A program made the translations under genes and the position numbers. Below the pieces are notes generated by a model. The model searched no databases, was not told the DNA's origin, and saw nothing but the letters and a program-made list of their open reading frames with translations. A stretch of DNA of 64,000 bases from an uncultured Eubacteriales bacterium (lineage in GTDB: Bacteria; Bacillota; Clostridia; Christensenellales; Aristaeellaceae), in the NCBI GenBank assembly GCA_902777335.1, contig CACYTF010000006.1, forward strand, positions 1 to 64,000, written 5' to 3'. Positions 1 through 64,000 of this stretch are shown here, in pieces (the first letter of the stretch is position 1; each line of letters opens with the position of its first letter).

Positions 1-165
1 GGCTACAGGGATGACGGGTATTTCTTTACTCTCATCCGCTATCTCGCCCTGCCTGTTGCCTGGCTCGAATCCCACAACTTTCCGTGAAGAACCAAAAAAG
101 AGCTTGATATACAGTCCGTCCGCTTGAGTGATGGCTGGTATCTGCAGATGGATCAGGTCGATTGA
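1..165 (+). pseudogene. 3' end of a broken coding sequence with an in-frame stop
   Basis: Frame 1 is open from the window edge to a TGA at 85-87. It stays open in the same frame to a second TGA at 163-165. The two pieces have coding-like residues (GYRDDGYFFTLIRYLALP before the stop, RLSDGWYLQMDQVD after it). This looks like the end of a gene with a nonsense mutation, or two unrelated short open stretches. I recognise no family. The window edge removes the upstream part, so the call is weak. Confidence 0.22.
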
Positions 166-503
166 GTTATGGTGATTTCTTAATAATCTTCAAAAATGAT
201 GAACACAGAAATCATTAAAGCGCCTGTTCCTAATTCAATAATTGCTGGGATACCAGCCTTTGAAGGACGGCCCGGTGGAATTCGCCACGTGCCGCCCACG
301 TTTGCCCCTGTCGCCGCCGCTACGGTTATTCTCAAGGAATTGGGCGTCCCGTTTTTAACGCCGACACAAGGCAAATGTCGCCGCCATCGCCGCCACCGCG
401 AAAATTATCATGGACTTCAAGCGTTAGTTTGGAGTATAATATTCATATCATCCTGCAAAGGGGCATCCTTCTATGCTATAGTTAACACACCGCATATACG
501 CAT
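166..503. other. Intergenic stretch with a frameshifted GC-rich coding remnant
   Basis: No intact gene is visible. A GC-rich block at about 245-427 differs from the AT-rich DNA to its right. One plus frame reads AATVILKELGVPFLTPTQ (about 313-366). Another reads KANVAAIAATAKIIMDFKR and then a stop (about 370-427). Together they look like one C-terminal coding region broken by a frameshift. The source family is not recognised. Confidence 0.25.
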
Positions 504-1109
504 CTAGTATATACCGCTAAATCTGTTTCTTATAATAGCCAAAACGAAATCTGACTTTTCTTCTAATGACAAGCCTGCTGGAATGTATTGCAGTTTACAA
601 TCAAATTGGCTATATTGTCTCCTTGTTTCTAGATCAATGTCCTTTTGAATATCGATTACCTTACTTCTCAGGTTATCTCTTAATAGATCTGCCGAATAAA
701 AATCCTGACAATAAAAAATTAAATCATAAAATTTAGCCCAAGAACCTACGACCAAACTACATTTTTCTATCAATTCATTTTCTAGTTCATTTTGTGAAGA
801 AACCAATTTGTTTGTATACGCAAGTACATTGATTGGAGTTCTGTCTGATAAGATAATCTCACCATCACGAGTTCCCCTGATACATTGGGAAATATGATTC
901 ATAATCAAGTCTACTTCCAAAGGAATATCAAAAGCTCCCACATTTCTCAATACTACATCATCTACCAATGAGCTTCTCCTCGCAGGTTCCGATAGAACTG
1001 CGCAGTTTATTCCTTTTTCTTTGAGCCTTGCTGCCACATGATACTTTAATGTTGTCTTCCCGCTTGCATGTGTCCCGTCGAACGCTATTAATGGTTTGCC
1101 TCTAATCAT
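504..1109 (-). CDS. P-loop nucleoside/nucleotide kinase-like protein (AAA_28/dTMP-kinase-like)
   Basis: A protein of about 201 aa with a Walker A motif near the N-terminus (AFDGTHASGKTT), a following SEPARR segment, and ILSDRTPINVLAYT in the position of the DRS/DRY substrate-lid motif of thymidylate- and deoxynucleoside-kinase-like P-loop proteins. The family phosphorylates nucleosides or NMPs with ATP; the substrate here cannot be read from sequence. The frame is open back to a GTG at 1121 that overlaps the upstream stop (GTGA). The ATG at 1109 has AGAAGG 11 nt upstream, while the GTG has no spacing, so I chose the ATG. It is the last gene of the minus-strand radical SAM operon. AT-rich codons mark it as foreign to the GC-rich core. 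Confidence 0.72.
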   Translation of the reverse strand: MIRGKPLIAFDGTHASGKTTLKYHVAARLKEKGINCAVLSEPARRSSLVDDVVLRNVGAFDIPLEVDLIMNHISQCIRGTRDGEIILSDRTPINVLAYTNKLVSSQNELENELIEKCSLVVGSWAKFYDLIFYCQDFYSADLLRDNLRSKVIDIQKDIDLETRRQYSQFDCKLQYIPAGLSLEEKSDFVLAIIRNRFSGIY

Positions 1110-1117
1110 ATTGTCAA

Positions 1118-1888
1118 TCACCTTCTCAATAGATTATAGAATTCTTCGGTATTTACCCAATGAAAATCGCCCTTAAGAACCGTGTATATGCTTTTGTTAA
1201 TGTCAATGTGTTTTCTTTGCTCATCATTACTATTTTTTTCATTCATCCAAAATAGAATCATGGCACATAAACTATGACGCAGATTCATGACAGAAATTCT
1301 TTCTCGTATTCTATCATCATTAGTCTGATAGTAAATGTTTTGCAGTTTTGTCATTGAGCTCTTTCTCAATTCTGGTTGTGTAACATCTAGATAAAAGTCA
1401 TTACACATATCTACAAGTCGTCGGCTTTTCCCAAGAAAGTCTTGAACAATATCATATCGGGTATCAACAATACGAACAGGGAATAATTCTTTCCTCCTTT
1501 TCCATTCACACCACACTTGTTTCAGACCAATTAACGGCTCAACTGCATAAGCTTTACCAATATTGTATAGCACTGCGAAATCACTAGAAATTTGATGTCC
1601 ACACAATACACAACTATCTAACACTTCAAGTACTTTGGACAGCCACGAATCAGCTATAGCTACTAATTGTTTAAAATCTTCTCTGTTCTCAGAATAATAC
1701 TGAATATAGTCAAATCGAATATTTCCATTTGACAATTTGCTAATATTAAGTTCCTCCCGATTCATCACGACCAACGAAAAACAAAATGGAATATTCCCGT
1801 TTTTCATTTTATAGTTTTTAGTCCATTCAGCATCAAATCCAATAATGCTGTCAACTGGAATAGTTGTCAGACTTCCTTTTGCTATCAT
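1118..1888 (-). CDS. DEDD-family 3'-5' exonuclease-like protein, third motif degenerate
   Basis: A 256-aa protein with an exonuclease/RNase H-like layout: motif I FDAEW (DxE) at about residues 19-23, motif II GHQISSDFAVL at about 97-107, a VDTRYDIVQDFLG segment at about 140, and a C-terminal NLRHSLCAMILFW helix where motif III should lie. In DnaQ- or Rrp6-type enzymes motif III is HxxxxD or YxxxD. Here the His is present but the expected Asp is not (Ala/Met instead), so activity is doubtful or the metal site is rearranged. The ATG has GAGGTAGG just upstream, overlapping the radical SAM stop. Eight bases separate it from the radical SAM gene, and its own stop lies between the SD and the ATG of the kinase gene, so the three genes are very likely one operon. 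Confidence 0.68.
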   Translation of the reverse strand: MIAKGSLTTIPVDSIIGFDAEWTKNYKMKNGNIPFCFSLVVMNREELNISKLSNGNIRFDYIQYYSENREDFKQLVAIADSWLSKVLEVLDSCVLCGHQISSDFAVLYNIGKAYAVEPLIGLKQVWCEWKRRKELFPVRIVDTRYDIVQDFLGKSRRLVDMCNDFYLDVTQPELRKSSMTKLQNIYYQTNDDRIRERISVMNLRHSLCAMILFWMNEKNSNDEQRKHIDINKSIYTVLKGDFHWVNTEEFYNLLRR

Positions 1889-1896
1889 TACCTACC

Positions 1897-2823
1897 TCAC
1901 ATCACTCTAACGGCATTGCCTAAATATTTGTTAATATGATTGAATTTGAAAGGATACCGCTCCCATATTTCTTCGATTGTCTCTGTATGAAGATCCCCCA
2001 GTAGCAAAACCTTATCTTTATAATCTAATGCGGGCCATGCATAAGTTTTACCATTTGGATATACTAATATGGAATACCCATTTGTTTTATCATTCCATAT
2101 TGAAAATGTATATATCGTTTTCCATCCAAATTTAGCTTTGGCATCAAGTATCTTTTCACACAATATATCTGCTTCTGTTTCCGAAATATATTCCGATTTG
2201 TCTAATTTCAATGCATTTCCCCTAGGAATTGGCAAAACAAACTTCATTTTTTTGGCACCAAGTGCATCCGCCATTTGGCAAGTGAACAAAACAGAATCCA
2301 TTGTACTTCTTAAAACTACGGCAGTTAACGAAAAAGGAATATCATTTTTCATAAAACCTTTTATTCCTCTCATAATATAGTCATAGTCCCCCCGTACTCT
2401 TGAAGTAATAGCACGGGGGCCGTCCAATCCAACATTTACAGAAATGCCATTTGTCTTTATTACTTCCATATTCGCTTCCGAAGCTACAGCGTTTGTAGGA
2501 AGGCCCAAGATATGCTTTTGAGAAAAAACGCTAACAACATCATTGAAATCTCTTCTCGTTAAAGGTTCGCCACCTGATAAAAAGATTCTAGGCACCAAAT
2601 CCAAGTGTTTCTCAAAAGTATACAACTCATTTATACTTGGATCAGGCATTTGTTCTTTTTCGCTGCAAAATTCGCAATTAAAATGACAATTGCGAGTAAT
2701 CTGCAAAATCACAGATAATGGCCTTTCTAATGATGATAATAGTTCATCGGCCTTAGTTTCTGCCAGATTTAATCTATGTGTCTCCTCATTATATAGTATA
2801 TTCTTCAAAGGTGTATTTTTCAT
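1897..2823 (-). CDS. Radical SAM protein (MoaA/PqqE-like core, no SPASM cysteines)
   Basis: A 308-aa radical SAM enzyme. CHFNCEFC (CxxxCxxC, the 4Fe-4S/SAM motif) lies at about residues 45-52 and FLSGGEPL (the SAM amino-group motif) at about 80. A MoaA-like NVGLDGPRAI follows. The C-terminal GDLHTETIEEIWERYPFK resembles the end of SPASM/twitch proteins but carries no cluster cysteines. The longest frame starts at 2871. The ATG at 2823 has AAGGAG 7 nt upstream and was chosen. The product is unknown. The next two genes encode an exonuclease-fold protein and a nucleotide-kinase-like protein, which suggests nucleotide or nucleic-acid chemistry. A 29-aa ORF ends 19 nt upstream, which leaves a peptide substrate possible. 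AT-rich, probably acquired. Confidence 0.8.
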   Translation of the reverse strand: MKNTPLKNILYNEETHRLNLAETKADELLSSLERPLSVILQITRNCHFNCEFCSEKEQMPDPSINELYTFEKHLDLVPRIFLSGGEPLTRRDFNDVVSVFSQKHILGLPTNAVASEANMEVIKTNGISVNVGLDGPRAITSRVRGDYDYIMRGIKGFMKNDIPFSLTAVVLRSTMDSVLFTCQMADALGAKKMKFVLPIPRGNALKLDKSEYISETEADILCEKILDAKAKFGWKTIYTFSIWNDKTNGYSILVYPNGKTYAWPALDYKDKVLLLGDLHTETIEEIWERYPFKFNHINKYLGNAVRVM

Positions 2824-2842
2824 AATCATTCTCCTTATAGTA

Positions 2843-2932
2843 TTAGTCACTATTTTGTTTAATAGGCTCATCAGTTATCATGGTTTTCGTAATACGCAAC
2901 TCTTTTTTCCTCTGAATGCACTCATAAAACAT
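2843..2932 (-). CDS. Small 29-aa ORF directly upstream of the radical SAM gene
   Basis: ATG at 2932, TAA at 2843-2845. The peptide begins MFYECIQRKKELRITK and ends IKQNSD. An AAGGA sits 4 nt before the ATG. The gap to the radical SAM start is 19 nt and contains that gene's AAGGAG. It could be a leader peptide for translational coupling, a RiPP-type precursor for the radical SAM enzyme, or chance. Only position and ribosome site support it. A single Cys, one Tyr and several Lys/Arg would be possible modification sites. Confidence 0.35.
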   Translation of the reverse strand: MFYECIQRKKELRITKTMITDEPIKQNSD

Positions 2933-2966
2933 ATCTTCCTTGCATAATCTTTGCCATGAACTTCCT

Positions 2967-2995
2967 GTATTATTAATGACAACACAAGAAATCAA
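2967..2995 (-). promoter_or_regulatory. Candidate promoter of the small-ORF/radical SAM operon
   Basis: On the minus strand TTGATT (2990-2995) and TAATAC (2967-2972) are separated by 17 nt. Transcription would begin near 2960, upstream of the 29-aa ORF. The match is moderate in a very AT-rich region, so it may be chance. Confidence 0.3.
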
Positions 2996-3283
2996 TTTGC
3001 AAATGTTATTTGAAATTTCTTAACTATTAATCAGTTTAGATGTGATTATAATATACCGCAAACATGATGTCTGTGGTCAATATGCCAATTTGAAGTCCTA
3101 TGATCGACGCATCTTTAATAGCATCCTTATGGTTATTAATCCGATTGAGCATCTTGACGAAAGTGCCCTTAGTGAACTTGTTTCATAGCGCGGGCGTTTT
3201 GCATTCTTTAGATTTCCTACAGACAATGTTCCTTCCAGTTCTGCAAATTGGAGTAACAGGTGCCAACCCCTTTACTTAGCTGA

Positions 3284-3511
3284 TATCAATTATGCAATTA
3301 TTCATTTGCAAATATCAAGCAACATTTCGATGCTTCCGGCAATACCCGGACGGCCCTCGCCGCCATCGGGAACATGCCGGCATACCACGCCGCCCCCAGC
3401 TTCGCCTATTCCATCGAAGATTATACCCTGGATTGCCATGCCGTATTGACCAATCCGCATAATGCCTACCTGCTCGAATGCTTGGCCAAAGATGGATACC
3501 AGACCAAGTAA
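3284..3511 (+). pseudogene. GC-rich C-terminal coding remnant
   Basis: The plus frame is open from after TGA 3281-3283 to TAA 3509-3511. From about 3330 it becomes GC-rich and coding-like (RTALAAIGNMPAYHAAP, later LTNPHNAYLLECLAKDG). No start codon or SD is visible and the upstream part is AT-rich. This looks like the 3' end of a gene whose 5' part was lost when the AT-rich island was inserted. The family is not recognised. The rest of 2996-3565 shows no gene. Confidence 0.28.
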
Positions 3512-3565
3512 AAAAACCACGATCCCGGCGCGACACCAGGTGTGGTTGTCCTAAATAAAAACGAA

Positions 3566-4300
3566 TCAGTATTCTGATTGAGTCAGAACAACTTTTTCCA
3601 ACAGGTAAACAAACCCGTTTTCGATTCTGACACAACCCATTTGTGCCAAACTAGTCAGCACATCATTATTGATGTCGGGATTGTCCTTAAGAATGGTATC
3701 CTCACTAATCGGCATGATATATGCGTTTCTTTTGTGGCAATATAATAAAGTCTTAGCTTGTAACTCAGATATTTCTATCGTTGCCGCTAAGGCAATTTTG
3801 TAAACAATAAATAACGCCATTTGTACAGTTGCTATGGGATTATCTGGTTTTGTAATTGTTAAACCCATATCCAGAATGAACTCTATCAGCACTTTTTGGT
3901 TATAAATAATGTTAGGTACTTTGATAGAGTACTTTTTCCCAGAAATACTATAGACTAATCCAAGTTGATCTCCAAAGGATTCAGCAGTAGTCTGTGCTGC
4001 AACATTCCATATCCCAATGAGATGGTCTGCATTGTAGCCTTTGGCATCAGCAAATTCCCTAATTCTTTTGCAAATTGCCTCGTCAAGAGCAAATGCTTGT
4101 TCAAAACCGTTGCCTTTCATATCGCTATCACCTTTCCGTATTATTTCTTGTAGCTTACCCGCCTTTAATTTATTGCATAGTGATCCAATGAATTGTTCAG
4201 ACACATCCCAATAATTATTTAATACGATATTAGCATCTGTCGTATTGAAATCATACTTGCATGATTGACTTATTTCTAGTAGTTTCCCAATACGCTTCAT
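3566..4300 (-). CDS. Uncharacterised protein downstream of the HExxH metalloprotease
   Basis: A 244-aa soluble protein with no motif I recognise. The C-terminus (DVLTSLAQMGCVRIENGFVYLLEK) could be a winged-helix-like end, but this is only impression. It begins 39 nt after the metalloprotease stop on the same strand, so the two are probably co-transcribed. The ATG at 4300 lacks a clear SD. An internal ATG at 4120 (MKGNGFEQ) has a strong GGAAAGGTGA 7 nt upstream and would give a 184-aa product, so a shorter or second product is possible. AT-rich like its neighbour. Confidence 0.6.
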   Translation of the reverse strand: MKRIGKLLEISQSCKYDFNTTDANIVLNNYWDVSEQFIGSLCNKLKAGKLQEIIRKGDSDMKGNGFEQAFALDEAICKRIREFADAKGYNADHLIGIWNVAAQTTAESFGDQLGLVYSISGKKYSIKVPNIIYNQKVLIEFILDMGLTITKPDNPIATVQMALFIVYKIALAATIEISELQAKTLLYCHKRNAYIMPISEDTILKDNPDINNDVLTSLAQMGCVRIENGFVYLLEKVVLTQSEY

Positions 4301-4339
4301 CAGTGGTGGATGTGAATTTCCTATTGTCTCACCAAACAG

Positions 4340-5158
4340 TCAGTAACTCATGCTGAACAGATTATGGTAGAACAACAAAAGAATCATTGGTGCCGCATAG
4401 AGGTATTCTCGAAAAACGCTATATTCTTTATCTTCACTACTATCCTTATATTTCATCATAAGGCTTAAATAGATCTCATAACCAACTTGATCAGCTTGAA
4501 ATTCTTGCATATGAGCTTCGGTGGTATCCTTTGGTATATTATGTCGTAAATAAATATGACTTACTTCATGACAGACTGCAAATGAAATCATACACCAATA
4601 TAAATCACCTATAAATCCTAATTCCCAGTTTTCAGAATTAAGATTCAATAAATTGAATAAGTGGAGCGATCCCTCTACATTTGCAAACATACCTTTCCTA
4701 CATAATGCATCAAAGTTATAAAACATTTGCTTAAAGCATTCCGATTTTATATCCTCTTGATCCGCATAACGAGCCCATAAATAGGATGTTGCAGCATAAT
4801 CAAACAATACTGAACTCATAAGTAAATCGATATAAACGTTATTGGGTGTTGAAAAGATACGTGATGTATCATTGTGTCTTACAGACTGATGCCCCCTGTT
4901 CTTTGTTATGTACCCTTCCCGTAACGTGATCGGGATTTTTTCATTATACGTAGTCTCAAACTCAGCGCATATAAGAGTAAACAAATCTTTGAGTAAGTCC
5001 TTTTTATCACATAAAGCAAAGCCGCGGGGGGCCATTAATCTATTCCACATTTCATCGATGGTTTCCTTAATAGCATCTTCTTTTCTAAACCCATGAAATG
5101 AAATCTCATACTGATTTAGTATGTCATAGTCTCCGATTGTAATGAGGGCATGTTTCAT
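4340..5158 (-). CDS. HExxH zinc metalloprotease-like protein (gluzincin type)
   Basis: A protein of about 272 aa. HEVSHIYLRH supplies the HExxH zinc-binding helix at about residues 198-207. About 18 residues later EFQADQ supplies a downstream acidic zinc ligand (E..AD), as in M48 and ImmA/IrrE-like peptidases. The N-terminal 190 residues have no recognised domain, and no signal peptide is seen. The C-terminus is hydrophobic. The longest frame begins at 5197. The ATG at 5158 has AGGAG 7 nt upstream and is preferred. A consensus promoter lies at 5216-5244. Such proteins in accessory islands are often repressor-cleaving or defence-linked proteases, but nothing here proves a target. Confidence 0.68.
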   Translation of the reverse strand: MKHALITIGDYDILNQYEISFHGFRKEDAIKETIDEMWNRLMAPRGFALCDKKDLLKDLFTLICAEFETTYNEKIPITLREGYITKNRGHQSVRHNDTSRIFSTPNNVYIDLLMSSVLFDYAATSYLWARYADQEDIKSECFKQMFYNFDALCRKGMFANVEGSLHLFNLLNLNSENWELGFIGDLYWCMISFAVCHEVSHIYLRHNIPKDTTEAHMQEFQADQVGYEIYLSLMMKYKDSSEDKEYSVFREYLYAAPMILLLFYHNLFSMSY

Positions 5159-5215
5159 CTCGTTTCTCCTAATTATCCTCGGATATTCTAAAGTCATTTT
5201 GTAAATATATTATGT

Positions 5216-5244
5216 ATTATAGCTTATGAGGGATATCCTGTCAA
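5216..5244 (-). promoter_or_regulatory. Consensus promoter of the metalloprotease operon
   Basis: On the minus strand TTGACA (5239-5244) and TATAAT (5216-5221) are separated by exactly 17 nt. The start would be near 5209, about 50 nt before the ATG at 5158. Confidence 0.75.
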
Positions 5245-5306
5245 CCAACTGTATTTGGGAAATTAGAATAGGTTAATTATCATTGCTCAGCACACGGTAC
5301 ATTTTA

Positions 5307-5583
5307 GGTAATTCGTCAACACATGTCAACACAAGTCAACACTTGTCAACGGATACCGGCAAAATGCTTCATCTGGTCCGGGAAGACCACGAAATATGGC
5401 TGAAAGCGAGGCGTGATGACTGGTGGGGCAGATGAAGGAGTAAGGTGTTTTTGCAAGATAGGAAATGAATTATGCAGAAATGAGCCATATTCACGGAGAA
5501 TATGTTCATTTATACATAATCTTTCCCATATACATGCAAAAAGTTGCACGCAAGCTTTGTATCAAAACTTACGTGCAGAGCTG
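5307..5583. repeat. 277-bp direct repeat, copy 1 (left boundary of recombinase module)
   Basis: Matches 8194-8470 over its whole length with scattered substitutions. In order it holds GTCAAC at 5315, 5325, 5335 and 5345 (10-bp phase), a shared segment beginning GGATACCGGCAAAAT, an inverted repeat around 5469-5520 (its right arm mutated compared with copy 2), and a hairpin CACGCAAG...CTTACGTG near its end. Both ends are shared: GGTAATTCGTC on the left and GTGCAGAGCTG on the right. No tRNA follows this copy. Confidence 0.85.
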
Positions 5584-5630
5584 CTCGGATTAGTCTGACT
5601 ACAATTTTGATACAAAATCTCTGAAAACCA

Positions 5631-5660
5631 TTGAAAATACACTATCTCTGCTGTTATAAT
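5631..5660 (+). promoter_or_regulatory. Promoter of the repeat-bounded module
   Basis: TTGAAA (5631-5636) and TATAAT (5655-5660) are 18 nt apart. The start would fall near 5667, upstream of the small gene at 5798. Confidence 0.6.
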
Positions 5661-5797
5661 GAGTATGTGTTTTATTCTTTGGAATGACGTTTTCGAGTAG
5701 TCTAAACCCGGATATCACCAACAACCCGATCGTCGCCTGCATTTGTGAATCCAAAGCAGATCCAGCATGCCAATCTCCAAAGGAGTTGTCTGTTTAC

Positions 5798-6112
5798 ATG
5801 GATATCAGCAAAACCGACTGGAAACTGTTCAAAGAAAAGCTTCCTGGATGGCAGGAAGCCTATATGGAACGCCTGAATAATGAATATGTGGCATTGCTCA
5901 CAAGCAATGAAAAGGCATCCGACAAATTCTGGGCACTTGATGAAAGAATCAAACAGGATCGGCGCAGGCCTGGAGTAATTCTGGAAATGTCAAAGTCAAA
6001 TGCGGTATGGAACATCTTAAAGCTCATACACGACGGCGTTATCACAATTGACAATCTGTGCGATTTCAGCAGTGAATTGAAGGACAGCGTGTCGTTCCTG
6101 CTTGACCGATAA
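5798..6112 (+). CDS. Small conserved clostridial protein of unknown function
   Basis: A protein of about 104 aa from MDISKTDWKLFKEK, with the block GWQEAYMERLNNEY...ASDKFWALDERI. I recall similar short proteins in many Clostridia under the unhelpful database name 'multidrug transporter', but there is no membrane segment and I assign no function. The frame is open back to 5684. The ATG at 5798 has AAAGGAG about 12 nt upstream, and the conserved part starts there. The charged helical composition suggests a small soluble adaptor or DNA-associated protein. It is the first gene of the module bounded by the 277-bp repeats and lies just before the amber-interrupted gene and the recombinase. Confidence 0.6.
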   Translation: MDISKTDWKLFKEKLPGWQEAYMERLNNEYVALLTSNEKASDKFWALDERIKQDRRRPGVILEMSKSNAVWNILKLIHDGVITIDNLCDFSSELKDSVSFLLDR

Positions 6113-6130
6113 ACGAAAGGGTGCAGAAGG

Positions 6131-7123
6131 ATGGCATATCCAAAGCCTTTATCAGAGAAATCCCTTGCCAGGTTATACTAGCAGTCCGGCCTTTCAAAGG
6201 AGCAATCCGAATATCTCCACAGTCTGTTTCAGGCATGTGCAAATCTCTATGGCGCGGTGCAACTCCGCGTGGTGTGGGATGTTTATCAGGCGCAGACCGA
6301 AGCTCCAAAGCTCCGGAGAAAAGATATAATATCTTTTTCAGAGATCGCGCGCAGGGAAACGCTCCCTTATTACATCTTTGAGATTGACGAACTCTATTCA
6401 GAAGAAAAGCGAGCGGATCTGAGCCGGGAGATTGTTTCAAAGGCACTGGTGGGCCATGGCTATGGAAGGCTTACCCGCTATTACCGCCTGATGGAATCAT
6501 TGGGCCAGGAGCCCTATTATATCCCGGGAGACATCCTCCCGTTCGCATCGCAACAGCCGTCAAAAGAGGAAACAAAGTTGCTGACTTTTCTGAACGAGTT
6601 GACGGTAACCGCGGACCAATGCCGCCCGCGGTATGGCGATCCGTATCCCTGTGAAAACCGTGGAAAGCGCTTGAAAGAATTCTCCTTTCTGAACCGCGAT
6701 GAACGTTTCGAGGAGGAGTATCTGGCAAAAAATCACGGAGCCCTGCTGAGCTTCAGGGAGAGCGTTGCGGGGACGGAAGCCGAGAAAATCCTCCACCAGT
6801 ATTGCTGCAATGAAAACATTGACTCCCTTGGATTCAACGACCATCTCAAAAACATATTGGAAGAACTGAAGGAGGTTGGCGTTGAGCTGTCAAAGCGACA
6901 GGCACAGGAACTTATTCACCTGCTCACGGACTACCACAACATTTTCCACCTGTGGTGTATGTACGGATGGGCACCCTCGGATCTGGCTCGGCAGTATCAG
7001 CCCTCTAAGACGACGAGCATCTCCTTTGGTCCGAATATGCTGAAAATGTATGCGGATGGAACGATGGACAGGAACGAGATTGTCAGGGAACTTCAAAAAA
7101 TGGGTGTGGACATTTCGGAATAA
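6131..7123 (+). pseudogene. Uncharacterised 330-codon gene interrupted by one amber codon
   Basis: ATG at 6131 follows GAAAGGG (9-nt spacing). The frame reads MAYPKPLSEKSLARLY, meets TAG at 6179-6181, and then continues without another stop through QSGLSKEQSEYLHSLFQACANLYG to 7123. The sequence on both sides of the TAG reads as one continuous protein, so this is a recent nonsense mutation, a sequencing error or a readthrough site. An internal ATG at 6257 would give 288 aa but lacks a good SD. The protein is soluble and charged, with no recognised catalytic motif. It sits between the small conserved protein and the recombinase, 16 nt before the latter. Confidence 0.62.
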
Positions 7124-7139
7124 CACGTGGGGTGACAAT

Positions 7140-8138
7140 ATGCCTGACAAAAAAGTCAGAGTGGTCTATCAGCCTCCCTCAATACCTCCGCTCTATAAGC
7201 AGGTGGGCATCTATGCCCGCGTGAGCACCCGCAGTCCCGAGCAGATGAACAGCCTGGCCGCGCAGGTCTCTGAACTGGTCAGGATGTTCAGGGCCGATTA
7301 CACCGCCCGGATATATGATGTGTATATCGATATCGTGAGTGGTGCTCGCACTGGAAACCGCCCCGCATACCAGCGCATGCCCGATGACTGCCGGAACAGA
7401 AAGCTTGACCTCATCGTTTGCAAGAGCATTAGCCGGTTCGGGCGAAATACTGAGGAAATGCTGGTCAGCTTGAGAGAGATCAAGGCTTGTGGCGTGAATG
7501 TCTTTTTCCAGTTGGAAAACCTCAATACCGCTGATTCTTCCTCTGAACATATCCTCACGGTCATTGAGGCATTCTATCAGGCAGAGAATCAGGCTCGCAG
7601 CGATAACATCAAATTGAGTCTGCGGAACAGCGCCGCGACCGGTAAATCGAAAAACTACACTCGCCCCTGTTATGGCCTTCAGAGGGATGAACATGGTGAA
7701 CTGGCTGTCAATGAAGATGATGCCGCCAATATTCAGCTCATCTTCGACGCTTATCTCCAGGGAGCCACAATCAAGCAGATCGTCGACCTGTTGCAAGAAC
7801 TGCGTATTCCTTCCCCCACCGGCAGGGAGAAATGGTGTCAGAAATCGATAGACGATATTCTCAGCAATGAAAAATACGTCGGGGACGTCATTCTAATGAA
7901 AACGATCCGAATTGGCGGTCCAGGATCGAAGCGAATAAAGAACCGCGGAGAGGCGGCACAATACAAGGCCACTGCATCCCATCAGGCGATTATCACACGA
8001 GAGCAGTTTGAAGCTGCCCAGAGAGAAAGAGAACGCCGTTGCAATGTTGAGGGCAATGGGGCGCAAAGGGTTCGGAAGAGCACACGATATAAATCTACAT
8101 TTAGCATAGACAGATTTCTTTCTGCAAAAGAGGAATAG
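7140..8138 (+). CDS. Site-specific serine recombinase (short, no zinc ribbon)
   Basis: A 332-aa resolvase/invertase-type recombinase. The N-terminal catalytic domain has YARVSTRSPEQMNSLAAQ (Ser nucleophile in RVST) and KSISRFGRN (catalytic Arg region). The PF07508-like recombinase domain follows (GLQRDEHGEL, then IPSPTGREKW and LSNEKYVGDV). Large serine recombinases usually run to 450-550 aa with a zinc ribbon and coiled coil. This one ends soon after the recombinase domain and has no CxxC pair, so it is a short family member or truncated. The frame extends to 7050, but the ATG at 7140 has GGGGTGA 4 nt upstream. It is the only mobility gene between the two 277-bp repeats and the natural candidate for moving the module. 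Confidence 0.85.
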   Translation: MPDKKVRVVYQPPSIPPLYKQVGIYARVSTRSPEQMNSLAAQVSELVRMFRADYTARIYDVYIDIVSGARTGNRPAYQRMPDDCRNRKLDLIVCKSISRFGRNTEEMLVSLREIKACGVNVFFQLENLNTADSSSEHILTVIEAFYQAENQARSDNIKLSLRNSAATGKSKNYTRPCYGLQRDEHGELAVNEDDAANIQLIFDAYLQGATIKQIVDLLQELRIPSPTGREKWCQKSIDDILSNEKYVGDVILMKTIRIGGPGSKRIKNRGEAAQYKATASHQAIITREQFEAAQRERERRCNVEGNGAQRVRKSTRYKSTFSIDRFLSAKEE

Positions 8139-8355
8139 TCTAATTACCAAAGGGTTTAGTTTTTGATACTAACGGCGCCTATATCCGCCTTATGGTAATT
8201 CGTCAACACATGTCAACATATGTCAACACTTGTCAACGGATACCGGCAAAATACTGCATCTGGTCCGGGGAAGACCTGAAATGGTGCTGAAAACGAAGTG
8301 GGATGACGGGTTGGATAGATGGAAGGGCAAACTACTTTTGCATGGCAGGAAATGA

Positions 8356-8407
8356 ATTATGCAGAAATGAGCCATATTCACGGCGAATAAGTTCATTTCT
8401 GCATAAT
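8356..8407. repeat. Long hairpin inside repeat copy 2
   Basis: ATTATGCAGAAATGA (8356-8370) and TCATTTCTGCATAAT (8393-8407) are perfect reverse complements. Between them TATTC (8375-8379) pairs with GAATA (8385-8389). Copy 1 keeps the left arm exactly and has lost pairs in the right arm. It could be a structured RNA, a recombinase or replication site, or a small palindromic insertion. Confidence 0.7.
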
Positions 8408-8430
8408 CTCTTACACCAATATACAAAAAT

Positions 8431-8465
8431 CTGCACGCAAGCTTTGTATCAAAACTTACGTGCAG
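8431..8465 (-). terminator. Rho-independent terminator of tRNA-Leu
   Basis: On the minus strand CTGCACGTAAG and CTTGCGTGCAG form an 11-bp stem (one wobble) followed by ATTTTTG. It starts 6 nt after the tRNA 3' end. The same hairpin is present without a tRNA in repeat copy 1. Confidence 0.75.
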
Positions 8466-8471
8466 AGCTGG

Positions 8472-8551
8472 TGCGGTCGACGGGACTTGAACCCGTACGG
8501 TCTCCCACACGCCCCTCAAACGTGCGCGTATGCCTATTCCGCCACGACCGC
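8472..8551 (-). tRNA. tRNA-Leu (anticodon GAG)
   Basis: The cloverleaf reads on the minus strand. The 7-bp acceptor stem is GCGGTCG/CGACCGC with discriminator A. The D arm has a GG in its loop. The anticodon stem is CACGT/GCGTG with loop TTGAGGG (anticodon GAG). A type-II variable arm follows, then a T arm ACGGG/CCCGT with loop TTCAAGT. CCA is not encoded. The total of 80 nt is slightly short for tRNA-Leu because the variable arm is small. It has its own consensus promoter and terminator. The 277-bp repeat begins immediately at its 3' side. Confidence 0.9.
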
Positions 8552-8563
8552 ATGACCATAGAT

Positions 8564-8592
8564 ATTATACACACCCCACCCGGCGATGTCAA
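8564..8592 (-). promoter_or_regulatory. Promoter of tRNA-Leu
   Basis: On the minus strand TTGACA (8587-8592) and TATAAT (8564-8569) lie 17 nt apart, ending 12 nt before the tRNA 5' end. Confidence 0.8.
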
Positions 8593-8612
8593 GCAAAATT
8601 TCCCCGGTATAC

Positions 8613-8718
8613 CCCTGTTCCCTGTACCCTGTTCCCTGTACCCTGTTCCCTGTTCCCTGTACCCTGTTCCCTATCCCCTCCCGGGCGGGCCCCTACTCCC
8701 TACTCCCTACTCCCTCTT
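8613..8718 (+). repeat. Two heptamer arrays, (CCCTGTW)n and (CCCTACT)n
   Basis: Eight 7-bp units CCCTGTT/CCCTGTA run from 8613 to 8668, followed by CCCTATC. After a short GC-rich break, three CCCTACT units at 8691-8711 lead directly into the -35 box of the mannosidase promoter. The phase is strictly 7 bp. No gene lies here. Confidence 0.85.
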
Positions 8719-8745
8719 GACTAACCCCCGATAATAGGATAGAAT
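8717..8745 (+). promoter_or_regulatory. Promoter of the beta-mannosidase gene
   Basis: TTGACT (8717-8722), 17-nt spacer, TAGAAT (8740-8745). It overlaps the last heptamer unit, so copy-number change of the array could alter the sequence just upstream of -35. Confidence 0.6.
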
Positions 8746-8785
8746 GAAGCCACAACGGTCAATACACCTCAGGAGGTTGAATGCC

Positions 8786-11242
8786 ATGAAGAAGCTGTCC
8801 CTGAACGGTGCCTGGACGCTGAGCGTGTCCGGCGGCGAGTTTGGGTCCGTGCCCGCAACGGTGCCCGGCTCGGTATACAACGACCTGCTGGCCGCGGGCA
8901 AGATTCCCGACCCCTTTTACCGCGACAACGAGAACGAAGCGCTGAAGCTGATGGAGCACGACTTCACCTATACGAGGGAATTCGAGGTCCCGGAGGACCT
9001 GCCGGAATGCGACGCGGTGCTGCTGCGCTGCGAGGGGCTGGACACGCTGGCGGAAATCTCCGTGAACGGCCGCGCGGTGGGCCGCGCCGACAACATGCAC
9101 CGCACCTGGGAATATGACGTGAAGGGCGCGCTGAAGCCCGGCGCGAACAGCATCTGCGTGGTGCTGCGCTCCCCCACGAAGTTCATCCGCGAGGCCTATG
9201 AGAAGGACCCCTGCGACGGCTCCACCGACGCGATGCGGGGCTTCCCCCACCTGCGCAAGGCCCACTGCATGTTCGGCTGGGACTGGGGCCCCAGGCTGCC
9301 CGACGCGGGCATCTGGCGGGACATCGGCCTGATCGGCGTGGAGCGGGCGCGGCTTTCGGATGTGCGCGTACGTCAGGAGCACCGCGGCGACGGCACGGTG
9401 GGCGTGACCGTCGGCGCGGACGTGGAGAACCTGGACCTGGACGGCGCGAGCTACGACTTTGAGGTCACGCTGACCGCTCCGGACGGCAGGGTCATGACGG
9501 CCACAGAGCGCTGTACGGTCGCGGCCCGGGTGGCGCTGAACGTGGAGCGGCCCCGGCTGTGGTGGCCCAACGGCTACGGCGACCAGCCGCTGTACACGGT
9601 GACGGCGCGCCTTCTGAAGAACGGCGCGGAGCTGGACCGCTGGGAGAAGCGCATCGGCCTCAGGTCGCTGACCGTCAAGCGCCAGAAGGACCAGTGGGGC
9701 GAGAGCTTCTGCCACCAGGTGAACGGCGTGTCCGTGTTCGCGATGGGCGCGGATTACATCCCCGAGGACAACCTGCTGGCCCGGGTGACGCCCGAGCGCA
9801 CCCGCCGGCTGCTGGAGGATGCCAAGGCGGCCCACATGAACCTGATCCGCGTGTGGGGCGGCGGCTACTACCCGGACGACTGGTTCTACGACGCCTGCGA
9901 CGAGCTGGGCCTGATGGTCTGGCAGGACTTCATGTTTGCCTGCGCGGCCTACCGGCTGACGGAGGCCTTCGAGGCGAACCTGCGGGCGGAGTTCACCGAC
10001 AACATCCGCCGGCTGCGCCACCACGCGAGCCTGGCGCTGTGGTGCGGCAACAACGAGATGGAGGGCTTCATCGGCGCGGGCCTGTGGGTCATCGACAAGC
10101 GCCAGCAGGCCGACTACATCAAGCTGTTCGAGTACATCATTCCAAAGCTGCTTAAGGCCGAAGACCCGGACACCTTCTACTGGCCCTCCAGCCCGTCCAG
10201 CGGCGGCAGCTTCGACAAGCCCCATGACCCGGACCGGGGCGACGTGCACTACTGGGACGTGTGGCACGGCATGAAGCCCTTCTCCGACTACCGGAACCAC
10301 CTGTTCAGGTACGTGTCGGAGTTCGGCTTCCAGTCGTTCCCCTGCATGGAGACCATCGACAGCTTCACCCGGCCCGAGGAGCGCAACGTGTTCTCCTACG
10401 TGATGGAGAAGCACCAGCGCAACGCCTCGGCCAACGGCAAGATCGCCGAGTACCTGTCCCAGACCTATCTGTACCCGTCCACGCTGGACGCCTTCGTGTA
10501 CGCCTCGCAGCTGCTGCAGGCCCAGGCCATGCAGTACGGCGTGGAGCACTGGCGGCGCAACCGCGGCCGCTGCATGGGCGCGGTGGTGTGGCAGCTGAAC
10601 GACTGCTGGCCGGTGGTCAGCTGGGCCAGCATCGACTACTACGGCCGCTGGAAGGCGCTGCACTACTACGAGAAGCGCTTCTTCGCGCCGGTGCTCGTCT
10701 CCTGCCACGAGGAGGGCGTGCTCAGCCAGAACACCAACGTGAACGCCGAGCCCTTCCCGCTGAAGAAGTCCGCCCGGCTGAATGTGTCCAACGAGACCAT
10801 GAACCCCTTCACGGGCGTGGTGAACTGGTCGCTGCGCCGGCCCGACGCCACGGTGATCCGCGAGGGCATGTTCCACGTGAAGGTGCCCGCGCTGAGCGCC
10901 GTGTGGCTTGAGCGGCAGGACTTCTCGGGCGAGGACACCTACGGCTGCTACTACGCCTACGAGCTGTGGTCCGAGGGCGGCGCTTACGTGGGCGGCGGCA
11001 CGGCCCTGTTCTGCCCGCCGAAGCACTTCCGGTTCAAGGACCCGAAGCTGCACGCCCACCTGGAGGACGACGAGATCGTCGTCACCGCGAAGGCCTACGC
11101 CCGCAGCGTGGAGATCCGCTGCGGCGCGGACGTGCTGCTGGAGGACAACTTCTTCGATATGAACGCCGGCACGCGCCGCGTAAAGGTGCTGCGCGGCAAG
11201 CCGGGGGAAATCAGGGTGCGGAGCGTGTACGACATACGGTGA
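8786..11242 (+). CDS. GH2 beta-mannosidase
   Basis: An 818-aa cytoplasmic glycoside hydrolase (no signal peptide) that releases mannose from the non-reducing end of beta-mannosides. The layout is a jelly-roll sugar-binding domain at the N-terminus (LSLNGAWTLSV...PGSVYNDL, with FGWDWGPRLP), beta-sandwich domains, a TIM barrel from about residue 300, and C-terminal beta domains. GNNEMEG (about residue 424) carries the acid/base Glu and SEFGFQSFP (about 511) the nucleophile Glu. Length fits the beta-mannosidase branch of GH2. The ATG at 8786 is chosen because AGGAGG lies 9 nt upstream. An importer operon and other glycosidases follow, suggesting intracellular cleavage of imported manno-oligosaccharides. 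Confidence 0.93.
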   Translation: MKKLSLNGAWTLSVSGGEFGSVPATVPGSVYNDLLAAGKIPDPFYRDNENEALKLMEHDFTYTREFEVPEDLPECDAVLLRCEGLDTLAEISVNGRAVGRADNMHRTWEYDVKGALKPGANSICVVLRSPTKFIREAYEKDPCDGSTDAMRGFPHLRKAHCMFGWDWGPRLPDAGIWRDIGLIGVERARLSDVRVRQEHRGDGTVGVTVGADVENLDLDGASYDFEVTLTAPDGRVMTATERCTVAARVALNVERPRLWWPNGYGDQPLYTVTARLLKNGAELDRWEKRIGLRSLTVKRQKDQWGESFCHQVNGVSVFAMGADYIPEDNLLARVTPERTRRLLEDAKAAHMNLIRVWGGGYYPDDWFYDACDELGLMVWQDFMFACAAYRLTEAFEANLRAEFTDNIRRLRHHASLALWCGNNEMEGFIGAGLWVIDKRQQADYIKLFEYIIPKLLKAEDPDTFYWPSSPSSGGSFDKPHDPDRGDVHYWDVWHGMKPFSDYRNHLFRYVSEFGFQSFPCMETIDSFTRPEERNVFSYVMEKHQRNASANGKIAEYLSQTYLYPSTLDAFVYASQLLQAQAMQYGVEHWRRNRGRCMGAVVWQLNDCWPVVSWASIDYYGRWKALHYYEKRFFAPVLVSCHEEGVLSQNTNVNAEPFPLKKSARLNVSNETMNPFTGVVNWSLRRPDATVIREGMFHVKVPALSAVWLERQDFSGEDTYGCYYAYELWSEGGAYVGGGTALFCPPKHFRFKDPKLHAHLEDDEIVVTAKAYARSVEIRCGADVLLEDNFFDMNAGTRRVKVLRGKPGEIRVRSVYDIR

Positions 11243-11250
11243 CGGGGGTA

Positions 11251-11279
11251 TTGACAGGGGCGGGGATTTGCTCTATAAT
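11251..11279 (+). promoter_or_regulatory. Consensus promoter of a candidate antisense RNA
   Basis: TTGACA (11251-11256), 17 nt, TATAAT (11274-11279). It is a perfect consensus with no ORF downstream on this strand before a terminator at 11355-11380. Confidence 0.8.
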
Positions 11280-11285
11280 AGAAAC

Positions 11286-11386
11286 GAAGGGCGGACCACG
11301 CACGCGGTTGCTCCTCAAGCTATGACCGAGTTGTGATTGTCAAATCACGAAAACAGCCGTCACTTGGCAGAGTGGCGGTTGCTTTT
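11286..11386 (+). ncRNA. Candidate antitoxin RNA (convergent, about 100 nt)
   Basis: Predicted transcript from the promoter at 11251-11279 to the terminator at 11355-11380. It has no credible ORF. Features are GCGGTTGCTCCT at 11304-11315, a GTGATT/AATCAC hairpin at about 11333-11348, and the shared terminator. Its last 30 nt are fully complementary to the 3' end of the minus-strand mRNA at 11360-11449. Its 5' GCGGTTGCT is also complementary to AGCAACCGC near the 3' end of that mRNA. This is the arrangement of convergent type I antitoxin RNAs such as those of par, txpA/ratA and bsrG/SR4. Confidence 0.5.
11355..11380. terminator. Shared bidirectional terminator of the candidate type I locus
   Basis: AGCCGTCACT (11355-11364) pairs with AGTGGCGGTT (11371-11380), 10 bp including wobbles, around a 6-nt loop. 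GCTTTTC follows on the plus strand and GTTTTCG on the minus strand, so it can end both convergent transcripts. The small ORF stops inside it. Confidence 0.65.
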
Positions 11387-11449
11387 CATCTTGAGTCTTC
11401 GCACACAAACCGTGATTGAAAACCTTCCGATGTGGAATGTAATTCGCAT
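11360..11449 (-). CDS. Candidate type I toxin, 29-aa basic peptide
   Basis: ATG at 11449, TGA at 11360. The peptide starts MRITFHIGRFSITVCVRR and ends SNRHSAK. It is short, alternating hydrophobic/basic at the N-terminus, and strongly cationic overall. AAGGAGGT lies 7 nt upstream, so it is very likely translated. A promoter TTGACA-N17-TACAAT at 11529-11557 gives a leader of about 70 nt. The SD is buried in a GAAA-capped hairpin. The 5' GGCGGTTGCT can pair with AGCAACCGCC at the mRNA 3' end, a 5'-3' lock typical of type I toxin mRNAs. I do not recognise the peptide family with certainty; a small regulatory or structural peptide is the alternative. Confidence 0.55.
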   Translation of the reverse strand: MRITFHIGRFSITVCVRRLKMKSNRHSAK

Positions 11450-11454
11450 TCCCC

Positions 11455-11472
11455 CACCTCCTTTCGGAGATG
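11455..11472 (-). promoter_or_regulatory. SD-sequestering hairpin in the small-peptide mRNA
   Basis: On the minus strand CATCTCC pairs with GGAGGTG (one wobble) around a GAAA tetraloop. The GGAGG of the SD is inside the stem, so ribosome access would need opening or processing. Confidence 0.6.
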
Positions 11473-11528
11473 TAGGAGCAACCGCCTGCGCGTTTGTTGT
11501 TCGCCCTTCGGCCCTTGCGGGCAGTTCC

Positions 11529-11557
11529 ATTGTAGCGCGTAATCCCCGGCATGTCAA
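11529..11557 (-). promoter_or_regulatory. Promoter of the small-peptide mRNA
   Basis: On the minus strand TTGACA (11552-11557), 17 nt, TACAAT (11529-11534). It lies immediately downstream of the terminator hairpin of the opp operon. Confidence 0.75.
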
Positions 11558-11589
11558 GGGGCGGCCAAATCGTTGGATTTGGCCGCCCC
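11558..11589 (-). terminator. Terminator hairpin of the opp-type operon
   Basis: GGGGCGGCCAAATC and GATTTGGCCGCCCC form a perfect 14-bp stem around a 4-nt loop, 23 nt after the oppA stop. A U-tract is missing on the minus strand, so termination may be partial. Confidence 0.6.
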
Positions 11590-11611
11590 AATGCGTTCAT
11601 TCGGCTTCCGA

Positions 11612-13213
11612 TTACTTGGTCGCGTTCATGAACAGCTTCTCGCCGGTGGGATACTGGGTCACGCCGTTGATCTCGGGGACGCAGATCCAGGTGGTGGCGT
11701 AGTAGTACACCGGGATGCAGCAGGCTTCGTCGCCCACGGCCAGCTTCTCAGCCTCGTGCATCAGGGCGAAGTGCTCGTGCAGATCGGTGGTGGCCGCGGC
11801 CTGCTCCATCAGCTTGTCGAAGTCGGGGTTGCTGTAGAAGGTGGAGTTGTTGCCGGAATAGCTGGTGAACAGGTCCAGCAGGTTGCTGGGATCGCCGTAG
11901 TCAGCCACCCAGCCGTCGCGGGCCAGGGTGTGCTCGCCGTTGCGGCGGGCAGCCAGGAACACGTTCCACTCCATCTGAGCGATCTCGACGTTCACGCCCA
12001 GGTTATCCTTCCACATGGCCTGCAGGGCCTCAGCGGTGGGCAGATGCACGCCGGAGACGTTGGTGCAGTACTCGACGGTGGGGAAGCCCTCGCCGTTCGG
12101 ATAGCCGGCCTCGGCCATCAGCTCCTGGGCCTTCTTGATGTTGGCCTCATAGTCGCTGCGGTCGATCACGGTGTCGAAATCGCCGAAGTCGCTGCCGTCG
12201 TCCGCCACAAAGCCGTTGCCGACGAAGTCGGTCGCGGGCAGGTAGGTGCCCTGGGTGACCGTCTCGGACAGGTAGTAGGGATCGATGGCCAGCTGGAAGG
12301 CCTTGCGGACGCGGGCGTCCGTGAAGGGCTCCTTGGTGTTGTTGATGTTCACGTAGTAGGTGCCCAGCTGGGGAGAGGTGTGGAACAGGCCCTCGGCCTG
12401 CAGGCTGGCCAGCTCCTCGGTGGGATAGTCGTCGCACCAGTCCAGCTCACCGGCGCGCATGGCGGCCAGCTTGGCGTTGGGATCGGTGATCAGCTTCCAG
12501 CAGATGCGCTTGCAGGCCAGCTTGTCCACGTCGTAGTAGTTCTGGTTGGGCACCATGACGATCTCCTCGTCCATGGTGTAGCTCTCCAGCGTGTACGGGC
12601 CGTTGCCGATCAGGGTCTCCGGGCTGGTGGCCCAGGCGTCGCCGTTGGCCTCGACGATGTCCTTGCGGACGGGATAGTAGGTCGGGAAGGCCATGATCTC
12701 CAGGAACCAGGCGCAGGGCTGGACCAGGGTGAGCTCGATGGTCTTGCTGTCGATGACCTTCACGCCCAGCTCGTCCACGGGCTTCTCGCCGGTGGAGATC
12801 TCCAGGCCGTTCAGCAGGTACTTGCCCATGTCGCCCGCGTAGGGAGCGGCGGTGGCGGGATCCACCAGGCGCTTCATGGTGTACTCGAAGTCCTCGGCGG
12901 TCAGGTCCTGTCCGTCGGACCACTTGGCTTCGGGACGGATGTGGAAGGTGTAGACCAGGCCGTCGTCGCTGACCTCATAGGATTCGGCGGCGCCCAGCAC
13001 GATGCCCTCGCCGTTCCAGTCGTACTTCATCAGGCCCTCGAACAGGTGCTTGATGTAGTTGGAGCCGTCGGAGGCGGAGTTCAGCTGCGGATCCAGCGTC
13101 TCGGGCTGAGAGCCGATGCAGGCGTTGATGGTCTGCACTTCCTCAGCGGAAGCCACAACGGCCAGAGACAGGGCCAGCGCCAGCGCCAGCACAAGTGCAA
13201 AGAGTTTCTTCAC
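11612..13213 (-). CDS. oppA: ABC transporter substrate-binding protein, family 5 (OppA/DppA type)
   Basis: A 533-aa SBP_bac_5 protein that captures ligand outside the membrane for the OppBCDF importer. The N-terminal signal peptide (MKKLFALVLALALALSLA, then VVASAEE) ends in an Ala-x-Ala type site with no lipobox Cys, unlike most Gram-positive binding proteins. The mature part begins with the family's QPETLDPQLN segment. GTG start at 13213 with AAAGGAGG upstream. It is the last gene of oppBCDFA and is followed by a hairpin. Family 5 proteins bind peptides, nickel or oligosaccharides. With GH2 mannosidase on one side and GH42 galactosidase on the other, a beta-linked oligosaccharide is plausible but unproven. 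Confidence 0.88.
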   Translation of the reverse strand: MKKLFALVLALALALSLAVVASAEEVQTINACIGSQPETLDPQLNSASDGSNYIKHLFEGLMKYDWNGEGIVLGAAESYEVSDDGLVYTFHIRPEAKWSDGQDLTAEDFEYTMKRLVDPATAAPYAGDMGKYLLNGLEISTGEKPVDELGVKVIDSKTIELTLVQPCAWFLEIMAFPTYYPVRKDIVEANGDAWATSPETLIGNGPYTLESYTMDEEIVMVPNQNYYDVDKLACKRICWKLITDPNAKLAAMRAGELDWCDDYPTEELASLQAEGLFHTSPQLGTYYVNINNTKEPFTDARVRKAFQLAIDPYYLSETVTQGTYLPATDFVGNGFVADDGSDFGDFDTVIDRSDYEANIKKAQELMAEAGYPNGEGFPTVEYCTNVSGVHLPTAEALQAMWKDNLGVNVEIAQMEWNVFLAARRNGEHTLARDGWVADYGDPSNLLDLFTSYSGNNSTFYSNPDFDKLMEQAAATTDLHEHFALMHEAEKLAVGDEACCIPVYYYATTWICVPEINGVTQYPTGEKLFMNATK

Positions 13214-13258
13214 GGGGATTCCTCCTTTTGATATTGTAAAACGCCATTGTAAGGCGAT

Positions 13259-14263
13259 TTACTTCGACGGTTTGCCGCCGGCGATGCCCAGCTCCTTCTG
13301 CACCTTGTGGCAGGCGCAGGTGTGGCCGGGCGCCACGGTGATCGTCTCGGGCCGCTGGGAGCGGCAGATGTCCGTGGCGTAGGGGCAGCGGGTGTGGAAC
13401 TTGCAGCCCTTGGGCGGGTCGATGGGGCTGGGCACGTCGCCCTCCAGCACCACGCGCCGGCGGCTGCGGCTGACCTGCGGGTCCGGCATCGGTATGGCCG
13501 ACAGCAGCGCCTGGGTGTACGGGTGCATCGGGTTGCGGTACAGGCTGTTCGATTCGCAGACCTCCACCAGGCTGCCCAGGTACATCACGCCCACGTGCTT
13601 GGAGATGTGGCGCACCACGTTCAGGTCGTGGGCGATGAACAGATACGCCATGCCCAGCTTCTGCTGCAGCTCCATCAGCATGTTGATGACCTGCGCCTGG
13701 ATCGACACGTCCAGGGCGGAGATCGGCTCGTCGCAGACCATGAAATCCGGGTGCAGGGCCATGGCCCGGGCGATGGACACCCTCTGGCGCTGGCCGCCGG
13801 AGAACTCATGGGGGTAGCGGTTCATGTGCTCGCTGTTGAGGCCGACCAGGTTCAGAAGCTCCAGGATGCGCTCCTGGCGCTCCGCCTTGCCGGCGCAGGC
13901 GCCCTGGATGTCCAGCGGCTCGCCGACGATGTCGCCCACCGTCATGCGGGGGTCCAGCGAGGCGTAGGGATCCTGGAACACGATCTGCATGCGCTTGCGG
14001 TAGGGGCGCATGTTCACGTGGGTGATGTCCTCGCCGTCCAGCAGGATCTGGCCGGATGTGGGCTCGTACAGGCGCAGCACCGTGCGCCCGAACGTGGACT
14101 TGCCGCAGCCGGACTCGCCGACCAGGCCGAACGTCTCGCCCTTTTCGATGGTCAGGGAGACGTCGTCCACCGCGTGCACGATGCAGGTCTTCTTCAACAG
14201 GCCGCCGCCGATCTGAAAGTTCTTGACGATGTGGCGGGCTTCAAAGAGAGGTGCGTTGCTCAA
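13259..14263 (-). CDS. oppF: Opp/Dpp-type ABC transporter ATPase (second subunit)
   Basis: A 334-aa ATPase that powers the importer together with OppD. Walker A is GESGCGKS, the signature FSGGQRQR, Walker [11 protein letters not shown], then AHDLNVVRH. The C-terminal oligopeptide-transporter extension has the Cys motif [17 protein letters not shown]. The reading frame is open far upstream, but homology begins at [19 protein letters not shown] at 14263 overlaps the oppD stop (TTGA), with GGAG only 2 nt before it, so translation probably depends on coupling to oppD. Confidence 0.9.
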
Positions 14264-15258
14264 TTCTCCTGCGCCTCCTCTCTGTTCTCCAACGCGTGCA
14301 GCCAGCAGGACGAGGTGTGTCCCTCGCCCATCGGGAAGGTGGGCGGCTGCTGCGTCAGGCAGACCTTCATGCAGTTCTTGCAGCGCGGCGCGAAGGCGCA
14401 GCCCTTGGGCAGCGCCAGCAGGTCCACCGGCGTGCCCTCGATGGGCTCCAGCGGCTCGGAATCGTCGCTGTCCAGCCGGGGCAGGCAGCGCAGCAGGCCC
14501 TGGGTGTAGGGGTGCGCCGGGCGGTAGAATATGTCGTCGGTGCTGCCCCGCTCCACGATGCGGCCGGCGTACATGACGATGACCTCGTCGCAGATGTCGG
14601 AGACGATGCCCAAATCGTGGGTGATCAGTATGATCGCCGCGTTGATCTTTTCGCGCAGGCGCTTCATCAGGTCCATGATCTGCGCCTGGATGGTGACGTC
14701 CAAGGCCGTGGTGGGCTCGTCGGCGATCAGCAGCTTCGGGTTGCACAGCAGCGTCATGGCGATCATCGCCCGCTGGCGCATGCCGCCGGAAAACTCGTGG
14801 GGATACTGCCGGATGCGCTGCTCGGGGTTGTTGATGCCCACCAGCCGCAGCATTTCGATGCCCTTCTCCCATGCCTCGGCGCGGGACACGTTCGTGTGGC
14901 GGCGCAGGGTCTCCACCAGCTGTTCGCCGATGGTGAACACCGGGTTCAGGCTGGTCATGGGGTCCTGGAAGATCATGCCGATGTCCTTGCCGCGCACGGA
15001 CTGGATCTGCTCGGCGTTCATGGCCAGCACGTCCTGGCCGTTGAAGGTGATGCTGCCGCCCACCACGCGGCCCGGATAGGCCAGCAGCTGCATCATGGCG
15101 CTTACCGACACGCTCTTGCCGCTGCCCGACTCGCCCACGATGCCCAGCACGCGGCCCTCGTCCAGGTCGTAGGACACGCCGTTGACGGCCTTGACCTCGC
15201 CCGCGGGGGTAAAGAAGGAAACCTTCAGATCGTTGATTTCAAGAAGATGATCTTTCAC
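14260..15258 (-). CDS. oppD: Opp/Dpp-type ABC transporter ATPase (first subunit)
   Basis: A 332-aa ATPase with Walker A GESGSGKS, signature FSGGMRQR, Walker [11 protein letters not shown], the switch His in THDLGIVSD, and a C-terminal four-Cys motif ([17 protein letters not shown]) of the OppD/OppF extension. GTG start at 15258 with AAGGGGGG 6 nt upstream. It lies 12 nt after oppC and overlaps the next ATPase gene by 4 nt. Confidence 0.92.
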
Positions 15259-15270
15259 GTCGGTCCCCCC

Positions 15271-16317
15271 TTAATTGCGCATCTTGGGATCCAGCGCGTC
15301 GCGCAGCCCGTCGCCCAGCTGGTTCATCGCCAGTATGATCAGCGCCAGCACGATGGCCGGTATGAACAGGCGGTAGGGCGCGGTCTGGAAGCCGTTCAGG
15401 GCGTCGTTGACCAGCGAACCCAGCGAGGCCATCGGCGCGCTGACGCCCAGGCCGATAAAGCTGAGGAACGATTCGGTGAATATCGACGAGGGAATCTGGA
15501 AGGTGGTCGTCACCACCACGGTGCCGATGCAGTTGGGCACCAGGTGCTTGATGATGATCCACCGGTTGCTGGCGCCCAGCGCCCGCGAGGCGGTCACGTA
15601 TTCGGAATTCTTCAGCGCCAGGATCTCGCCGCGCACCATGCGCGCCATGCTGACCCAGTACAGGAGCGCGAAGGTGACGAATATGCAGATCAGGCCGGTG
15701 CCCACCGAGCTGAGCGAGGCCAGGTGCCCCGCGTCGAAGAAGCGCTGCATGGGCTCCTTGAGCACGATGTTCAGCAGTATGATGATCAGCACCGTGGGGA
15801 TGGAATAGATGATCTCGCAGATGCGCATCATCACCATGTCCACCGCGCCGCCGGCAAAGCCGGAGATGGCCCCGTACAGCACGCCGATGACCACGATGAA
15901 CATCGTGGACACCACGCCGATGACCAGCGAGATCCGCGTGCCGATCATCACGCGCACGCACAGGTCGCGGCCCAGGTTGTCCGTGCCGAAGGGATGAAAG
16001 AATTCGCTGTTGATCACCGGCGCCAGGCGCTCGTGGCCGCGAATCTGCTGGTCGTAGGTGTAGGGCATCAGCAGCGGGCCCACAAAGGCGAACAGTATGA
16101 TCAGTATGATCAGCGCCAGGCACACCATCGCCACCTTGTTGGCCCTCAGGCGTCGCATGGCGTCCTGCCAGTAGGTGATGGATTCGCGCATCATGATCAG
16201 CTGTTCCCGCTCCTCCTTGGTGGCGGGGAGCATCATCTCGGGGGTCAGCTTGATCTTGAACGGGTCGAGCACCGGCTTGGGCGGCAGCTTCACGTTGTTC
16301 ACAGTCTGTTTATCCAT
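15271..16317 (-). CDS. oppC: Opp/Dpp-type ABC transporter permease
   Basis: A 348-aa membrane permease of the BPD_transp_1 family. A long cytoplasmic N-terminus (about 85 residues) precedes the first membrane segment (VCLALIILIILFAFVGPLL), as is typical of OppC. The EAA loop (ALGASNRWIIIKHLVPNC) contacts the ATPases. AAAGGAG precedes the ATG. It forms the channel with OppB. Confidence 0.92.
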   Translation of the reverse strand: MDKQTVNNVKLPPKPVLDPFKIKLTPEMMLPATKEEREQLIMMRESITYWQDAMRRLRANKVAMVCLALIILIILFAFVGPLLMPYTYDQQIRGHERLAPVINSEFFHPFGTDNLGRDLCVRVMIGTRISLVIGVVSTMFIVVIGVLYGAISGFAGGAVDMVMMRICEIIYSIPTVLIIILLNIVLKEPMQRFFDAGHLASLSSVGTGLICIFVTFALLYWVSMARMVRGEILALKNSEYVTASRALGASNRWIIIKHLVPNCIGTVVVTTTFQIPSSIFTESFLSFIGLGVSAPMASLGSLVNDALNGFQTAPYRLFIPAIVLALIILAMNQLGDGLRDALDPKMRN

Positions 16318-16331
16318 GTCGCGCCGCTCCT

Positions 16332-17252
16332 TTATTCGTATTTGATGCGCCGGTCGATGACGCCGTACAGCAGGTCCACGATCAGGTTCATCAACACCAG
16401 CAGCGCCGAGTAGAAGATCGTCACGCCCATGATCAGCGGATAGTCGCGGTTGTTGATGGACTCCACGAAGAACTTGCCCATGCCGGGGATCGTGAAGATC
16501 TTCTCAATGACGAAGCCGCCCGTCAGTATGCCCGCCGTCAGCGGCCCAAGGTAGGTGACCACCGGCAGTATGGCGTTGCGCAGCGCGTGCTTGAACAGCA
16601 CGACCTTCTCCTGCAGGCCCTTGGCGCGGGCCGTCTTGATGTAGTCCTGCCGCAGCACGTCCAGCATGCTGGAGCGCATCAGTCGGGAGATGTAGCACAT
16701 GGGGTTGAAGGACAGCGCCAGCGCGGGCATGATGTAGTGCTGCCAGGTCTTCAGGCCCAGCGTGGGCAGCCAGCCCAGCTGCACGCCGAAGAAGAACAGC
16801 AGCGCCGTGGCCATCACGAAGTTGGGCACCGCGATGCCCAGGTTGGCGATGAACATCACGATGCGGTCCAGCGGCTTGTTGTGCTTGAACGCGGCGATGA
16901 TGCCCACGGGCACGCCGATCAGCACCGACAGCAGTATCGCCACCACGCCTACGCCCGCCGACACCGGAAATTTCTCGCCCAGGATCTGGTTGACCGAGAA
17001 GCCGATGCGCTTGTAGCTGTCGCCCAGATCCAGCCGGATCAGGCGCTTCAGGTACATCAGGTACTGTTCAAAGATCGGCTTGTTCAGGCCGTACTTGGTC
17101 TCCATCATCTCCACCGTCTTCGCGCTGGCGCGCTCGGTGTTGAACGGGCCGCCGGGGATCATGTTCATCAGGAAGAACGTGATGGTCGCGATGATGAACA
17201 GCGTCAGCAGCGCCGACAGGACCCTTCGTATCACAAATCTCGTCAAAGGCAA
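16332..17252 (-). CDS. oppB: Opp/Dpp-type ABC transporter permease
   Basis: A 306-aa permease with an N-terminal membrane segment (FVIRRVLSALLTLFIIATITFF), the NMIPGGPFNTER periplasm-facing motif of OppB/DppB, and the EAA loop TARAKGLQEKVVLFKHALRN. It is the first gene of the operon. The start is TTG in either case: 17252 is the longest. TTG at 17246 gives an ideal 6-nt spacing to GAGGGTG and a family-typical MTRFVIRRVL start. A promoter lies at 17280-17307. Confidence 0.92.
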   Translation of the reverse strand: MPLTRFVIRRVLSALLTLFIIATITFFLMNMIPGGPFNTERASAKTVEMMETKYGLNKPIFEQYLMYLKRLIRLDLGDSYKRIGFSVNQILGEKFPVSAGVGVVAILLSVLIGVPVGIIAAFKHNKPLDRIVMFIANLGIAVPNFVMATALLFFFGVQLGWLPTLGLKTWQHYIMPALALSFNPMCYISRLMRSSMLDVLRQDYIKTARAKGLQEKVVLFKHALRNAILPVVTYLGPLTAGILTGGFVIEKIFTIPGMGKFFVESINNRDYPLIMGVTIFYSALLVLMNLIVDLLYGVIDRRIKYE

Positions 17253-17279
17253 TCACCCTCAGGTCAACAGATTCAATAT

Positions 17280-17307
17280 ATTATAACATCCCAGCGCGTT
17301 TCGTCAA
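17280..17307 (-). promoter_or_regulatory. Promoter of the oppBCDFA operon
   Basis: On the minus strand TTGACG (17302-17307), 16 nt, TATAAT (17280-17285). It lies about 28 nt upstream of oppB. Confidence 0.6.
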
Positions 17308-17446
17308 GTGCAATCAGGTTTTTTTTGCAACAAATCAGGCAATAAGATGCAAATAACCGCCCGACAGCGCGCATTACAGGCAGTTTTTAACGGTTTTCGG
17401 CCAATGAGGCGCGAATCAATGCAAATGCGGGTTTGGCCCGCCCGTC

Positions 17447-17475
17447 TTGCCATGCGCGGGGTTTTATCCTATAAT
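17447..17475 (+). promoter_or_regulatory. Promoter of the GH42 gene
   Basis: TTGCCA (17447-17452), 17 nt, TATAAT (17470-17475), 49 nt before the ATG. It diverges from the opp promoter about 140 bp away, so a shared regulator could bind between them. Confidence 0.65.
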
Positions 17476-17524
17476 ATCAGTAGACGGCGCGTGCCGCCGA
17501 ATACGCGAACCGGAGGAGAACACC

Positions 17525-19513
17525 ATGCCTGAACTGAAGCTGCCCTTCCTGGGCCACGGCGGCGACTACAACCCCGACCAGTGGCGCGACCGGCCCGACA
17601 TACTGGCCGAGGACATCCGACTGATGAAGCTGGCCGGCTGCAACCTGATGAGCGTGGGCATATTCGCCTGGGCGGCCCTGGAGCCGGAGGAGGGCGTGTA
17701 CGACTTCGACTGGCTGCAGGGCGTGCTGGACAGCCTGCACGCGGCGGGCATCTCCGCCTTCCTGGCCACGCCCAGCGGCGCGCGCCCGGCCTGGATGAGC
17801 CAAAAATACCCCCAGGTATTGCGGGTGCGGCCCGACGGGCTGCGCAACCTGCACGGCGAGCGCCACAACCACTGCTTCACCTCGCCGGTGTACCGGGGCT
17901 TTGTGAACCGCATGAACGCGGCGCTGGCCCGGCGCTTCGGCAGCCACCCGGCGGTGGTGGGCTGGCACATCTCCAACGAGTACGGCGGCGAGTGCCACTG
18001 CGAAAAATGCCAGCAGGCCTTCCGGGAATACCTGAAGGCCCGCTACGGCACGCTAAAGGCGCTGAATAATGCCTGGTGGACGGGCTTCTGGAGCAAGACC
18101 TACACCGACTGGAGCCAGCTGCACAGCCCGACGCCGCTGGGCGAGACCGGGCTGCACGGGCTGAACCTGGCCTGGCGGCGCTTCGTCACCCACCAGACCG
18201 CCGACTTCATACGCGCCGAGGCCGAACCGCTGCGCGCGCTGACGCCGGACCTGCCCGTCACCACGAACCTGATGGAGCTGTTCGACGGGCTGGACTACTT
18301 CGAGCTCTCAAAAGAACTGGACTTCGCCAGCTACGACAGCTATCCCCGCTGGGGCGGCCCCGACGACGCGAAGACCGCCGCCGCCGCGGCCTTCAACTAC
18401 GACCTGATGCGCTGCCTGAAGCAGAAGCCCTTCGCGCTGATGGAGTCCACCCCCTCCCAGGTGAACTGGCAGCCGGTGTGCAAGCTGAAGAAGCCGGGCA
18501 TGCACCTGCTCTCGAGCCTCCAGGCGGTGGCCCACGGCGCGGACACGGTACAGTACTTCCAGTGGCGCAAGAGCCGCGGCGGCAGCGAGAAGTTCCACGG
18601 CGCGGTGGTGGGCCACAGCGGCCACGAGCACACCCGGGTATTCCGGGACGTGCAGGCGGTGGGCGCGGCGCTTGAAAGGCTGAACGGCCTGCAGGGCGAC
18701 ATGCCGGTGGCCGAGGTGGCGCTGCTGTACGATCTGCCCAACCGCTGGGCGCTGGACGACTGCCAGGGCCCGCGCCGGGAGAAGCACTACATGGACGTGG
18801 TGCTGGAGCACTACCGGGCGCTGAAGGACAAGGGCGTGGACGTGGACGTGATCGACCAGATGCGCGGCTTCGACGGCTACAAGCTGATCGTCGCGCCGAT
18901 GCTGTACATGCTCAGGCCCTCCGCCGCCCAGCGCCTGACCGAATTTGTGAAAAACGGCGGGACCCTCGTGTGCACCGCCATGACCGGCCGCGTGGACGAG
19001 GACGACCTGTGCTTCCTGGGCGGCTTCCCCGGCCCGCTGCGCGAGGCGCTGGGCATCTGGTGCGAGGACATCGACGCGCTGTACGACGGCGAGGAAAACG
19101 CCATAGACATGGGCGGCAAGGCCTACCCCTGCATTGAGCTGTGCGACCTGATCCACGCCGAGACCGCCCGGGTGCTGGGGACCTACGAAAAGGACTTCTA
19201 CGCCGGCGAGCCCTGCGTGACCCGCAACGACCTGGGCGGCGGCGCGGCCTGGTACATCGCCACCCGCCCCTGCCTCGAGTTCCTGGACGACTTCTACAAG
19301 GTTGTTTTCAGCCGCGCGGGCGTCGTCCCGCTGATCGAAAACCTGCCTTCCGGCGTGGACGTGTGCCGCCGGGGCGACACGCTGTTCGCGATGAACTTCA
19401 CCGGCAAACCAGTCGAAATCACGTTGCCCGAAGGCACGAACGCCCTGACCGGCGAAAAGCTCGGCGGCGCGACGGCGCTGCCGGTGAACGGCGTCATGGC
19501 GGTGCGGGTGTAG
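17525..19513 (+). CDS. GH42 beta-galactosidase
   Basis: A 662-aa cytoplasmic beta-galactosidase of family GH42. A TIM barrel at the N-terminus starts GGDYNPDQW. HISNEYGGECHCEKCQ carries the acid/base Glu (E152) and the metal-type Cys cluster of the family. FALMESTPSQ carries the nucleophile Glu (E307). The trimerisation domain follows from about residue 390, then a small C-terminal beta domain. Length and order fit GH42. GGAGGAG lies just before the ATG at 17525; the longer frame to 17447 overlaps the promoter. It hydrolyses beta-galactosides, probably short oligosaccharides brought in by the adjacent importer. Confidence 0.93.
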   Translation: MPELKLPFLGHGGDYNPDQWRDRPDILAEDIRLMKLAGCNLMSVGIFAWAALEPEEGVYDFDWLQGVLDSLHAAGISAFLATPSGARPAWMSQKYPQVLRVRPDGLRNLHGERHNHCFTSPVYRGFVNRMNAALARRFGSHPAVVGWHISNEYGGECHCEKCQQAFREYLKARYGTLKALNNAWWTGFWSKTYTDWSQLHSPTPLGETGLHGLNLAWRRFVTHQTADFIRAEAEPLRALTPDLPVTTNLMELFDGLDYFELSKELDFASYDSYPRWGGPDDAKTAAAAAFNYDLMRCLKQKPFALMESTPSQVNWQPVCKLKKPGMHLLSSLQAVAHGADTVQYFQWRKSRGGSEKFHGAVVGHSGHEHTRVFRDVQAVGAALERLNGLQGDMPVAEVALLYDLPNRWALDDCQGPRREKHYMDVVLEHYRALKDKGVDVDVIDQMRGFDGYKLIVAPMLYMLRPSAAQRLTEFVKNGGTLVCTAMTGRVDEDDLCFLGGFPGPLREALGIWCEDIDALYDGEENAIDMGGKAYPCIELCDLIHAETARVLGTYEKDFYAGEPCVTRNDLGGGAAWYIATRPCLEFLDDFYKVVFSRAGVVPLIENLPSGVDVCRRGDTLFAMNFTGKPVEITLPEGTNALTGEKLGGATALPVNGVMAVRV

Positions 19514-19538
19514 CGGACGGAATATCGAAAAAGAACGG

Positions 19539-19586
19539 GATTATCAACGGTTTTTTCTCCTATAGAAGAGAAAACCGTTGATAATC
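19539..19586. terminator. Terminator hairpin after the GH42 gene
   Basis: GATTATCAACGGTTTT (19539-19554) and AAAACCGTTGATAATC (19571-19586) are perfect reverse complements, 16 bp. The A/T-rich inner part gives U-tracts in both directions. Confidence 0.75.
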
Positions 19587-19654
19587 ACATTTCGTTTTAC
19601 GCAGTTTTCACACGCTTTTCAGGCGCTCGCGGGGAAAACCACCCTGGCTCGGCA

Positions 19655-19683
19655 TTGACAAGCGCCGCCAAAAATGCTACAAT
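19655..19683 (+). promoter_or_regulatory. Promoter of thrS
   Basis: TTGACA (19655-19660), 17 nt, TACAAT (19678-19683), directly upstream of the T-box leader. Confidence 0.8.
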
Positions 19684-19689
19684 CATTTC

Positions 19690-19910
19690 AATCCGTCAGG
19701 CGACGGGGAACATGTCCCGGGGAGAGGCACCGAAAGAGAACGCGCGCCACTGGCTGAAAGCGCGCGGCGGCGGCCACCGCGGGGTACCGGCCCCCGATGA
19801 CAGGCGTTTCGCGCGCGTTACAGCGCGGACAAGCGGCTGAATACTTCAGCCAGCAGGGTGGAACCGCGGATGCAAGGCATTCGTCCCGGCAGAGGGACGA
19901 GTGCTTTTTT
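19690..19910 (+). promoter_or_regulatory. T-box riboswitch controlling thrS
   Basis: The leader of about 220 nt contains the T-box core AGGGTGGAACCGCGG (19855-19869), which pairs with uncharged tRNA and forms the antiterminator. A terminator follows: GCATTCGTCCC/GGGACGAGTGC with six T (19877-19910). The GA-rich AGAGGCACCGAAAGAG segment at about 19721 is the 5' side of stem I. An ACC at 19786-19788 on the 3' side is a possible threonine specifier codon, consistent with the downstream gene, but I could not fold stem I fully. Low charged tRNA-Thr should give readthrough into thrS. Confidence 0.9.
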
Positions 19911-19941
19911 ATTCCAATTTCAATCGAAGGAGTGTATCACA

Positions 19942-21825
19942 ATGGATCGCGAACAGTTTCTTGAGGTCTATCGCCATTCCCTGGCCCACATCCTCGCCAA
20001 GGCCGTGATGGAGATCTTCGGCCGGGAGAACGTGCAGATCGCCATCGGCCCGCAGATCGCCGACGGCATGTACTACGACTTCCTGCTGCCCCGGGGCATC
20101 TCCACCGAGGACTTCCCCGCCATCGAGGCGAAGATGAAGGAGATCATGAAGCGCAAGGAGGCCTGGACCCGCAAGGAGGTCACGAAGGACGAGGCGCTGT
20201 CCATCTTCAAGGGCCAGAAGTACAAGGAGGAGCTCATCAACGACCTGCCCGCGGACGAGACGATCACCGTGTACTACACCGGCGACGACTTCGTGGACCT
20301 GTGCCGCGGCCCCCACGTGGAAAACTCGGCGGAGCTTTTGTCCGTGGCCTACAAGATCCGCGCCGTCTCCAGCGCCTACTGGCGCGGCGACGAGAAGCGG
20401 GATTCGCTGCAGCGCGTGTACGTGTACGCCTTCCCGGACCAGCAGCAGCTGAAGGCCCACCTGGCCATGATCAAGGAGGCCCAGGAGCGCGACCACAAGA
20501 AGATCGGCAGGGAGCTGGACCTGTTCATGTTCGACGAGACGGCCCCCGGCATGCCCTACTGGCTGCCCCGCGGCTGGAAGCTGTATCAGACGCTGCTGGA
20601 CTACTCCCGCAAGCTGCAGCTGAAGCACGGCTACACCGAGATCTCCGCCCCGCTGATCAACAAGAAGAAGCTGTGGGTGATCTCCGGCCACTGGGCCCAC
20701 TACCAGAACAACATGTTCATGGTGCCGGGTCTGGAGGGGTTCGTGGCCGCCGACGCCGAGATCCCCGGCGTGCTGGACAACCCGCTGGACGGCCTGGATG
20801 AGACGGCGACGGTGAAGCTTGAGAAGGGCGCGCCGGTGTTCAACCGCGACCTGGACGACACCATGGGCGCCAAGCCCATGAACTGCCCCAACGCCATGAT
20901 GACCTACAAGCGGACGCTGCACTCCTACAAGGAGCTGCCCATCCGCTACAGCGAGTATGACGTGCTGCACCGCAAGGAGAAGTCCGGCCAGATGAACGGC
21001 CTGTTCCGCGTGCAGGAGTTCCGGCAGGACGACGACCACACCTTCGTGACCGAGGACATGATCGAGGACGAGATCGCCGACATCATCGCCATCGCGGACG
21101 AGATCTACGCCACCTTCGGCGTGACCTACCGGGCCGAGTTCTCCACCCGCCCGGACGACTTCATGGGCGACATCGAGGTCTGGAACCGGGCCGAGGCCGC
21201 GCTGAAAAAGATCCTCGACAAGAAGTACGGCGAGGGCAACTACGAGATCAACGAGGGCGACGGCGCGTTCTACGGGCCCAAGATCGACCTGCAGATCAAG
21301 GACGCCCTGGGCCGCGAGTGGCAGTGCGGCACCATCCAGCTGGACTTCCAGCTGCCCCACAACTTCGGCCTGACCTACACCGCCCAGGACGGCAGCCAGC
21401 AGATGCCGGTGGTCATCCACCGCGCGCTGTACGGGTCGCTGGAGCGCTTCATCGGCATCATCATCGAGAACTTCAAGGGCGCGTTCCCGTTCTGGCTGAG
21501 CCCCTATCAGGTGGCCGTGGTGCCCATCCGGCCCGAGCACAACGAATACGCGAAGAAGGTCGCCAATGCGCTGGAGGACGAGGGCATCCGCGTGGAGGCC
21601 GACTACGCCGACGTGAACATGAACACCAAGATCAAGTTCTACAAGACCATGAAGGACCCCTACATCGTGGTCGTCGGCGACAAGGAGGCCGCGGAGGGCA
21701 CCGTGTCCATCACCGTGCGCGGCCAGAAGCAGCAGCTGCACGACGTGCCGCTGGAGAAGCTGGTGGAGATGTGCAATAAGATGAACGCCAGCCATTGCCT
21801 TGAATTGATCGGTACGGCGGAATAA
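19942..21825 (+). CDS. thrS: Threonine--tRNA ligase lacking the TGS domain
   Basis: A 627-aa enzyme charging tRNA-Thr. It begins directly with the N2 editing domain (RHSLAHILAKAVMEIFG, the HxxxH editing motif; FVDLCRGPHVENS). There is no N-terminal TGS domain, which most bacterial ThrRS have. The class II core has the zinc Cys in KPMNCPNAM (the usual GHM reads NAM here), motif 2 FRVQEFRQDDDHTF, and motif 3 near PVVIHRALYGSLERF. The anticodon-binding domain follows (PYQVAVVPIRPEH...). An extra segment of about 40 residues lies before the zinc Cys (about residues 258-310). AAGGAG precedes the ATG at 19942. The T-box leader upstream supports the identity. Confidence 0.95.
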   Translation: MDREQFLEVYRHSLAHILAKAVMEIFGRENVQIAIGPQIADGMYYDFLLPRGISTEDFPAIEAKMKEIMKRKEAWTRKEVTKDEALSIFKGQKYKEELINDLPADETITVYYTGDDFVDLCRGPHVENSAELLSVAYKIRAVSSAYWRGDEKRDSLQRVYVYAFPDQQQLKAHLAMIKEAQERDHKKIGRELDLFMFDETAPGMPYWLPRGWKLYQTLLDYSRKLQLKHGYTEISAPLINKKKLWVISGHWAHYQNNMFMVPGLEGFVAADAEIPGVLDNPLDGLDETATVKLEKGAPVFNRDLDDTMGAKPMNCPNAMMTYKRTLHSYKELPIRYSEYDVLHRKEKSGQMNGLFRVQEFRQDDDHTFVTEDMIEDEIADIIAIADEIYATFGVTYRAEFSTRPDDFMGDIEVWNRAEAALKKILDKKYGEGNYEINEGDGAFYGPKIDLQIKDALGREWQCGTIQLDFQLPHNFGLTYTAQDGSQQMPVVIHRALYGSLERFIGIIIENFKGAFPFWLSPYQVAVVPIRPEHNEYAKKVANALEDEGIRVEADYADVNMNTKIKFYKTMKDPYIVVVGDKEAAEGTVSITVRGQKQQLHDVPLEKLVEMCNKMNASHCLELIGTAE

Positions 21826-21832
21826 GAGGAAT

Positions 21833-21978
21833 AATTAGGAATGAGGAATTGTGGTACAAATCCTTCGGATTTGTTTTGATTCATACTCAAACCAAGGCAC
21901 CGCCTGTCGGCATTGAATCAAAGAAATCCGCCAGGATTTCATCCGCCATTCCTCATTCCTAATTCCTCATTCCTCATT
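21833..21978. repeat. Small intergenic inverted-repeat element (MITE-like)
   Basis: AATTAGGAATGAGGAATT (21833-21850) matches the reverse complement of 21948-21964, and AATTCCTCATTCCTCATT continues to 21978. The interior of about 95 bp is AT-richer than the neighbours and holds a small hairpin (CAAATCC TTC GGATTTG). No ORF. It fills the gap between thrS and the alpha-galactosidase gene. Confidence 0.6.
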
Positions 21979-22014
21979 CAAAGTGCTTCTCTCACGCTAC
22001 AAAGGAGTGATATC

Positions 22015-23295
22015 ATGTTGGCTGGAGCTCCCCCCATGGGCTGGAACAGCTGGGACTGCTACGGCGCGGCGGTCACCGAGGCCCAGGTGCGCCAGAACGC
22101 CGAATACATGGCCGAGCACCTGAAGGACTGCGGCTGGGAATACGTGGTGGTGGACATCCAGTGGTACCAGCCCACGGCCCAGACCCACGAATACGAGCCC
22201 TTCTCCGACGAGTGCATGGACGGCTACGGCCGCTTCGTGCCCGCGGTGAACCGCTTCCCCAGCGCCGCGAACGGCGCGGGCTTCAAGCCCCTTGCCGACT
22301 GGGTGCACTCCCTGGGGCTGAAGTTCGGCATCCACATCATGCGGGGCCTGCCGCGGATGGCGGCGCATCACCGCCTGCCCATATTCGGCAGCGACTATGA
22401 CTGCGCCGAGGTCGCCGACCCCAACTCCATCTGCGCCTGGAACCCGGACATGTACGGCCTGCGCCAGGACCATCCCGGCGCGAAGGACTACTACGACAGC
22501 ATCTTCCGCCTGTACGCCGAATGGGGCGTGGACTTCGTCAAGTGCGACGACATCGCCCGGGAATACCCCCACTGCGAGCGGGAGATCGAGCTGATCTCCG
22601 AGGCCTGCCAGGGCTGCGGACGGGACATGGTGCTCAGCCTCTCCCCCGGCCCCGCGCCCCTGGATCGGGCCGAGCACCTGAAAAAATACGCCAACATGTG
22701 GCGCATCACCGACGACTTCTGGGACGAGTGGCGGCTTTTGAAGGGCATGTTCGAGCGGGCCGAGAAGTGGTGCGTCCACGCCGGGCCCGGCCACTGGCCG
22801 GACGCGGACATGCTGCCCGTCGGGGCCCTCCGGCAGTGCTACGCAGAGGACGACGACGGCGGCTTCTTCGGCGAGCGGGCCCATCACGGCTGGACGAACT
22901 TCACCGAGGCTGAGCAGCGCACGATGATGACGCTGTGGTGCATGCTGCGCTCGCCGCTGATGATCGGCGGGGAAATGACGAAGAATGACGATTTCACCCT
23001 GTCCCTGCTGACCAACGCCGCGGTGCTGGCCATCGAAAAGGAAAGCTGGTGCGCCCACCCGCTGACCACCACCGACGCGGAATCCATCTGGATCGCCCCG
23101 AGGAAGGACGGCAAGGGCTGCTACGTGGCCGCCTTCAACCTGTCGGACAAGGCCCGCAAAATCAGCGTGGACCCGGCGCTGGTCGAGTGCGGATACACCC
23201 GCGCCACCGAGCTGTGGACCGGTGCCAGGCCCCGCAAGGGCCTGAGCGCGCGCCTCGCGCCACACGACGCGGCGGTATGGAAGGTCGAATTCTGA
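22015..23295 (+). CDS. GH27 alpha-galactosidase
   Basis: A 426-aa cytoplasmic clan-D glycosidase. APPMGWNSWDCYG at the N-terminus and VVVDIQWYQ mark the GH27 barrel. DFVKCDD carries the nucleophile Asp (D178). The acid/base Asp is expected in WRITDDFWDEW. A C-terminal beta domain follows. AAAGGAG precedes the ATG at 22015. It removes terminal alpha-galactose, for example from galactomannan oligosaccharides. This would complement the beta-mannosidase and importer of the same region. Confidence 0.88.
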   Translation: MLAGAPPMGWNSWDCYGAAVTEAQVRQNAEYMAEHLKDCGWEYVVVDIQWYQPTAQTHEYEPFSDECMDGYGRFVPAVNRFPSAANGAGFKPLADWVHSLGLKFGIHIMRGLPRMAAHHRLPIFGSDYDCAEVADPNSICAWNPDMYGLRQDHPGAKDYYDSIFRLYAEWGVDFVKCDDIAREYPHCEREIELISEACQGCGRDMVLSLSPGPAPLDRAEHLKKYANMWRITDDFWDEWRLLKGMFERAEKWCVHAGPGHWPDADMLPVGALRQCYAEDDDGGFFGERAHHGWTNFTEAEQRTMMTLWCMLRSPLMIGGEMTKNDDFTLSLLTNAAVLAIEKESWCAHPLTTTDAESIWIAPRKDGKGCYVAAFNLSDKARKISVDPALVECGYTRATELWTGARPRKGLSARLAPHDAAVWKVEF

Positions 23296-23298
23296 CAA

Positions 23299-23341
23299 AC
23301 GATCGGGCGTGGATTTGCGACGCAAATCCACGCCCGATCGT
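23299..23341. terminator. Bidirectional terminator between convergent genes
   Basis: A perfect 19-bp stem (ACGATCGGGCGTGGATTTG and its complement) with a 5-nt loop separates the alpha-galactosidase stop from the fRMsr-GNAT stop. It has no long U-tract. Confidence 0.65.
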
Positions 23342-24358
23342 CTATCTCTCGCGCAGCGCCTCGTACATTGAGTAATCCACCTGTCCCCGGATGTGCTCCA
23401 GCGCGCCGGGGACGAGCTCGCGTACCATCAGACAGCTGACATGGGGCAGATGGATCGACGGCCCGGCCACGATGCCGTGGTCGGCGCTGGTCTCAAAGCC
23501 CCGGGCGCGGTAGTTGCGGGGGTCGCCCTCCACGAGCACGGCCTTGAAGCCCAGCTCCCGGGCCCTTTCAAAGCCGTATTCGATCAGCTTTTTGGAGATG
23601 TGCCGCCGCTGCAGATCGGTTCTCACCGCCACCGGAGACAGCAGCAACAGCTCCCGGTCATACTTCCCTTCAAGGGGAAAGCGGGAGAACATGGCGTAGC
23701 CCACCACATCGTCGGCAGCGTCCGTCATCACCAGCTCCAGCTCGGGCACATAGTATGCCTTCGCCCGGATCTCCTCCGCCACCCGGCGCACGGTCCGTCC
23801 CTCCTCCGGGCCGTCGTGCTCGGTAAACACCGCCTCCACCAGCGCCAGCGCGCCCTGGCTGTATTTCTCCTCCATCGGACGCACCCGCAGGGCTTCCTCC
23901 GCGTCCTCCGGGCGCAGCGCAGCCTCCAGTTCGCGCACGAACGCCTCCAGGCCCTCCCGGTCTTCCTCCGTGAAGCGGTCCGGCACCGGGCTGTCGATGT
24001 CCAGCACGCCGAAGATCCCGCCCCCCGGGGCGTGGATGGGAACCACGATCTCCGAATTGGAGGCGCTGTCGCAGGCGATGTGGCCCGGGAAGGCGTGCAC
24101 GTCCGGCACCAGCTGGGTCCTGTCCTCGGCCACCGCCGTCCCGCAGACGCCCTTCCCCACCGGGATGTGGATGCAAGCGACCTTCCCCTGGAACGGCCCC
24201 AGCACCAGCCTGCCGCCGCGCATCAGGTAGAAGCCCGCCCAGTTCAGATCCGCCATATTGTCATACAGCAGCGCCGCCGCGTTCGCCATCAGCGGCACGT
24301 ACCATCCGTCCGCCTCGGCAAAGGCGCGCAGCTGCGCGCAGAGCAGCTTGTAATCCAT
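23342..24358 (-). CDS. Fusion of free methionine-(R)-sulfoxide reductase (GAF) and GNAT acetyltransferase
   Basis: A 338-aa two-domain protein. Residues 1-160 are a YebR/fRMsr-type GAF domain: LNWAGFYLMRGG, GPFQGKVACIHIPVGKGVCGTAV, HIACDSASNSEIVVP and GVLDIDSPVPDRF, with all three family cysteines. It would reduce free methionine-R-sulfoxide. Residues 185-338 are a GNAT fold (LVEAVFTEHDG, VVGYAMFSRFP, LLSPVAVRTDLQRRHISKKLIEYGFERA, the acetyl-CoA loop). It lacks the usual Q/RxxGxG/A exactly (QRRHIS). Fused in one frame with no internal start. ATG at 24358 with GGGAGG 7 nt upstream. The substrate of the GNAT half is unknown. Confidence 0.85.
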   Translation of the reverse strand: MDYKLLCAQLRAFAEADGWYVPLMANAAALLYDNMADLNWAGFYLMRGGRLVLGPFQGKVACIHIPVGKGVCGTAVAEDRTQLVPDVHAFPGHIACDSASNSEIVVPIHAPGGGIFGVLDIDSPVPDRFTEEDREGLEAFVRELEAALRPEDAEEALRVRPMEEKYSQGALALVEAVFTEHDGPEEGRTVRRVAEEIRAKAYYVPELELVMTDAADDVVGYAMFSRFPLEGKYDRELLLLSPVAVRTDLQRRHISKKLIEYGFERARELGFKAVLVEGDPRNYRARGFETSADHGIVAGPSIHLPHVSCLMVRELVPGALEHIRGQVDYSMYEALRER

Positions 24359-24436
24359 GTCAAAACCTCCCGTCTCAAGCGCTGTGCTCTCCCCGGACCA
24401 GTATAGCACGGGCGGGAGGAGAAGTCCATATCCGTG

Positions 24437-24465
24437 TTGACAATCCGAATCCCCTGGGTTATAAT
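24437..24465 (+). promoter_or_regulatory. Promoter of the secreted-protein gene
   Basis: TTGACA (24437-24442), 17 nt, TATAAT (24460-24465), 18 nt before the ATG at 24484. Confidence 0.8.
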
Positions 24466-24483
24466 TCCTGCAGGGAGTAAACG

Positions 24484-25371
24484 ATGAAAGAGAGGCTGAT
24501 ACCCATGACAAAGAGGATCCTGTCCCTGGCGCTCGTACTGCTGCTGGCCCTGAGCGCCGCGACCGCGCTGGCCGAGGCCGTAAAGATCAATGCCAAGAGC
24601 TTCCCGGACAAGACCTTCCGCGCGGTGGTCAAGCAGGTCTGCGACAAGGACAAGGACGGCAAGCTGTCCAACCAGGAGATCAAGGCCGTCAAGAAGCTGG
24701 AGCTTGACAGCGACACCGTGTACTATGACCTCGAGATCTACGGCATCATCAAGGATCTCACGGGCATCGGGTATTTCCCCAATCTGATCGAACTGGATTT
24801 CTCCAACCAGGACGTCAAGACGCTGGACGTGAGCAAGAACACCAAGCTGCGCAGCCTGTTCGGCAGCTGGAACGAAGGCCTGAAGACCGTGAAGTTGGGC
24901 ACGCAGAAGTATCTGAGCTACCTGGACCTGACGCACACGAAGCTGAAAAAGGTGGACATCGGCGGCTGCCCCAAGCTGCTCAAGCTGCTGAATCAGTACG
25001 ACGGCGAAGGCGGCTTCGGCGAGATGAAGGGCGGCCCCGGCCTGGCCGTCTCGGGCAAGCTGTACAACGGCAAGAAGGTGGCGGCCAAGACGGCCAAGCC
25101 CACCGCCATCGCCTTCAAGAAGAGCAAGCTGACCGTGACCTCCAAGCAGCTGAACAAGTATTCCCCCTATGAGCTGGGCATCTACGTGACCCTGAAGCCC
25201 GCGGGCACCATGTACCCGATCCGCTATTCCAGCAACAACTCGGGTTTCATCACCTGCAACGACGACGGCACGTATTTCTGGATCAACCCCGAGGCGGACA
25301 GCGGCTCCACCGCCGTCCTCACCGCGAAGTGCGGCGGCAAGACGGCCAAGATCAAGATCACGATGAAGTGA
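24484..25371 (+). CDS. Secreted protein with EF-hand-like loop and leucine-rich region
   Basis: A 295-aa exported protein. The signal peptide (ILSLALVLLLALSAATALA) is followed by a calcium-loop sequence DKDKDGKLSNQE (DxDxDG...E) at about residues 57-68. An irregular LRR-like stretch follows (LIELDFSNQDVKTLDVSKN, LSYLDLTHTKLKKVDIGG). The Lys-rich C-terminal half ends in a beta-rich Ig-like segment (LTAKCGGKTAKIKITMK). There is no lipobox or cell-wall anchor. AGGGAG lies 6 nt before the ATG at 24484; an in-frame ATG at 24505 is an alternative. Possibly a surface adhesion or binding protein; the function is not assigned. Confidence 0.75.
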   Translation: MKERLIPMTKRILSLALVLLLALSAATALAEAVKINAKSFPDKTFRAVVKQVCDKDKDGKLSNQEIKAVKKLELDSDTVYYDLEIYGIIKDLTGIGYFPNLIELDFSNQDVKTLDVSKNTKLRSLFGSWNEGLKTVKLGTQKYLSYLDLTHTKLKKVDIGGCPKLLKLLNQYDGEGGFGEMKGGPGLAVSGKLYNGKKVAAKTAKPTAIAFKKSKLTVTSKQLNKYSPYELGIYVTLKPAGTMYPIRYSSNNSGFITCNDDGTYFWINPEADSGSTAVLTAKCGGKTAKIKITMK

Positions 25372-25391
25372 TCCCCCAGGGCGACCTCTTC

Positions 25392-25427
25392 CGGCCCGTG
25401 TCAATACATTTTACTTGACACGGGCCG
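25392..25427 (+). terminator. Terminator of the secreted-protein gene
   Basis: CGGCCCGTGTCAA (25392-25404) and TTGACACGGGCCG (25415-25427) form a perfect 13-bp stem followed by TTCCTTT. The right arm doubles as the -35 box of the next promoter. Confidence 0.75.
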
Positions 25428-25443
25428 TTCCTTTGCGTATAAT
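25415..25443 (+). promoter_or_regulatory. Promoter of ylxM-ffh-rpsP-khpA, -35 box inside a terminator stem
   Basis: TTGACA (25415-25420), 17 nt, TATAAT (25438-25443). The -35 hexamer is part of the upstream terminator's right arm, so the end of one unit and the start of the next are interlocked. Confidence 0.8.
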
Positions 25444-25485
25444 GGTGAAGCTGTCAAGTTATTCTGCTTGCGGAGGGCGCGCGTC

Positions 25486-25836
25486 ATGGCGGACATGGAG
25501 GAACGGGTGGAGCTGAACTACCTGCTGGACTTCTACGGCCCGCTGCTGACCGAGCACCGGCAGGAGGTGCTGCGCTTGTACTGCGAGGAGGACCTTTCCC
25601 AGCAGGAGATCGCCGATCAGCTTGCCATCACCCGCCAGGGCGTGTTCGACGCGCTGGCCAAGGCGAAGAAGCAGCTGACGGGCTACGAGGCGAAGCTGGG
25701 GCTGGTGCAGCGGCACCTGGCGCTGACCCAGGCCGCCGAGAAGTGCCTGGAGGCGCTCTCCCGCGTGCGGCCCTCCGCCGAAGACGAGGCCGCGCTTCGT
25801 GAGGCCAGGCAGGCGCTGGACGCCATCATCCGATAA
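25486..25836 (+). CDS. ylxM: YlxM family regulator of the SRP operon
   Basis: A 116-aa protein. LNYLLDFYGPLL at the start and LSQQEIADQLAITRQGVFDALAKAKKQL form a sigma-70 region-4-like helix-turn-helix, as in the YlxM/p13 family. The family binds or stimulates signal recognition particle components and is regularly encoded just before ffh, as here (22-nt gap). GGAGGG lies 8 nt before the ATG at 25486. Confidence 0.92.
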   Translation: MADMEERVELNYLLDFYGPLLTEHRQEVLRLYCEEDLSQQEIADQLAITRQGVFDALAKAKKQLTGYEAKLGLVQRHLALTQAAEKCLEALSRVRPSAEDEAALREARQALDAIIR

Positions 25837-25858
25837 CACGCATTATGGAGGACATCCC

Positions 25859-27208
25859 ATGGCATTTGAGGGATTGACCGATAAGCTGCAAGGCGCGTTC
25901 AAGAAGCTGAACAACAAGGGCAAGCTCAGCGAGGCCGACGTCAAGGCCGCGATGCGCGAGGTGCGCATGGCGCTGTTGGAGGCCGACGTGAACTTCCTGG
26001 TGGTGAAGGACTTCGTCAAAAAGGTCACCGAGCGGGCCGTCGGCGCGGACATCATGCAGAGCCTGACCCCCGGCCAGCAGGTCATCAAGATCGTCAACGA
26101 GGAATTGACGAACCTGATGGGCGGCACCAACGCCCGGCTGACCTATTCGCCCCAGGCGCCCACGATCTACATGATGGCGGGCCTGCAGGGCGCCGGCAAG
26201 ACCACCATGTGCGCCAAGCTCGGCAACATGCTGAAGAAGGACAACAAGAAGCCCCTTCTGGTGGCCTGCGACGTGTACCGCCCCGCCGCCATCAAGCAGC
26301 TGCAGGTGGTCGGCGAGCAGGTGGGCGTGGAGGTGTTCGAGCGCGGCCAGGGCAACCCGGTGCAGATCGCCAAGGAGGCCGTGGAGTACGCCCGCTACTA
26401 CGGGCGCGACCCGGTGATCATCGACACCGCCGGCCGGCTGCACATCGACGAGAACCTGATGCAGGAGCTGCGCGACGTGCGCGCGGCGGTGAACCCCAAG
26501 GAGATCCTGCTGGTGGTCGACGCCATGACCGGCCAGGACGCCGTGAACGTGGCCAAGACGTTCAACGAGCAGCTGGGCGTGGACGGCGTGATCCTGACCA
26601 AGCTGGACGGCGACACCCGCGGCGGCGCGGCGATCTCGGTGCGGGCCGTGACGGGCAAGCCCATCAAGTTCTCCGGCATCGGCGAGAAGCTGACGGACAT
26701 CGAGCCCTTCCACCCGGACCGCATGGCCAGCCGCATACTGGGCATGGGCGACGTGCTCACGCTGATCGACAAGGCCCAGGAGAGCTTCGACGAGAAGCAG
26801 GCCATCGACCTGACCCGCAAGATGCGCACCAACAGCTTCACGCTGGAGGATTACCTGGAGCAGCTGAAGCAGATGAGCAAGATGGGTTCGATCACCGACC
26901 TTCTGAAGATGATCCCCGGCGTGGGCAGCAAGATCAAGGACGTGGACATCGACGAGGAACAGGTGTCCAAGGCCCAGAAGAAGAACGAGGCCATCATACT
27001 GTCGATGACCCGCATGGAGCGGCGCAACCCGGACATCCTCAACGCCAGCCGCAAGCGCCGCGTGGCTGCGGGCAGCGGCACCACCGTGCAGGACGTGAAC
27101 CTGCTGCTCAAGCAGTTCGACCAGGCCCGCAGCATGATGAAGACCATGATGGGCTCGGGCAAGCGCGGCAGGATGCGCATACCGTTCGGGAAGATGCCAA
27201 AATTCTGA
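25859..27208 (+). CDS. ffh: Signal recognition particle GTPase Ffh
   Basis: A 449-aa SRP54-type GTPase that targets membrane and secreted proteins to FtsY/SecYEG. N domain at residues 1-90. The G domain has GLQGAGKTT (G1, about 107), [13 protein letters not shown] (about 190) and [10 protein letters not shown]. The M domain starts at about 325 ([22 protein letters not shown]) with the methionine-rich RNA/signal-binding helices and a basic tail ([15 protein letters not shown]). GGAGG lies 6 nt upstream. Complete and canonical. Confidence 0.97.
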
Positions 27209-27270
27209 TATACCTGGCTGATAAAGCCGTATATATACAATTACCTGATATCAATAAGGAGGAATTTCCA

Positions 27271-27510
27271 ATGGTCAAGATTCGTCTGAAGAGAATGGGC
27301 ATGAAGAAGAAGCCCTTCTATCGCCTGGTTGTCACCGACAGCCGCAACCCCCGCGACGGCCGCTTCATCGAGGAGATCGGCTACTACAACCCCGTGTCCG
27401 AGCCCGTTGAGATGAAGATCAACGACGAGCGCGCCAAGTACTGGCTGGGCGTGGGCGCGCAGCCCACCGACACCGTCCGCGCGCTGCTGAAGAAGGGCGG
27501 AGTCCTGTAA
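27271..27510 (+). CDS. rpsP: 30S ribosomal protein S16
   Basis: A 79-aa protein ([21 protein letters not shown]..., then [15 protein letters not shown]) with full S16 homology. It is part of the 30S body. AAGGAGG precedes the ATG. It follows ffh by 62 nt and is adjacent to khpA, the usual order. Confidence 0.97.
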
Positions 27511-27511
27511 C

Positions 27512-27739
27512 ATGGTTGAATTGGTCAATTTCATCGCCCGCGCGCTGGTTGAAAAACCGGACGCCGTGGATGTCCGCGAGGTCGAGAACGACGACAGCAT
27601 CGTGATCGAGCTGCGCGTGGACCCCGACGACATGGGCAAGGTCATCGGCAAGCAGGGCCGCATCGCCAAGGCGATCCGCACGGTGGTCAAGGCCGCTTCC
27701 GTGAACAGCGCCAAGCCCGTGTTCGTGGAAATAGTCTAA
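27512..27739 (+). CDS. khpA: KH-domain RNA-binding protein KhpA (YlqC)
   Basis: A 75-aa single KH domain with the RNA-binding GxxG loop in GKVIGKQGRIAKAIR. In Bacillota it pairs with KhpB/Jag in RNA-linked control of cell elongation. Its ATG lies 1 nt after the rpsP stop. In most relatives rimM, trmD and rplS follow; here they do not. Confidence 0.95.
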   Translation: MVELVNFIARALVEKPDAVDVREVENDDSIVIELRVDPDDMGKVIGKQGRIAKAIRTVVKAASVNSAKPVFVEIV

Positions 27740-27747
27740 TTTCAATA

Positions 27748-27776
27748 TTGCAATTTCCCCCTGCCGGGTGTATAAT
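27748..27776 (+). promoter_or_regulatory. Promoter of the ferredoxin gene
   Basis: TTGCAA (27748-27753), 17 nt, TATAAT (27771-27776), 31 nt before the ATG. Confidence 0.75.
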
Positions 27777-27807
27777 GGCAGTACCATTAAAACAGGAGGT
27801 ACGAATC

Positions 27808-27978
27808 ATGGCATATGTAATCAGCGACGAGTGCATCGCGTGCGGCGCGTGCGCGGAGGAGTGTCCCGTTTCCGCCATCTCCGAGGGTGACGGCAAGTAC
27901 AACATCGATCCCGATACCTGCGTTTCCTGCGGCGCTTGCGCCGGCGTTTGCCCCGTGGGCGCGCCCTCCGAGGGCTGA
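27808..27978 (+). CDS. 2[4Fe-4S] ferredoxin
   Basis: A 56-aa clostridial-type ferredoxin. Two CxxCxxCxxxCP motifs (CIACGACAEECP and CVSCGACAGVCP) bind two 4Fe-4S clusters for low-potential electron transfer, for example with pyruvate:ferredoxin oxidoreductase or hydrogenase. CAGGAGG precedes the ATG at 27808. It has its own promoter and terminator, so it is a single-gene unit. Confidence 0.96.
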   Translation: MAYVISDECIACGACAEECPVSAISEGDGKYNIDPDTCVSCGACAGVCPVGAPSEG

Positions 27979-28006
27979 TCGGCTCCATCGGACATCGCGA
28001 TACGCG

Positions 28007-28028
28007 AAATCCCGCTTCGGCGGGATTT
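28007..28028 (+). terminator. Terminator of the ferredoxin gene
   Basis: AAATCCCGC, TTCG tetraloop, GCGGGATTT, followed by TT: a 9-bp stem with a UUCG loop. Confidence 0.9.
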
Positions 28029-28053
28029 TTCTTATGCTATTCTCTATTCAATC

Positions 28054-28113
28054 CCAAAATCACAGGGACGGTTCTCTGTGTCACGACACAGAGAACCGTC
28101 CCTGTGATTTTGG
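28054..28113. repeat. 60-bp near-perfect palindrome with two head-to-head GGGACGGTTCTC units
   Basis: The left arm 28054-28082 (CCAAAATCACAGGGACGG..., then TTCTCTGTGTC) and the right arm 28085-28113 are reverse complements. Only 2 nt lie at the centre. The core GGGACGGTTCTC is the same as in the REP units of 52-58 kb, but the flank is AAATCACA instead of GATGACAG. It could also end transcription. Confidence 0.8.
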
Positions 28114-28275
28114 TTCAGGTTTTTCTTATTCCATATCTGACAGAACTTTATCGATATTCTCACAAAACTGTTTCACGGCAGGAAAACAGGCCTGGAAATC
28201 GAAAAAGAGAACAGGGTTATTTTTTGGAATAGCCTTTGTTGACGTATCGGCTACCAAAGACAGACGAGGCACTTC

Positions 28276-30804
28276 ATGCGAACCATGAACCACTCAACGA
28301 CGAAGAACGCCTGCGCGCGCGCGCTGATCGCGGCGCTGGCGCTGTTTGCGTTGTTTCTGTTGGGTGCGCGGGCCCGGGCGGAATCGGACGGCATGCTGCG
28401 GATCCTGCTGACCCGGCTGGGCGCGCCGGACGAGATCGAGATGCTGGCCGACTGCGACTACACGCTGGCGTCGGACCCCTCGGTGCGCGTGCCCGCCGGC
28501 GCCACCATGCGCGTGCGGGCCGCGGACGGCGCGCTGACGCTGCACGTGGGCGACGCGTCGATGCCCCTGGGCGCCACGGCCAAGCTGCTGCGCGCCGCCG
28601 GCGACGGCCACGGCATCGCGTTCCGCTCCCCCGCCCTATCCAACCGGTTCTGCGGCGATCTGACGCTGGCCGCCTCCGGCGACGTGATCGCCGCGGTGCT
28701 GGACATCTACATCGAAGACTATCTGCGCGGCGTGGTGGGCTGTGAGATGGCCCCCTCCAGCGGCATCGAGGCCCTGAAGGCCCAGGCCGTGGCGGCGCGC
28801 ACCTACGCCCTGTGGCGCAAGGCGGCCCGCGGCGGCGCGGCCTACGACCTGTCCGACGCCGGCGACGGCCTCAGCTACCGCGGCCTCAACGATTCCCGCG
28901 AATACGCCGACGCGCTGCGCGCCGTGAAGGACACCCGGGGCCTGGTGCTGACCTATGGGGGCGAACTGGCCGCGGTCGGCTTCTGCGACTCCAACGGCGG
29001 ACAGATCGAATCCAGCCAGAACGCGCTGGGCACGGCGCTGCCCTACAGTCAGGTGCGGGACGATCCCTACGACTACGAGGGCACCGGCGTCAGGAAGACG
29101 GCCACGCTGCGCCGCGACGCCGAGGAGCTGAAGCCGGAGCTCTACGAGGCGCTGGTCCGGGGCGTCGTCGACGCGCTGAAGGGCAGCACGGTCAGCGCCG
29201 ACCCGGAGGACATCGCCATCACCGCCATTGAGGACACGGCGCTGGAGTCGCCCCGCTTTGACGCGCCCAGCCGCCTGTACACCGTGCTCGCCCTTCGCCT
29301 GGCCGTCGCCGGGCAGAGCGTGCTGGGCGACGCGCAGACCTTCGAGGTCACCGTGCGCGTGCCCACCTACGGCGGCCTGGAGCAGTGGTACGGCCTGAGC
29401 ATCAACGACCAGGACAACGAGACCGTATGGCTGACCGACGACGAGCGCGCCTTTGAGATCACCTTCCGGCGCAGCGGCAGCGGCCTGGGCATGAGCCAGC
29501 GGGGCGCGCAGGTCATGGCGCGCAAGGGCCTGTCCTGCGAGGACATACTGGACTACTACTACCCCGGCGTCGAGCTGACCCGGTACGAGCTGTCGGACGC
29601 CGCCCGGGCGGACGCCGACAGCGCCGGCCGGCAGGCCGCGCCGGAACCCATCGCCACGGCGCGGCTGAGCCAGAAATCCCGGCTGTACACCAAGCCCGAC
29701 GCCACCCAGAGCGCCCTGACCACGCTGCCCGCCGGCGCGACCGTGGAGGTCTACGCCGTGCAGGGCGAATGGGCCGCCGTGGGCAGCGGCGCGCTGCGCG
29801 GCTTCACCCACGCCGAGGCGCTCACCTCCTTCCAGCTGAACGGCGTGACCGTCGCCCAGGTGAAGAACGAGACGCTGGCCCGGGTCAACGCCGGGCCGGT
29901 GGACGTGCTGCAGCTGCCCGTCGCCACCGCCGCGGTGCTGGAGCGCCTGCAGGAGGGCAGCCTGGTGCTGCTGGACGCCTATACCGACGCCTGGGCCCTG
30001 ATCACCACCGAGGCCGGCGTCGAGGGCTTCATCACCCGGGACGCGCTGACCCTGCAGTCCACCAAGCGCGCGGAGGGCGGCGAGACCGTCGCCGCGCCGG
30101 AGGACTTATCCGGCCTGGTCACGGAGGACACCGGGCTCTACGTGAACGCCGACGATTCCATCGAGCCCCGGCAGCAGCTCTCCGCCGGCGACTACGTGCG
30201 GATCACCGCCTACAACAACGCCTGGGCCCACGTGGTCACCGAGGACGGCCAGCCCGGCTACGTGAAGCTGGGCGCGCTGTCCGCGGTGCAGCGGGTGGAG
30301 CCCGAACAGACCGCCGCGCCGGGCATCGAGGGCGGCGAGATCACCTGGGTGGAGGGCGAGGAATACCGCACCGTCACCGTGGAGGCGCTGTCGCTGTTCG
30401 AGCGCTACGCCACCGATTCCAAGGTGCTGGCTACGCTGCGCCGGGGCGAGAAGGTGCAGGTGGGCGCCTACAACGAAATTTGGGCCGGCGTGCGCGTGGA
30501 CGGCATCACCGGCTTCGTGCTGGTGAGCGGCCTGTCCGCGCCGGTCGCGGACGACGGCCGGGACGACGGCGACGCGCCGGAGGGCGGCGAATTCGTCCGC
30601 GTGAAGGGCGCGCTGTACGCCTACGCCGCCGCCGACGGCACGCCGATCTACCCCAGCTGGGACGCCGCGTCCCAACCGCTGGTGCTGCTGGGCAAGGGCG
30701 ACCGGGTGCAGGTGGGCGCCTACAACCGCGCCTGGGCCTGCGTGCGCATCGACGGCGTGACCGGCTTTATGCGCCGGGAGGCATTGACAAAAGACCCGGA
30801 ATGA
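28276..30804 (+). CDS. SpoIID/LytB-domain protein with SH3-like repeats
   Basis: An 842-aa exported protein. Signal segment at about residues 14-36 (ALIAALALFALFLLG). The SpoIID (LytB) domain at about 110-450 has the catalytic Glu in YLRGVVGCEMAPSSG and ALKAQAVAARTYALW. The later family motif is GSGLGMSQRGAQVMA, where a Ser replaces the usual His of GHGVGMSQ. At least five bacterial SH3-type repeats follow (for example GDYVRITAYNNAWAHV, GEKVQVGAYNEIWAGV, GDRVQVGAYNRAWACV). SpoIID proteins are lytic transglycosylases acting on peptidoglycan denuded of peptides. The SH3 tail should bind the wall. GACGAGG lies 6 nt before the ATG. It is followed at 10 nt by another wall-binding protein. Confidence 0.88.
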   Translation: MRTMNHSTTKNACARALIAALALFALFLLGARARAESDGMLRILLTRLGAPDEIEMLADCDYTLASDPSVRVPAGATMRVRAADGALTLHVGDASMPLGATAKLLRAAGDGHGIAFRSPALSNRFCGDLTLAASGDVIAAVLDIYIEDYLRGVVGCEMAPSSGIEALKAQAVAARTYALWRKAARGGAAYDLSDAGDGLSYRGLNDSREYADALRAVKDTRGLVLTYGGELAAVGFCDSNGGQIESSQNALGTALPYSQVRDDPYDYEGTGVRKTATLRRDAEELKPELYEALVRGVVDALKGSTVSADPEDIAITAIEDTALESPRFDAPSRLYTVLALRLAVAGQSVLGDAQTFEVTVRVPTYGGLEQWYGLSINDQDNETVWLTDDERAFEITFRRSGSGLGMSQRGAQVMARKGLSCEDILDYYYPGVELTRYELSDAARADADSAGRQAAPEPIATARLSQKSRLYTKPDATQSALTTLPAGATVEVYAVQGEWAAVGSGALRGFTHAEALTSFQLNGVTVAQVKNETLARVNAGPVDVLQLPVATAAVLERLQEGSLVLLDAYTDAWALITTEAGVEGFITRDALTLQSTKRAEGGETVAAPEDLSGLVTEDTGLYVNADDSIEPRQQLSAGDYVRITAYNNAWAHVVTEDGQPGYVKLGALSAVQRVEPEQTAAPGIEGGEITWVEGEEYRTVTVEALSLFERYATDSKVLATLRRGEKVQVGAYNEIWAGVRVDGITGFVLVSGLSAPVADDGRDDGDAPEGGEFVRVKGALYAYAAADGTPIYPSWDAASQPLVLLGKGDRVQVGAYNRAWACVRIDGVTGFMRREALTKDPE

Positions 30805-30814
30805 AAGGATACTC

Positions 30815-32242
30815 ATGAAGCATGCAATCATCGCCGCCGTGACCGCCGCGAGCCTTGCGCTGTGCGGCGCCATGGCGGAATCCATAAGCACCGCGCCGCC
30901 GGCGGCGCTGGAGCCGGAGGCGGTGTACCGGCTGGAAACCCGGCTGGCGGAGCTGGGCTACTTTGACGGGCAGCCGGACCAGACCGTCGACGCCGAGACG
31001 CGCTCGGCCCTGGAGAGCTTCCAGCAGGCCAACGGCCTGGAGGTCACCGGCCAGGCGGACGACACCGTGCTGGAGCGGCTGAACGGCGCGGACGCGGTGT
31101 CGCGCCAGGACTACCTGTCCCGCTTTTCCATCGCCTACGCCCAGATGGAGGCGCTGCGCAAGGGCAGCGTCAGCAACGACGTGCTGGTGATGCAGCGCAA
31201 GCTGCGGGAGCTGGGCTTCTTTTCCGGCGAGCCGGACGGCGAATTCAGCGAGACCACCCAGCGGGCGGTGGAGAGCTTTCAGATGGTCAACGGGCTGCCC
31301 ATCACCGGCGTGGCCGACGGCGCGACGCTGATGCGGCTGATGGCCGACTCCCCCATCACCTGGACGGCCTTCCTGACGGAGATGAGCGCCGGCGAGGGCG
31401 ACACCGGGCTGAACGTGTATGTGCTGCAGAAGCGGCTGGGGCAGATGGGCTACTTCACCGGCAGCTGCACCGCCGCCTACGGCGAGCTCACCGCGCAGGC
31501 CGTGCGCGCCTTCCAGACCGACAACGCGCTGGAGGTCACCGGCATCGCCGATCCCGCCACCTGGGCCGCCATCTATTCCAAGTCGGTGGCGGCCGCCAAC
31601 CGCGCCGCGGTGCTGCAGATCGGCGACTTCGGCGACGACGTGGTCGCGGTACAGAACCGGCTGAACGCGCTGGGCTTCTTCGACAACGAGGTCACCGGCC
31701 AGTACGGCTACACCACCGAGAGCGCCGTGCGCCTGTTCCAGATGGCCAACGGCCTGACCGACACCGGCGTGCTGAGCGTGGAGGACCAGTCCCGCCTGAT
31801 GGCCGACACCGCGGCCTCCATGCTGGACAGCCAGGTGCAGCAGCGCTTCACCACCATGCTGGACGCGGCCGGCGAGCAGGATCAGGCCCGCATCGCGGAG
31901 ATCGCCCGGAGCCTGGTGGGCCTGTCCTTCGGCGACTCGGAGGACGAGCTGTACCCCGGCTTTGACTTCGTGCAGTACGTGTGCGTGTCGGCGGGCCTGC
32001 CCGTCACCTTCCCCGAGGACCTGATGCGCATGGCCGACCGCCAGGTGGAGACCATCGCCGGCGTGGAGGAAGGTGACATCGTCGCCTTCCAGAGCGCCTC
32101 CGCCGATGCCGTCAGCATGGTGCTGGCCATCGGCGCGGGCGACGGCATGGTCATCAGCACCACCGAGAGCGGCGGCTGGGTCGAGCTGGCGTATATGGAC
32201 CGCATGCAGGGCGCGACGATCTATTGCTGGGATGCAAAATGA
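30815..32242 (+). CDS. Peptidoglycan-binding protein with degenerate NlpC/P60-like C-terminus
   Basis: A 475-aa exported protein. Signal peptide ends near CGAMAES. Four PG_binding_1 repeats follow (ELGYFDGQPDQTVDAETRSAL, ELGFFSGEPDGEFSETTQ, QMGYFTGSCTAAYGELTAQ, ALGFFDNEVTGQYGYTTESAV style). The C-terminal 110 residues resemble NlpC/P60, but the active-site Cys block (usually DCSGFVQY) reads PGFDFVQY. The catalytic His position (usually HVGIYIG) reads SMVLAIG, so it should be inactive. AAAGGA precedes the ATG. It is probably co-transcribed with the SpoIID-like gene and overlaps the methylase gene by 4 nt. Confidence 0.82.
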   Translation: MKHAIIAAVTAASLALCGAMAESISTAPPAALEPEAVYRLETRLAELGYFDGQPDQTVDAETRSALESFQQANGLEVTGQADDTVLERLNGADAVSRQDYLSRFSIAYAQMEALRKGSVSNDVLVMQRKLRELGFFSGEPDGEFSETTQRAVESFQMVNGLPITGVADGATLMRLMADSPITWTAFLTEMSAGEGDTGLNVYVLQKRLGQMGYFTGSCTAAYGELTAQAVRAFQTDNALEVTGIADPATWAAIYSKSVAAANRAAVLQIGDFGDDVVAVQNRLNALGFFDNEVTGQYGYTTESAVRLFQMANGLTDTGVLSVEDQSRLMADTAASMLDSQVQQRFTTMLDAAGEQDQARIAEIARSLVGLSFGDSEDELYPGFDFVQYVCVSAGLPVTFPEDLMRMADRQVETIAGVEEGDIVAFQSASADAVSMVLAIGAGDGMVISTTESGGWVELAYMDRMQGATIYCWDAK

Positions 32243-32985
32243 GCGTGAATGTGCCCCTCAAGCAAGGAGAAAGGCTGGACGATCTGCAGCTGGACGGGCT
32301 GAAGCTGATCCAGCGGCCGGATGCCTTTCGCTTCGGCACCGACAGCGTGCTGCTGGCGGACTTCGCCGCGCCCCGGCGGGGCGAGGCGGCGGCGGACCTG
32401 GGCTGTGGCACCGGGGCCATCGCGCTGCTGATGGCGGGGCACCAGCCGCGCTGTGAGATCGACGCGGTGGAGCTGCAGCCGGACATCGCCGACATGGCGG
32501 CGCGCAGCGTGGCGCTGAACGGCCTCGAGGCGCGGGTGCGGGTGCACTGCATGGACATGCGCGAGGCCTGGCGGACGCTGGGCGCGGGCCGCTGTTCGCT
32601 GGCAGTGTGCAACCCGCCCTACGGGCGCAGCGGCGCGGCGCTGGAGAGCGAGAGCGAGACCAAGCGCCTGGCCCGCCACGAGGGCGACCTGACGCCCGGC
32701 GACATCGCCCGCAGCGCCGCGAAGCTATTGAAGAACGGCGGCCGCTTCTGCGCGATCTACCCCGCGCCCCGGGCCTACGAATTGATGCGCGCCATGGACG
32801 AGGCCGGCATCGCGCCCAAGCGCCTGCGCACCGTGCACGGCGTGGCGGGCTGCGCGCCCAAGTTCGTGCTGCTGGAGGGCGTCCGCCAGGGCGGCGAGGG
32901 CCTGCACTGGCTGCCCCCGCTCATACTGCGCCACGAGGACGGCAGCTTCACCGGGGAGTGGCACAGGATATATGACGCAAGGTGA
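32239..32985 (+). CDS. TrmN6/YfiC-like tRNA (adenine-N6) methyltransferase
   Basis: A 248-aa SAM-dependent methylase. KLIQRPDAFRFGTDSVLLADF is the family N-terminus. DLGCGTGAIALLMA binds SAM and VCNPPYGRSG is the NPPY catalytic motif of N6-adenine methylases. By family it modifies A37 of a valine tRNA or a related site. Its ATG overlaps the previous stop (ATGA), so translation is coupled to the wall protein gene. Confidence 0.88.
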   Translation: MSVNVPLKQGERLDDLQLDGLKLIQRPDAFRFGTDSVLLADFAAPRRGEAAADLGCGTGAIALLMAGHQPRCEIDAVELQPDIADMAARSVALNGLEARVRVHCMDMREAWRTLGAGRCSLAVCNPPYGRSGAALESESETKRLARHEGDLTPGDIARSAAKLLKNGGRFCAIYPAPRAYELMRAMDEAGIAPKRLRTVHGVAGCAPKFVLLEGVRQGGEGLHWLPPLILRHEDGSFTGEWHRIYDAR

Positions 32986-32987
32986 AT

Positions 32988-33008
32988 GTGGAGAGTGGAG
33001 AGTGGAGA
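32988..33008 (+). repeat. Heptamer repeat (GTGGAGA)x3
   Basis: Three exact 7-bp units right after the methylase stop. The 7-bp period is the same as in the arrays at 8613-8711. Confidence 0.7.
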
Positions 33009-33042
33009 CGGCGGATGCGCCGCCGATACGACAATGCATGTG

Positions 33043-33075
33043 AAACCGCGGGAGCGATGATCGCTCCCGCGGTTT
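33043..33075. terminator. Bidirectional terminator between methylase and thiT
   Basis: AAACCGCGGGAGCGA and TCGCTCCCGCGGTTT form a perfect 15-bp stem with a 3-nt loop, with TTTT on the plus side. It separates two convergent genes. Confidence 0.85.
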
Positions 33076-33116
33076 TGTGGGGGTTGCGGCTTTCAGGGGA
33101 TCATCCGAAGGAATAA

Positions 33117-33698
33117 TCAGGCCAGATCCGCGCCGTGAATGTACTTTTTCAGCGGCACATAGATGATGTTTGCCACGATCTCGGTGATGACCAGCTCGGC
33201 GAGCATATACCAACCGTTGTAGAGGAAGGAATACAGCCAGGGGGAGGTCATGGACATGTTCATAAAGCTTTCGGGCATCCAGCCGCCCCAGATCCACACA
33301 CCGGTGATGTAGTGGCACAGGAATCGGAGGAAGAAAGTGACGGCAATCCCGACGCAGACGGAGGCGCGGGTTTTGCCGCAGGGCCCGTCGAAAATGCCGG
33401 AGAGGCCGATGCAGGTATACGCGACGACATAGTCAAAGAGAATGACGCCTATGGCGGTCAGGAAGGTGGTGGCGTAGCCGACGTTGTCCAGGCCGAAGAG
33501 CATCTGGAGGATGCCGTAGACAAAAGCGGTAAATGTGCCCCACTTCCAGCCCCAGCGATGGCTGATGATGATCAGCGGAAGCATGCTGACAATGGTGACG
33601 CCGCCGCCGAACGGCAGGTCAATTTTCAGAAAGCTCAGGACGGTTGCGATGGCGATGAAAATCGCGCTCTCGGTCAGTTTTCGGACGGACTTGGACAT
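33117..33698 (-). CDS. thiT: Thiamine ECF transporter S component ThiT
   Basis: A 193-aa integral membrane protein with about six membrane helices. It resembles the YuaJ/ThiT family (SAIFIAIATVLSFLKIDLPFGGG at the start, GWKWGTFTAFVYGILQMLFG, TGVWIWGGWMPE, VNIIYVPLKKYI-like end). It binds thiamine and works with a shared ECF module encoded elsewhere. AGGAGG lies 9 nt before the ATG at 33698. The TPP riboswitch directly upstream fixes the role. Confidence 0.93.
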   Translation of the reverse strand: MSKSVRKLTESAIFIAIATVLSFLKIDLPFGGGVTIVSMLPLIIISHRWGWKWGTFTAFVYGILQMLFGLDNVGYATTFLTAIGVILFDYVVAYTCIGLSGIFDGPCGKTRASVCVGIAVTFFLRFLCHYITGVWIWGGWMPESFMNMSMTSPWLYSFLYNGWYMLAELVITEIVANIIYVPLKKYIHGADLA

Positions 33699-33730
33699 AA
33701 GGTCATACCTCCTTTTTTTGCGCGCGGGGC

Positions 33731-33878
33731 AAAGAAAATCCCACATGCTCTCACATGCGGGAAACGGAGTGCCCCATTCGGTGGCGTTCCGCTTCCCTAC
33801 GGTGGGATTATCCACTTCAGGTTCCAAGGGACCGGGCGGTCTACGCCCATCTCAGCCTTTCGGCGCCCCCAGCGGTTG
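33731..33878 (-). promoter_or_regulatory. TPP riboswitch (THI element) with terminator upstream of thiT
   Basis: On the minus strand the aptamer shows GGGGCGCCGAAAGGCTGAGA, later CCTTGGAACCTGA and GGATAATCCCACCGTAGGGAA: the conserved THI-box blocks. A terminator follows at 33740-33761 (CCCGCATG/CATGTGGG, then ATTTTCTTT). TPP binding should favour termination and lower thiT expression. Confidence 0.93.
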
Positions 33879-33885
33879 TGAAAAC

Positions 33886-33914
33886 AGTATAGGCCTGTGT
33901 GGCCAAATTGTCAA
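33886..33914 (-). promoter_or_regulatory. Promoter of thiT
   Basis: On the minus strand TTGACA (33909-33914), 17 nt, TATACT (33886-33891), with the start just before the aptamer. Confidence 0.8.
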
Positions 33915-33986
33915 GCGCAATGTGTTAAGCGGCGATCATTTTCTCCCGCGGCGCTTCCCGCGTTGTCTCCTGTGTGCCGGATGGGA

Positions 33987-34424
33987 TCACCGGCACAGCT
34001 CGGCCACGATGGCGTTGATCGCCTTGCCGTCCGCCTTGCCCTTCAGCGCGGGCATCACGGCCTTCATGATCTGGCCCTTGTTCTTCGTGGCCAGCACGTC
34101 CGCGAAGCGCTCCGCCAGGAACGCCCGGATCTCGTCCTCGGACATCAGCTTCGGCGCGTACTCACAGATCACGTCGTAGTTGTACTGGTACTCCGCCTTC
34201 AATTCAGCGCGGTCGTCCGGGCAGCTGTCCAGCTGCTCCCGGGCCGTCTTCAGGGACTTCTGGATCACCTGGTCCACCAGCGCCTCGCCGATGTCCTCCC
34301 GGGTGCCCGCGTCGATGGCGGCCTTCTTCACGTCGGCGATCAGCGTGGAGAGCACGCCCTTGCGCGCCTTGTCGCGGGCCTTCATGGCCGCGACCATGTC
34401 GTTGTGCAGCGTTTCAAATGTCAT
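33987..34424 (-). CDS. yqeY: YqeY/GatB-like protein
   Basis: A 145-aa cytosolic protein of the YqeY family, related to the tail domain of the amidotransferase subunit GatB (GVLSTLIADVKKAAID, then NKGQIMKAVMPALKGKADGKAINAIVAELC). The exact role is unknown. It lies 45 nt after the ABC ATPase gene on the same strand and could be read from the same transcript. Confidence 0.93.
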   Translation of the reverse strand: MTFETLHNDMVAAMKARDKARKGVLSTLIADVKKAAIDAGTREDIGEALVDQVIQKSLKTAREQLDSCPDDRAELKAEYQYNYDVICEYAPKLMSEDEIRAFLAERFADVLATKNKGQIMKAVMPALKGKADGKAINAIVAELCR

Positions 34425-34469
34425 GGTTTATGCCTCCAATTTCAGTTTTGACGGCCTGGGCGGGGCGCC

Positions 34470-35564
<1,095 letters not shown>

Positions 35565-35565
35565 A

Positions 35566-37392
35566 TCAACCCCCCACTCCTTTGTCGATCGACGCGCCCG
35601 TCAGCTTGTTGACGATGAAGTTCACCAGCAGCACCACGATGATGATCAGCAGGTTGATGGCGTTGCCGAACTGCGCCCAGCCCTTCTCGGAGTACTGCAT
35701 CAGCATTGTGGTCAGCAGGGTGTTGCTGGTGGGCACCAGCAGCACGAACAGCGACAGCTCCCGCATGCAGGACACCATGGGCACCAGGTATCCGGACAGT
35801 ATGCTGGTCTTCTGGATCGGGCAGATCACCCGCAGCATGCGCTTCCACCAGGGCACGCCGTTGATGATCGCGGCCTCCTCGATCTCGCCGGACAGCTGCA
35901 GCATGGCGTTCAGCCCGGAGCGGGAGGCGAAGGGCAGGTACTTCACGGACCCCACCAGCGCCAGCAGCATAAAGCCCCTCAGCCATGGCAGCTTGGCGCT
36001 CATGGCCAGGTAGATCGCGCCGAAGGCCAGCGAGGGCATCAGGTACGGGAAGAACGACAGGGAATTGACCAGGTTGGCCAGCCGGCTGCCCCGGCGCTTG
36101 GCCACGCCGTAGCCAAGCAGTATGCCGCAGGTGCCCGCCACGAACGCGGATACGGCGGCCAGGCTCAGGCTGTAGCCCAGCGCGCTCCAGACCCTGGGGT
36201 TCAGAAGGATGCCGGTGGAATCGCCCTGGTCCAGCCGCGCTTCCAGATTGGTGCCGATCCAGAAGTCCAGCGTCATGTTGCCGGGGCTGTAGTCGCCGGC
36301 CTTGACGATGATCGACTCCATCGCGAAGGTCAGAAGCGGCGTCACGGCCACCAGCAGCAGCAGGACCACCAGCAGTATCGCCAGCGGGTAGTTGGCCCTG
36401 CCCAGGTTGATCTTGCTGATCCGGCTGCTCTTGCCCGTCACCGTGGTGTAATTCTTGCGGCTGTTGGTCACCCGCTGGTTGAGCAGCAGTATGACCACGC
36501 CCATGCAGATCATCACCGAGGCGATGATGTAGGCCTGGCCGGGGTAGCTGTCCATCAGCGACTTCATCTTCGTGGACAGCACGTAGTAGCGCACCGGCGA
36601 GCCCAGGAACACCGGCACCGAGTAGGCGCTCATGGAGCTGGCGAACACCAGCAGGAACGTGGACATCAGGGCGGGCCGCACCACCGGCAGCGTGATGCGG
36701 CGGATGATGCGCGCGCGCCGGGTCCGCAATATGGTGGCCGCCTCCTCCAAGTTGGCGTCCATGTTGCGCAGCATGGTGCCGATCAGTATATAGGCGTAGG
36801 GGGCGTAGTGCAGGCCCAGCACCAGCGCGATCGGAAACGCGCCGTACACGAACCACTCCGGCATGTACACGCCGAACACCGCGGCCATGATGCCGTTGGA
36901 GGTCTTCAGGCCGATGTTGACGTTCTTGAAGAAGTTCTCCCAGAACAGCGCCAGCGTCCACGAGGGCATGATGTAGGGAAACGTGAACACGGCGGACACG
37001 AATTTGACGTACTTCAAATTGGTGCGCGTCACCAGGAAGGCCACCGTGCCGCCGAACACGATGGCGATCAGCGACGCGGATACGGACACGAGCAGCGTGT
37101 TCAGGAGGGGCTCGTAGAACTGTATGCGGCTGTAGTCGTTCTCCCGGGTGGCGAACAGCCGCTGGAAGTGGTACAGCGACAGTTCCCCCGCGGTCTGCTG
37201 CGCCGCCCTGGCCTCGCGGCCGGGGTGGATGGTCAGCGTTTCGGCGCACAGCGAAAGCAGCGGGTACAGCGTCAGCACCGTCAGCGCCACGGCGAACACG
37301 AGCAGCACAATATTGGCCGGTTTGGTCAACCAGGCCAATGTGCGGCCCCTGATCCGCTTCATGGCACGCCTGCGGGCGCTCACCGCATCCAT
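35566..37392 (-). CDS. ABC transporter permease, fused double BPD_transp_1 domain (FbpB type)
   Basis: A 608-aa membrane protein with two permease modules, each with an EAA loop (NLEEAATILRTRRARIIRRITLPV at about 230 and EIEEAAIINGVPWWKRMLRVICPI at about 550). About 12 helices, as in FbpB/SfuB. It forms both halves of the pore for a family-1/6 binding protein. GGAGGG lies 6 nt before the ATG at 37392; the frame open upstream to 37557 overlaps the 3' end of the binding-protein gene and lacks homology. Confidence 0.9.
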   Translation of the reverse strand: MDAVSARRRAMKRIRGRTLAWLTKPANIVLLVFAVALTVLTLYPLLSLCAETLTIHPGREARAAQQTAGELSLYHFQRLFATRENDYSRIQFYEPLLNTLLVSVSASLIAIVFGGTVAFLVTRTNLKYVKFVSAVFTFPYIMPSWTLALFWENFFKNVNIGLKTSNGIMAAVFGVYMPEWFVYGAFPIALVLGLHYAPYAYILIGTMLRNMDANLEEAATILRTRRARIIRRITLPVVRPALMSTFLLVFASSMSAYSVPVFLGSPVRYYVLSTKMKSLMDSYPGQAYIIASVMICMGVVILLLNQRVTNSRKNYTTVTGKSSRISKINLGRANYPLAILLVVLLLLVAVTPLLTFAMESIIVKAGDYSPGNMTLDFWIGTNLEARLDQGDSTGILLNPRVWSALGYSLSLAAVSAFVAGTCGILLGYGVAKRRGSRLANLVNSLSFFPYLMPSLAFGAIYLAMSAKLPWLRGFMLLALVGSVKYLPFASRSGLNAMLQLSGEIEEAAIINGVPWWKRMLRVICPIQKTSILSGYLVPMVSCMRELSLFVLLVPTSNTLLTTMLMQYSEKGWAQFGNAINLLIIIVVLLVNFIVNKLTGASIDKGVGG

Positions 37393-37475
37393 CCGTTTCC
37401 CTCCTCCGCGGGCCGTATTGAAAAAACGGCGGTTCGGGCATGCCCGCCCCGCCGAAAGGGTCTGCCGCCTGCAGG

Positions 37476-38618
37476 TCAGTTCTGGCAGTGCCGGAGTATG
37501 AAGTCCTCCACGTCGAAGCTCTCGAGGATGTAGTCCGCGTCCTCCATCACCAGGCACGCCTTCCAGGCGTCGATGGGCAGGTCGCCCTCGTTCACCGCGA
37601 GGGCGGGGTTCGGCGAATACGCGCCGATGTTCTTGCCCCAGGGCTTAAAGCCGTCCTCACTCATCAGGTATTCAATGAACAGCATGGCGGTGTAGGGGCG
37701 ATTGGCGTTCACGTTCACCATCGTGTACATCGGGTACATGAACCCGGCGAAGGGCTCCACCGCGTAGCCGTTTGCCGCCGCGTCATAGGCGGCCACGGTC
37801 AGGTTGTCGGTGAGCACCGACGAGGAGCGCAGCTTGCTGAGCACGAACAGGCCGATCGTGCCCGCGGCGGTCTCCTGGCTCACCTCCTCCGCGATGGAGG
37901 TGTCGGACTTGCCGAAGGTGACGTTGGCCAGGAACTCGGCCACCCACTTGTAGCCGGCGTTCTGATAGCCGCCCAGGTCGATCTCCTCGCCCTTCCAGGC
38001 CCTGTAGGCCTCGGCCAGCCGGTCGGCCCACTCGGGCTTGGTGCACATGACCAGGAAGTTCATGTTCACCTTCTCGCTCTCCGGGTTCTTGAAGATCACC
38101 CTGCCCTTCATCTCCGACGCGGTCAGCTCCCACACGTTTTGAATCGCGGGCACGGCATCCCCCAGGTTGTTGTAGATGAACAGCTTGTTGATGTACTGGT
38201 GCACCAGCGCGGGCTGCTGCTCGGCCTCGCTCACCGCGTCCTTCACGCCGGCGGGCACGAAGTTGATCACCAGGCCCTCGTCGATGGCGTCGGTCAGCTG
38301 CGCCCCGTCCTGGATCATGACCATGTCCGCGGCGCCGCTGCCGGTCTCGCTGCGCAGCTTGGTGTAGATCTCCTGGTCCTTCAGGTTGTTCGATTCAAAG
38401 GGAATGTCGTACAGCGCGCCAAAGTCTTCCGCGGCGGTGGTGATGCGGCTGGTGTTGCCGTACACCACGAAGGTGCCGGTCTCGGCCTGGGCCCGGGCCA
38501 CCAGTTCGTCGTGCGTCATCGACTGGCCCGCCTCCACGTCGGCGGCCACGTCTGCAAAAGCGGGGGCGGCGCACAGCAGCAGCGCCAGCGCCAGCACTAA
38601 AGACAGGGTTTTCTTCAT
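37476..38618 (-). CDS. ABC transporter substrate-binding protein (Fe3+/AEP/thiamine-like family)
   Basis: A 380-aa periplasmic-type binding protein. The signal peptide MKKTLSLVLALALLLCAAP ends AFADVAAD (A-x-A site). A Cys occurs inside the hydrophobic core, but no lipobox pattern follows it. Mature motifs TFVVYGNTSRITTAAEDF and GTIGLFVLSKLRSS fit the SBP_bac_6/FbpA-like group, which binds ferric iron, 2-aminoethylphosphonate, thiamine or polyamines. The ligand cannot be told here. First gene of a three-gene operon with its own promoter. Confidence 0.85.
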   Translation of the reverse strand: MKKTLSLVLALALLLCAAPAFADVAADVEAGQSMTHDELVARAQAETGTFVVYGNTSRITTAAEDFGALYDIPFESNNLKDQEIYTKLRSETGSGAADMVMIQDGAQLTDAIDEGLVINFVPAGVKDAVSEAEQQPALVHQYINKLFIYNNLGDAVPAIQNVWELTASEMKGRVIFKNPESEKVNMNFLVMCTKPEWADRLAEAYRAWKGEEIDLGGYQNAGYKWVAEFLANVTFGKSDTSIAEEVSQETAAGTIGLFVLSKLRSSSVLTDNLTVAAYDAAANGYAVEPFAGFMYPMYTMVNVNANRPYTAMLFIEYLMSEDGFKPWGKNIGAYSPNPALAVNEGDLPIDAWKACLVMEDADYILESFDVEDFILRHCQN

Positions 38619-38659
38619 CGCGAATGACCTCCCGTAATCAAGTCGTTCCCTTAACCCGA

Positions 38660-38688
38660 TAATACCATTATTTTCCGACAAACGCAAC
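38660..38688 (-). promoter_or_regulatory. Promoter of the Fbp-type importer operon
   Basis: On the minus strand TTGCGT (38683-38688), 17 nt, TATTAT (38660-38665), about 40 nt upstream of the ATG at 38618. Confidence 0.55.
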
Positions 38689-38703
38689 ACCCGCCAAACG
38701 CGT

Positions 38704-41547
38704 TCAACCCTCGCCCCCGGCGGTGGCCTCGTAGATCAGTTCGCCCAGCGTGCGCATCAGGTGCTCCGGCTCCACGGGCTTGTTCAGGTGGGCGTTCATG
38801 CCGGCCTGCATGCTCTGCTGCACGTCCTCGTCGAAGGCGTTGGCGGTCAGCGCGATGATCGGTATGCGCTTTGCGTCCGCCCGGTCCAGCGCGCGGATGG
38901 CGGCGGCGGCCTCCAGGCCGTCCATCTCCGGCATGCGCACGTCCATCAGTATCGCGTCGTAGTAGCCGGGCTCGTGCTGCGCGAACATGTCCACGGCGAT
39001 GCGGCCGTTCTCGGCGTGCTCGCTGGTGATCTCCTCCATCTCCAGCAGGTCCATCATGATCTCGGCGTTGATCTCCATGTCCTCGGCCAGCAGTATGCGC
39101 CGGCCCGCAAGCTCCGCCCGCGCCTTCTCCTTGAACATGCCCAGGTTGTTGCGGCGGGCGACCCGCTCGAACTCCTCGATCACGTTCGACGCGAACAGCG
39201 GCTTTGAGAGGAAGCTGTCCACGCCCACGCTGTGGGCCTCCTCCTGGATGTCGTCCCAGTTGTAGGCCGTCAGCACCACCACGGTGGTCTCGCTGTCGTG
39301 CTGCTCGCGTATGGCCCGGGTGGCCTCCATGCCGTTCATCTCCGGCATGCTCCAGTCCATCAGCACCAGGTTGTAGGGCTGCTGCTTGGTGCGCTGCACC
39401 TCCATCATGCGCAGCGCCTCCGCGGCGCTGGTGGAGATGTCCGCCCGGATGCCCACCTCGCCCAGCACCATGCGGGCGTGCTCGGCGGCCACGATGTCGT
39501 CGTCCACCACCAGCACGTGCATGCTGGCCGGGTCGATGGCGCTCTGCTCGCCGGCGTCCTTCTTGTCGCAGTTCCGAAGCGTCACCGTCACGGCGAACTC
39601 GGTGCCCACGCCCTTTTCGGACTCCACCGCGATGGAGCCGTTCATCATCTCCACGATGCTCTTGGTGATGGCCATGCCCAGGCCGGTGCTGCCGAACTTG
39701 TTCTTCCGGCCGCTGTTCTCCTGGGAGAAGGCCTCGAAGATCTTCGGTATGAACTCCTTGTCCATGCCGATGCCGGTGTCCTTGATGCAGAAGCACAGCG
39801 TGGACTGGTCCTCGAACACCGCCGTCCGCTCCACCGTCATCGTGACGCTGCCGGGGGCCTCGGTGAACTTGATGGCGTTGGAGAGTATGTTGATCAGCAC
39901 TTCCTTCAGCTTCATGTCGTCGCCGATGTAGTAGTCGTCCACGTGGCTTTTCATGCGGCACTCGTAGGTCAGGCCCTTGTCGCGGCACTGGGACATGACC
40001 ATCGTGTTGATCTGCTCCAGCATGGCGCTGAAGGAGAACTCCTCGCGCCGCAGCACCAGCCGGCCGGACTCGATGCGGCTCATGTCGAGGATGTCGTTGA
40101 TCAGCCCCAGCAGGTGCCGGGCGCTGCCGCCGATCTTCTCCAGGTACTCCCGGGTCTCCGCGTCCAGGTTGCTCCGCTTCAATGCCAGCGTGTCCAGGCC
40201 GATGATGGCGTTCATCGGCGTGCGGATCTCGTGGCTCATGTTGGACAGGAACGTGGTCTTGGCCTTGTTGGCCTCCTCGGCCATGGTCAGCGCCTCGGCC
40301 AGGGCCTCGTTCTTGGCCATCGACTCGCGGACCTCGGCGTCGATCTCGGTCAGGCCCAGGCCGATGGAGTGCACGATGTGGTCGTCCCGGTCCTCCACCC
40401 GGCGCACGCCGGCCATGCGGATCATCTCGTAGTACTCGCGGCCGTCGCGCCGGGCCAGGTAGCGGTAGGCGATCAGCGGCTGCTTTGACAGCGCGTCGCG
40501 GATGTTGTCCGGGTCGATGAAGCTCAGAAAGCCCGCCCGGTAGCTCTCGGTGACCGAGGTGTTCGCGTACCAGGTCAGCCGCTCCAGGTACGGGAACTGT
40601 ATGCCCTCCGGCGTCTGCTCCACGTCGTCGGGGTCGCCCCGGTAGCAGATGCCCACGTCCTCGTCCAGGTCCACGTAGTACACGCAGCGGTAGTCCGACG
40701 CCATGGCCGTGATCATGCTGTTCGCCTGGGTGTTCATGTGGCTGACGTGCTGGCGCAGGTCGTTGCGCAGGCCGGCGATGGTGTCCTGCATCTTCAGCAT
40801 GCTGTCGTTGCGCAGGTCGGACTCGGTGGCGACCCGGGCGCTCCTGCCGCCGGTGAGCTCGTCCATGTCGTTGGCCAGGTCGTTCAGGTTGCCGTTGATC
40901 TGCTCGATGCGCATGCCGAAATGGCGGGTCATGAACAGCGCCAGCGCGATGCCGACGGCCAGCGACAGCGCGCTGGCGACGATGATGGTGCGGGTGTTCT
41001 GGTTCAGCTGGCTCTCGTACCAGGCGGCCTCAAAGTCGACGGCGACCATGCCGCCCACCTTGCCCTGGGAATCGAACACCGGGCTGTAGGCGCTGTAGAA
41101 GCGGCCCCACTTGTCCTCGTAGGGCACGCCGTCCACGGCGGCCACGCCCTGGCTGGCGCTGTACAGCGCGTCCGTGCGGGCGATGGGCGCGCCGAACTCC
41201 GCCGGGTCCACGGCGTCGGAGTCGATGGTGAACGCGAAGTTCCCGTCCCCCAGATCCTGTATGCAGTAGATGTAGGCCAGGTTGATGTTGTCCCGGAAGG
41301 TGTTCAGCATGTCCACGACCGCCTGGTATTGGGGCGTGCCCTTGTCCTCGGCGGTCAGGCGCTCCAGCACGTCGCCGTCCAGTATGTCCGCCGCCGTGTT
41401 GACGACGTCCAGCATGCGCTCATCGATCTGCGTCTTCATGGCGCCGCGCGACTGCCGCATCAGCGCGATGCCAAGCGTCAGGTTCGTCAATAGCAGGAAC
41501 GCTGACGCGATCAGTATTATTCTCGTGCGCAGTCCAATGCGTTTCAT
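38704..41547 (-). CDS. Hybrid sensor histidine kinase with two receiver domains
   Basis: A 947-aa membrane sensor. TM1 (IILIASAFLLLTNLTLGIAL) is followed by an extracellular sensory domain (dCache-like by size) of about 150 residues, TM2 (IIVASALSLAVGIALALFM), a PAS-like region, then the kinase core. The H box is FLSNMSHEIRTPMNAI, the N box ILSNAIKF, and the G boxes DTGIGM and GSTGLGMAI. REC1 has DDD and LMDWSMPEMNG. REC2 has AED and LMDVRMPEMDG plus KPVE. There is no HPt domain. ATG at 41547 with GAGGTG upstream. Third gene of the signalling operon, 28 nt after the permease-kinase fusion. Its core is nearly identical to that gene's, indicating duplication. Confidence 0.9.
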   Translation of the reverse strand: MKRIGLRTRIILIASAFLLLTNLTLGIALMRQSRGAMKTQIDERMLDVVNTAADILDGDVLERLTAEDKGTPQYQAVVDMLNTFRDNINLAYIYCIQDLGDGNFAFTIDSDAVDPAEFGAPIARTDALYSASQGVAAVDGVPYEDKWGRFYSAYSPVFDSQGKVGGMVAVDFEAAWYESQLNQNTRTIIVASALSLAVGIALALFMTRHFGMRIEQINGNLNDLANDMDELTGGRSARVATESDLRNDSMLKMQDTIAGLRNDLRQHVSHMNTQANSMITAMASDYRCVYYVDLDEDVGICYRGDPDDVEQTPEGIQFPYLERLTWYANTSVTESYRAGFLSFIDPDNIRDALSKQPLIAYRYLARRDGREYYEMIRMAGVRRVEDRDDHIVHSIGLGLTEIDAEVRESMAKNEALAEALTMAEEANKAKTTFLSNMSHEIRTPMNAIIGLDTLALKRSNLDAETREYLEKIGGSARHLLGLINDILDMSRIESGRLVLRREEFSFSAMLEQINTMVMSQCRDKGLTYECRMKSHVDDYYIGDDMKLKEVLINILSNAIKFTEAPGSVTMTVERTAVFEDQSTLCFCIKDTGIGMDKEFIPKIFEAFSQENSGRKNKFGSTGLGMAITKSIVEMMNGSIAVESEKGVGTEFAVTVTLRNCDKKDAGEQSAIDPASMHVLVVDDDIVAAEHARMVLGEVGIRADISTSAAEALRMMEVQRTKQQPYNLVLMDWSMPEMNGMEATRAIREQHDSETTVVVLTAYNWDDIQEEAHSVGVDSFLSKPLFASNVIEEFERVARRNNLGMFKEKARAELAGRRILLAEDMEINAEIMMDLLEMEEITSEHAENGRIAVDMFAQHEPGYYDAILMDVRMPEMDGLEAAAAIRALDRADAKRIPIIALTANAFDEDVQQSMQAGMNAHLNKPVEPEHLMRTLGELIYEATAGGEG

Positions 41548-41575
41548 GGCCACACCTCGCTGTGTATCGTCGTCG

Positions 41576-44500
41576 TCAGCTGTCGTTCGCCGCCTCGTAG
41601 ATCAGCTCGCCCAGCACCTGGTACAGGTTGTTGGGCTCCACGGGCTTGGTGAGGTGGGCGTTCATGCCCGCCTGCAGCGAGCGCTGGGCGTCCTCGTCGA
41701 AGGCGTTGGCGGTCAGCGCGATGATCGGTATGCGCTTCGCGTCCTCCCGCTTCATGCCGCGGATGGCCGCCGTGGCCTCCAGGCCGTCCATCTCCGGCAT
41801 GCGCACGTCCATCAGTATGGCCGCGTAGGTGCCCGGGGCGCTGGCGGCGAACATCTGCACGGCCTCCCGGCCGTTCTCGGCGTGGTCGGCCCGCAGGCCC
41901 TCCATCTCCAGCACGTCCATCATGATCTCGGCGTTGATCTCCATGTCCTCGGCCAGCAGCACGCGCCGGCCCGACAGGTCCGCCCGCTGCTTCTTCTGGA
42001 ACAGGGCCATGTTGTTGCGGCGGGCGATGCGCTCGAACTCCTCGATCACCGTCGACGCGAACAGCGGCTTGGTGAGGAAGCTGTCCACGCCCACCCGGTG
42101 CGCCTCCTCCTGGATGTCGTCCCAGTTGTAGGCCGTCAGCACCACCACGGTGGTCTCGCTGGAGAACTGCTTGCGGATCTCGGCGGAGGCCTCCAGGCCG
42201 TTCATGCCCGGCATGTTCCAGTCCATCAGCACCAGGTTGTAGGGGCGGTGCTTGGTGTGCTGCACCTCCATCATGCGCAGGGCTTCCTCGCCGCTTACGC
42301 ACACGTCCGCCCGTATGCCCACCTCGTCCAGCACCATCTGGGCGTGCTCGGCGGCGATCCGGTCGTCGTCCACCACCAGCACGTGGAAGGCGTGGGGGTC
42401 GATGGCGCGCTCCGCTTCCTTGCTGTCCTGGTCGCAGTTCCTAAGGGTCACCGTCACGGCGAACTCGGTGCCCACGCCCTTCTCGGACTCCACGGCGATG
42501 GAGCCGTTCATCATCTCCACGATCCGCTTGGTGATGGCCATGCCCAGGCCGGTGCTGCCGTACTTGCTCTTGTAGCTGCCGTCCTCCTGGGTGAAGGCGT
42601 CGAATATCTTCGGTATGAACTCCTTGTCCATGCCGATGCCGGTGTCTTTGATGCAGAAGCGCAGCGTGGTCTGGTCCTCGAACGCCACCGTCTTCTCCAC
42701 CGTCAGCGTGACGCTGCCGGGGGCCTCGGTGAACTTGATGGCGTTGGAGAGTATGTTGATCAGCACTTCCTTCAGCTTCATGTCGTCGCCGATGTAGGTC
42801 GCGTCCACCTGGTTGAGCACATGGCACTCGTAGGTCAGGCCCTTGTCATGGCACTGGGACATCACCATCGTGTTGATCTGCTCCAGCATGCCGCTGAAGG
42901 AGAACACCTCGCGGCGCAGTGTCACGCGGCCCGACTCGATGCGGCTCATGTCGAGTATGTCGTTGATCAGCTCCAGCAGATGCCGGGCGCTGCCGTTGAT
43001 CTTCTCCAGGTAGTCGCGGGTCTGTGCGCTGAGGGTCTCGTCCCGCAGGGCCAGGTTGTCCAGGCCGATGATGGCGTTCATCGGCGTGCGGATCTCGTGG
43101 CTCATGCTGGAAAGGAACGTGGTCTTGGCGTTGTTGGCGGCCTCCGCCGAGGTCAGCGCCTCGGCCAGGGCCTCGCTCTTGGCCATGGCGTCGCGCATCT
43201 CGGCGTCCACGTCGGTGATGCCCACGATGATGAAGCGCTCGTCGTCCTCCATGCGCGAGACCTTCATGCTCACGTAGGTGGGGCTGTCCTCACTGCCGAG
43301 CCGGTAGGTCAGCACAAAGGTGTCCTTGCGGTCCAGCGCCGCCATCAGCGTGCGGCGCTCCATGGCCTTCAGGAACAGCTCGCGGTCGTCGGGGAACACC
43401 CGCTCGCACAGCGCCTCCTTGCAGTCGCTGAAGAAGTGCCAGCCGCGCTGGGTCTCGGACAGCGCCCTGCCCTTGCTGCCCCGGCGGTACTCGACGAACT
43501 CCTCGGTGTCCAGGTTCACGTAGAACATGTCCGTGTAGTCGCGGGCCAGCGTCTGGGCGATGTGGTTGTACATCATGCCGCTGTTGCGGGCGTTCTCGTA
43601 GGCTTCCTTGGTCATGGCGTGCTCGTGCTGTATGCGCACCATGTCGGTCACGTCCTGGCACATGCCCAGCAGGCACACGCGCCCCGTGGAGTCGATGAAC
43701 TTCAGCTTGGTGGTCTGCAGCTGGCGCTGGTTGCCGGCGGCGTCCGGCACGTCCTCAAAGAATATGTAGGGCGTGTCCATGGACAGGGCGATCCTGTCGT
43801 CCGCCACGAAGTGGGCCGCCGTCTTCACGTCGAAGATCTGCGCGTCGGTCAGCCCGGCTACGCCGGCCGGGGTCTCCTTGTGGGCGTAGTTCGCGAAGGC
43901 CTGGTTGCAGGCCAGGTAGATGCCGGTGGCGGCGTCCTTGGTGAAGGTCATGCCGGGCATGTTGTCCAGCAGCGCGCTGATGGACTCCTTCAGCTCGGCG
44001 ATCTTCTTCGCGGCGGTGGCCTCGTGCTCCGCCTGGGTCAGGCGCTCGCCCAGCTCCTGGGTCTCCCGGTAGTTGTTCAGCATCATGAACACAATCAGCA
44101 GGAACAGGCCCAGCGACACGGCGGTGTAGAGCGTGTTGGTGCTGCTGATGGCCTTGGCCTGCTCCCGCAGGTAGGCCACGCGCTCCTCCCGGACGGTCCC
44201 GACGGTGTCGTCCGTCGGGTGGCTCTCGTGGTACTCAAATATGCGCTCCACCGCCTCGTTGGCGGCGTTCTCGGTGGCCCGGGACACCCACATCATCGAC
44301 GCGAACAGCACCAGCACCAGCAGTATGATCCACACGATGATCCGCTGGCCGTACTCCCGCTCCCGGTCCCGGCGGATCAGCAGCCGGAAATAGACCAGCC
44401 CCAGCACCGCCCACACGATGAACAGTATGTAGGACTCGGTCTCCATCGCGTGGAAGGGCAGCAGGCCCGGGATCAGCAGCAGCAGCGCGAAGCACACCAT

Positions 44501-45784
44501 CAGCGCGATGCCGGCCACGCCCGTGGCCTGCTCGATGTGCGCTTTCGCCTTCTGCGCGTGGCGGAACACCGCGAAGGAGATCAGGCCGTAGATTAGCGTG
44601 GCGCCCAGGGTGGTGACGTCCACGATCCAGCCGATGGCCGTGCGGCCCAGGAAGGGGATGAAGAACGATATCACGACGACGGCGATGACGGCGACCCCCG
44701 GTATGCCGCGCCGGTTCAGCTTCGCCAGCGCCCGCGGGGCCTCGCCCTCGCGGCCCGCCGCGAACAGCAGCCGGCTGAGGGCCAGCATGTTGCCGATCAG
44801 GCTGGTCAGTATCACGCCGAACAGCGCCAGCATCAGCACCGTGACGCCGGTCTGGCCCATGTAGTGGTGGGCGGCGTAGAACGCCGGGACCGCCTCGATG
44901 CCCTCCAGGTTCCCCATGTCGCGGATGTAGGCGAGCCAGCTGTCGTACTCCGGCGGATAGGCGGACACGGACAGCACCGACACGAACAGGTAGAGCAGCG
45001 TGGTGATGAGCACCGAGGCGATCAGTATGCCGCGCACCTTTTTCACCGGGAACGCGTATTCCTCCGAGAAGTGGGAGACGTTCTCAAAGCCGATGAAGGC
45101 CCAGGGCGATATGGCCGCGATGCGCACGATCTGCGAAAAGGCGCCGGAGCCCTCGGTGTACATCGGGGCGTAGCTGAACGCGCCGTCGTGCCGGAATATG
45201 GCGATCACGGCGCACACCGTAAAGCCCGCCGCGAAGGTCAGCGCCGCCACGATCATGATGCGGTTCGGCAGGCGCGCGCTGTTCAGGCAGAGCGCCCCGA
45301 TCAGCACCAGCACGCCCATGGACAGCAGCGCCTCGCCCAGCCACACCTCGTAGCCGAATATCCGGTATCGGAAGCCGAACCGGAACGTGCCGCCCAGGAA
45401 GAACCGGGCGAACAGCGGCAGCGAGGTCATGTTGGCCCACAGTATGGCCAGATAGGTCAGCAGCACGAACCAGAAGGCCAAGAAGCCCAGGTCCTTGCCG
45501 CACACCGACTTTTCAAAGGTGTACACACCGCCCGCGCCGGGGGCTTTTCGGATCATGTACTGCAGGTTCCAGGTGATCACGAATATGACCGCCATGCCCA
45601 GCAGCAGGCCGAACACCGTGCCCAGCAGGCCGGATTTTTGCAGGTAGGTGTTGCAGGTGACGATAAACGACCCCCAGCCGATGCTGGTGCCGATGGAAAA
45701 CGCCCAGACGCCCAGCGGCGTGAAGCCGGGGCGCAGCCCGCCGTTTTTCGCCTCGTGTGATCGGTCAAGCCTGTTGTTGTCCAT
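41576..45784 (-). CDS. Amino-acid permease (APC family) fused to PAS, histidine kinase and two receiver domains
   Basis: A 1402-aa protein. Residues 1-480 form an APC-superfamily transporter with about 12 helices (VWAFSIGTSIGWGSFIV as TM1 with the GxG break, APGAGGVYTFEKS, SPWAFIGFENVSHFSEE as TM6). An extra helix pair around an extracytoplasmic loop follows (about 505-600), then a PAS domain (LLDNMPGMTFTKDAATG, at about 645). A second PAS-like region and a kinase core come next (FLSSMSHEIRTPMNAI; ILSNAIKF; DTGIGM; GSTGLGMAI). Finally REC1 (LMDWNMPGMNG) and REC2 (LMDVRMPEMDG). The frame stays open up to 47245 by overlap with the antisense of the cyclase gene. The ATG at 45784 with AAGG upstream starts the permease. 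By analogy with CbrA (SLC5 fusion), it probably senses uptake or occupancy of an amino acid. Confidence 0.88.
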   Translation of the reverse strand: MDNNRLDRSHEAKNGGLRPGFTPLGVWAFSIGTSIGWGSFIVTCNTYLQKSGLLGTVFGLLLGMAVIFVITWNLQYMIRKAPGAGGVYTFEKSVCGKDLGFLAFWFVLLTYLAILWANMTSLPLFARFFLGGTFRFGFRYRIFGYEVWLGEALLSMGVLVLIGALCLNSARLPNRIMIVAALTFAAGFTVCAVIAIFRHDGAFSYAPMYTEGSGAFSQIVRIAAISPWAFIGFENVSHFSEEYAFPVKKVRGILIASVLITTLLYLFVSVLSVSAYPPEYDSWLAYIRDMGNLEGIEAVPAFYAAHHYMGQTGVTVLMLALFGVILTSLIGNMLALSRLLFAAGREGEAPRALAKLNRRGIPGVAVIAVVVISFFIPFLGRTAIGWIVDVTTLGATLIYGLISFAVFRHAQKAKAHIEQATGVAGIALMVCFALLLLIPGLLPFHAMETESYILFIVWAVLGLVYFRLLIRRDREREYGQRIIVWIILLVLVLFASMMWVSRATENAANEAVERIFEYHESHPTDDTVGTVREERVAYLREQAKAISSTNTLYTAVSLGLFLLIVFMMLNNYRETQELGERLTQAEHEATAAKKIAELKESISALLDNMPGMTFTKDAATGIYLACNQAFANYAHKETPAGVAGLTDAQIFDVKTAAHFVADDRIALSMDTPYIFFEDVPDAAGNQRQLQTTKLKFIDSTGRVCLLGMCQDVTDMVRIQHEHAMTKEAYENARNSGMMYNHIAQTLARDYTDMFYVNLDTEEFVEYRRGSKGRALSETQRGWHFFSDCKEALCERVFPDDRELFLKAMERRTLMAALDRKDTFVLTYRLGSEDSPTYVSMKVSRMEDDERFIIVGITDVDAEMRDAMAKSEALAEALTSAEAANNAKTTFLSSMSHEIRTPMNAIIGLDNLALRDETLSAQTRDYLEKINGSARHLLELINDILDMSRIESGRVTLRREVFSFSGMLEQINTMVMSQCHDKGLTYECHVLNQVDATYIGDDMKLKEVLINILSNAIKFTEAPGSVTLTVEKTVAFEDQTTLRFCIKDTGIGMDKEFIPKIFDAFTQEDGSYKSKYGSTGLGMAITKRIVEMMNGSIAVESEKGVGTEFAVTVTLRNCDQDSKEAERAIDPHAFHVLVVDDDRIAAEHAQMVLDEVGIRADVCVSGEEALRMMEVQHTKHRPYNLVLMDWNMPGMNGLEASAEIRKQFSSETTVVVLTAYNWDDIQEEAHRVGVDSFLTKPLFASTVIEEFERIARRNNMALFQKKQRADLSGRRVLLAEDMEINAEIMMDVLEMEGLRADHAENGREAVQMFAASAPGTYAAILMDVRMPEMDGLEATAAIRGMKREDAKRIPIIALTANAFDEDAQRSLQAGMNAHLTKPVEPNNLYQVLGELIYEAANDS

Positions 45785-45840
45785 GTCCGTCGCCTTTCCT
45801 TCATACTGTCCGGGATGACGCCAGCAGCCGCGCCGCCCCA

Positions 45841-48273
45841 TCAGGATTTCAGATCGCTCTTGTTCTGATACATGTTCTGGTCGGCCCGCTCGAACACCGG
45901 GGCCACGCTGTCGTCGTCCGCGCGCCGGGCCATGCCGCAGGCGATGGTGACGCCGCCCGCGCGCCGGGCTTCGGCGTTGTGGGCGTTCACCCGACCGACC
46001 AGCTCGTCGATGCGGGCGTAGTCGCCGCCCTGGGAGATCACCGCGAACTCGTCGCCGCCGATGCGGAACACCGGGCTGTGGTTGAAGATCTCGCAGATGA
46101 TCTTGCAGGCGTCCCGAATGTACTGGTCCCCCGCGTTGTGCCCGGCGGTATCGTTGACCTTCTTCAGGTCGTTGACGTCCAGTATCGAGATGGCGAACTC
46201 CGGCGCGCGGCCCTCCGCGATCTGCACATTCAGCCGCTCCTCGGCCATCAGGTAGGCGTGCCGGTTCTTCACGCCGGTCAGCGCGTCCACGTTGGCCTCG
46301 ATGCGCGCCTGGGCGATGTGCTTCAGGTTGGCCTCCTCCTGGCGGACCTGCGCGTCGATGTCGTTGATGCCCACGATCAGCCGCCGCCCCTCCTTCTCCT
46401 CCACCAGGGCCGCCTTCAGCTGCACGTAGAAGGGCCTGCCGTTCATCATCATCCGGTAGCTCAGCGTGAACAGACCGTGGCGCTCGATCTCCGAGAGTAT
46501 GTTCTCCTTGGTGAACGCCGACAGGAAGCGGTTCAGGTCTTCCGGGTGATTGTACACCTTCGCCGCCTCGCGGGTGGCGGTGTAGAAGTCCATGCCCTCC
46601 TTCGCCCGGGCGAAGGCCTCGTAGCCGGCGGTGGCGCTGAATTCCCGGTAGCGGCCCGTCTCCGGCACCACCACGTACACGCACAGGAAGTCGCCGCTGA
46701 GGGCGTTGAGGCGGGTGTAGGCGATGTGCTCCTCCATCAGGCGCTCCGCCGCGCGGCGCTGCTTCATCTCCCGGTCGATGTCCGTCACGCCCAGTATCAG
46801 CGTGCGCTCGTCGTCCTCCAGGCGGCAGACGCGCAGGCTCACGTAGGCGGGCCCATTCTCCGTAATCAGTCGGCAGGTGATGACGAAGGTCCGGTTCCGG
46901 TCCAGCGCCGCCACCAGATTCTTGCGGTCCAAGGCCCGGAGCACGGCGGCCCGGTCGTCCGGGTACACCATGCGCTCCGCGTCCAGCCAGCACTGCTCGA
47001 AGAAGTGCCAGCCGCGCCGCACCTCGGTGAGGCCGCCGTTCTCGCCGCCCACGCGGTATTCGACGAAGCCCTCGGTGTCGATGTCGATGTAGAACAGGTT
47101 CGTGTAGCCCCGCGCCAGCGCCTGGGCGATGTGGGTGTAGATGATGCCGGTGCTGCGCTCCTTCTCGTAATCCTCCTTGGTGGCGGCGCGCTCGGGCTGT
47201 ATGCGGAACATGTCCGTCACGTCCTGGCACATGCCCAGCACGCACAGCTTGCCGGACAGGTTGTGGTACTTCAGCTTGGTGGTCTGCAGCTGGCGCCGGT
47301 TGCCCGCGGCGTCGGGCACGTCCTCGAAGAAGACGTAGGGCGCGTCCATCGACAGGGCCATCTTGTCGTCGTCGGCGAAGTGCTTCGCCGTCTCGGCGTC
47401 AAAGATCTCGGCGTCGGTCAGCCCGACCACGCCGGCGGAATTGGTCTTGTGGGCGTACTTCGCGAAGGCCTGGTTGCAGGCCAGGTACACGCCGGTCTCG
47501 GCGTCCTTGGTGAAGGTCATGCCGGGCATGTTGTCCAGCAGCGACACGATGGTGTCCTTCAGCTCCGAGATCCGCGCGGCCTCCTCCATGTTGCGCCGGT
47601 AGTTCTCCTTTTCGTCGTTGATGACCAGCGTGTGGAGCATGCAGGTGCCCAGCAGGTAAGCGATGGTGTACAGCGGCAGGTACGGGAACCACAGCTGTAT
47701 GAACAGGAACACGGCCATGATCAGCCCGAACAGCCCCAGCGCCCGGTACTTCATCGCCTTGCCCTCTCCGCCGCTCTCCCGCAGCATCGAAGACAGCGCG
47801 AAGGCCGTGATCAGAAGCAGCAGCAGTATCTGGCTCACCAGTATCACGTAGCGTATCGGTAAGACGTGGTAGACGCTCTGCGCGTCCACCGTGAACAGGA
47901 CCGGTTTAAAGATATTGACCACGGCAAGGGTCGTGATCAATCCCGCGAGGACGCGCCCGGCGGTCACCAGGAAGCGTCCGAACGCGCTCTCTTCATTCAG
48001 ATAGGAGACGGTGTACTCCGTCCACAGCAGCACCCCCGCCGCCATCGCGACGAAATAGACGGTGGTGTCGGCAAACAGCAGGCCGGCCAGCTTTCGGCTC
48101 TCGAGGAATCCCCACAGTATGTCCGTGACGTAATAGGCCAGCACCGCGTACAGAAACCGCCTGTACACCTTCCAGGCCGGCTTGTCGAAGGCGCCCCCGA
48201 GGTTCAGGAGGATGTCCTGGTTTTCAATCAGCAGTATCGATACGGCGAGCAGCCCGATTGCGGCGTAATACAT
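45841..48273 (-). CDS. Membrane-bound PAS-GGDEF diguanylate cyclase
   Basis: An 810-aa protein. The first 220 residues hold about seven membrane helices (MASE-like sensor). PAS (LLDNMPGMTFTKDAETG, almost identical to the downstream kinase), further PAS-like repeats (GYTNLFYIDIDTEGFVEYR, LCVYVVVPETGRYREF) and a GGDEF domain follow (DALTGVKNRHAYL, VNDTAGHNAGDQYI, FRIGGDEFAVI). The catalytic GGDEF is intact, so it should make c-di-GMP from GTP. The RxxD inhibitory site is not seen before GGDEF. No EAL domain. First gene of the operon with the two hybrid kinases (56-nt gap). Confidence 0.9.
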   Translation of the reverse strand: MYYAAIGLLAVSILLIENQDILLNLGGAFDKPAWKVYRRFLYAVLAYYVTDILWGFLESRKLAGLLFADTTVYFVAMAAGVLLWTEYTVSYLNEESAFGRFLVTAGRVLAGLITTLAVVNIFKPVLFTVDAQSVYHVLPIRYVILVSQILLLLLITAFALSSMLRESGGEGKAMKYRALGLFGLIMAVFLFIQLWFPYLPLYTIAYLLGTCMLHTLVINDEKENYRRNMEEAARISELKDTIVSLLDNMPGMTFTKDAETGVYLACNQAFAKYAHKTNSAGVVGLTDAEIFDAETAKHFADDDKMALSMDAPYVFFEDVPDAAGNRRQLQTTKLKYHNLSGKLCVLGMCQDVTDMFRIQPERAATKEDYEKERSTGIIYTHIAQALARGYTNLFYIDIDTEGFVEYRVGGENGGLTEVRRGWHFFEQCWLDAERMVYPDDRAAVLRALDRKNLVAALDRNRTFVITCRLITENGPAYVSLRVCRLEDDERTLILGVTDIDREMKQRRAAERLMEEHIAYTRLNALSGDFLCVYVVVPETGRYREFSATAGYEAFARAKEGMDFYTATREAAKVYNHPEDLNRFLSAFTKENILSEIERHGLFTLSYRMMMNGRPFYVQLKAALVEEKEGRRLIVGINDIDAQVRQEEANLKHIAQARIEANVDALTGVKNRHAYLMAEERLNVQIAEGRAPEFAISILDVNDLKKVNDTAGHNAGDQYIRDACKIICEIFNHSPVFRIGGDEFAVISQGGDYARIDELVGRVNAHNAEARRAGGVTIACGMARRADDDSVAPVFERADQNMYQNKSDLKS

Positions 48274-48417
48274 TCCCGGATCCTCCCTTCATCGAAATGG
48301 GCGGTTCGGCCTTCGGCCCGAAGGGTATAATATGCCTTATACATTATAATAACACAATATGGCGCCGATTGCTACCCCATTGACATAAAAATAGGCATGG
48401 GCGCGGCCCGATAAAAA

Positions 48418-48442
48418 ACGGCCCGGCGTTTCCGCCGGCCGT
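48418..48442. terminator. Terminator after the degenerate GGDEF gene
   Basis: ACGGCCCGGCG, 4-nt loop, CGCCGGCCGT. On the minus strand GTTTTTT follows, so it serves the gene at 48476-49402. The rest of 48274-48475 shows no gene. Confidence 0.8.
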
Positions 48443-48475
48443 CTTTTCTGTCCGCGCCCATCGGGCGCGGGCCGC

Positions 48476-49402
48476 TCACCTGGCCCCGCCGTTGCCGAAG
48501 GGCTTGATCATCACGGCGTTCCTGCCGCGCCTGGCCTCGTTCAGAAGCATGTCCGCGCCGGGAATCATGTCCCGGATCAGCCCGTCGCCGTACAGCGCGC
48601 CGAAGCTCATGGTCAGGTGGACCTGGGGATAATCGCTCAGCCTTACGGCCTCCACCGCCCGGCGCATCGCCTCCAGCCGCATGCGCAGCGCGTCCCGGGT
48701 GATCGTCTTGAAGGCGATCAGGAACGCGTCGCCGTCATAGCGGATCACGCAGTCCTCCCCCCGCACCGAGGCCTGCAGCCTGTCCGCGACCCCGGACAGC
48801 GCCTGGTCGCCGCACAGAGGACCGTAGGTGTCGTTGATGCGCGCGAAGGCGTCCACATCCGACATCACCAGCGCCTGGCAGGGCTGGTTGGCCAGGTGTT
48901 CGTCGCAGTACCTCCGGTTCTTCACGCCGGTCAGGGAATCGGTGTAGATCTGATCGTCGCCCCCGGCGATCTCCCGGTCCTTCTCCGAGAAGCCCAGCAG
49001 CGCGAAATCGCCGTCGACGCGCACGACCCTGACCTCCCCGTACCCGCCCCGGGCGCTCCGGTACCCGTGGGTGACGCCGCTGGCATGCTTCAGCTGCTCG
49101 GCGAGGTTGTGCCGGCTCAGAAGCGTCCGGACGGCCGGCTGGTCCGCCTCGGACACGCCGTGCCGGATCAACAGCGCCAGCAGGTCGTCGTAGGACGGCA
49201 AAGCGCCCGCCGCGCCCAGGCGATCGGACAGCGATGCGTCTGTCCGGATGAAGCCGGTCTCCCCGGTTCGGATGTTCACCTCGGCGATCGTACTGCAGCC
49301 GTCCATCAGAGCGACGACGATGCGCTTCAGCCGCTGGACCTCTGCCCGCAGCAGCTCCAGTTCAGAGCCGGCCTGGCAGGGCGTTTCGTTGATGCTGCTC
49401 AT
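48476..49402 (-). CDS. Soluble PAS-like/GGDEF protein with degenerate active site
   Basis: A 308-aa cytosolic protein. A short coiled-coil N-terminus (ELELLRAEVQRLKRIVVALMD) precedes a PAS-like region of about 110 residues and a GGDEF-fold domain (DSLTGVKNRRYCDEHL, MSDVDAFARINDTYGPLCGDQAL). The signature loop reads RYDGDAFLI instead of GGDEF, and the catalytic Glu is Ala. It probably makes no c-di-GMP but could bind GTP or c-di-GMP, or act as a partner of the active cyclase nearby. Its own terminator follows. Confidence 0.82.
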   Translation of the reverse strand: MSSINETPCQAGSELELLRAEVQRLKRIVVALMDGCSTIAEVNIRTGETGFIRTDASLSDRLGAAGALPSYDDLLALLIRHGVSEADQPAVRTLLSRHNLAEQLKHASGVTHGYRSARGGYGEVRVVRVDGDFALLGFSEKDREIAGGDDQIYTDSLTGVKNRRYCDEHLANQPCQALVMSDVDAFARINDTYGPLCGDQALSGVADRLQASVRGEDCVIRYDGDAFLIAFKTITRDALRMRLEAMRRAVEAVRLSDYPQVHLTMSFGALYGDGLIRDMIPGADMLLNEARRGRNAVMIKPFGNGGAR

Positions 49403-49569
49403 GGTGTGCCATCCTCCTTTGTCGCCGCCATCATCCGACGGTTCACCCGCGTTTCCTCCCCGCCGAATCCCGCCGACGGAGTCATGGCGATATTATACCA
49501 CACCGGCCCCGCCAGGGCAACCAAAATATGGAACTTCCCGCCGTCATCAAAGTTTACATACAAACCGCC

Positions 49570-49598
49570 TTGACAGGTGCTCGGTCGGTCGCTATAAT
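49570..49598 (+). promoter_or_regulatory. Promoter of the ABC exporter
   Basis: TTGACA (49570-49575), 17 nt, TATAAT (49593-49598). The spacer has a TCGGTCGGTC tandem, and GATCGGTC recurs at about 49611, possibly an operator. Confidence 0.75.
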
Positions 49599-49651
49599 AT
49601 GGGGCGAACGATCGGTCACTTCCAGAATCGGGACACACGGAGCGTGAGCAT

Positions 49652-50359
49652 ATGTTGAAAATTGAGCATCTGACCAAGACCTACGGCGACAAGAAGGCCG
49701 TGGACGACCTGTCGCTGCACATCCGGCCCGGCGAGATCTTCGGGTTCATCGGCCACAACGGCGCGGGCAAGAGCACCACGCTGAAGAGCGCGGTAGGCAT
49801 ACTGAGGTTCGACGCGGGCAGGATCACCATCAACGGCGATTCCATCACCGAAGCGCCGGTGAAGTGCAAGCGGGAGCTGGCCTACATTCCGGACAATCCG
49901 GACCTGTACGACTTCATGAGCGGCATCAAATACCTGAACTTCATCGCGGACGTGTTCGCCATTGCCCCCGCCGATCGGCAAGCGCGCATCCGCAAATACG
50001 CCGACCTGCTCGAGCTGACCGGCGACCTGGCCCAGCCCGTCTCCGCCTATTCCCACGGCATGAAGCAGAAGCTGGCCGTGATCGCCGCCTGGCTCCACGC
50101 CCCTCGGCTGATCGTGATGGACGAGCCCTTCGTGGGCCTGGACCCGAAGGCCTCGCACCTGCTGAAGCAGATGATGCGGGAGCACTGCGACGCGGGCGGC
50201 GCGATATTCTTCTCCACCCATGTGCTGGAGGTGGCCGAGAAGCTGTGCGACAAGGTCGCCATCATCAAGCAGGGCAGGCTGGTGAAGGTGGGCACGATGG
50301 ATGAGGTCAAGGGCGACGACAGCCTGGAAGAGGTCTTCCTGGAACTGGAGGCGGAGTAA
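49652..50359 (+). CDS. ABC exporter ATPase
   Basis: A 235-aa ATPase of the DRA/CcmA-type exporter branch. Walker A GHNGAGKST (about residue 36), a Q-loop region (AYIPDNPDLYDFMSG), signature YSHGMKQK (variant of LSGGQ), Walker B LIVMDEPFVGLDP, switch STHVLEVAE. It pairs with the permease that starts immediately after its stop. The substrate is unknown (drug, lipid or peptide). Confidence 0.92.
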   Translation: MLKIEHLTKTYGDKKAVDDLSLHIRPGEIFGFIGHNGAGKSTTLKSAVGILRFDAGRITINGDSITEAPVKCKRELAYIPDNPDLYDFMSGIKYLNFIADVFAIAPADRQARIRKYADLLELTGDLAQPVSAYSHGMKQKLAVIAAWLHAPRLIVMDEPFVGLDPKASHLLKQMMREHCDAGGAIFFSTHVLEVAEKLCDKVAIIKQGRLVKVGTMDEVKGDDSLEEVFLELEAE

Positions 50360-51961
50360 ATGCTGAAGGTCCTGGTAAAAAAGCAGCTCTCGGAGGTGTT
50401 CAAGGGCTACTTCTACGACGCGAAGAAGAACCGGATGCGCTCGAAGGGCGCCATCGCCTGCTGGTTCGTGTTCTTCGCGCTGATCATGGTGGGCATGCTG
50501 GGCGGCATATTCACGGCCCTCTCCCTGTCCATGTGCGGCGGGCTCACCCAGGCGGGCATGGGCTGGCTGTACTTTCTGCTGATGGGCGGCGTGTCGATAT
50601 TCCTGGGGGCGTTCGGCAGCGTGTTCAACACCTATTCCGGGCTGTACCTGGCCAAGGACAACGACCTTCTGCTGTCGCTGCCCATACCGGTGCGCACCAT
50701 CATGGCCGCCCGGCTGATCAACGTGTACCTGCTGGGCGCGATGTACGCGGCGACGGTGCTGATACCGGCGCTGATCGTCTACTGGGTCGTGGCCGGCGCG
50801 ACGGTGGCGCGGGTGGTCTGCGGCGTCGTACTGCTGGCGACCGTCACGTTCATCGTGCTGCTGCTCTCCTGCGCGCTGGGCTGGGTGGTGGCCAAGATCA
50901 GCCTGCGCCTGAAGAACAAGAGCTTCGTGACGGTGCTGGTCTCGCTGCTGTTCATCGGCGGCTACTACTTCTTCTACTTCAAGGCCAACGACCTGATCCG
51001 CGACATCATCGCCAACGCCCAGACCTACGGCGCGCGCATCCGGGGCGCGGCCTATGGGCTGTACCTGTTCGGCCGGATCGGCGAGGGCGACCGGGCCGCG
51101 GCCGCGATCTACGCCGCCGCTGTCGCGGCGCTGTGCGCGGGGGTCTGGGCCGTGATGTCCCGCAGCTTCCTGAGCATCGCCACGGCCACCGGCGGCGTCA
51201 GCCGGGTCCGCTACGTGGAAAAGCCGGTCCGGCAGAAGACGGTCTTCGGCGCGCTGCTGGGCAAGGAGCTGGCCCGGTTCGCCTCCAGCCCGAACTACAT
51301 GCTGAACTGCGGCCTGGGCGTGCTGCTCATCCCCGCCTGCGGCGTGCTGCTGCTGATCAAGGGCGCGGAAATCTGCCAGGCCCTGGACAAGGCGCTGGCC
51401 GGCCGCCCGGGCAGCGCCGCCGTGCTGGTCTGCACGGCGCTCTGCCTGGCCTCGTCGATGAACGACATGGCCGCCCCGGCGGTGTCGCTGGAGGGCAGGA
51501 GCCTGTGGATCCCCCAGTCCCTGCCGGTGACGCCCCGGCTGGCGCTGCGGGCGAAGCTGGCGCTCCAGCTGCTGCTGACCGGCCTGCCGATGGCCTTCGC
51601 CGCCGTCTGCGCCGCCATCGCCGTGCCCGCCGCGCCCGCGGCGAAGGCCCTGCTCTGCGCAACGCCCCTGATCTACGCCGCGTTTTCCGCCGCGTTCAAC
51701 ACGACCATCGGCGTCCGGATGCCGCTTCTGCGCTGGACCAGCGAGCTCGCCCCGATCAAGCAGAGCGGCGCGGTCAGCATCGCGATGTTCGGCAGCTGGG
51801 GCTTCTGCGTGGTGTTGGCGGGTCTGTACCTGCTGATCGGCTACCGGCTCGGCCCCGCCCTCTACCTGGCGCTCGCCGCCGCCCTGTTCGCCGCCACCGC
51901 CCTGCTGCTGCTGCGCTGGCTGGACACGAAGGGCAGCCGCGTCTTCGCGGAGCTGACATGA
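50360..51961 (+). CDS. ABC exporter permease (large, about 12 membrane helices)
   Basis: A 533-aa membrane protein starting right after the ATPase stop. Repeated hydrophobic segments (IACWFVFFALIMVGMLGGIF, GWLYFLLMGGVSIFLGAFGSV, AATVLIPALIVYWVVAGATV and others) and a cytoplasmic stretch rich in basic residues in the middle. No extracellular domain. Similar permeases are paired with this ATPase type in Bacillota. The stop overlaps the start of a REP pair. Confidence 0.85.
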   Translation: MLKVLVKKQLSEVFKGYFYDAKKNRMRSKGAIACWFVFFALIMVGMLGGIFTALSLSMCGGLTQAGMGWLYFLLMGGVSIFLGAFGSVFNTYSGLYLAKDNDLLLSLPIPVRTIMAARLINVYLLGAMYAATVLIPALIVYWVVAGATVARVVCGVVLLATVTFIVLLLSCALGWVVAKISLRLKNKSFVTVLVSLLFIGGYYFFYFKANDLIRDIIANAQTYGARIRGAAYGLYLFGRIGEGDRAAAAIYAAAVAALCAGVWAVMSRSFLSIATATGGVSRVRYVEKPVRQKTVFGALLGKELARFASSPNYMLNCGLGVLLIPACGVLLLIKGAEICQALDKALAGRPGSAAVLVCTALCLASSMNDMAAPAVSLEGRSLWIPQSLPVTPRLALRAKLALQLLLTGLPMAFAAVCAAIAVPAAPAAKALLCATPLIYAAFSAAFNTTIGVRMPLLRWTSELAPIKQSGAVSIAMFGSWGFCVVLAGLYLLIGYRLGPALYLALAAALFAATALLLLRWLDTKGSRVFAELT

Positions 51962-51962
51962 C

Positions 51963-52040
51963 AAAAGATGACAGCGGGGACGGTTCTCGCTGTCATCTTT
52001 TCATCCGATGACAGCGGGGACGGTTCTCATTGTCATCTTT
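51963..52040. repeat. REP pair between convergent genes
   Basis: Two units in the same orientation, 51963-52001 and 52007-52040. Unit 1 has a perfect 13-bp stem AAAAGATGACAGC/GCTGTCATCTTTT enclosing the loop GGGGACGGTTCTC. Unit 2 has the same core with CATT in the right arm. They sit exactly between the exporter and esterase stops and could terminate both. Confidence 0.85.
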
Positions 52041-53168
52041 CTACATGTCCGGCGCGTATTCCGTCACGGTGATCGCGTCGTTGCCGGCCAGCGCCGGGCG
52101 ATCCTTCGTCCGCTTCAGGCAGGCGTCGAACAGCTCCAGGTGGCATTTGCACAGGTTTTCATGCATGGCGTCCGCGTCCAGCCTGCCGACCATCCAGCCG
52201 ACGCGGATGCGGTGCTTCATGTCCGAAAAGCCCACGTGCTGCATGTCCCGGAACAGCACCCTGTAGACGGGCTTCGTGTGCCTCAGGAACACCCGGGTCA
52301 CGATGGTCGCGTTGCCCCTGCAGCTGACCTGCATGAACGGCTTCTCCAGCACGTCGCTCCGGTAGTCGCCGAACAGCGCGCCGTCGATGTTCACGCCGCA
52401 GACGAATTCCGGCTCCCGCAGGCACAGCGCGTAGGCCGTGTCGCCGCCGAAGGAGTGGCCGGCGGCGCCGATGCCCCGGTCAAAGTCGATCCGGTCGGTC
52501 AGATGCCGCCTGGCGTACCCTACCGCGGCCTTCGTGTCCTTCACCCATTCCTCCACCCGACCCATCAGGAACCGGCAGTATTTGTTCTGAAAGGCGTCGA
52601 ACCGCCGGGCCAGCTCCGCGTCGCCGCCCTTCGCCCGGGTCAGCTTCAGCGCGGCAAGCGCGCCGCCGAGGAACGGCTGGTAGGTCTTTTTGGTGAGACT
52701 TTTCTCGTAATACAGGCACGTGCCGTCGTCAAACTCGGTGCACAGGCCCTCCAGCGAATGGGCCACCGACAGCACCACGTAGCCGTGGGACGCCAGCTCG
52801 ATGCACAGGAAGGAGTTGCCCTCCCGGTAGGAGTTGTAGCCGTGGTGAAACACGATCAGCGGGAACCGCCGGCCCGGGACCGGCGGCGCGTCCACGAAGC
52901 ATTCCGACCGGTTCTCCCCCGCCGCCTCCATCTGATCGTAGTTCAGCGGAACCATGAAGGCCTTGCGGATCGCCCCGGCCATGTTTCTCGACATCTGCGC
53001 CGCCGGCCTGCAGCCCGCCTCCGCGCCCTTTGTCACCGGGTAGTACGCCCGGCACGCCACGCTGCGCATCGTGCCGGGCCGCAAGAGCTCCTCCCGGTCG
53101 TCCGCGACGGTATAGGTCAGCGTCCCGACCGCGTATTCGCCGGTCGGCTTCGGAAAAGCGCGCTTCAT
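52041..53168 (-). CDS. PAF-acetylhydrolase-like alpha/beta hydrolase
   Basis: A 375-aa cytosolic esterase. FPLIVFHHGYNSYREGNSF forms the oxyanion region, GHSFGG (GxSxG) carries the nucleophile Ser, NIDGALFGDY the likely Asp region, and a DMQHVGFSDM segment the His. The pattern fits the PAF-AH_p_II family, which cleaves short acyl groups from phospholipids or other esters. The substrate is unknown. It lies 42 nt after the GH4 gene on the same strand, so it may deacylate the same sugar or glycan substrates. Confidence 0.8.
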   Translation of the reverse strand: MKRAFPKPTGEYAVGTLTYTVADDREELLRPGTMRSVACRAYYPVTKGAEAGCRPAAQMSRNMAGAIRKAFMVPLNYDQMEAAGENRSECFVDAPPVPGRRFPLIVFHHGYNSYREGNSFLCIELASHGYVVLSVAHSLEGLCTEFDDGTCLYYEKSLTKKTYQPFLGGALAALKLTRAKGGDAELARRFDAFQNKYCRFLMGRVEEWVKDTKAAVGYARRHLTDRIDFDRGIGAAGHSFGGDTAYALCLREPEFVCGVNIDGALFGDYRSDVLEKPFMQVSCRGNATIVTRVFLRHTKPVYRVLFRDMQHVGFSDMKHRIRVGWMVGRLDADAMHENLCKCHLELFDACLKRTKDRPALAGNDAITVTEYAPDM

Positions 53169-53210
53169 GGCCGGTCCCCCTTTGTCGGTATCAGCAGGTG
53201 AAAAGGCAGG

Positions 53211-54605
53211 TCACCTGAACCAGCCCTTGGGCAGGTATTGGCGCTGGTTTTCCAGCATGTCGTCGAACAGCCTTTGGCCGTCGCGCAGGGTCACCCCGGC
53301 CAGCTGCGGGTCGTTCATGAAGGTGGTGAAGCCCAGCGCGCGGTCGCAGGTCAGCGCGGCGGTCAGGGTGTTCTCCTGGTTGTAGACGTGCCGCGCCACC
53401 AGCGGCAGCAGGTTGTTCGGCAGGGCCCCGGCGAACACGGGCTCCACGCGGTCCGCGCCGAACAGGGCGTTGGTCTCCACCACCGCACCCAGCGGCAGGT
53501 TCGGGATCTGCCCCCGGTTGGGAATGTTCACGTTGCTCACCCGGTCCCCCAGGCCCAGCACGGCCTTCAAGAGCAGGTGGCCTTCCTCGCCGGAGGGCGT
53601 CAGCTTCAGCGCCTGCGCGCCGGAAATCAGATCGTCGGAGCGCTTCAGCCGATCGGCCAGGTCCTTTTCGCGCCAGGCCACGGGGGTCAGCTGGAACATC
53701 CATTCCCGCACGGTCTGCGGGTCGCGGGTGTACCACGGCGCGGTGAACTCGGCCAGGTGGCGGTCGCCCGCGGCGGCGATCGCGCCGTAGCGGCGGAACA
53801 GGTCGAACTTCACGCGGTGGGCGCACTTGAAGTGGTTGTTCATCCAGTTGTCGTCGCCGCCCGCCTCGTAGCCGGTCTCGGCGTACTTCTCGGCGAACCG
53901 CGCGTACAGCGGCATCAGGTCCAGGCCCCTGTAGCTGGCCCGGGTCAGCCAGGTGAAGTGGTTGATGCCCGTGACCGTGGTGTACAGTTCCTGCCGGGTG
54001 ACGCCGGGGATGCCGCACTCGCCCTCCAGCATCTCGCACAGCAGCTTCTGCGTGCCGAACACCTCGTGGCAGCAGCCGAAGGCCTTGATCTGCGGGAACA
54101 CGTGGTACAGGGTGCGCACGCACAGGCTCATGGGGTTGGTGTAGTTGATCACCCAGGCCCCCGGCGCGCAGGAACGTATCGCCTCGCCGATCTCCACGAA
54201 CATGGGAACGGTGCGCATGGCGCGCATGAAGCCGCCCGCGCCCACGGTGTCGCCCACGGGCTGGTACACGCCCACGCGCTCCGGCAGGTGCACGTCCGAG
54301 CGCATCTCGGCAAACGTGCCCGGCAATATCGATATGACCACGAAGTCCGCGCCGGTCAGCGCTTCCCGCAAACTGCCGGAGACCTCGTACTTCCACCGGG
54401 AGGCGGCGTCGGGATGGGCGCTGATCTGATTGCCGATGATCTCGTTGCGCCGCGCGGCGGAGGCGTCGATGTCGTACAGCTTCACCACGCCGCACATCGA
54501 TGCGTCCATCGCCAGATCCGTCATAAAGCCCCACGCCCACCCGCGCGAGCCGCCGCCGATGTAGGCCACGTTCAGCGCCCGGGCGCGTTTTTCCATGTCG
54601 TTCAC
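53211..54605 (-). CDS. GH4 family glycosidase with CHEV motif (alpha-galacturonidase-like)
   Basis: A 464-aa NAD- and metal-dependent glycosidase. The Rossmann start is AYIGGGSRGWAWG. NYTNPMS and the active-site motif GCCHEVFG follow, with the metal-site GINHFTWL. In GH4 the CH-x-V type motif separates activities: CHSV for alpha-glucosidases/galactosidases, CHEV for galacturonidases (LplD type). So alpha-galacturonidase is the best guess. GTG at 54605 lies 8 nt after AGGAGG; an in-frame ATG lies at 54596. It hydrolyses by an oxidation-elimination route using NAD. Confidence 0.85.
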   Translation of the reverse strand: MNDMEKRARALNVAYIGGGSRGWAWGFMTDLAMDASMCGVVKLYDIDASAARRNEIIGNQISAHPDAASRWKYEVSGSLREALTGADFVVISILPGTFAEMRSDVHLPERVGVYQPVGDTVGAGGFMRAMRTVPMFVEIGEAIRSCAPGAWVINYTNPMSLCVRTLYHVFPQIKAFGCCHEVFGTQKLLCEMLEGECGIPGVTRQELYTTVTGINHFTWLTRASYRGLDLMPLYARFAEKYAETGYEAGGDDNWMNNHFKCAHRVKFDLFRRYGAIAAAGDRHLAEFTAPWYTRDPQTVREWMFQLTPVAWREKDLADRLKRSDDLISGAQALKLTPSGEEGHLLLKAVLGLGDRVSNVNIPNRGQIPNLPLGAVVETNALFGADRVEPVFAGALPNNLLPLVARHVYNQENTLTAALTCDRALGFTTFMNDPQLAGVTLRDGQRLFDDMLENQRQYLPKGWFR

Positions 54606-54621
54606 ATCTCATTCCTCCTGT

Positions 54622-54700
54622 AAAGATGACAGCGGGGACGGTTCTCGCTGTCATCTTTTTGCCCTTTGGATGACAGTGGGGACGGTTCTCGCTGTCATCT
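54622..54700. repeat. REP pair left of the RAYT gene
   Basis: Units at 54622-54658 and 54669-54700, both with GGGGACGGTTCTC on the plus strand inside GATGACAG...CTGTCATC arms. The second overlaps the stop codon of the transposase gene (TGA of the minus strand lies within GATGACAG). Confidence 0.88.
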
Positions 54701-55438
54701 TTTTGCCTTCTGAATGATCCCCCGGCTGATGCCGGTCAGTCTCTCGATCTGTCGGATGGACAGCCCTTCCTCCAACAGTTGCTGCAGCGCGGCGTCCCGA
54801 CCCTTCCTGTCCAGCGATTGCAGCGACGACCCGCTTTCCGCGTTCAAGCACTCCGCGATCATCTCCCGGGCCCAGGCATCGCCCCGCTTCGGCGTTTCGT
54901 ACTCCAGGCACACGTCCTCATTGGCCGCGTTGACAAATCGCCTGTACTGTTCTTCATCGCCTATCAGCGCCCGCACCAGAGCGAGCTCCATCATTTTCGT
55001 CGGATGCGCATACAGGCCATAGCTGCTCCACGCATAGTCCGCCGCCGGGCAGATCCCCGCGTTCCGCGGATTGTTGAGGATATAGCGAAACACCGTCAGC
55101 AGGTAGGACTCATCCTCCACCGCCTCGCTCAGATAGCGGTCCTGAAACAGATGTCCCTGGCGCTTGTACCGACGGTTGTAGTACTGGGAATAGCTGACGC
55201 CCAGCTTCTTCATCAGCAGGCTGACGTGATCTTTCCCGTCATGGACCAGCAGGTGAACGTGGTTCTCCATCAGGCAATAGGCACACACGCCCACATCCTG
55301 TTCCAGGCAATAGCGCTCCAGCCTGTTCAGAAAAAACAGGTAATCCTCCCTCGCCTCAAACAGGATCTGCTTCCCGATGCCCCGGACGATCAAATGAAAA
55401 TACCCCGATTCGCTCTTGGTTCTCGCTTGTCTTGGCAT
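54695..55438 (-). CDS. REP-associated tyrosine transposase (RAYT, Y1_Tnp)
   Basis: A 247-aa HUH-type transposase. YFHLIVRGIGKQILFE opens the Y1 domain. MENHVHLLVH is the HUH motif (HxH) and SYSQYYNRRYKRQGHLFQDRY contains the catalytic Tyr region. A C-terminal helix-turn-helix (LSIRQIERLTGISRGIIQKAKR) is the usual RAYT tail. It is flanked by REP pairs in opposite orientation (54622-54700 and 55506-55581), and its stop codon is inside a REP. RAYTs are single-copy housekeeping-like transposases that recognise REP hairpins. ATG at 55438 is preferred (AGAAG just upstream); MKEKMYM at 55456 is an alternative. Confidence 0.92.
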   Translation of the reverse strand: MPRQARTKSESGYFHLIVRGIGKQILFEAREDYLFFLNRLERYCLEQDVGVCAYCLMENHVHLLVHDGKDHVSLLMKKLGVSYSQYYNRRYKRQGHLFQDRYLSEAVEDESYLLTVFRYILNNPRNAGICPAADYAWSSYGLYAHPTKMMELALVRALIGDEEQYRRFVNAANEDVCLEYETPKRGDAWAREMIAECLNAESGSSLQSLDRKGRDAALQQLLEEGLSIRQIERLTGISRGIIQKAKR

Positions 55439-55505
55439 GTACATCTTCTCTTTCATCTGTATTCTGGAATGAGAATAACATACAACCCGTGTTGTGTCAA
55501 CAAAA

Positions 55506-55581
55506 AGATGACAGCGAGAACCGTCCCCACTGTCATCTGCTGTCAAAAAGATGACAGTGAGAACCGTCCCCGGTGTCATCT
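55506..55581. repeat. REP pair right of the RAYT gene
   Basis: Units at 55506-55538 and 55549-55581 with GAGAACCGTCCCC on the plus strand, inverted relative to the pair at 54622-54700. Confidence 0.88.
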
Positions 55582-55586
55582 AATTG

Positions 55587-55615
55587 TTTACTCCTTTCCT
55601 GATTTGTGCTATAAT
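55587..55615 (+). promoter_or_regulatory. Promoter of the AT-rich secreted-protein gene
   Basis: TTTACT (55587-55592), 17 nt, TATAAT (55610-55615). It starts 6 nt after the REP pair. A leader of about 145 nt precedes the ATG. Confidence 0.6.
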
Positions 55616-55766
55616 GCCCTTAGTGGGCACAGATCGCCCAATGGAACCACCTCCTTTCGAGGTCGAATACTCTCCAGCTTGGTGCTATTCATATACAGCC
55701 GGAGGGCAAATGGTTCGTATACATACAGAAAACAATTCACATATAGGACTTAAGGTGTAATTAATT

Positions 55767-56819
55767 ATGAAGTTGAAACTGAGTGCTACTCTGTTGTTTA
55801 TATGGTTTGTCAGTATGCTTCTGCTTAATGCTCTTGCCCTGTCCGTCACGCAGGAAGATGTTCAGCAAATCATATTATCTTCTGGCCTCATCACCCTGCG
55901 AACACCCGTTTCCCACGTCATATTTCAAGATGACAGTGTATGGTTCTCCGATGCGGACGGAAACGATCGGATACGTCTGTCACAGATGCCATCCTTGGCA
56001 TCTGTTAGAGATGTGATTTTGCGTGCCATACAATCCGATGAGCCGTCAGTTTCAGAGCATTGGAAAATGCACACCTTTTGGGATAAAGATGGTATCTGGG
56101 TATTTTGCACAGATGGATTCAGAAAAGAAACAGTTACATTTAAAGGACGGTTTTGGTATATTTGTAATGACCGTGTCATAGCCTTAGGCCGCTACTCCGA
56201 CAATATTTCTGACTTCGGTCTGACCGAATCGATACCCCGTCTGTTTTACTGCGAAACATATTCCAATGACATGATTGATCTGCATGTTGCAATATTGGAA
56301 GAGAATGTTCCGGTTGTCTCCACATATGAAGGAATGAGTGTATCTGAACAATTTGGTGTTCTTACTGTGCATTCTCAAAATCATTCAGAAGATTCAGAGC
56401 CTGTTATTATATCAGTGAATCACGGAAAACTATATGAGGTTGCCGGCTCATTTATTGACAAAGACACTGTTGACAGTCTGCCCGGTCTAGATCATGTTTT
56501 TGACATGATGTTTGATGATCCAATAACAGAGTTTGATAGTACCCCATTAGAGAAAGATATTAAATTTATATCGTTTATTTACTATCCTGTAGTTCCAAAG
56601 AGCGAAAGTATGGATCTACGCACTCTACATGGAGCAGTTGCAGTCAATTTCAGCTATCAATATGCTGGTTTTCCGGCTCAAAATTGTCATTTCTACATAT
56701 GGATTGATTCTAATGGCACCGCCCATCCTGATATGGGATTGGATTCCGTAGCAGCAATCTATGAGGGAATTGCTTCTCCTATCAAGAGTATAGGTTTACC
56801 AATCATTTATCCAGGATAG
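55767..56819 (+). CDS. Exported protein of unknown function, AT-rich
   Basis: A 350-aa protein with a signal sequence or N-terminal anchor (LSATLLFIWFVSMLLLNALAL) and a long beta-rich ectodomain without recognised motifs. Base composition is clearly lower in GC than all flanking genes, and codon use differs (many A/T-ending codons), so transfer is likely. AAGGTG lies 9 nt before the ATG. REP units touch both sides: the next REP begins 1 nt after the stop. No function assigned. Confidence 0.7.
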   Translation: MKLKLSATLLFIWFVSMLLLNALALSVTQEDVQQIILSSGLITLRTPVSHVIFQDDSVWFSDADGNDRIRLSQMPSLASVRDVILRAIQSDEPSVSEHWKMHTFWDKDGIWVFCTDGFRKETVTFKGRFWYICNDRVIALGRYSDNISDFGLTESIPRLFYCETYSNDMIDLHVAILEENVPVVSTYEGMSVSEQFGVLTVHSQNHSEDSEPVIISVNHGKLYEVAGSFIDKDTVDSLPGLDHVFDMMFDDPITEFDSTPLEKDIKFISFIYYPVVPKSESMDLRTLHGAVAVNFSYQYAGFPAQNCHFYIWIDSNGTAHPDMGLDSVAAIYEGIASPIKSIGLPIIYPG

Positions 56820-56911
56820 GATGACACTGGGGACGGTTCTCATTGTCATCTTTATACACAGCCTTTCTGCGAAAGGCACCGTGTGACACCGGGGACGGTT
56901 CTCGCTGTCAT
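56820..56911. repeat. Two REP units
   Basis: Units at 56820-56850 (GATGACACTGGGGACGGTTC, then TCATTGTCATC) and about 56884-56911 (TGACACCGGGGACGGTTCTC, then GCTGTCA). They lie between the AT-rich gene and the HAD gene. Confidence 0.85.
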
Positions 56912-56922
56912 CTTTCTTGTTC

Positions 56923-56952
56923 TTGACCTCGACACATCCTCTGATATATAAT
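56923..56952 (+). promoter_or_regulatory. Promoter of the HAD phosphatase gene
   Basis: TTGACC (56923-56928), 18 nt, TATAAT (56947-56952), 46 nt before the ATG. Confidence 0.65.
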
Positions 56953-56998
56953 CTGTATACAAGGCAGGCGCGGGTTCGCGCCTTTACGGAGGTTTCTT

Positions 56999-57823
56999 AT
57001 GAACAGGAAGTGCATTTTTCTCGATATCGACGGCACGCTGACCCCGGCGGGCAGCAACCGTCCCCCGGAGAGCGCCCTCAAGGCCATTCGGGCCGCGCAG
57101 GCGAAGGGCCACAGGATATTTCTGTGCACAGGCCGCAACCCGGACATGCTGGCCCCGGTGCTGGCCTACGGCTTCGACGGCGCGGTGGCCTGCGCCGGCG
57201 GCCGCGTGTTCGCGGGCGACCGGGTGCTGTACGACCACCCGATGCCCGCCGCGGACCGGGACGTCGCCCTCCGGCTTTTGAAGGAGAACGGCGTGTTCCG
57301 CACCATCGAGGCGGTGGACGCCACCTACGGCGACGAGGATCTGGGCGATTTCCTGGCCCAAGCCGGGGAGGGCAACAGCGAGCTGGTGCGCTGGCGCAAG
57401 GCGCTGGCGGAGCAGCTGAACATCCGCCCGATGGCCCAGTACGACGGCCGCCCCATCTACAAGGTGGTGTTCATGTGCACCGAGGCCGGGCAGCTGGAGC
57501 CCGCCCGGGCGGCGCTGGAAAAGGACTATCACTTCGTGGTGCAGGACGTGGCCGCCCACCACTGCCTCAACGGCGAAATCATCCACCGCGCCTTCGACAA
57601 GGGCAAGGGCGTGCGCATCGTGGCGGAGGCCTTCGGCTTCGACATCGCCGATACCCTGGGCTTCGGCGACAGCATGAACGACCTGGAGATGATCCAGACC
57701 GTGGGCACCTCCGTCTGCATGGACAACGGCAGCCCCGCCCTGAAGCAGATCAGCACCCTCGTCTGCCCCGCCGTGGAGAACGACGGCCTGACCTGGGCCT
57801 TCGAGAAGCTGGGGCTTGTCTGA
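56999..57823 (+). CDS. HAD-superfamily Cof-type phosphatase
   Basis: A 274-aa cytosolic phosphatase. FLDIDGTLT (D9, D11) is motif I with nucleophile and acid Asp. FLCTGRNP is motif II, the Lys of motif III lies in FDKGKGVRI, and GFGDSMNDLEM is motif IV. A C2-type cap lies between. Cof-like enzymes dephosphorylate sugar phosphates, pyridoxal phosphate or FMN; the substrate is not known. ACGGAGG precedes the ATG. Confidence 0.92.
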   Translation: MNRKCIFLDIDGTLTPAGSNRPPESALKAIRAAQAKGHRIFLCTGRNPDMLAPVLAYGFDGAVACAGGRVFAGDRVLYDHPMPAADRDVALRLLKENGVFRTIEAVDATYGDEDLGDFLAQAGEGNSELVRWRKALAEQLNIRPMAQYDGRPIYKVVFMCTEAGQLEPARAALEKDYHFVVQDVAAHHCLNGEIIHRAFDKGKGVRIVAEAFGFDIADTLGFGDSMNDLEMIQTVGTSVCMDNGSPALKQISTLVCPAVENDGLTWAFEKLGLV

Positions 57824-57828
57824 GTACG

Positions 57829-58066
57829 GATGACACCGGGGACGGTTTGCGTGGAAACAAACCATTTCGCACACCTGAGAGGGCTGTCTCAAAACGGACA
57901 AGCGTTCAAGCGTGTACATTTTGTAGGGGCGGCCATTGGCCGCCCCTACACATACTTCACGGACAAGCGTTCAAGCATGTACATCTTGGATGACAACGGG
58001 GACGGTTCTCGCTGTCATCCGGTATCAACAAAAAGATGACAATGAGAACCGTCCCCAGTGTCATCT
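57829..58066. repeat. REP units, a GTAGGGGCGGCC palindrome and a 27-bp direct repeat
   Basis: No gene in this stretch. It contains a half REP at 57829-57851 (GATGACACCGGGGACGGTTT); GGACAAGCGTTCAAGC... at 57896-57922 and again at 57961-57987, differing at a few bases; between them a perfect palindrome at 57923-57949 (GTAGGGGCGGCC ATT GGCCGCCCCTAC); a REP at 57989-58019; and an inverted REP at 58034-58066. Confidence 0.85.
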
Positions 58067-58076
58067 AAATTGGGTA

Positions 58077-58105
58077 TTGACAAAGCGCGGCATATGGTGT
58101 ATTAT
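58077..58105 (+). promoter_or_regulatory. Promoter of the tetR-flavodoxin operon
   Basis: TTGACA (58077-58082), 17 nt, TATTAT (58100-58105). Confidence 0.75.
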
Positions 58106-58113
58106 AATTCTCG

Positions 58114-58133
58114 TTGTATAACGCAAATTACAA
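58114..58133 (+). promoter_or_regulatory. Candidate TetR operator
   Basis: TTGTA, 10 nt, TACAA: an imperfect palindrome just downstream of -10 and before the SD. Its position fits autorepression by the TetR protein encoded next. Confidence 0.45.
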
Positions 58134-58145
58134 TACAAGGAGAGC

Positions 58146-58724
58146 ATGCGCATGCCGCCCAAGACAAGGGTCACAGAGGACATGATCATCGGCGCGGCCA
58201 TTGAAGTCGCCCGTCAAAGCGGGTTTGAGAGCATCAACGCCCGGACGGTTTCCGAGCGCCTGCACTGCTCCACGCAGCCGGTGATGTATCATTTTTCGAC
58301 CATCGACAATCTGAAGCGGGCCGCCTACGCGCGGGTCGACCGGCTGCACTCGGAGTACATGATGAATATACTGCCCGGGCAGGACCCGACCCTGGCCATC
58401 GGGCTGAACTACATCCGCTTCGCCGTGGATGAGCCGCAGCTCTTCCGCTTTCTGTTTCAGTCCGGATACGCGAAGGAAAACAGCCTGCTGGAGATGGTGG
58501 ATTCCGAGGAGCTGCTCCCGGTCCTTGCGGTGATGCGGGAAGGCGCGGGGCTGAGCCTGGAGAAGACCAAGGCCGTATTCATCACCGTGGCGATGTTCGC
58601 CCACGGGTACGCCAGCATCATCGCCAACAACCATCTGGAATACGACGAAAAGCTGATCGCGGAGCACCTTGAGCGCACATGGCGCGGCGCGGTGCTCGCG
58701 GCTGCTAAGGAGGAGATCGCGTGA
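58146..58724 (+). CDS. TetR/AcrR family transcriptional regulator
   Basis: A 192-aa repressor. N-terminal HTH: DMIIGAAIEVARQSGFESINARTVSERLHCSTQPVMYHF in the family pattern (residues 12-50; split here only by the helix turns). The C-terminal ligand domain is like TetR_C groups with YIRFAVDEPQLFRFLFQ. The start is 58146, or 58152 (MPPK) with CAAGGAG upstream. The next gene overlaps by 4 nt, so it controls and is co-translated with two flavodoxin-like proteins. Confidence 0.9.
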   Translation: MRMPPKTRVTEDMIIGAAIEVARQSGFESINARTVSERLHCSTQPVMYHFSTIDNLKRAAYARVDRLHSEYMMNILPGQDPTLAIGLNYIRFAVDEPQLFRFLFQSGYAKENSLLEMVDSEELLPVLAVMREGAGLSLEKTKAVFITVAMFAHGYASIIANNHLEYDEKLIAEHLERTWRGAVLAAAKEEIA

Positions 58725-59209
58725 AAGTGATTTTGCATGATTTGCAAGGCCCCTATGCCGCCCTGATCCAGGCCAAATGTGACCGCGTCATCGAGGCCGA
58801 CGGCAAATACGCCCCGTGCCAGGGGTGCTTCGGCTGCTGGACCAAGCACCCCGCCGAGTGCTTCATGAAGGACGCGCTGCAGCAGGTCTGCCGCATCATC
58901 GGGCAGGCGGACGAGCTGGTCGTCGTCACGAAAAACCTGTACGGCGGCTACAGCGCCGACGTCAAAAACGTGCTGGACCGCTCCATCGGCACGTCCACGC
59001 CCTTCAGCACCTACCGGGGGCGGCAGATGCACCACACGCTGCGCTACGGAAAGCACGCCCTGTGGAAGGTGATCGTCTACGGGGAGATCACCGAGGCCGA
59101 AAAGGCCACCTTCCGCTATCTGGCGGAGCGCAACGCGATCAACGACGGCTTTGAGCGCTCCGAGGTCACGTTCCTTGAAAGCCTCTCTGAATTGGAGGGA
59201 TCGCTGTGA
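58721..59209 (+). CDS. Flavodoxin-like NAD(P)H oxidoreductase
   Basis: A 162-aa protein. APCQGCFGCWTKHPAEC is the Cys-rich substrate loop of NADPH-dependent FMN reductase-like/flavodoxin-fold proteins. VVVTKNLYGGYSADVKNVLDRS is the flavin-site loop. The N-terminal phosphate loop is weak (ILHDLQGPYAALIQ). GTG start overlaps the tetR stop (GTGA). Probably a redox enzyme induced by a TetR ligand such as a quinone or aromatic compound. Confidence 0.8.
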   Translation: MKVILHDLQGPYAALIQAKCDRVIEADGKYAPCQGCFGCWTKHPAECFMKDALQQVCRIIGQADELVVVTKNLYGGYSADVKNVLDRSIGTSTPFSTYRGRQMHHTLRYGKHALWKVIVYGEITEAEKATFRYLAERNAINDGFERSEVTFLESLSELEGSL

Positions 59210-59952
59210 AGACGGTATTCATCAATTGCAGCCCGAAGAAGCGGTTCTGCGCCTCCGCCTATTTCTTGTTCCTGCAGCGGCTGTTTACCGGCGGAAAAAA
59301 GGTCACCGAAAAGCTGCGCACCCAGGCGGATCACGACCGCGTGCTTGCGCAGCTCCGGGACGCCCAGGCGGTGGTGTTCGGCGTGCCGCTGTACGTGGAC
59401 GGCATCCCCTCCCACGTGCTCCGCTTCCTGGAGAAGATGGAGATATTCTGCCGGGAGAACGGCCTGCGCCTGAGCGTCTACTGCGTCGCCAACAACGGCT
59501 TCATCGAGGGCAGGCAGAACGAGCCGCTGATGCAGTGCTTCGAGCACTTCTGCCGCCGGGCCGATCTGACCTGGGGCGGCGGCGTGGGGATCGGCGGCGG
59601 CGTGATGCTGAACGTATCCCGCATACTGTTCTTCGTGGATGTCGCGCTGCTGGCGGTGAACACCGTGCTCAGCGTCGCAAACACCGGCAATTTCTTCCCG
59701 AAGGACGCCTGGATCAGCTTCGGGCAAAGCGCGGCGCTGCTGCTGTACTTCAACCTGGGCGTGCTGTTCTTCATCGCCCGCATGGGCCATCACATCCGCA
59801 AGGGGACCGACGCCGGAAAGCGCTACACGCGCATACTGATCCCCTCCTTCGTGTTCATACTGTTCGCGGACATCTTCTTCATCATCATATCGCTGTTTGA
59901 GGGCGGCATCTTCCGCGGGTGGCTGGCGAAGAAGGAATACGGGAAAAGCTGA
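59206..59952 (+). CDS. Flavodoxin-like protein with C-terminal membrane domain
   Basis: A 248-aa protein. Residues 1-140 are flavodoxin-like (VFINCSPKKRFCASAYFL, a GSPR-type phosphate loop; VVFGVPLYVDGIPSHVLRFLEK; CVANNGFIEGRQNEPLM). Residues 145-235 hold three membrane helices (ILFFVDVALLAVNTVL, AALLLYFNLGVLFFIA, ILIPSFVFILFADIFFIII). GTG start overlaps the previous stop by 4 nt. It may dock the electron transfer of the operon to the membrane. Confidence 0.8.
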   Translation: MKTVFINCSPKKRFCASAYFLFLQRLFTGGKKVTEKLRTQADHDRVLAQLRDAQAVVFGVPLYVDGIPSHVLRFLEKMEIFCRENGLRLSVYCVANNGFIEGRQNEPLMQCFEHFCRRADLTWGGGVGIGGGVMLNVSRILFFVDVALLAVNTVLSVANTGNFFPKDAWISFGQSAALLLYFNLGVLFFIARMGHHIRKGTDAGKRYTRILIPSFVFILFADIFFIIISLFEGGIFRGWLAKKEYGKS

Positions 59953-59967
59953 CGGGCAAACGCAACG

Positions 59968-59996
59968 GCGGGGACAGCCGCGCAAGCTGTCCCCGC
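59968..59996. terminator. Terminator between convergent operons
   Basis: GCGGGGACAG and CTGTCCCCGC form a 10-bp GC-rich stem with a 9-nt loop between the flavodoxin/TM stop and the anti-sigma stop. It resembles but is not a REP unit. Confidence 0.65.
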
Positions 59997-60005
59997 TGTG
60001 ATCTG

Positions 60006-60920
60006 TTATGCCTCTTTTCTTCGCCGCAGATAGACCTGCCACGCCAGTGACAGCAGCGCGTAGAGCGCGGCCGCGATCAACAGTATGCTGAGGAAATCGC
60101 GCTCCATGAAATCGCTGACGGTGCGGCTGCCCTTGATCAGAAGGTGCGCGCCGAGGTAGGCCATGGGCGCGAAGAATACCTGCCTGGCCATCCAGCTCTT
60201 ATCGCGCCCGCGCAGCAAGAACCATGCGGTTCCGGAAACGGCCCCGGCCGCCACCGCGATCAGCACATAATAGCCCAAAGCCAAACGCGGCAATGTCTCG
60301 ACGCCTCCGCTGAGAGGTTCCCCCCACAGGAGCTGCTGCCGGTCGCTCCCCTCGTAGATCAGGCGATCCGGTACCGGACAGATGGCCATCTCGTTATAAT
60401 CCCTGACAAACTGGCCTCTGTTGTTGGTAGACCACCCCCGCAGCAGAACGGTTACCGCGCCGTCATCATCCTTGAACCGGCTCTCCCGGACCCCGTTGAT
60501 CCGACTGTCCACCCGAAGGATGAGCGCTTCAACCGTCGCGCCGGCATCTGCCTCCTGGCCGTATACGTCCGCGAAGGGGCGCTCCTCAACCCCGGCGACT
60601 TCGATCAGCCCCTCCTCCCACGGAACCATTTTCCATGCGTTCGCGTGATAAAACCAGGTGTACACCGCGACAAAGACGCAGAGCGCCGCGATGACGGCGG
60701 CATACCGACGGCGCCGAATAATCTCCCGCTTCAGCGTCTGAAGCGGCTTTGACGCGTCGACGGTCGGGGCTTCGGCGCCCGCTTCCATCTCAGACAGCTT
60801 CTGCCGGCATGCCGCGCATTCATCAAGATGCGCCACGATCAGCGCTTCCGTCTCGGGCGCCACCATTTTTTCCGCGTACAGCGGCAACAGATCCCGTATC
60901 ATCGCACAGGGAATTCGCAT
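60006..60920 (-). CDS. Anti-sigma factor (zf-HC2 type)
   Basis: A protein of about 304 aa. The N-terminal zinc anti-sigma domain has HLDECAACRQKL (HxxxCxxC), followed by TM1 (AAVIAALCVFVAVYTWFY), an outer domain, and two or three further helices (LGYYVLIAVAAGAVSGTAWFLL, FLSILLIAAALYALLSLAW). Probably holds the sigma factor encoded just upstream inactive until a membrane signal. ATG at 60926 overlaps the sigma stop (ATGA). ATG at 60920 has GGAGGA 6 nt upstream and is preferred. Confidence 0.85.
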   Translation of the reverse strand: MRIPCAMIRDLLPLYAEKMVAPETEALIVAHLDECAACRQKLSEMEAGAEAPTVDASKPLQTLKREIIRRRRYAAVIAALCVFVAVYTWFYHANAWKMVPWEEGLIEVAGVEERPFADVYGQEADAGATVEALILRVDSRINGVRESRFKDDDGAVTVLLRGWSTNNRGQFVRDYNEMAICPVPDRLIYEGSDRQQLLWGEPLSGGVETLPRLALGYYVLIAVAAGAVSGTAWFLLRGRDKSWMARQVFFAPMAYLGAHLLIKGSRTVSDFMERDFLSILLIAAALYALLSLAWQVYLRRRKEA

Positions 60921-60922
60921 CT

Positions 60923-61408
60923 TCATTCCTCCATTCCCGCCTTGATTTTGGCGCGGGCCCGATGGTAGACCACACAGGCCCAGTTCCCGGATTTGCCGAA
61001 GAGCTCCCCGATATCCCGGAAGCTGAGCTGTCCCAGGGCCCGCAATGTGAACACCTCGCGGTAGGGCTCGTCCAGCCGATGGAGCAGCCTGTGAACGCGC
61101 AGGCCCTCCTCCCGGCGCACGATCGCTTCCTCCGGCCCGATGGACGGATCGGCCAGCGGGATCGCGTCGTCCATTGGCTGCGCCTTCTTCTTTCTCAGCT
61201 CCGACAGCCACAGGTTTTTCGCTATGGCGCAGAGCCAGCTCTTCAGGCTGCTCCTGCCCTGAAACTGATCCAGCGATCGCATCGCCCTGAAAAAGGTCTC
61301 CTGGGTGATCTCCTCGGCGTTCTGTGGATTCCCGGAGAGGGAGAGCGCAAAACGGTATACCGGGTCGAAGTAGGTCTGATAGATCTGATCGAATGAATCA
61401 ACCTGCAT
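60923..61408 (-). CDS. ECF RNA polymerase sigma factor
   Basis: A 161-aa sigma-70 family protein of ECF type. Region 2 is at 10-75 (YFDPVYRFALSLSGNPQNAEEITQETFFRA, LKSWLCAIAKNLW in the expected order). Region 4 is at 105-155 (LDEPYREVFTLRALGQLSFRDIGELFG). It directs transcription of stress or envelope genes including its own promoter, if the ECF-like site upstream is real. AAAGGAGG lies 13 nt and GGGAG 4 nt before the ATG. Confidence 0.93.
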   Translation of the reverse strand: MQVDSFDQIYQTYFDPVYRFALSLSGNPQNAEEITQETFFRAMRSLDQFQGRSSLKSWLCAIAKNLWLSELRKKKAQPMDDAIPLADPSIGPEEAIVRREEGLRVHRLLHRLDEPYREVFTLRALGQLSFRDIGELFGKSGNWACVVYHRARAKIKAGMEE

Positions 61409-61437
61409 TGAGCTCCCGCCCTCCTTTCACTCCATTG

Positions 61438-61463
61438 GACGCATGACTGGACGAAATCTTACA
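61438..61463 (-). promoter_or_regulatory. ECF-type autoregulatory promoter
   Basis: On the minus strand TGTAAG (61458-61463), 16 nt, CGTC (61438-61441), preceded by an A-tract. This matches the usual ECF consensus (TGTAAC-N16/17-CGTC) and ends about 30 nt before the sigma ATG. Confidence 0.6.
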
Positions 61464-61528
61464 GTTTTTTTGCCTCCTGCCAAATCACGCCGTTAAAAAC
61501 GCCGCCCGGATGGGCGGTGTCATTGTCC

Positions 61529-61557
61529 AAACACATGGGGACGGTCCTTTTGTGTTG
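61529..61557. repeat. REP-like unit, variant arms
   Basis: AACACA...TGTGTT arms around GGGGACGGTCCTTT. The core differs from the 52-58 kb units (GTCCTTTT for GTTCTC) but matches the copy at 63943-63971. Confidence 0.75.
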
Positions 61558-61566
61558 CGAAGAGGC

Positions 61567-62217
61567 CTATCCCGGCAGCAGGAATCGCAGTATCGGCAGC
61601 ATCACATACAGCATCACGGCCGGCCTGGGGAAGAACCAGCCCAGCAGCATCAGGGCCACATTCATGGCCAGAATGAGCCCCATTTTTGAGAGTATCAGCT
61701 TGGCCAGCAATCCCCCATGGCCCTCAAACCGCTTCCGGATGATCACCATATACAGGACCTCGCCCAGAAGCAGCGCCGCCATGTGTACGATGCCGTAGTT
61801 CAGAACAGAAAAGGCGACCGTCTCCCGCATGATCCACTTTGTCATCACGGGGATGAGCGAAACGATCGCCAAAAACAGGAAGTTGACGATCATGACGGGG
61901 TGATCGACTTCCCGGATCAATTCAAAGGCGCGCTTGTTATCGTACCAGAAGCCGGCGACGACAAAGAAGCTCACCAGGAAGATCAGTATCGCCCAAAGGA
62001 ACGACCCATAGCCCTCCGACGCGGTCGGAAACGGTATCTCCAGCAGCATGACGGTGATGATGATCGCCATGACGCCGTCGTTCAGCGTGGAGAGGTGCCC
62101 CTTCAGGCTGGCCCGGAGGGACTGTTCGTTCTCCTTGCGCCTTTGGCGCATGTGTTCATATTTAACCCGTTCCGATACCGTCAGGAGCCGGTTGAACAGC
62201 TTTTCCTTCCGCTTCAT
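61567..62217 (-). CDS. TMEM175-like potassium channel family protein (DUF1211)
   Basis: A 216-aa membrane protein with about six helices. The family signature appears as HLSTLNDGVMAIIITVMLLEIPFP (FSDGVxAIAIT-like). The SD is weak (GGGTGA 7 nt before the ATG at 62217). The N-terminal 40 residues before the first helix are basic and atypical; a start at 62151 (MRQRRKEN) is possible. The first 56 nt overlap the end of the nucleotidyltransferase frame. Confidence 0.78.
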   Translation of the reverse strand: MKRKEKLFNRLLTVSERVKYEHMRQRRKENEQSLRASLKGHLSTLNDGVMAIIITVMLLEIPFPTASEGYGSFLWAILIFLVSFFVVAGFWYDNKRAFELIREVDHPVMIVNFLFLAIVSLIPVMTKWIMRETVAFSVLNYGIVHMAALLLGEVLYMVIIRKRFEGHGGLLAKLILSKMGLILAMNVALMLLGWFFPRPAVMLYVMLPILRFLLPG

Positions 62218-62584
62218 CGCGCTTCACCCATTCCCCGTTCAGGATCACATGGGGCCGGTCCTTTGTGTTCGTCTCCCCGGGGTCCAGCGCATTGCAGAAG
62301 TTTTCATAGATCACGCATCCCCCCTGCGCAATGGATTCCAACAGCTCCCGCCGCACCGAACCATCGAGGTTCACCACATCAAAGGGCAGCAGCGTATGCG
62401 TTTCCGCTTCGACGTCCAGTGCGAAGGCATTGACGTCGCCGTCTGAAACCGCAAGGTCGATGTCGCTCTTGTCCCGATAATCCCCTCGCGCGCGCGACCC
62501 AAACAAAACGACCCTGTCAAGGTCATGCGTCCTTGCAAGCTCTGTTATCTCCGAGAGCAGACGATCCGTCAGTCCAAAGCGCAT
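62162..62584 (-). CDS. MNT-type nucleotidyltransferase with unusual C-terminal tail
   Basis: A 140-aa protein. The polymerase-beta-like motif VVLFGSRARGDYRDKSDIDLAV (GSRxxG...SDxDL) and a third acidic residue (FDVVNLD) mark the minimal nucleotidyltransferase of MntA/HepT-type systems. The domain normally ends soon after CVIYE. Here the frame continues for about 45 Pro/Gly/charged residues and overlaps the next gene, as if the original end was lost by a frameshift or deletion. No HEPN partner is seen next to it. Confidence 0.78.
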   Translation of the reverse strand: MRFGLTDRLLSEITELARTHDLDRVVLFGSRARGDYRDKSDIDLAVSDGDVNAFALDVEAETHTLLPFDVVNLDGSVRRELLESIAQGGCVIYENFCNALDPGETNTKDRPHVILNGEWVKRDEAEGKAVQPAPDGIGTG

Positions 62585-62819
62585 GTTTTCCCCCACTGTC
62601 AAATAAGAAGATATTAGGGCGCCCCATCGATGTGAACGATGTGCCCTGCCATACACCCCAGTTTTGCATGAACGAGCGCAAATTACCCCTGTTCAATCCA
62701 CATCAAAAACCAAATCCGCCGACTAAACGCCTTACGACGGTTATACCACGCCGCCCCGGCCCGATGCAACAGGGAAGTCCCGGCCCACGCCACCGCCATG
62801 CACATGGGGGATTCCTCTT

Positions 62820-63866
62820 TTATCTTGTTCTGTAGTAGCAGGTACTTTTTCCGCTTCCTTCTCGCTTCAGTTCACCAGCTTCAACCAGCTTCCTGATCGC
62901 TCCTTCAACGGAGCTCAGGCTCAATGACGGACAGAGCTCCCGAATATCTTGTTTGGTAAAACGACCGATTTTGTTCTGCGTGGCAAGCCGAACGGTTTCC
63001 AGCGCCGTTCGCTTTGTTTCCACCAGGGCGAAGCGTTCCCCGAAATCCCTATAGGCCGCAAGAATGGTCCCCAGCAGGTATTTGATAAACGGAACCGGAT
63101 CATCCTGCCCTTCGTGCCAGCCATCCTGCGAGGCGGAAAGCGCTTCATAGTACAGGTCTTTATTTCTGGCGATTTTCGCTTCCAATGAGATATATTTGCC
63201 TACAAAGAAGCCGTTTCTGTATAGCAGCAGGGTTGTGAGCAACCGACTCATGCGCCCATTCCCGTCATTAAACGGATGGATGCACAGGAAATCATGGATA
63301 AGCACCGGAATCGCAATGAGGGGTTCCAGTTCCATATTCCCTATAACGCGGTTGTATTCCTCGCAAATCCTGTCAATGGCCTCCGGCGTCTCGAGGGGCG
63401 CGAGCGGGGTGAACAGCGTCACGAAATGTCCATCCGGGTATGTCGCGCTGATATAATTCTGCACGGTTTTTGTGCGTCCCGCAACCGGATTGCTCATGTG
63501 GCTATAGAGCACCTTATGCAGTTGAAGAATATAATTCCGCGTGATCGGGATTGCGTCAAAGCTTTCATGGATGATGGCAAGCACATCCCGGTATCCGGCA
63601 ATTTCCTGCTCGTTGCGATTCCTGGGCATAGTCTTTTCCTGGACGAGCTGTCGAATTCGAGTATTTGTCGCCACAATCCCCTCAATGGCATTGGACGCCT
63701 CCGTGCTCTGAATCATGGCGATTTCGACCAGCTTATCCAGTTCTTCCGGGCGTTGCTTCAGGTACATCTCCTGCTTTCCCGCCTCTTTATAGATTGCCGC
63801 GATGAGGCCAAGCAGTTCAGAATCCCACTTGTTATCCCTTATTTTCGTGTAGTTGAAATCACGCAT
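62820..63866 (-). CDS. Fic family protein (AMPylator-like) with N-terminal inhibitory motif and C-terminal winged helix
   Basis: A 348-aa Fic protein. HPFNDGNGRMSRLL is the complete catalytic motif HPFx(D/E)GNGR. STEASNAIEGI near residue 60 matches the (S/T)xxxE(G/N) inhibitory helix, placing it in the class with an N-terminal inhibitor. The C-terminal 80 residues (RFTKQDIRELCPSLSLSSVEGAIRKLVEAGEL) form a winged helix-turn-helix, likely for DNA or partner binding. It transfers AMP from ATP to a hydroxyl on a target protein. ATG at 63866 with GGAGG 8 nt upstream, chosen over TTG at 63881. Confidence 0.9.
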   Translation of the reverse strand: MRDFNYTKIRDNKWDSELLGLIAAIYKEAGKQEMYLKQRPEELDKLVEIAMIQSTEASNAIEGIVATNTRIRQLVQEKTMPRNRNEQEIAGYRDVLAIIHESFDAIPITRNYILQLHKVLYSHMSNPVAGRTKTVQNYISATYPDGHFVTLFTPLAPLETPEAIDRICEEYNRVIGNMELEPLIAIPVLIHDFLCIHPFNDGNGRMSRLLTTLLLYRNGFFVGKYISLEAKIARNKDLYYEALSASQDGWHEGQDDPVPFIKYLLGTILAAYRDFGERFALVETKRTALETVRLATQNKIGRFTKQDIRELCPSLSLSSVEGAIRKLVEAGELKREGSGKSTCYYRTR

Positions 63867-63942
63867 TCCCTTAACCTCCAAACGATTCCCTTAAATCATA
63901 GCACATTTTAAGGGGAAGATCAAGAGGGAACACATGGGGGGC

Positions 63943-63971
63943 GAACACATGGGGACGGTCCTTTTGTGTTC
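63943..63971. repeat. REP-like unit, variant arms, at the window edge
   Basis: GAACACATGGGGACGGTCC, TTTTGTGTTC: the same variant as at 61529-61557. A partial copy (GGAACACATGGGG) lies 16 nt upstream at 63927, and CAACACAAAAGG at 63989-64000 suggests a further inverted unit crossing the window end. Confidence 0.75.
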
Positions 63972-64000
63972 AATCAACCGGCTGTTTTCAACACAAAAGG

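Follow-up and report, generated by a model that had tools for sequence, protein, structure and literature searches.

Does a 307-bp cassette lying between two genes of an uncultured Eubacteriales bacterium constitute a type I toxin-antitoxin module and, if so, what keeps its mRNA from being translated? The question was raised by a preliminary description of this DNA, which proposed a short cationic peptide, an opposing RNA and an interaction between the two ends of the peptide's mRNA. We examined these proposals in the window, i.e., the whole stretch of 64,000 nucleotides, and in related genomes.

The cassette, its promoters and its relatives

The proposed locus is indeed found at 11251-11557, and two of its details, the terminator and the partner in the mRNA lock, have to be corrected (see below). 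The cassette is not assigned to a strand as a whole, and its ends are two outward -35 boxes (TTGACA ... TGTCAA). Its neighbours are the end of a beta-mannosidase gene (8744-11242, plus strand) and an oligopeptide-binding protein gene (11612-13213, minus strand). Within 3 kb there are exactly two promoter-like sites, where 0.3 would be expected, and both belong to the cassette. One is the consensus promoter that had been assigned to the 29-aa ORF; it is located on the minus strand, is read from 11557 to 11529 (TTGACA-17-TACAAT) and matches the consensus at 11 of 12 positions. The other, which had been called a perfect opposing promoter, is on the plus strand (TTGACA-17-TATAAT, 11251-11279) and does match at all 12 positions. 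These two promoters face each other, i.e., they are convergent. It is important to note that the opposing promoter is known only as a promoter sequence, and that transcription from it is inferred. On the minus strand, the order of elements is a 5'-terminal hairpin, an element that we call E, a hairpin containing the Shine-Dalgarno (SD) sequence and the 29-aa ORF.

Other features of the window are recorded here as separate observations. A long perfect palindrome (GGGGCGGCCAAATC...GATTTGGCCGCCCC, 11558-11591) is immediately to the right of the cassette and is single-copy here; it also follows two different beta-mannosidase 3' ends in genome G023 (L116 and L117). Together with a further G023 locus (L094), these are near-identical beta-mannosidase 3' fragments; they lie on short contigs, the genes downstream of them differ, and they reflect either a repeat family or an assembly break. 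A resolvase/recombinase-like ORF (7050-8138, plus strand) near a tRNA gene (8472-8551, minus strand) suggests that an integrated element has its edge a short way upstream of the beta-mannosidase gene. The window additionally contains a TPP riboswitch (33777-33880, minus strand, 76.5 bits).

A search of genomes for short ORFs resembling MRITFHIGRF and having the same layout had been suggested as a check, and this search returned dozens of copies. The bacterium's own genome has three recognizable copies of the peptide (two besides that of the window), and about 32 more are present in relatives. Using a profile, we found the peptide in 47 of 300 genomes of the taxonomic family, with up to seven copies in each, sometimes in tandem. 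A scan of named genomes gave 37 loci, most of which are labelled as rumen Clostridia MAGs and some as Lachnospiraceae, and contigs from viral collections added eight more. Vescimonas fastidiosa, a cultured human isolate, also has intergenic copies, which are unannotated. The plasmid collection contributed a single record, Vescimonas pMM35_01, which bears gyrA/gyrB and other chromosomal genes. No match to the cassette family was present in the phage collection, and a class-wide search found no copy in 390 other genomes. There was no credible match in Pfam, NCBIfam, PADLOC, PHROGs, PDB or Rfam, and six characteristic peptide strings retrieved nothing from the literature that was searched. A hit to the Rfam family STnc240 at 11315-11390 was discarded as being at chance level (25 bits against a gathering threshold of 55, E-value 0.15).

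We analyzed 65 distinct cassettes, which derive from the window's taxonomic family, other rumen Clostridia, Lachnospiraceae and Vescimonas, and whose flanks are unrelated. Two convergent near-consensus promoters, the SD hairpin and the layout are kept in nearly all of them. The sense promoter is good in nearly all cases and lies 62-103 nt upstream of the ATG. The antisense promoter matches the consensus at 10 or more of 12 positions in all 64 peptide-intact cassettes for which the flank is available, and in most of these it matches at all 12. Thus, within the family, the antisense promoter is usually nearer to the consensus than the sense promoter, as would be expected if an antitoxin RNA is made in excess, although this interpretation is an inference.

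It might be argued that promoters and hairpins have merely come together by chance in intergenic DNA that holds no functional unit. Beyond the missing expression data, we see nothing to recommend this argument, and it is refuted by the dozens of independent copies that keep every part on unrelated flanks; we assign it a negligible probability. Conserved flanks around a non-conserved ORF would have counted against the original proposal, and what we observe is the opposite, a conserved ORF between flanks that are not conserved.

Inferred transcript ends and the predicted pairing between them

The plus-strand promoter would produce an ORF-less RNA of about 105-110 nt (11284-11391, plus strand) that lies wholly within the 3' half of the mRNA; here again, transcription is inferred. 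The terminator of this antisense RNA, a hairpin (11354-11381) with its T-tract (together 11354-11391, plus strand), is encoded in the final codons of the ORF. Another hairpin, GTGATT-...-AATCAC (11333-11348, plus strand), separates this terminator from the antisense 5' element; its arms vary by locus with their pairing kept, and it is absent from the Lachnospiraceae and Vescimonas types. One Lachnospiraceae locus (L052, RUG306) has a tandem pair of antisense units downstream of one peptide gene.

The two RNAs had been thought to end at a shared bidirectional terminator. Our data indicate instead that the terminator is polar and serves mainly the antisense RNA. In every one of the 48 loci tested, the hairpin spanning the stop codon is more stable on the antisense strand than on the mRNA strand (mean -17.7 versus -10.4 kcal/mol), and at least five T's are present in the next 10 nt in 46 of 48 loci on the antisense strand, as compared to 18 of 48 on the mRNA strand. 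Moreover, a U-G pair in the antisense hairpin corresponds to an A-C mismatch in the mRNA, and this is invariant in 30 sequences. Because both hairpin strength and T-tract favour the antisense strand, we rejected a symmetrical bidirectional terminator. From the polarity it follows that the antisense RNA ends at the ORF-end hairpin, and that the mRNA probably reads on.

A candidate for the true mRNA end is an element that we call E' (11285-11316, minus strand), which would form the 3' end of the full-length mRNA. Of 48 loci, 37 have a more stable E' hairpin on the mRNA strand than on the antisense strand, the exceptions being mainly of the Lachnospiraceae and Vescimonas types; a U-rich run, complementary to the antisense -10 region, comes after the hairpin. 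The hairpin and U-rich run are probably the mRNA's terminator, in which case the mRNA would be about 245 nt long here. This 3' end has not been observed; it is inferred from the asymmetry of the hairpin and from the co-evolution described below.

At its 5' end, the mRNA has a hairpin, GCCC-GCAA-GGGC (11511-11522, minus strand), which differs in sequence by locus and is kept as a hairpin; a stabilizing role for it is inferred. Element E (CGAAGGGCGAAC ... GGCGGTTGCTCCT, 11474-11510, minus strand) comes next, and rests on co-evolution and fold prediction. As had been described, the SD (GGAGGTG) is held in a GAAA-capped hairpin, ACATCTCC-GAAA-GGAGGTG (11473-11455, minus strand). This hairpin is kept despite changes in its sequence, e.g., a U-A pair that has become C-G stays paired in 8 of 30 sequences. 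In predicted folds, the SD is paired in 57 of 58 full-length mRNAs and in all 58 truncated ones.

Element E, in the 5' UTR of the mRNA, has its match in the first ~30 nt of the antisense RNA. An mRNA that extends into this region would therefore be able to pair its 3' end (E') with its 5' end. We compared E to the antisense 5' end by local score, which is 33.5 for the same locus and 25.1 for other loci (sd 0.55; 0 of 10,000 permutations). Since the match within a locus so greatly exceeds the match across loci, this pattern is not what an old inverted repeat would yield if its arms had decayed independently. Transitions in E and E' that leave a G-U pair in the mRNA outnumber the reverse by 59:12; however, related loci are not independent, and this ratio should be taken as a tendency and not converted to a p-value. 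Co-variation extends to positions left unpaired in the antisense hairpin (0.85 within loci versus 0.74 across loci), a finding that favours direct E:E' pairing. The intervening loops differ, in contrast to the matching arms of E and E', and this speaks against gene conversion. The E:E' lock is present in the minimum-free-energy fold of 58 of 58 full-length mRNAs, and is worth about 21 kcal/mol in the window's locus.

The preliminary description placed the lock elsewhere: GGCGGTTGCT in the 5' UTR was to pair with the arm AGCAACCGCC at the end of the ORF, with the mRNA ending at the ORF-end hairpin. All of the sequences in question exist, namely GGCGGTTGCT on the minus strand within 11486-11474, AGCAACCGCC near the ORF's 3' end and, as was also claimed, GCGGTTGCT at the 5' end of the antisense RNA. 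Moreover, the general idea that the mRNA's 5' and 3' ends are locked together is upheld by the E:E' co-evolution. What does not stand is the choice of partner. Pairing of the 5' UTR with the ORF end is strong across the family (mean -21.7 versus -15.6 kcal/mol for shuffled UTRs), and the window's mRNA adopts the GGCGGTTGCT:AGCAACCGCC pairing when it is folded in truncated or unlocked form. However, this pairing has no locus-specific co-evolution (-21.67 within loci versus -21.57 across loci, sd 0.26), and the ORF-end hairpin, with its A-C mismatch and poor U-tract, is a weak terminator for the mRNA. We therefore no longer consider the ORF-end arm to be the co-evolving partner, and a lock of this kind is doubtful, without being excluded; the pairing may be an alternative fold that arises after 3' trimming. 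The predicted E:E' interaction is the better-supported 5'-3' lock.

A separate observation concerns locus L071, on a viral contig, in which an R-to-H change in the peptide (NHHSAK) accompanies a change of GGCGG to GGTGG in the 5' UTR that restores the 5' UTR/ORF-end pairing. This is a single compensatory case in favour of the alternative fold.

The peptide and the fate of its gene

The 29-aa ORF, MRITFHIGRFSITVCVRRLKMKSNRHSAK (11360-11449, minus strand), begins with an ATG at 11449 and ends with a stop codon at 11362-11360. It has homologues, and we regard its product as the candidate toxin. For codons 2-17, pN/pS is 0.23, as compared to 0.93 and 1.67 in other frames of the same DNA. In interpreting this value, it is important to consider that the homologues were collected partly by peptide similarity, which lowers pN. 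For this reason, we repeated the calculation with codons 10-17, which are outside of the search pattern, and pN/pS is still 0.35. Codons 18-22 appear to be unconstrained (0.87), and this linker therefore looks free to vary. We conclude that the ORF is a gene under purifying selection.

Peptides of the family have a mean net charge of +5.9 and a mean length of 28.5 aa, and are only weakly hydrophobic (1.4 in the best 14-residue window, versus 2.0 for AapA1). An AlphaFold2 model of a 32-aa homologue, built with 18 sequences, is a beta-hairpin with strands at residues 2-9 and 12-19; pLDDT is about 90 in residues 1-20, and the cationic tail is disordered. A structure model of so short a peptide is not proof. 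Given this model and the weak hydrophobicity, the peptide does not meet the expectation of a hydrophobic alpha-helical transmembrane segment. According to published reviews, the membrane type I toxins characterized to date are alpha-helical (PMC8309996), and the predicted beta-hairpin departs from this usual structural description.

We used a covariance model of the antisense RNA, built without the peptide profile, to find copies whose peptide gene might be damaged. Copies were present in 19 of 28 genomes of the genus, and 44 loci were not cut by a contig end. The peptide gene is usable and the antisense promoter matches at 10 or more positions in 27 of these loci. In 13, the antisense promoter is equally good and the peptide gene is damaged, whether by a frameshift, an insertion, deletion of the 5' half, or loss of the start, stop or promoter. 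Both are damaged in the remaining four. None of these 44 loci of the genus combines a broken antisense promoter with a peptide gene that is intact. The asymmetry has a Fisher p of about 0.02, or 0.016 when 28 loci rather than 27 are counted in the first class, and the count of 13 versus 0 is more telling. In this classification, promoter strength stands in for antisense function. Within the bacterium's own genome, the window's copy (C6) and C1 are intact, C8 lacks its promoter and normal stop, and the peptide gene of C81 is missing its 5' half, with the antisense promoter kept at 12 of 12.

The junction between the beta-mannosidase and binding-protein genes also shows that the unit can be present or absent. 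It is present in G000, G011 and G017, reversed in G024, and absent in G016, G025, G027 and one contig of G023, in which the flanking proteins share 98-99% identity. The empty site retains TGTCAAGGGGCGGCC, the sequence of the unit's right edge, and no target-site duplication is evident at this junction.

Precise presence and absence, outward inverted -35 boxes at the ends of a discrete unit, both orientations at one site, and several copies per genome, including tandem ones, are also what a MITE-like DNA element would exhibit. Its inverted ends (the promoters with E and E') would then serve transposition, and the ORF would be incidental. However, this reading does not account for an ORF under purifying selection, for differences between E and E' that are biased toward G-U in one RNA strand (the 59:12 ratio above), or for matching arms with differing loops, and the lack of a target-site duplication also weighs against it. 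We consider such an element very improbable.

A less remote alternative is that the peptide is regulated by the antisense RNA and is not toxic to its own cell, e.g., that it is a small regulator, a signal or a secreted antimicrobial whose level the antisense RNA merely limits. There are no toxicity data, and both the weak hydrophobicity and the predicted beta-hairpin are atypical of type I toxins. Yet peptide genes often decay beside an intact antisense gene and never the reverse, and a distribution that is patchy, multi-copy and present or absent suits a selfish, addiction-like module better than a physiological regulator. On balance, a non-toxic peptide seems unlikely to us, and a type I module is our preferred reading.

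Known systems and a proposed mechanism

Among Gram-positive bacteria, txpA/RatA, bsrG/SR4 and the type I modules of C. difficile are convergent, with an antisense RNA over the 3' part of the toxin mRNA, and their toxins have a transmembrane domain and are mostly found in prophages. The cassette is like them in being convergent and in the overlap of its antisense RNA with the mRNA's 3' part, and unlike them in that the window's copy is located between ordinary metabolic genes. No sequence similarity to these modules has been reported or found, and we agree with the earlier assessment that the peptide does not look like Fst, TxpA or BsrG. In hok/Sok, pairing of the 5' and 3' ends holds the full-length mRNA inert, and 3' trimming activates it; Hok is a larger membrane protein, and its gene has an overlapping leader ORF. 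The cassette's full-length mRNA is likewise predicted to be locked 5' to 3'; unlike in hok/Sok, its antisense RNA covers the 3' half of the mRNA. No leader ORF like that of hok was identified in the cassette.

The aapA/IsoA systems of Helicobacter and Campylobacter encode a cationic peptide of about 30 aa and have a masked SD and a cis-antisense RNA; a long-distance 5'-3' interaction keeps the primary mRNA inert until its 3' end is processed, and the full-length hok mRNA is likewise inert and needs 3' processing (PMC6733600). The cassette appears to resemble aapA/IsoA in the size and charge of its peptide, the masked SD, the 5'-3' lock and the cis-antisense RNA. However, its peptide is predicted to be a beta-hairpin rather than a helix, its E pairs upstream of an SD that has its own hairpin, and its antisense RNA would begin at the 3' partner of the lock and stop within the ORF. 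By eye, it is tempting to align KISFLG of AapA1 with RITFHIG. We rejected homology between them, because AapA1 scores no better than shuffles against the family profile (of 1888 shuffles, 1249 equal or exceed its score), i.e., there is no detectable homology.

Of the properties expected of a type I system, coding selection on the ORF is met, as is a conserved overlapping antisense gene, the latter by sequence only. An inert primary transcript, with a masked SD, is met as a prediction. Toxicity of the translated peptide has only indirect support, from the one-sided decay of peptide genes. The 5'-3' lock of the hok and aapA type is met by co-evolution and fold prediction, with an inferred mRNA 3' end.

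We propose that the minus-strand promoter would give an mRNA of ~245 nt that carries the 5' hairpin, E, the hidden SD, the 29-aa ORF and, at its 3' end, E'. Pairing of E with E' in the full-length mRNA, together with confinement of the SD in its hairpin, should leave the primary transcript inert. From the analogous cases of hok and aapA, we infer that trimming of the 3' end, or refolding, would unlock the mRNA for translation. The stronger plus-strand promoter would give an antisense RNA of ~105 nt, running from E' into the last codons of the ORF and fully complementary to the mRNA's 3' half. This RNA presumably pairs with new or unlocked mRNA, leading to decay or silencing. We further infer that loss of the antisense RNA would allow the peptide to be made and to inhibit the cell.

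Our computations establish the conservation of the parts, coding selection, co-evolution of the lock, polarity of the terminator, one-sided decay, and presence or absence at a site. The original reading of the locus as a type I candidate is thus supported by conservation, lock co-evolution, purifying selection and one-sided decay, and is not proven. We think it likely that the cassette belongs to an undescribed, hok/AapA-like type I toxin-antitoxin family, with transcription, processing, toxicity and antisense action being inferred. Should the peptide be toxic, the cassette would work in the manner of hok and aapA; it has a layout like that of txpA/RatA and is a detectable homologue of no system tested. 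A more specific proposal is tentative, and we hold it to be possible rather than probable: that the toxin is a cationic beta-hairpin peptide of 25-34 aa that acts unlike helical membrane toxins and nuclease toxins, and that is encoded in a ~300-bp cassette whose antisense terminator is inside the toxin's codons and whose antisense start is the 3' half of the mRNA lock.

To our knowledge, type I systems in rumen and gut Clostridia are little mapped outside of C. difficile. If our interpretation is true, it would add an unnamed type I toxin-antitoxin family for these bacteria. It would also provide an independent instance of mRNA locking in the style of hok and AapA, with natural compensatory variation in dozens of copies, and possibly a toxin fold outside of the membrane-helix rule.
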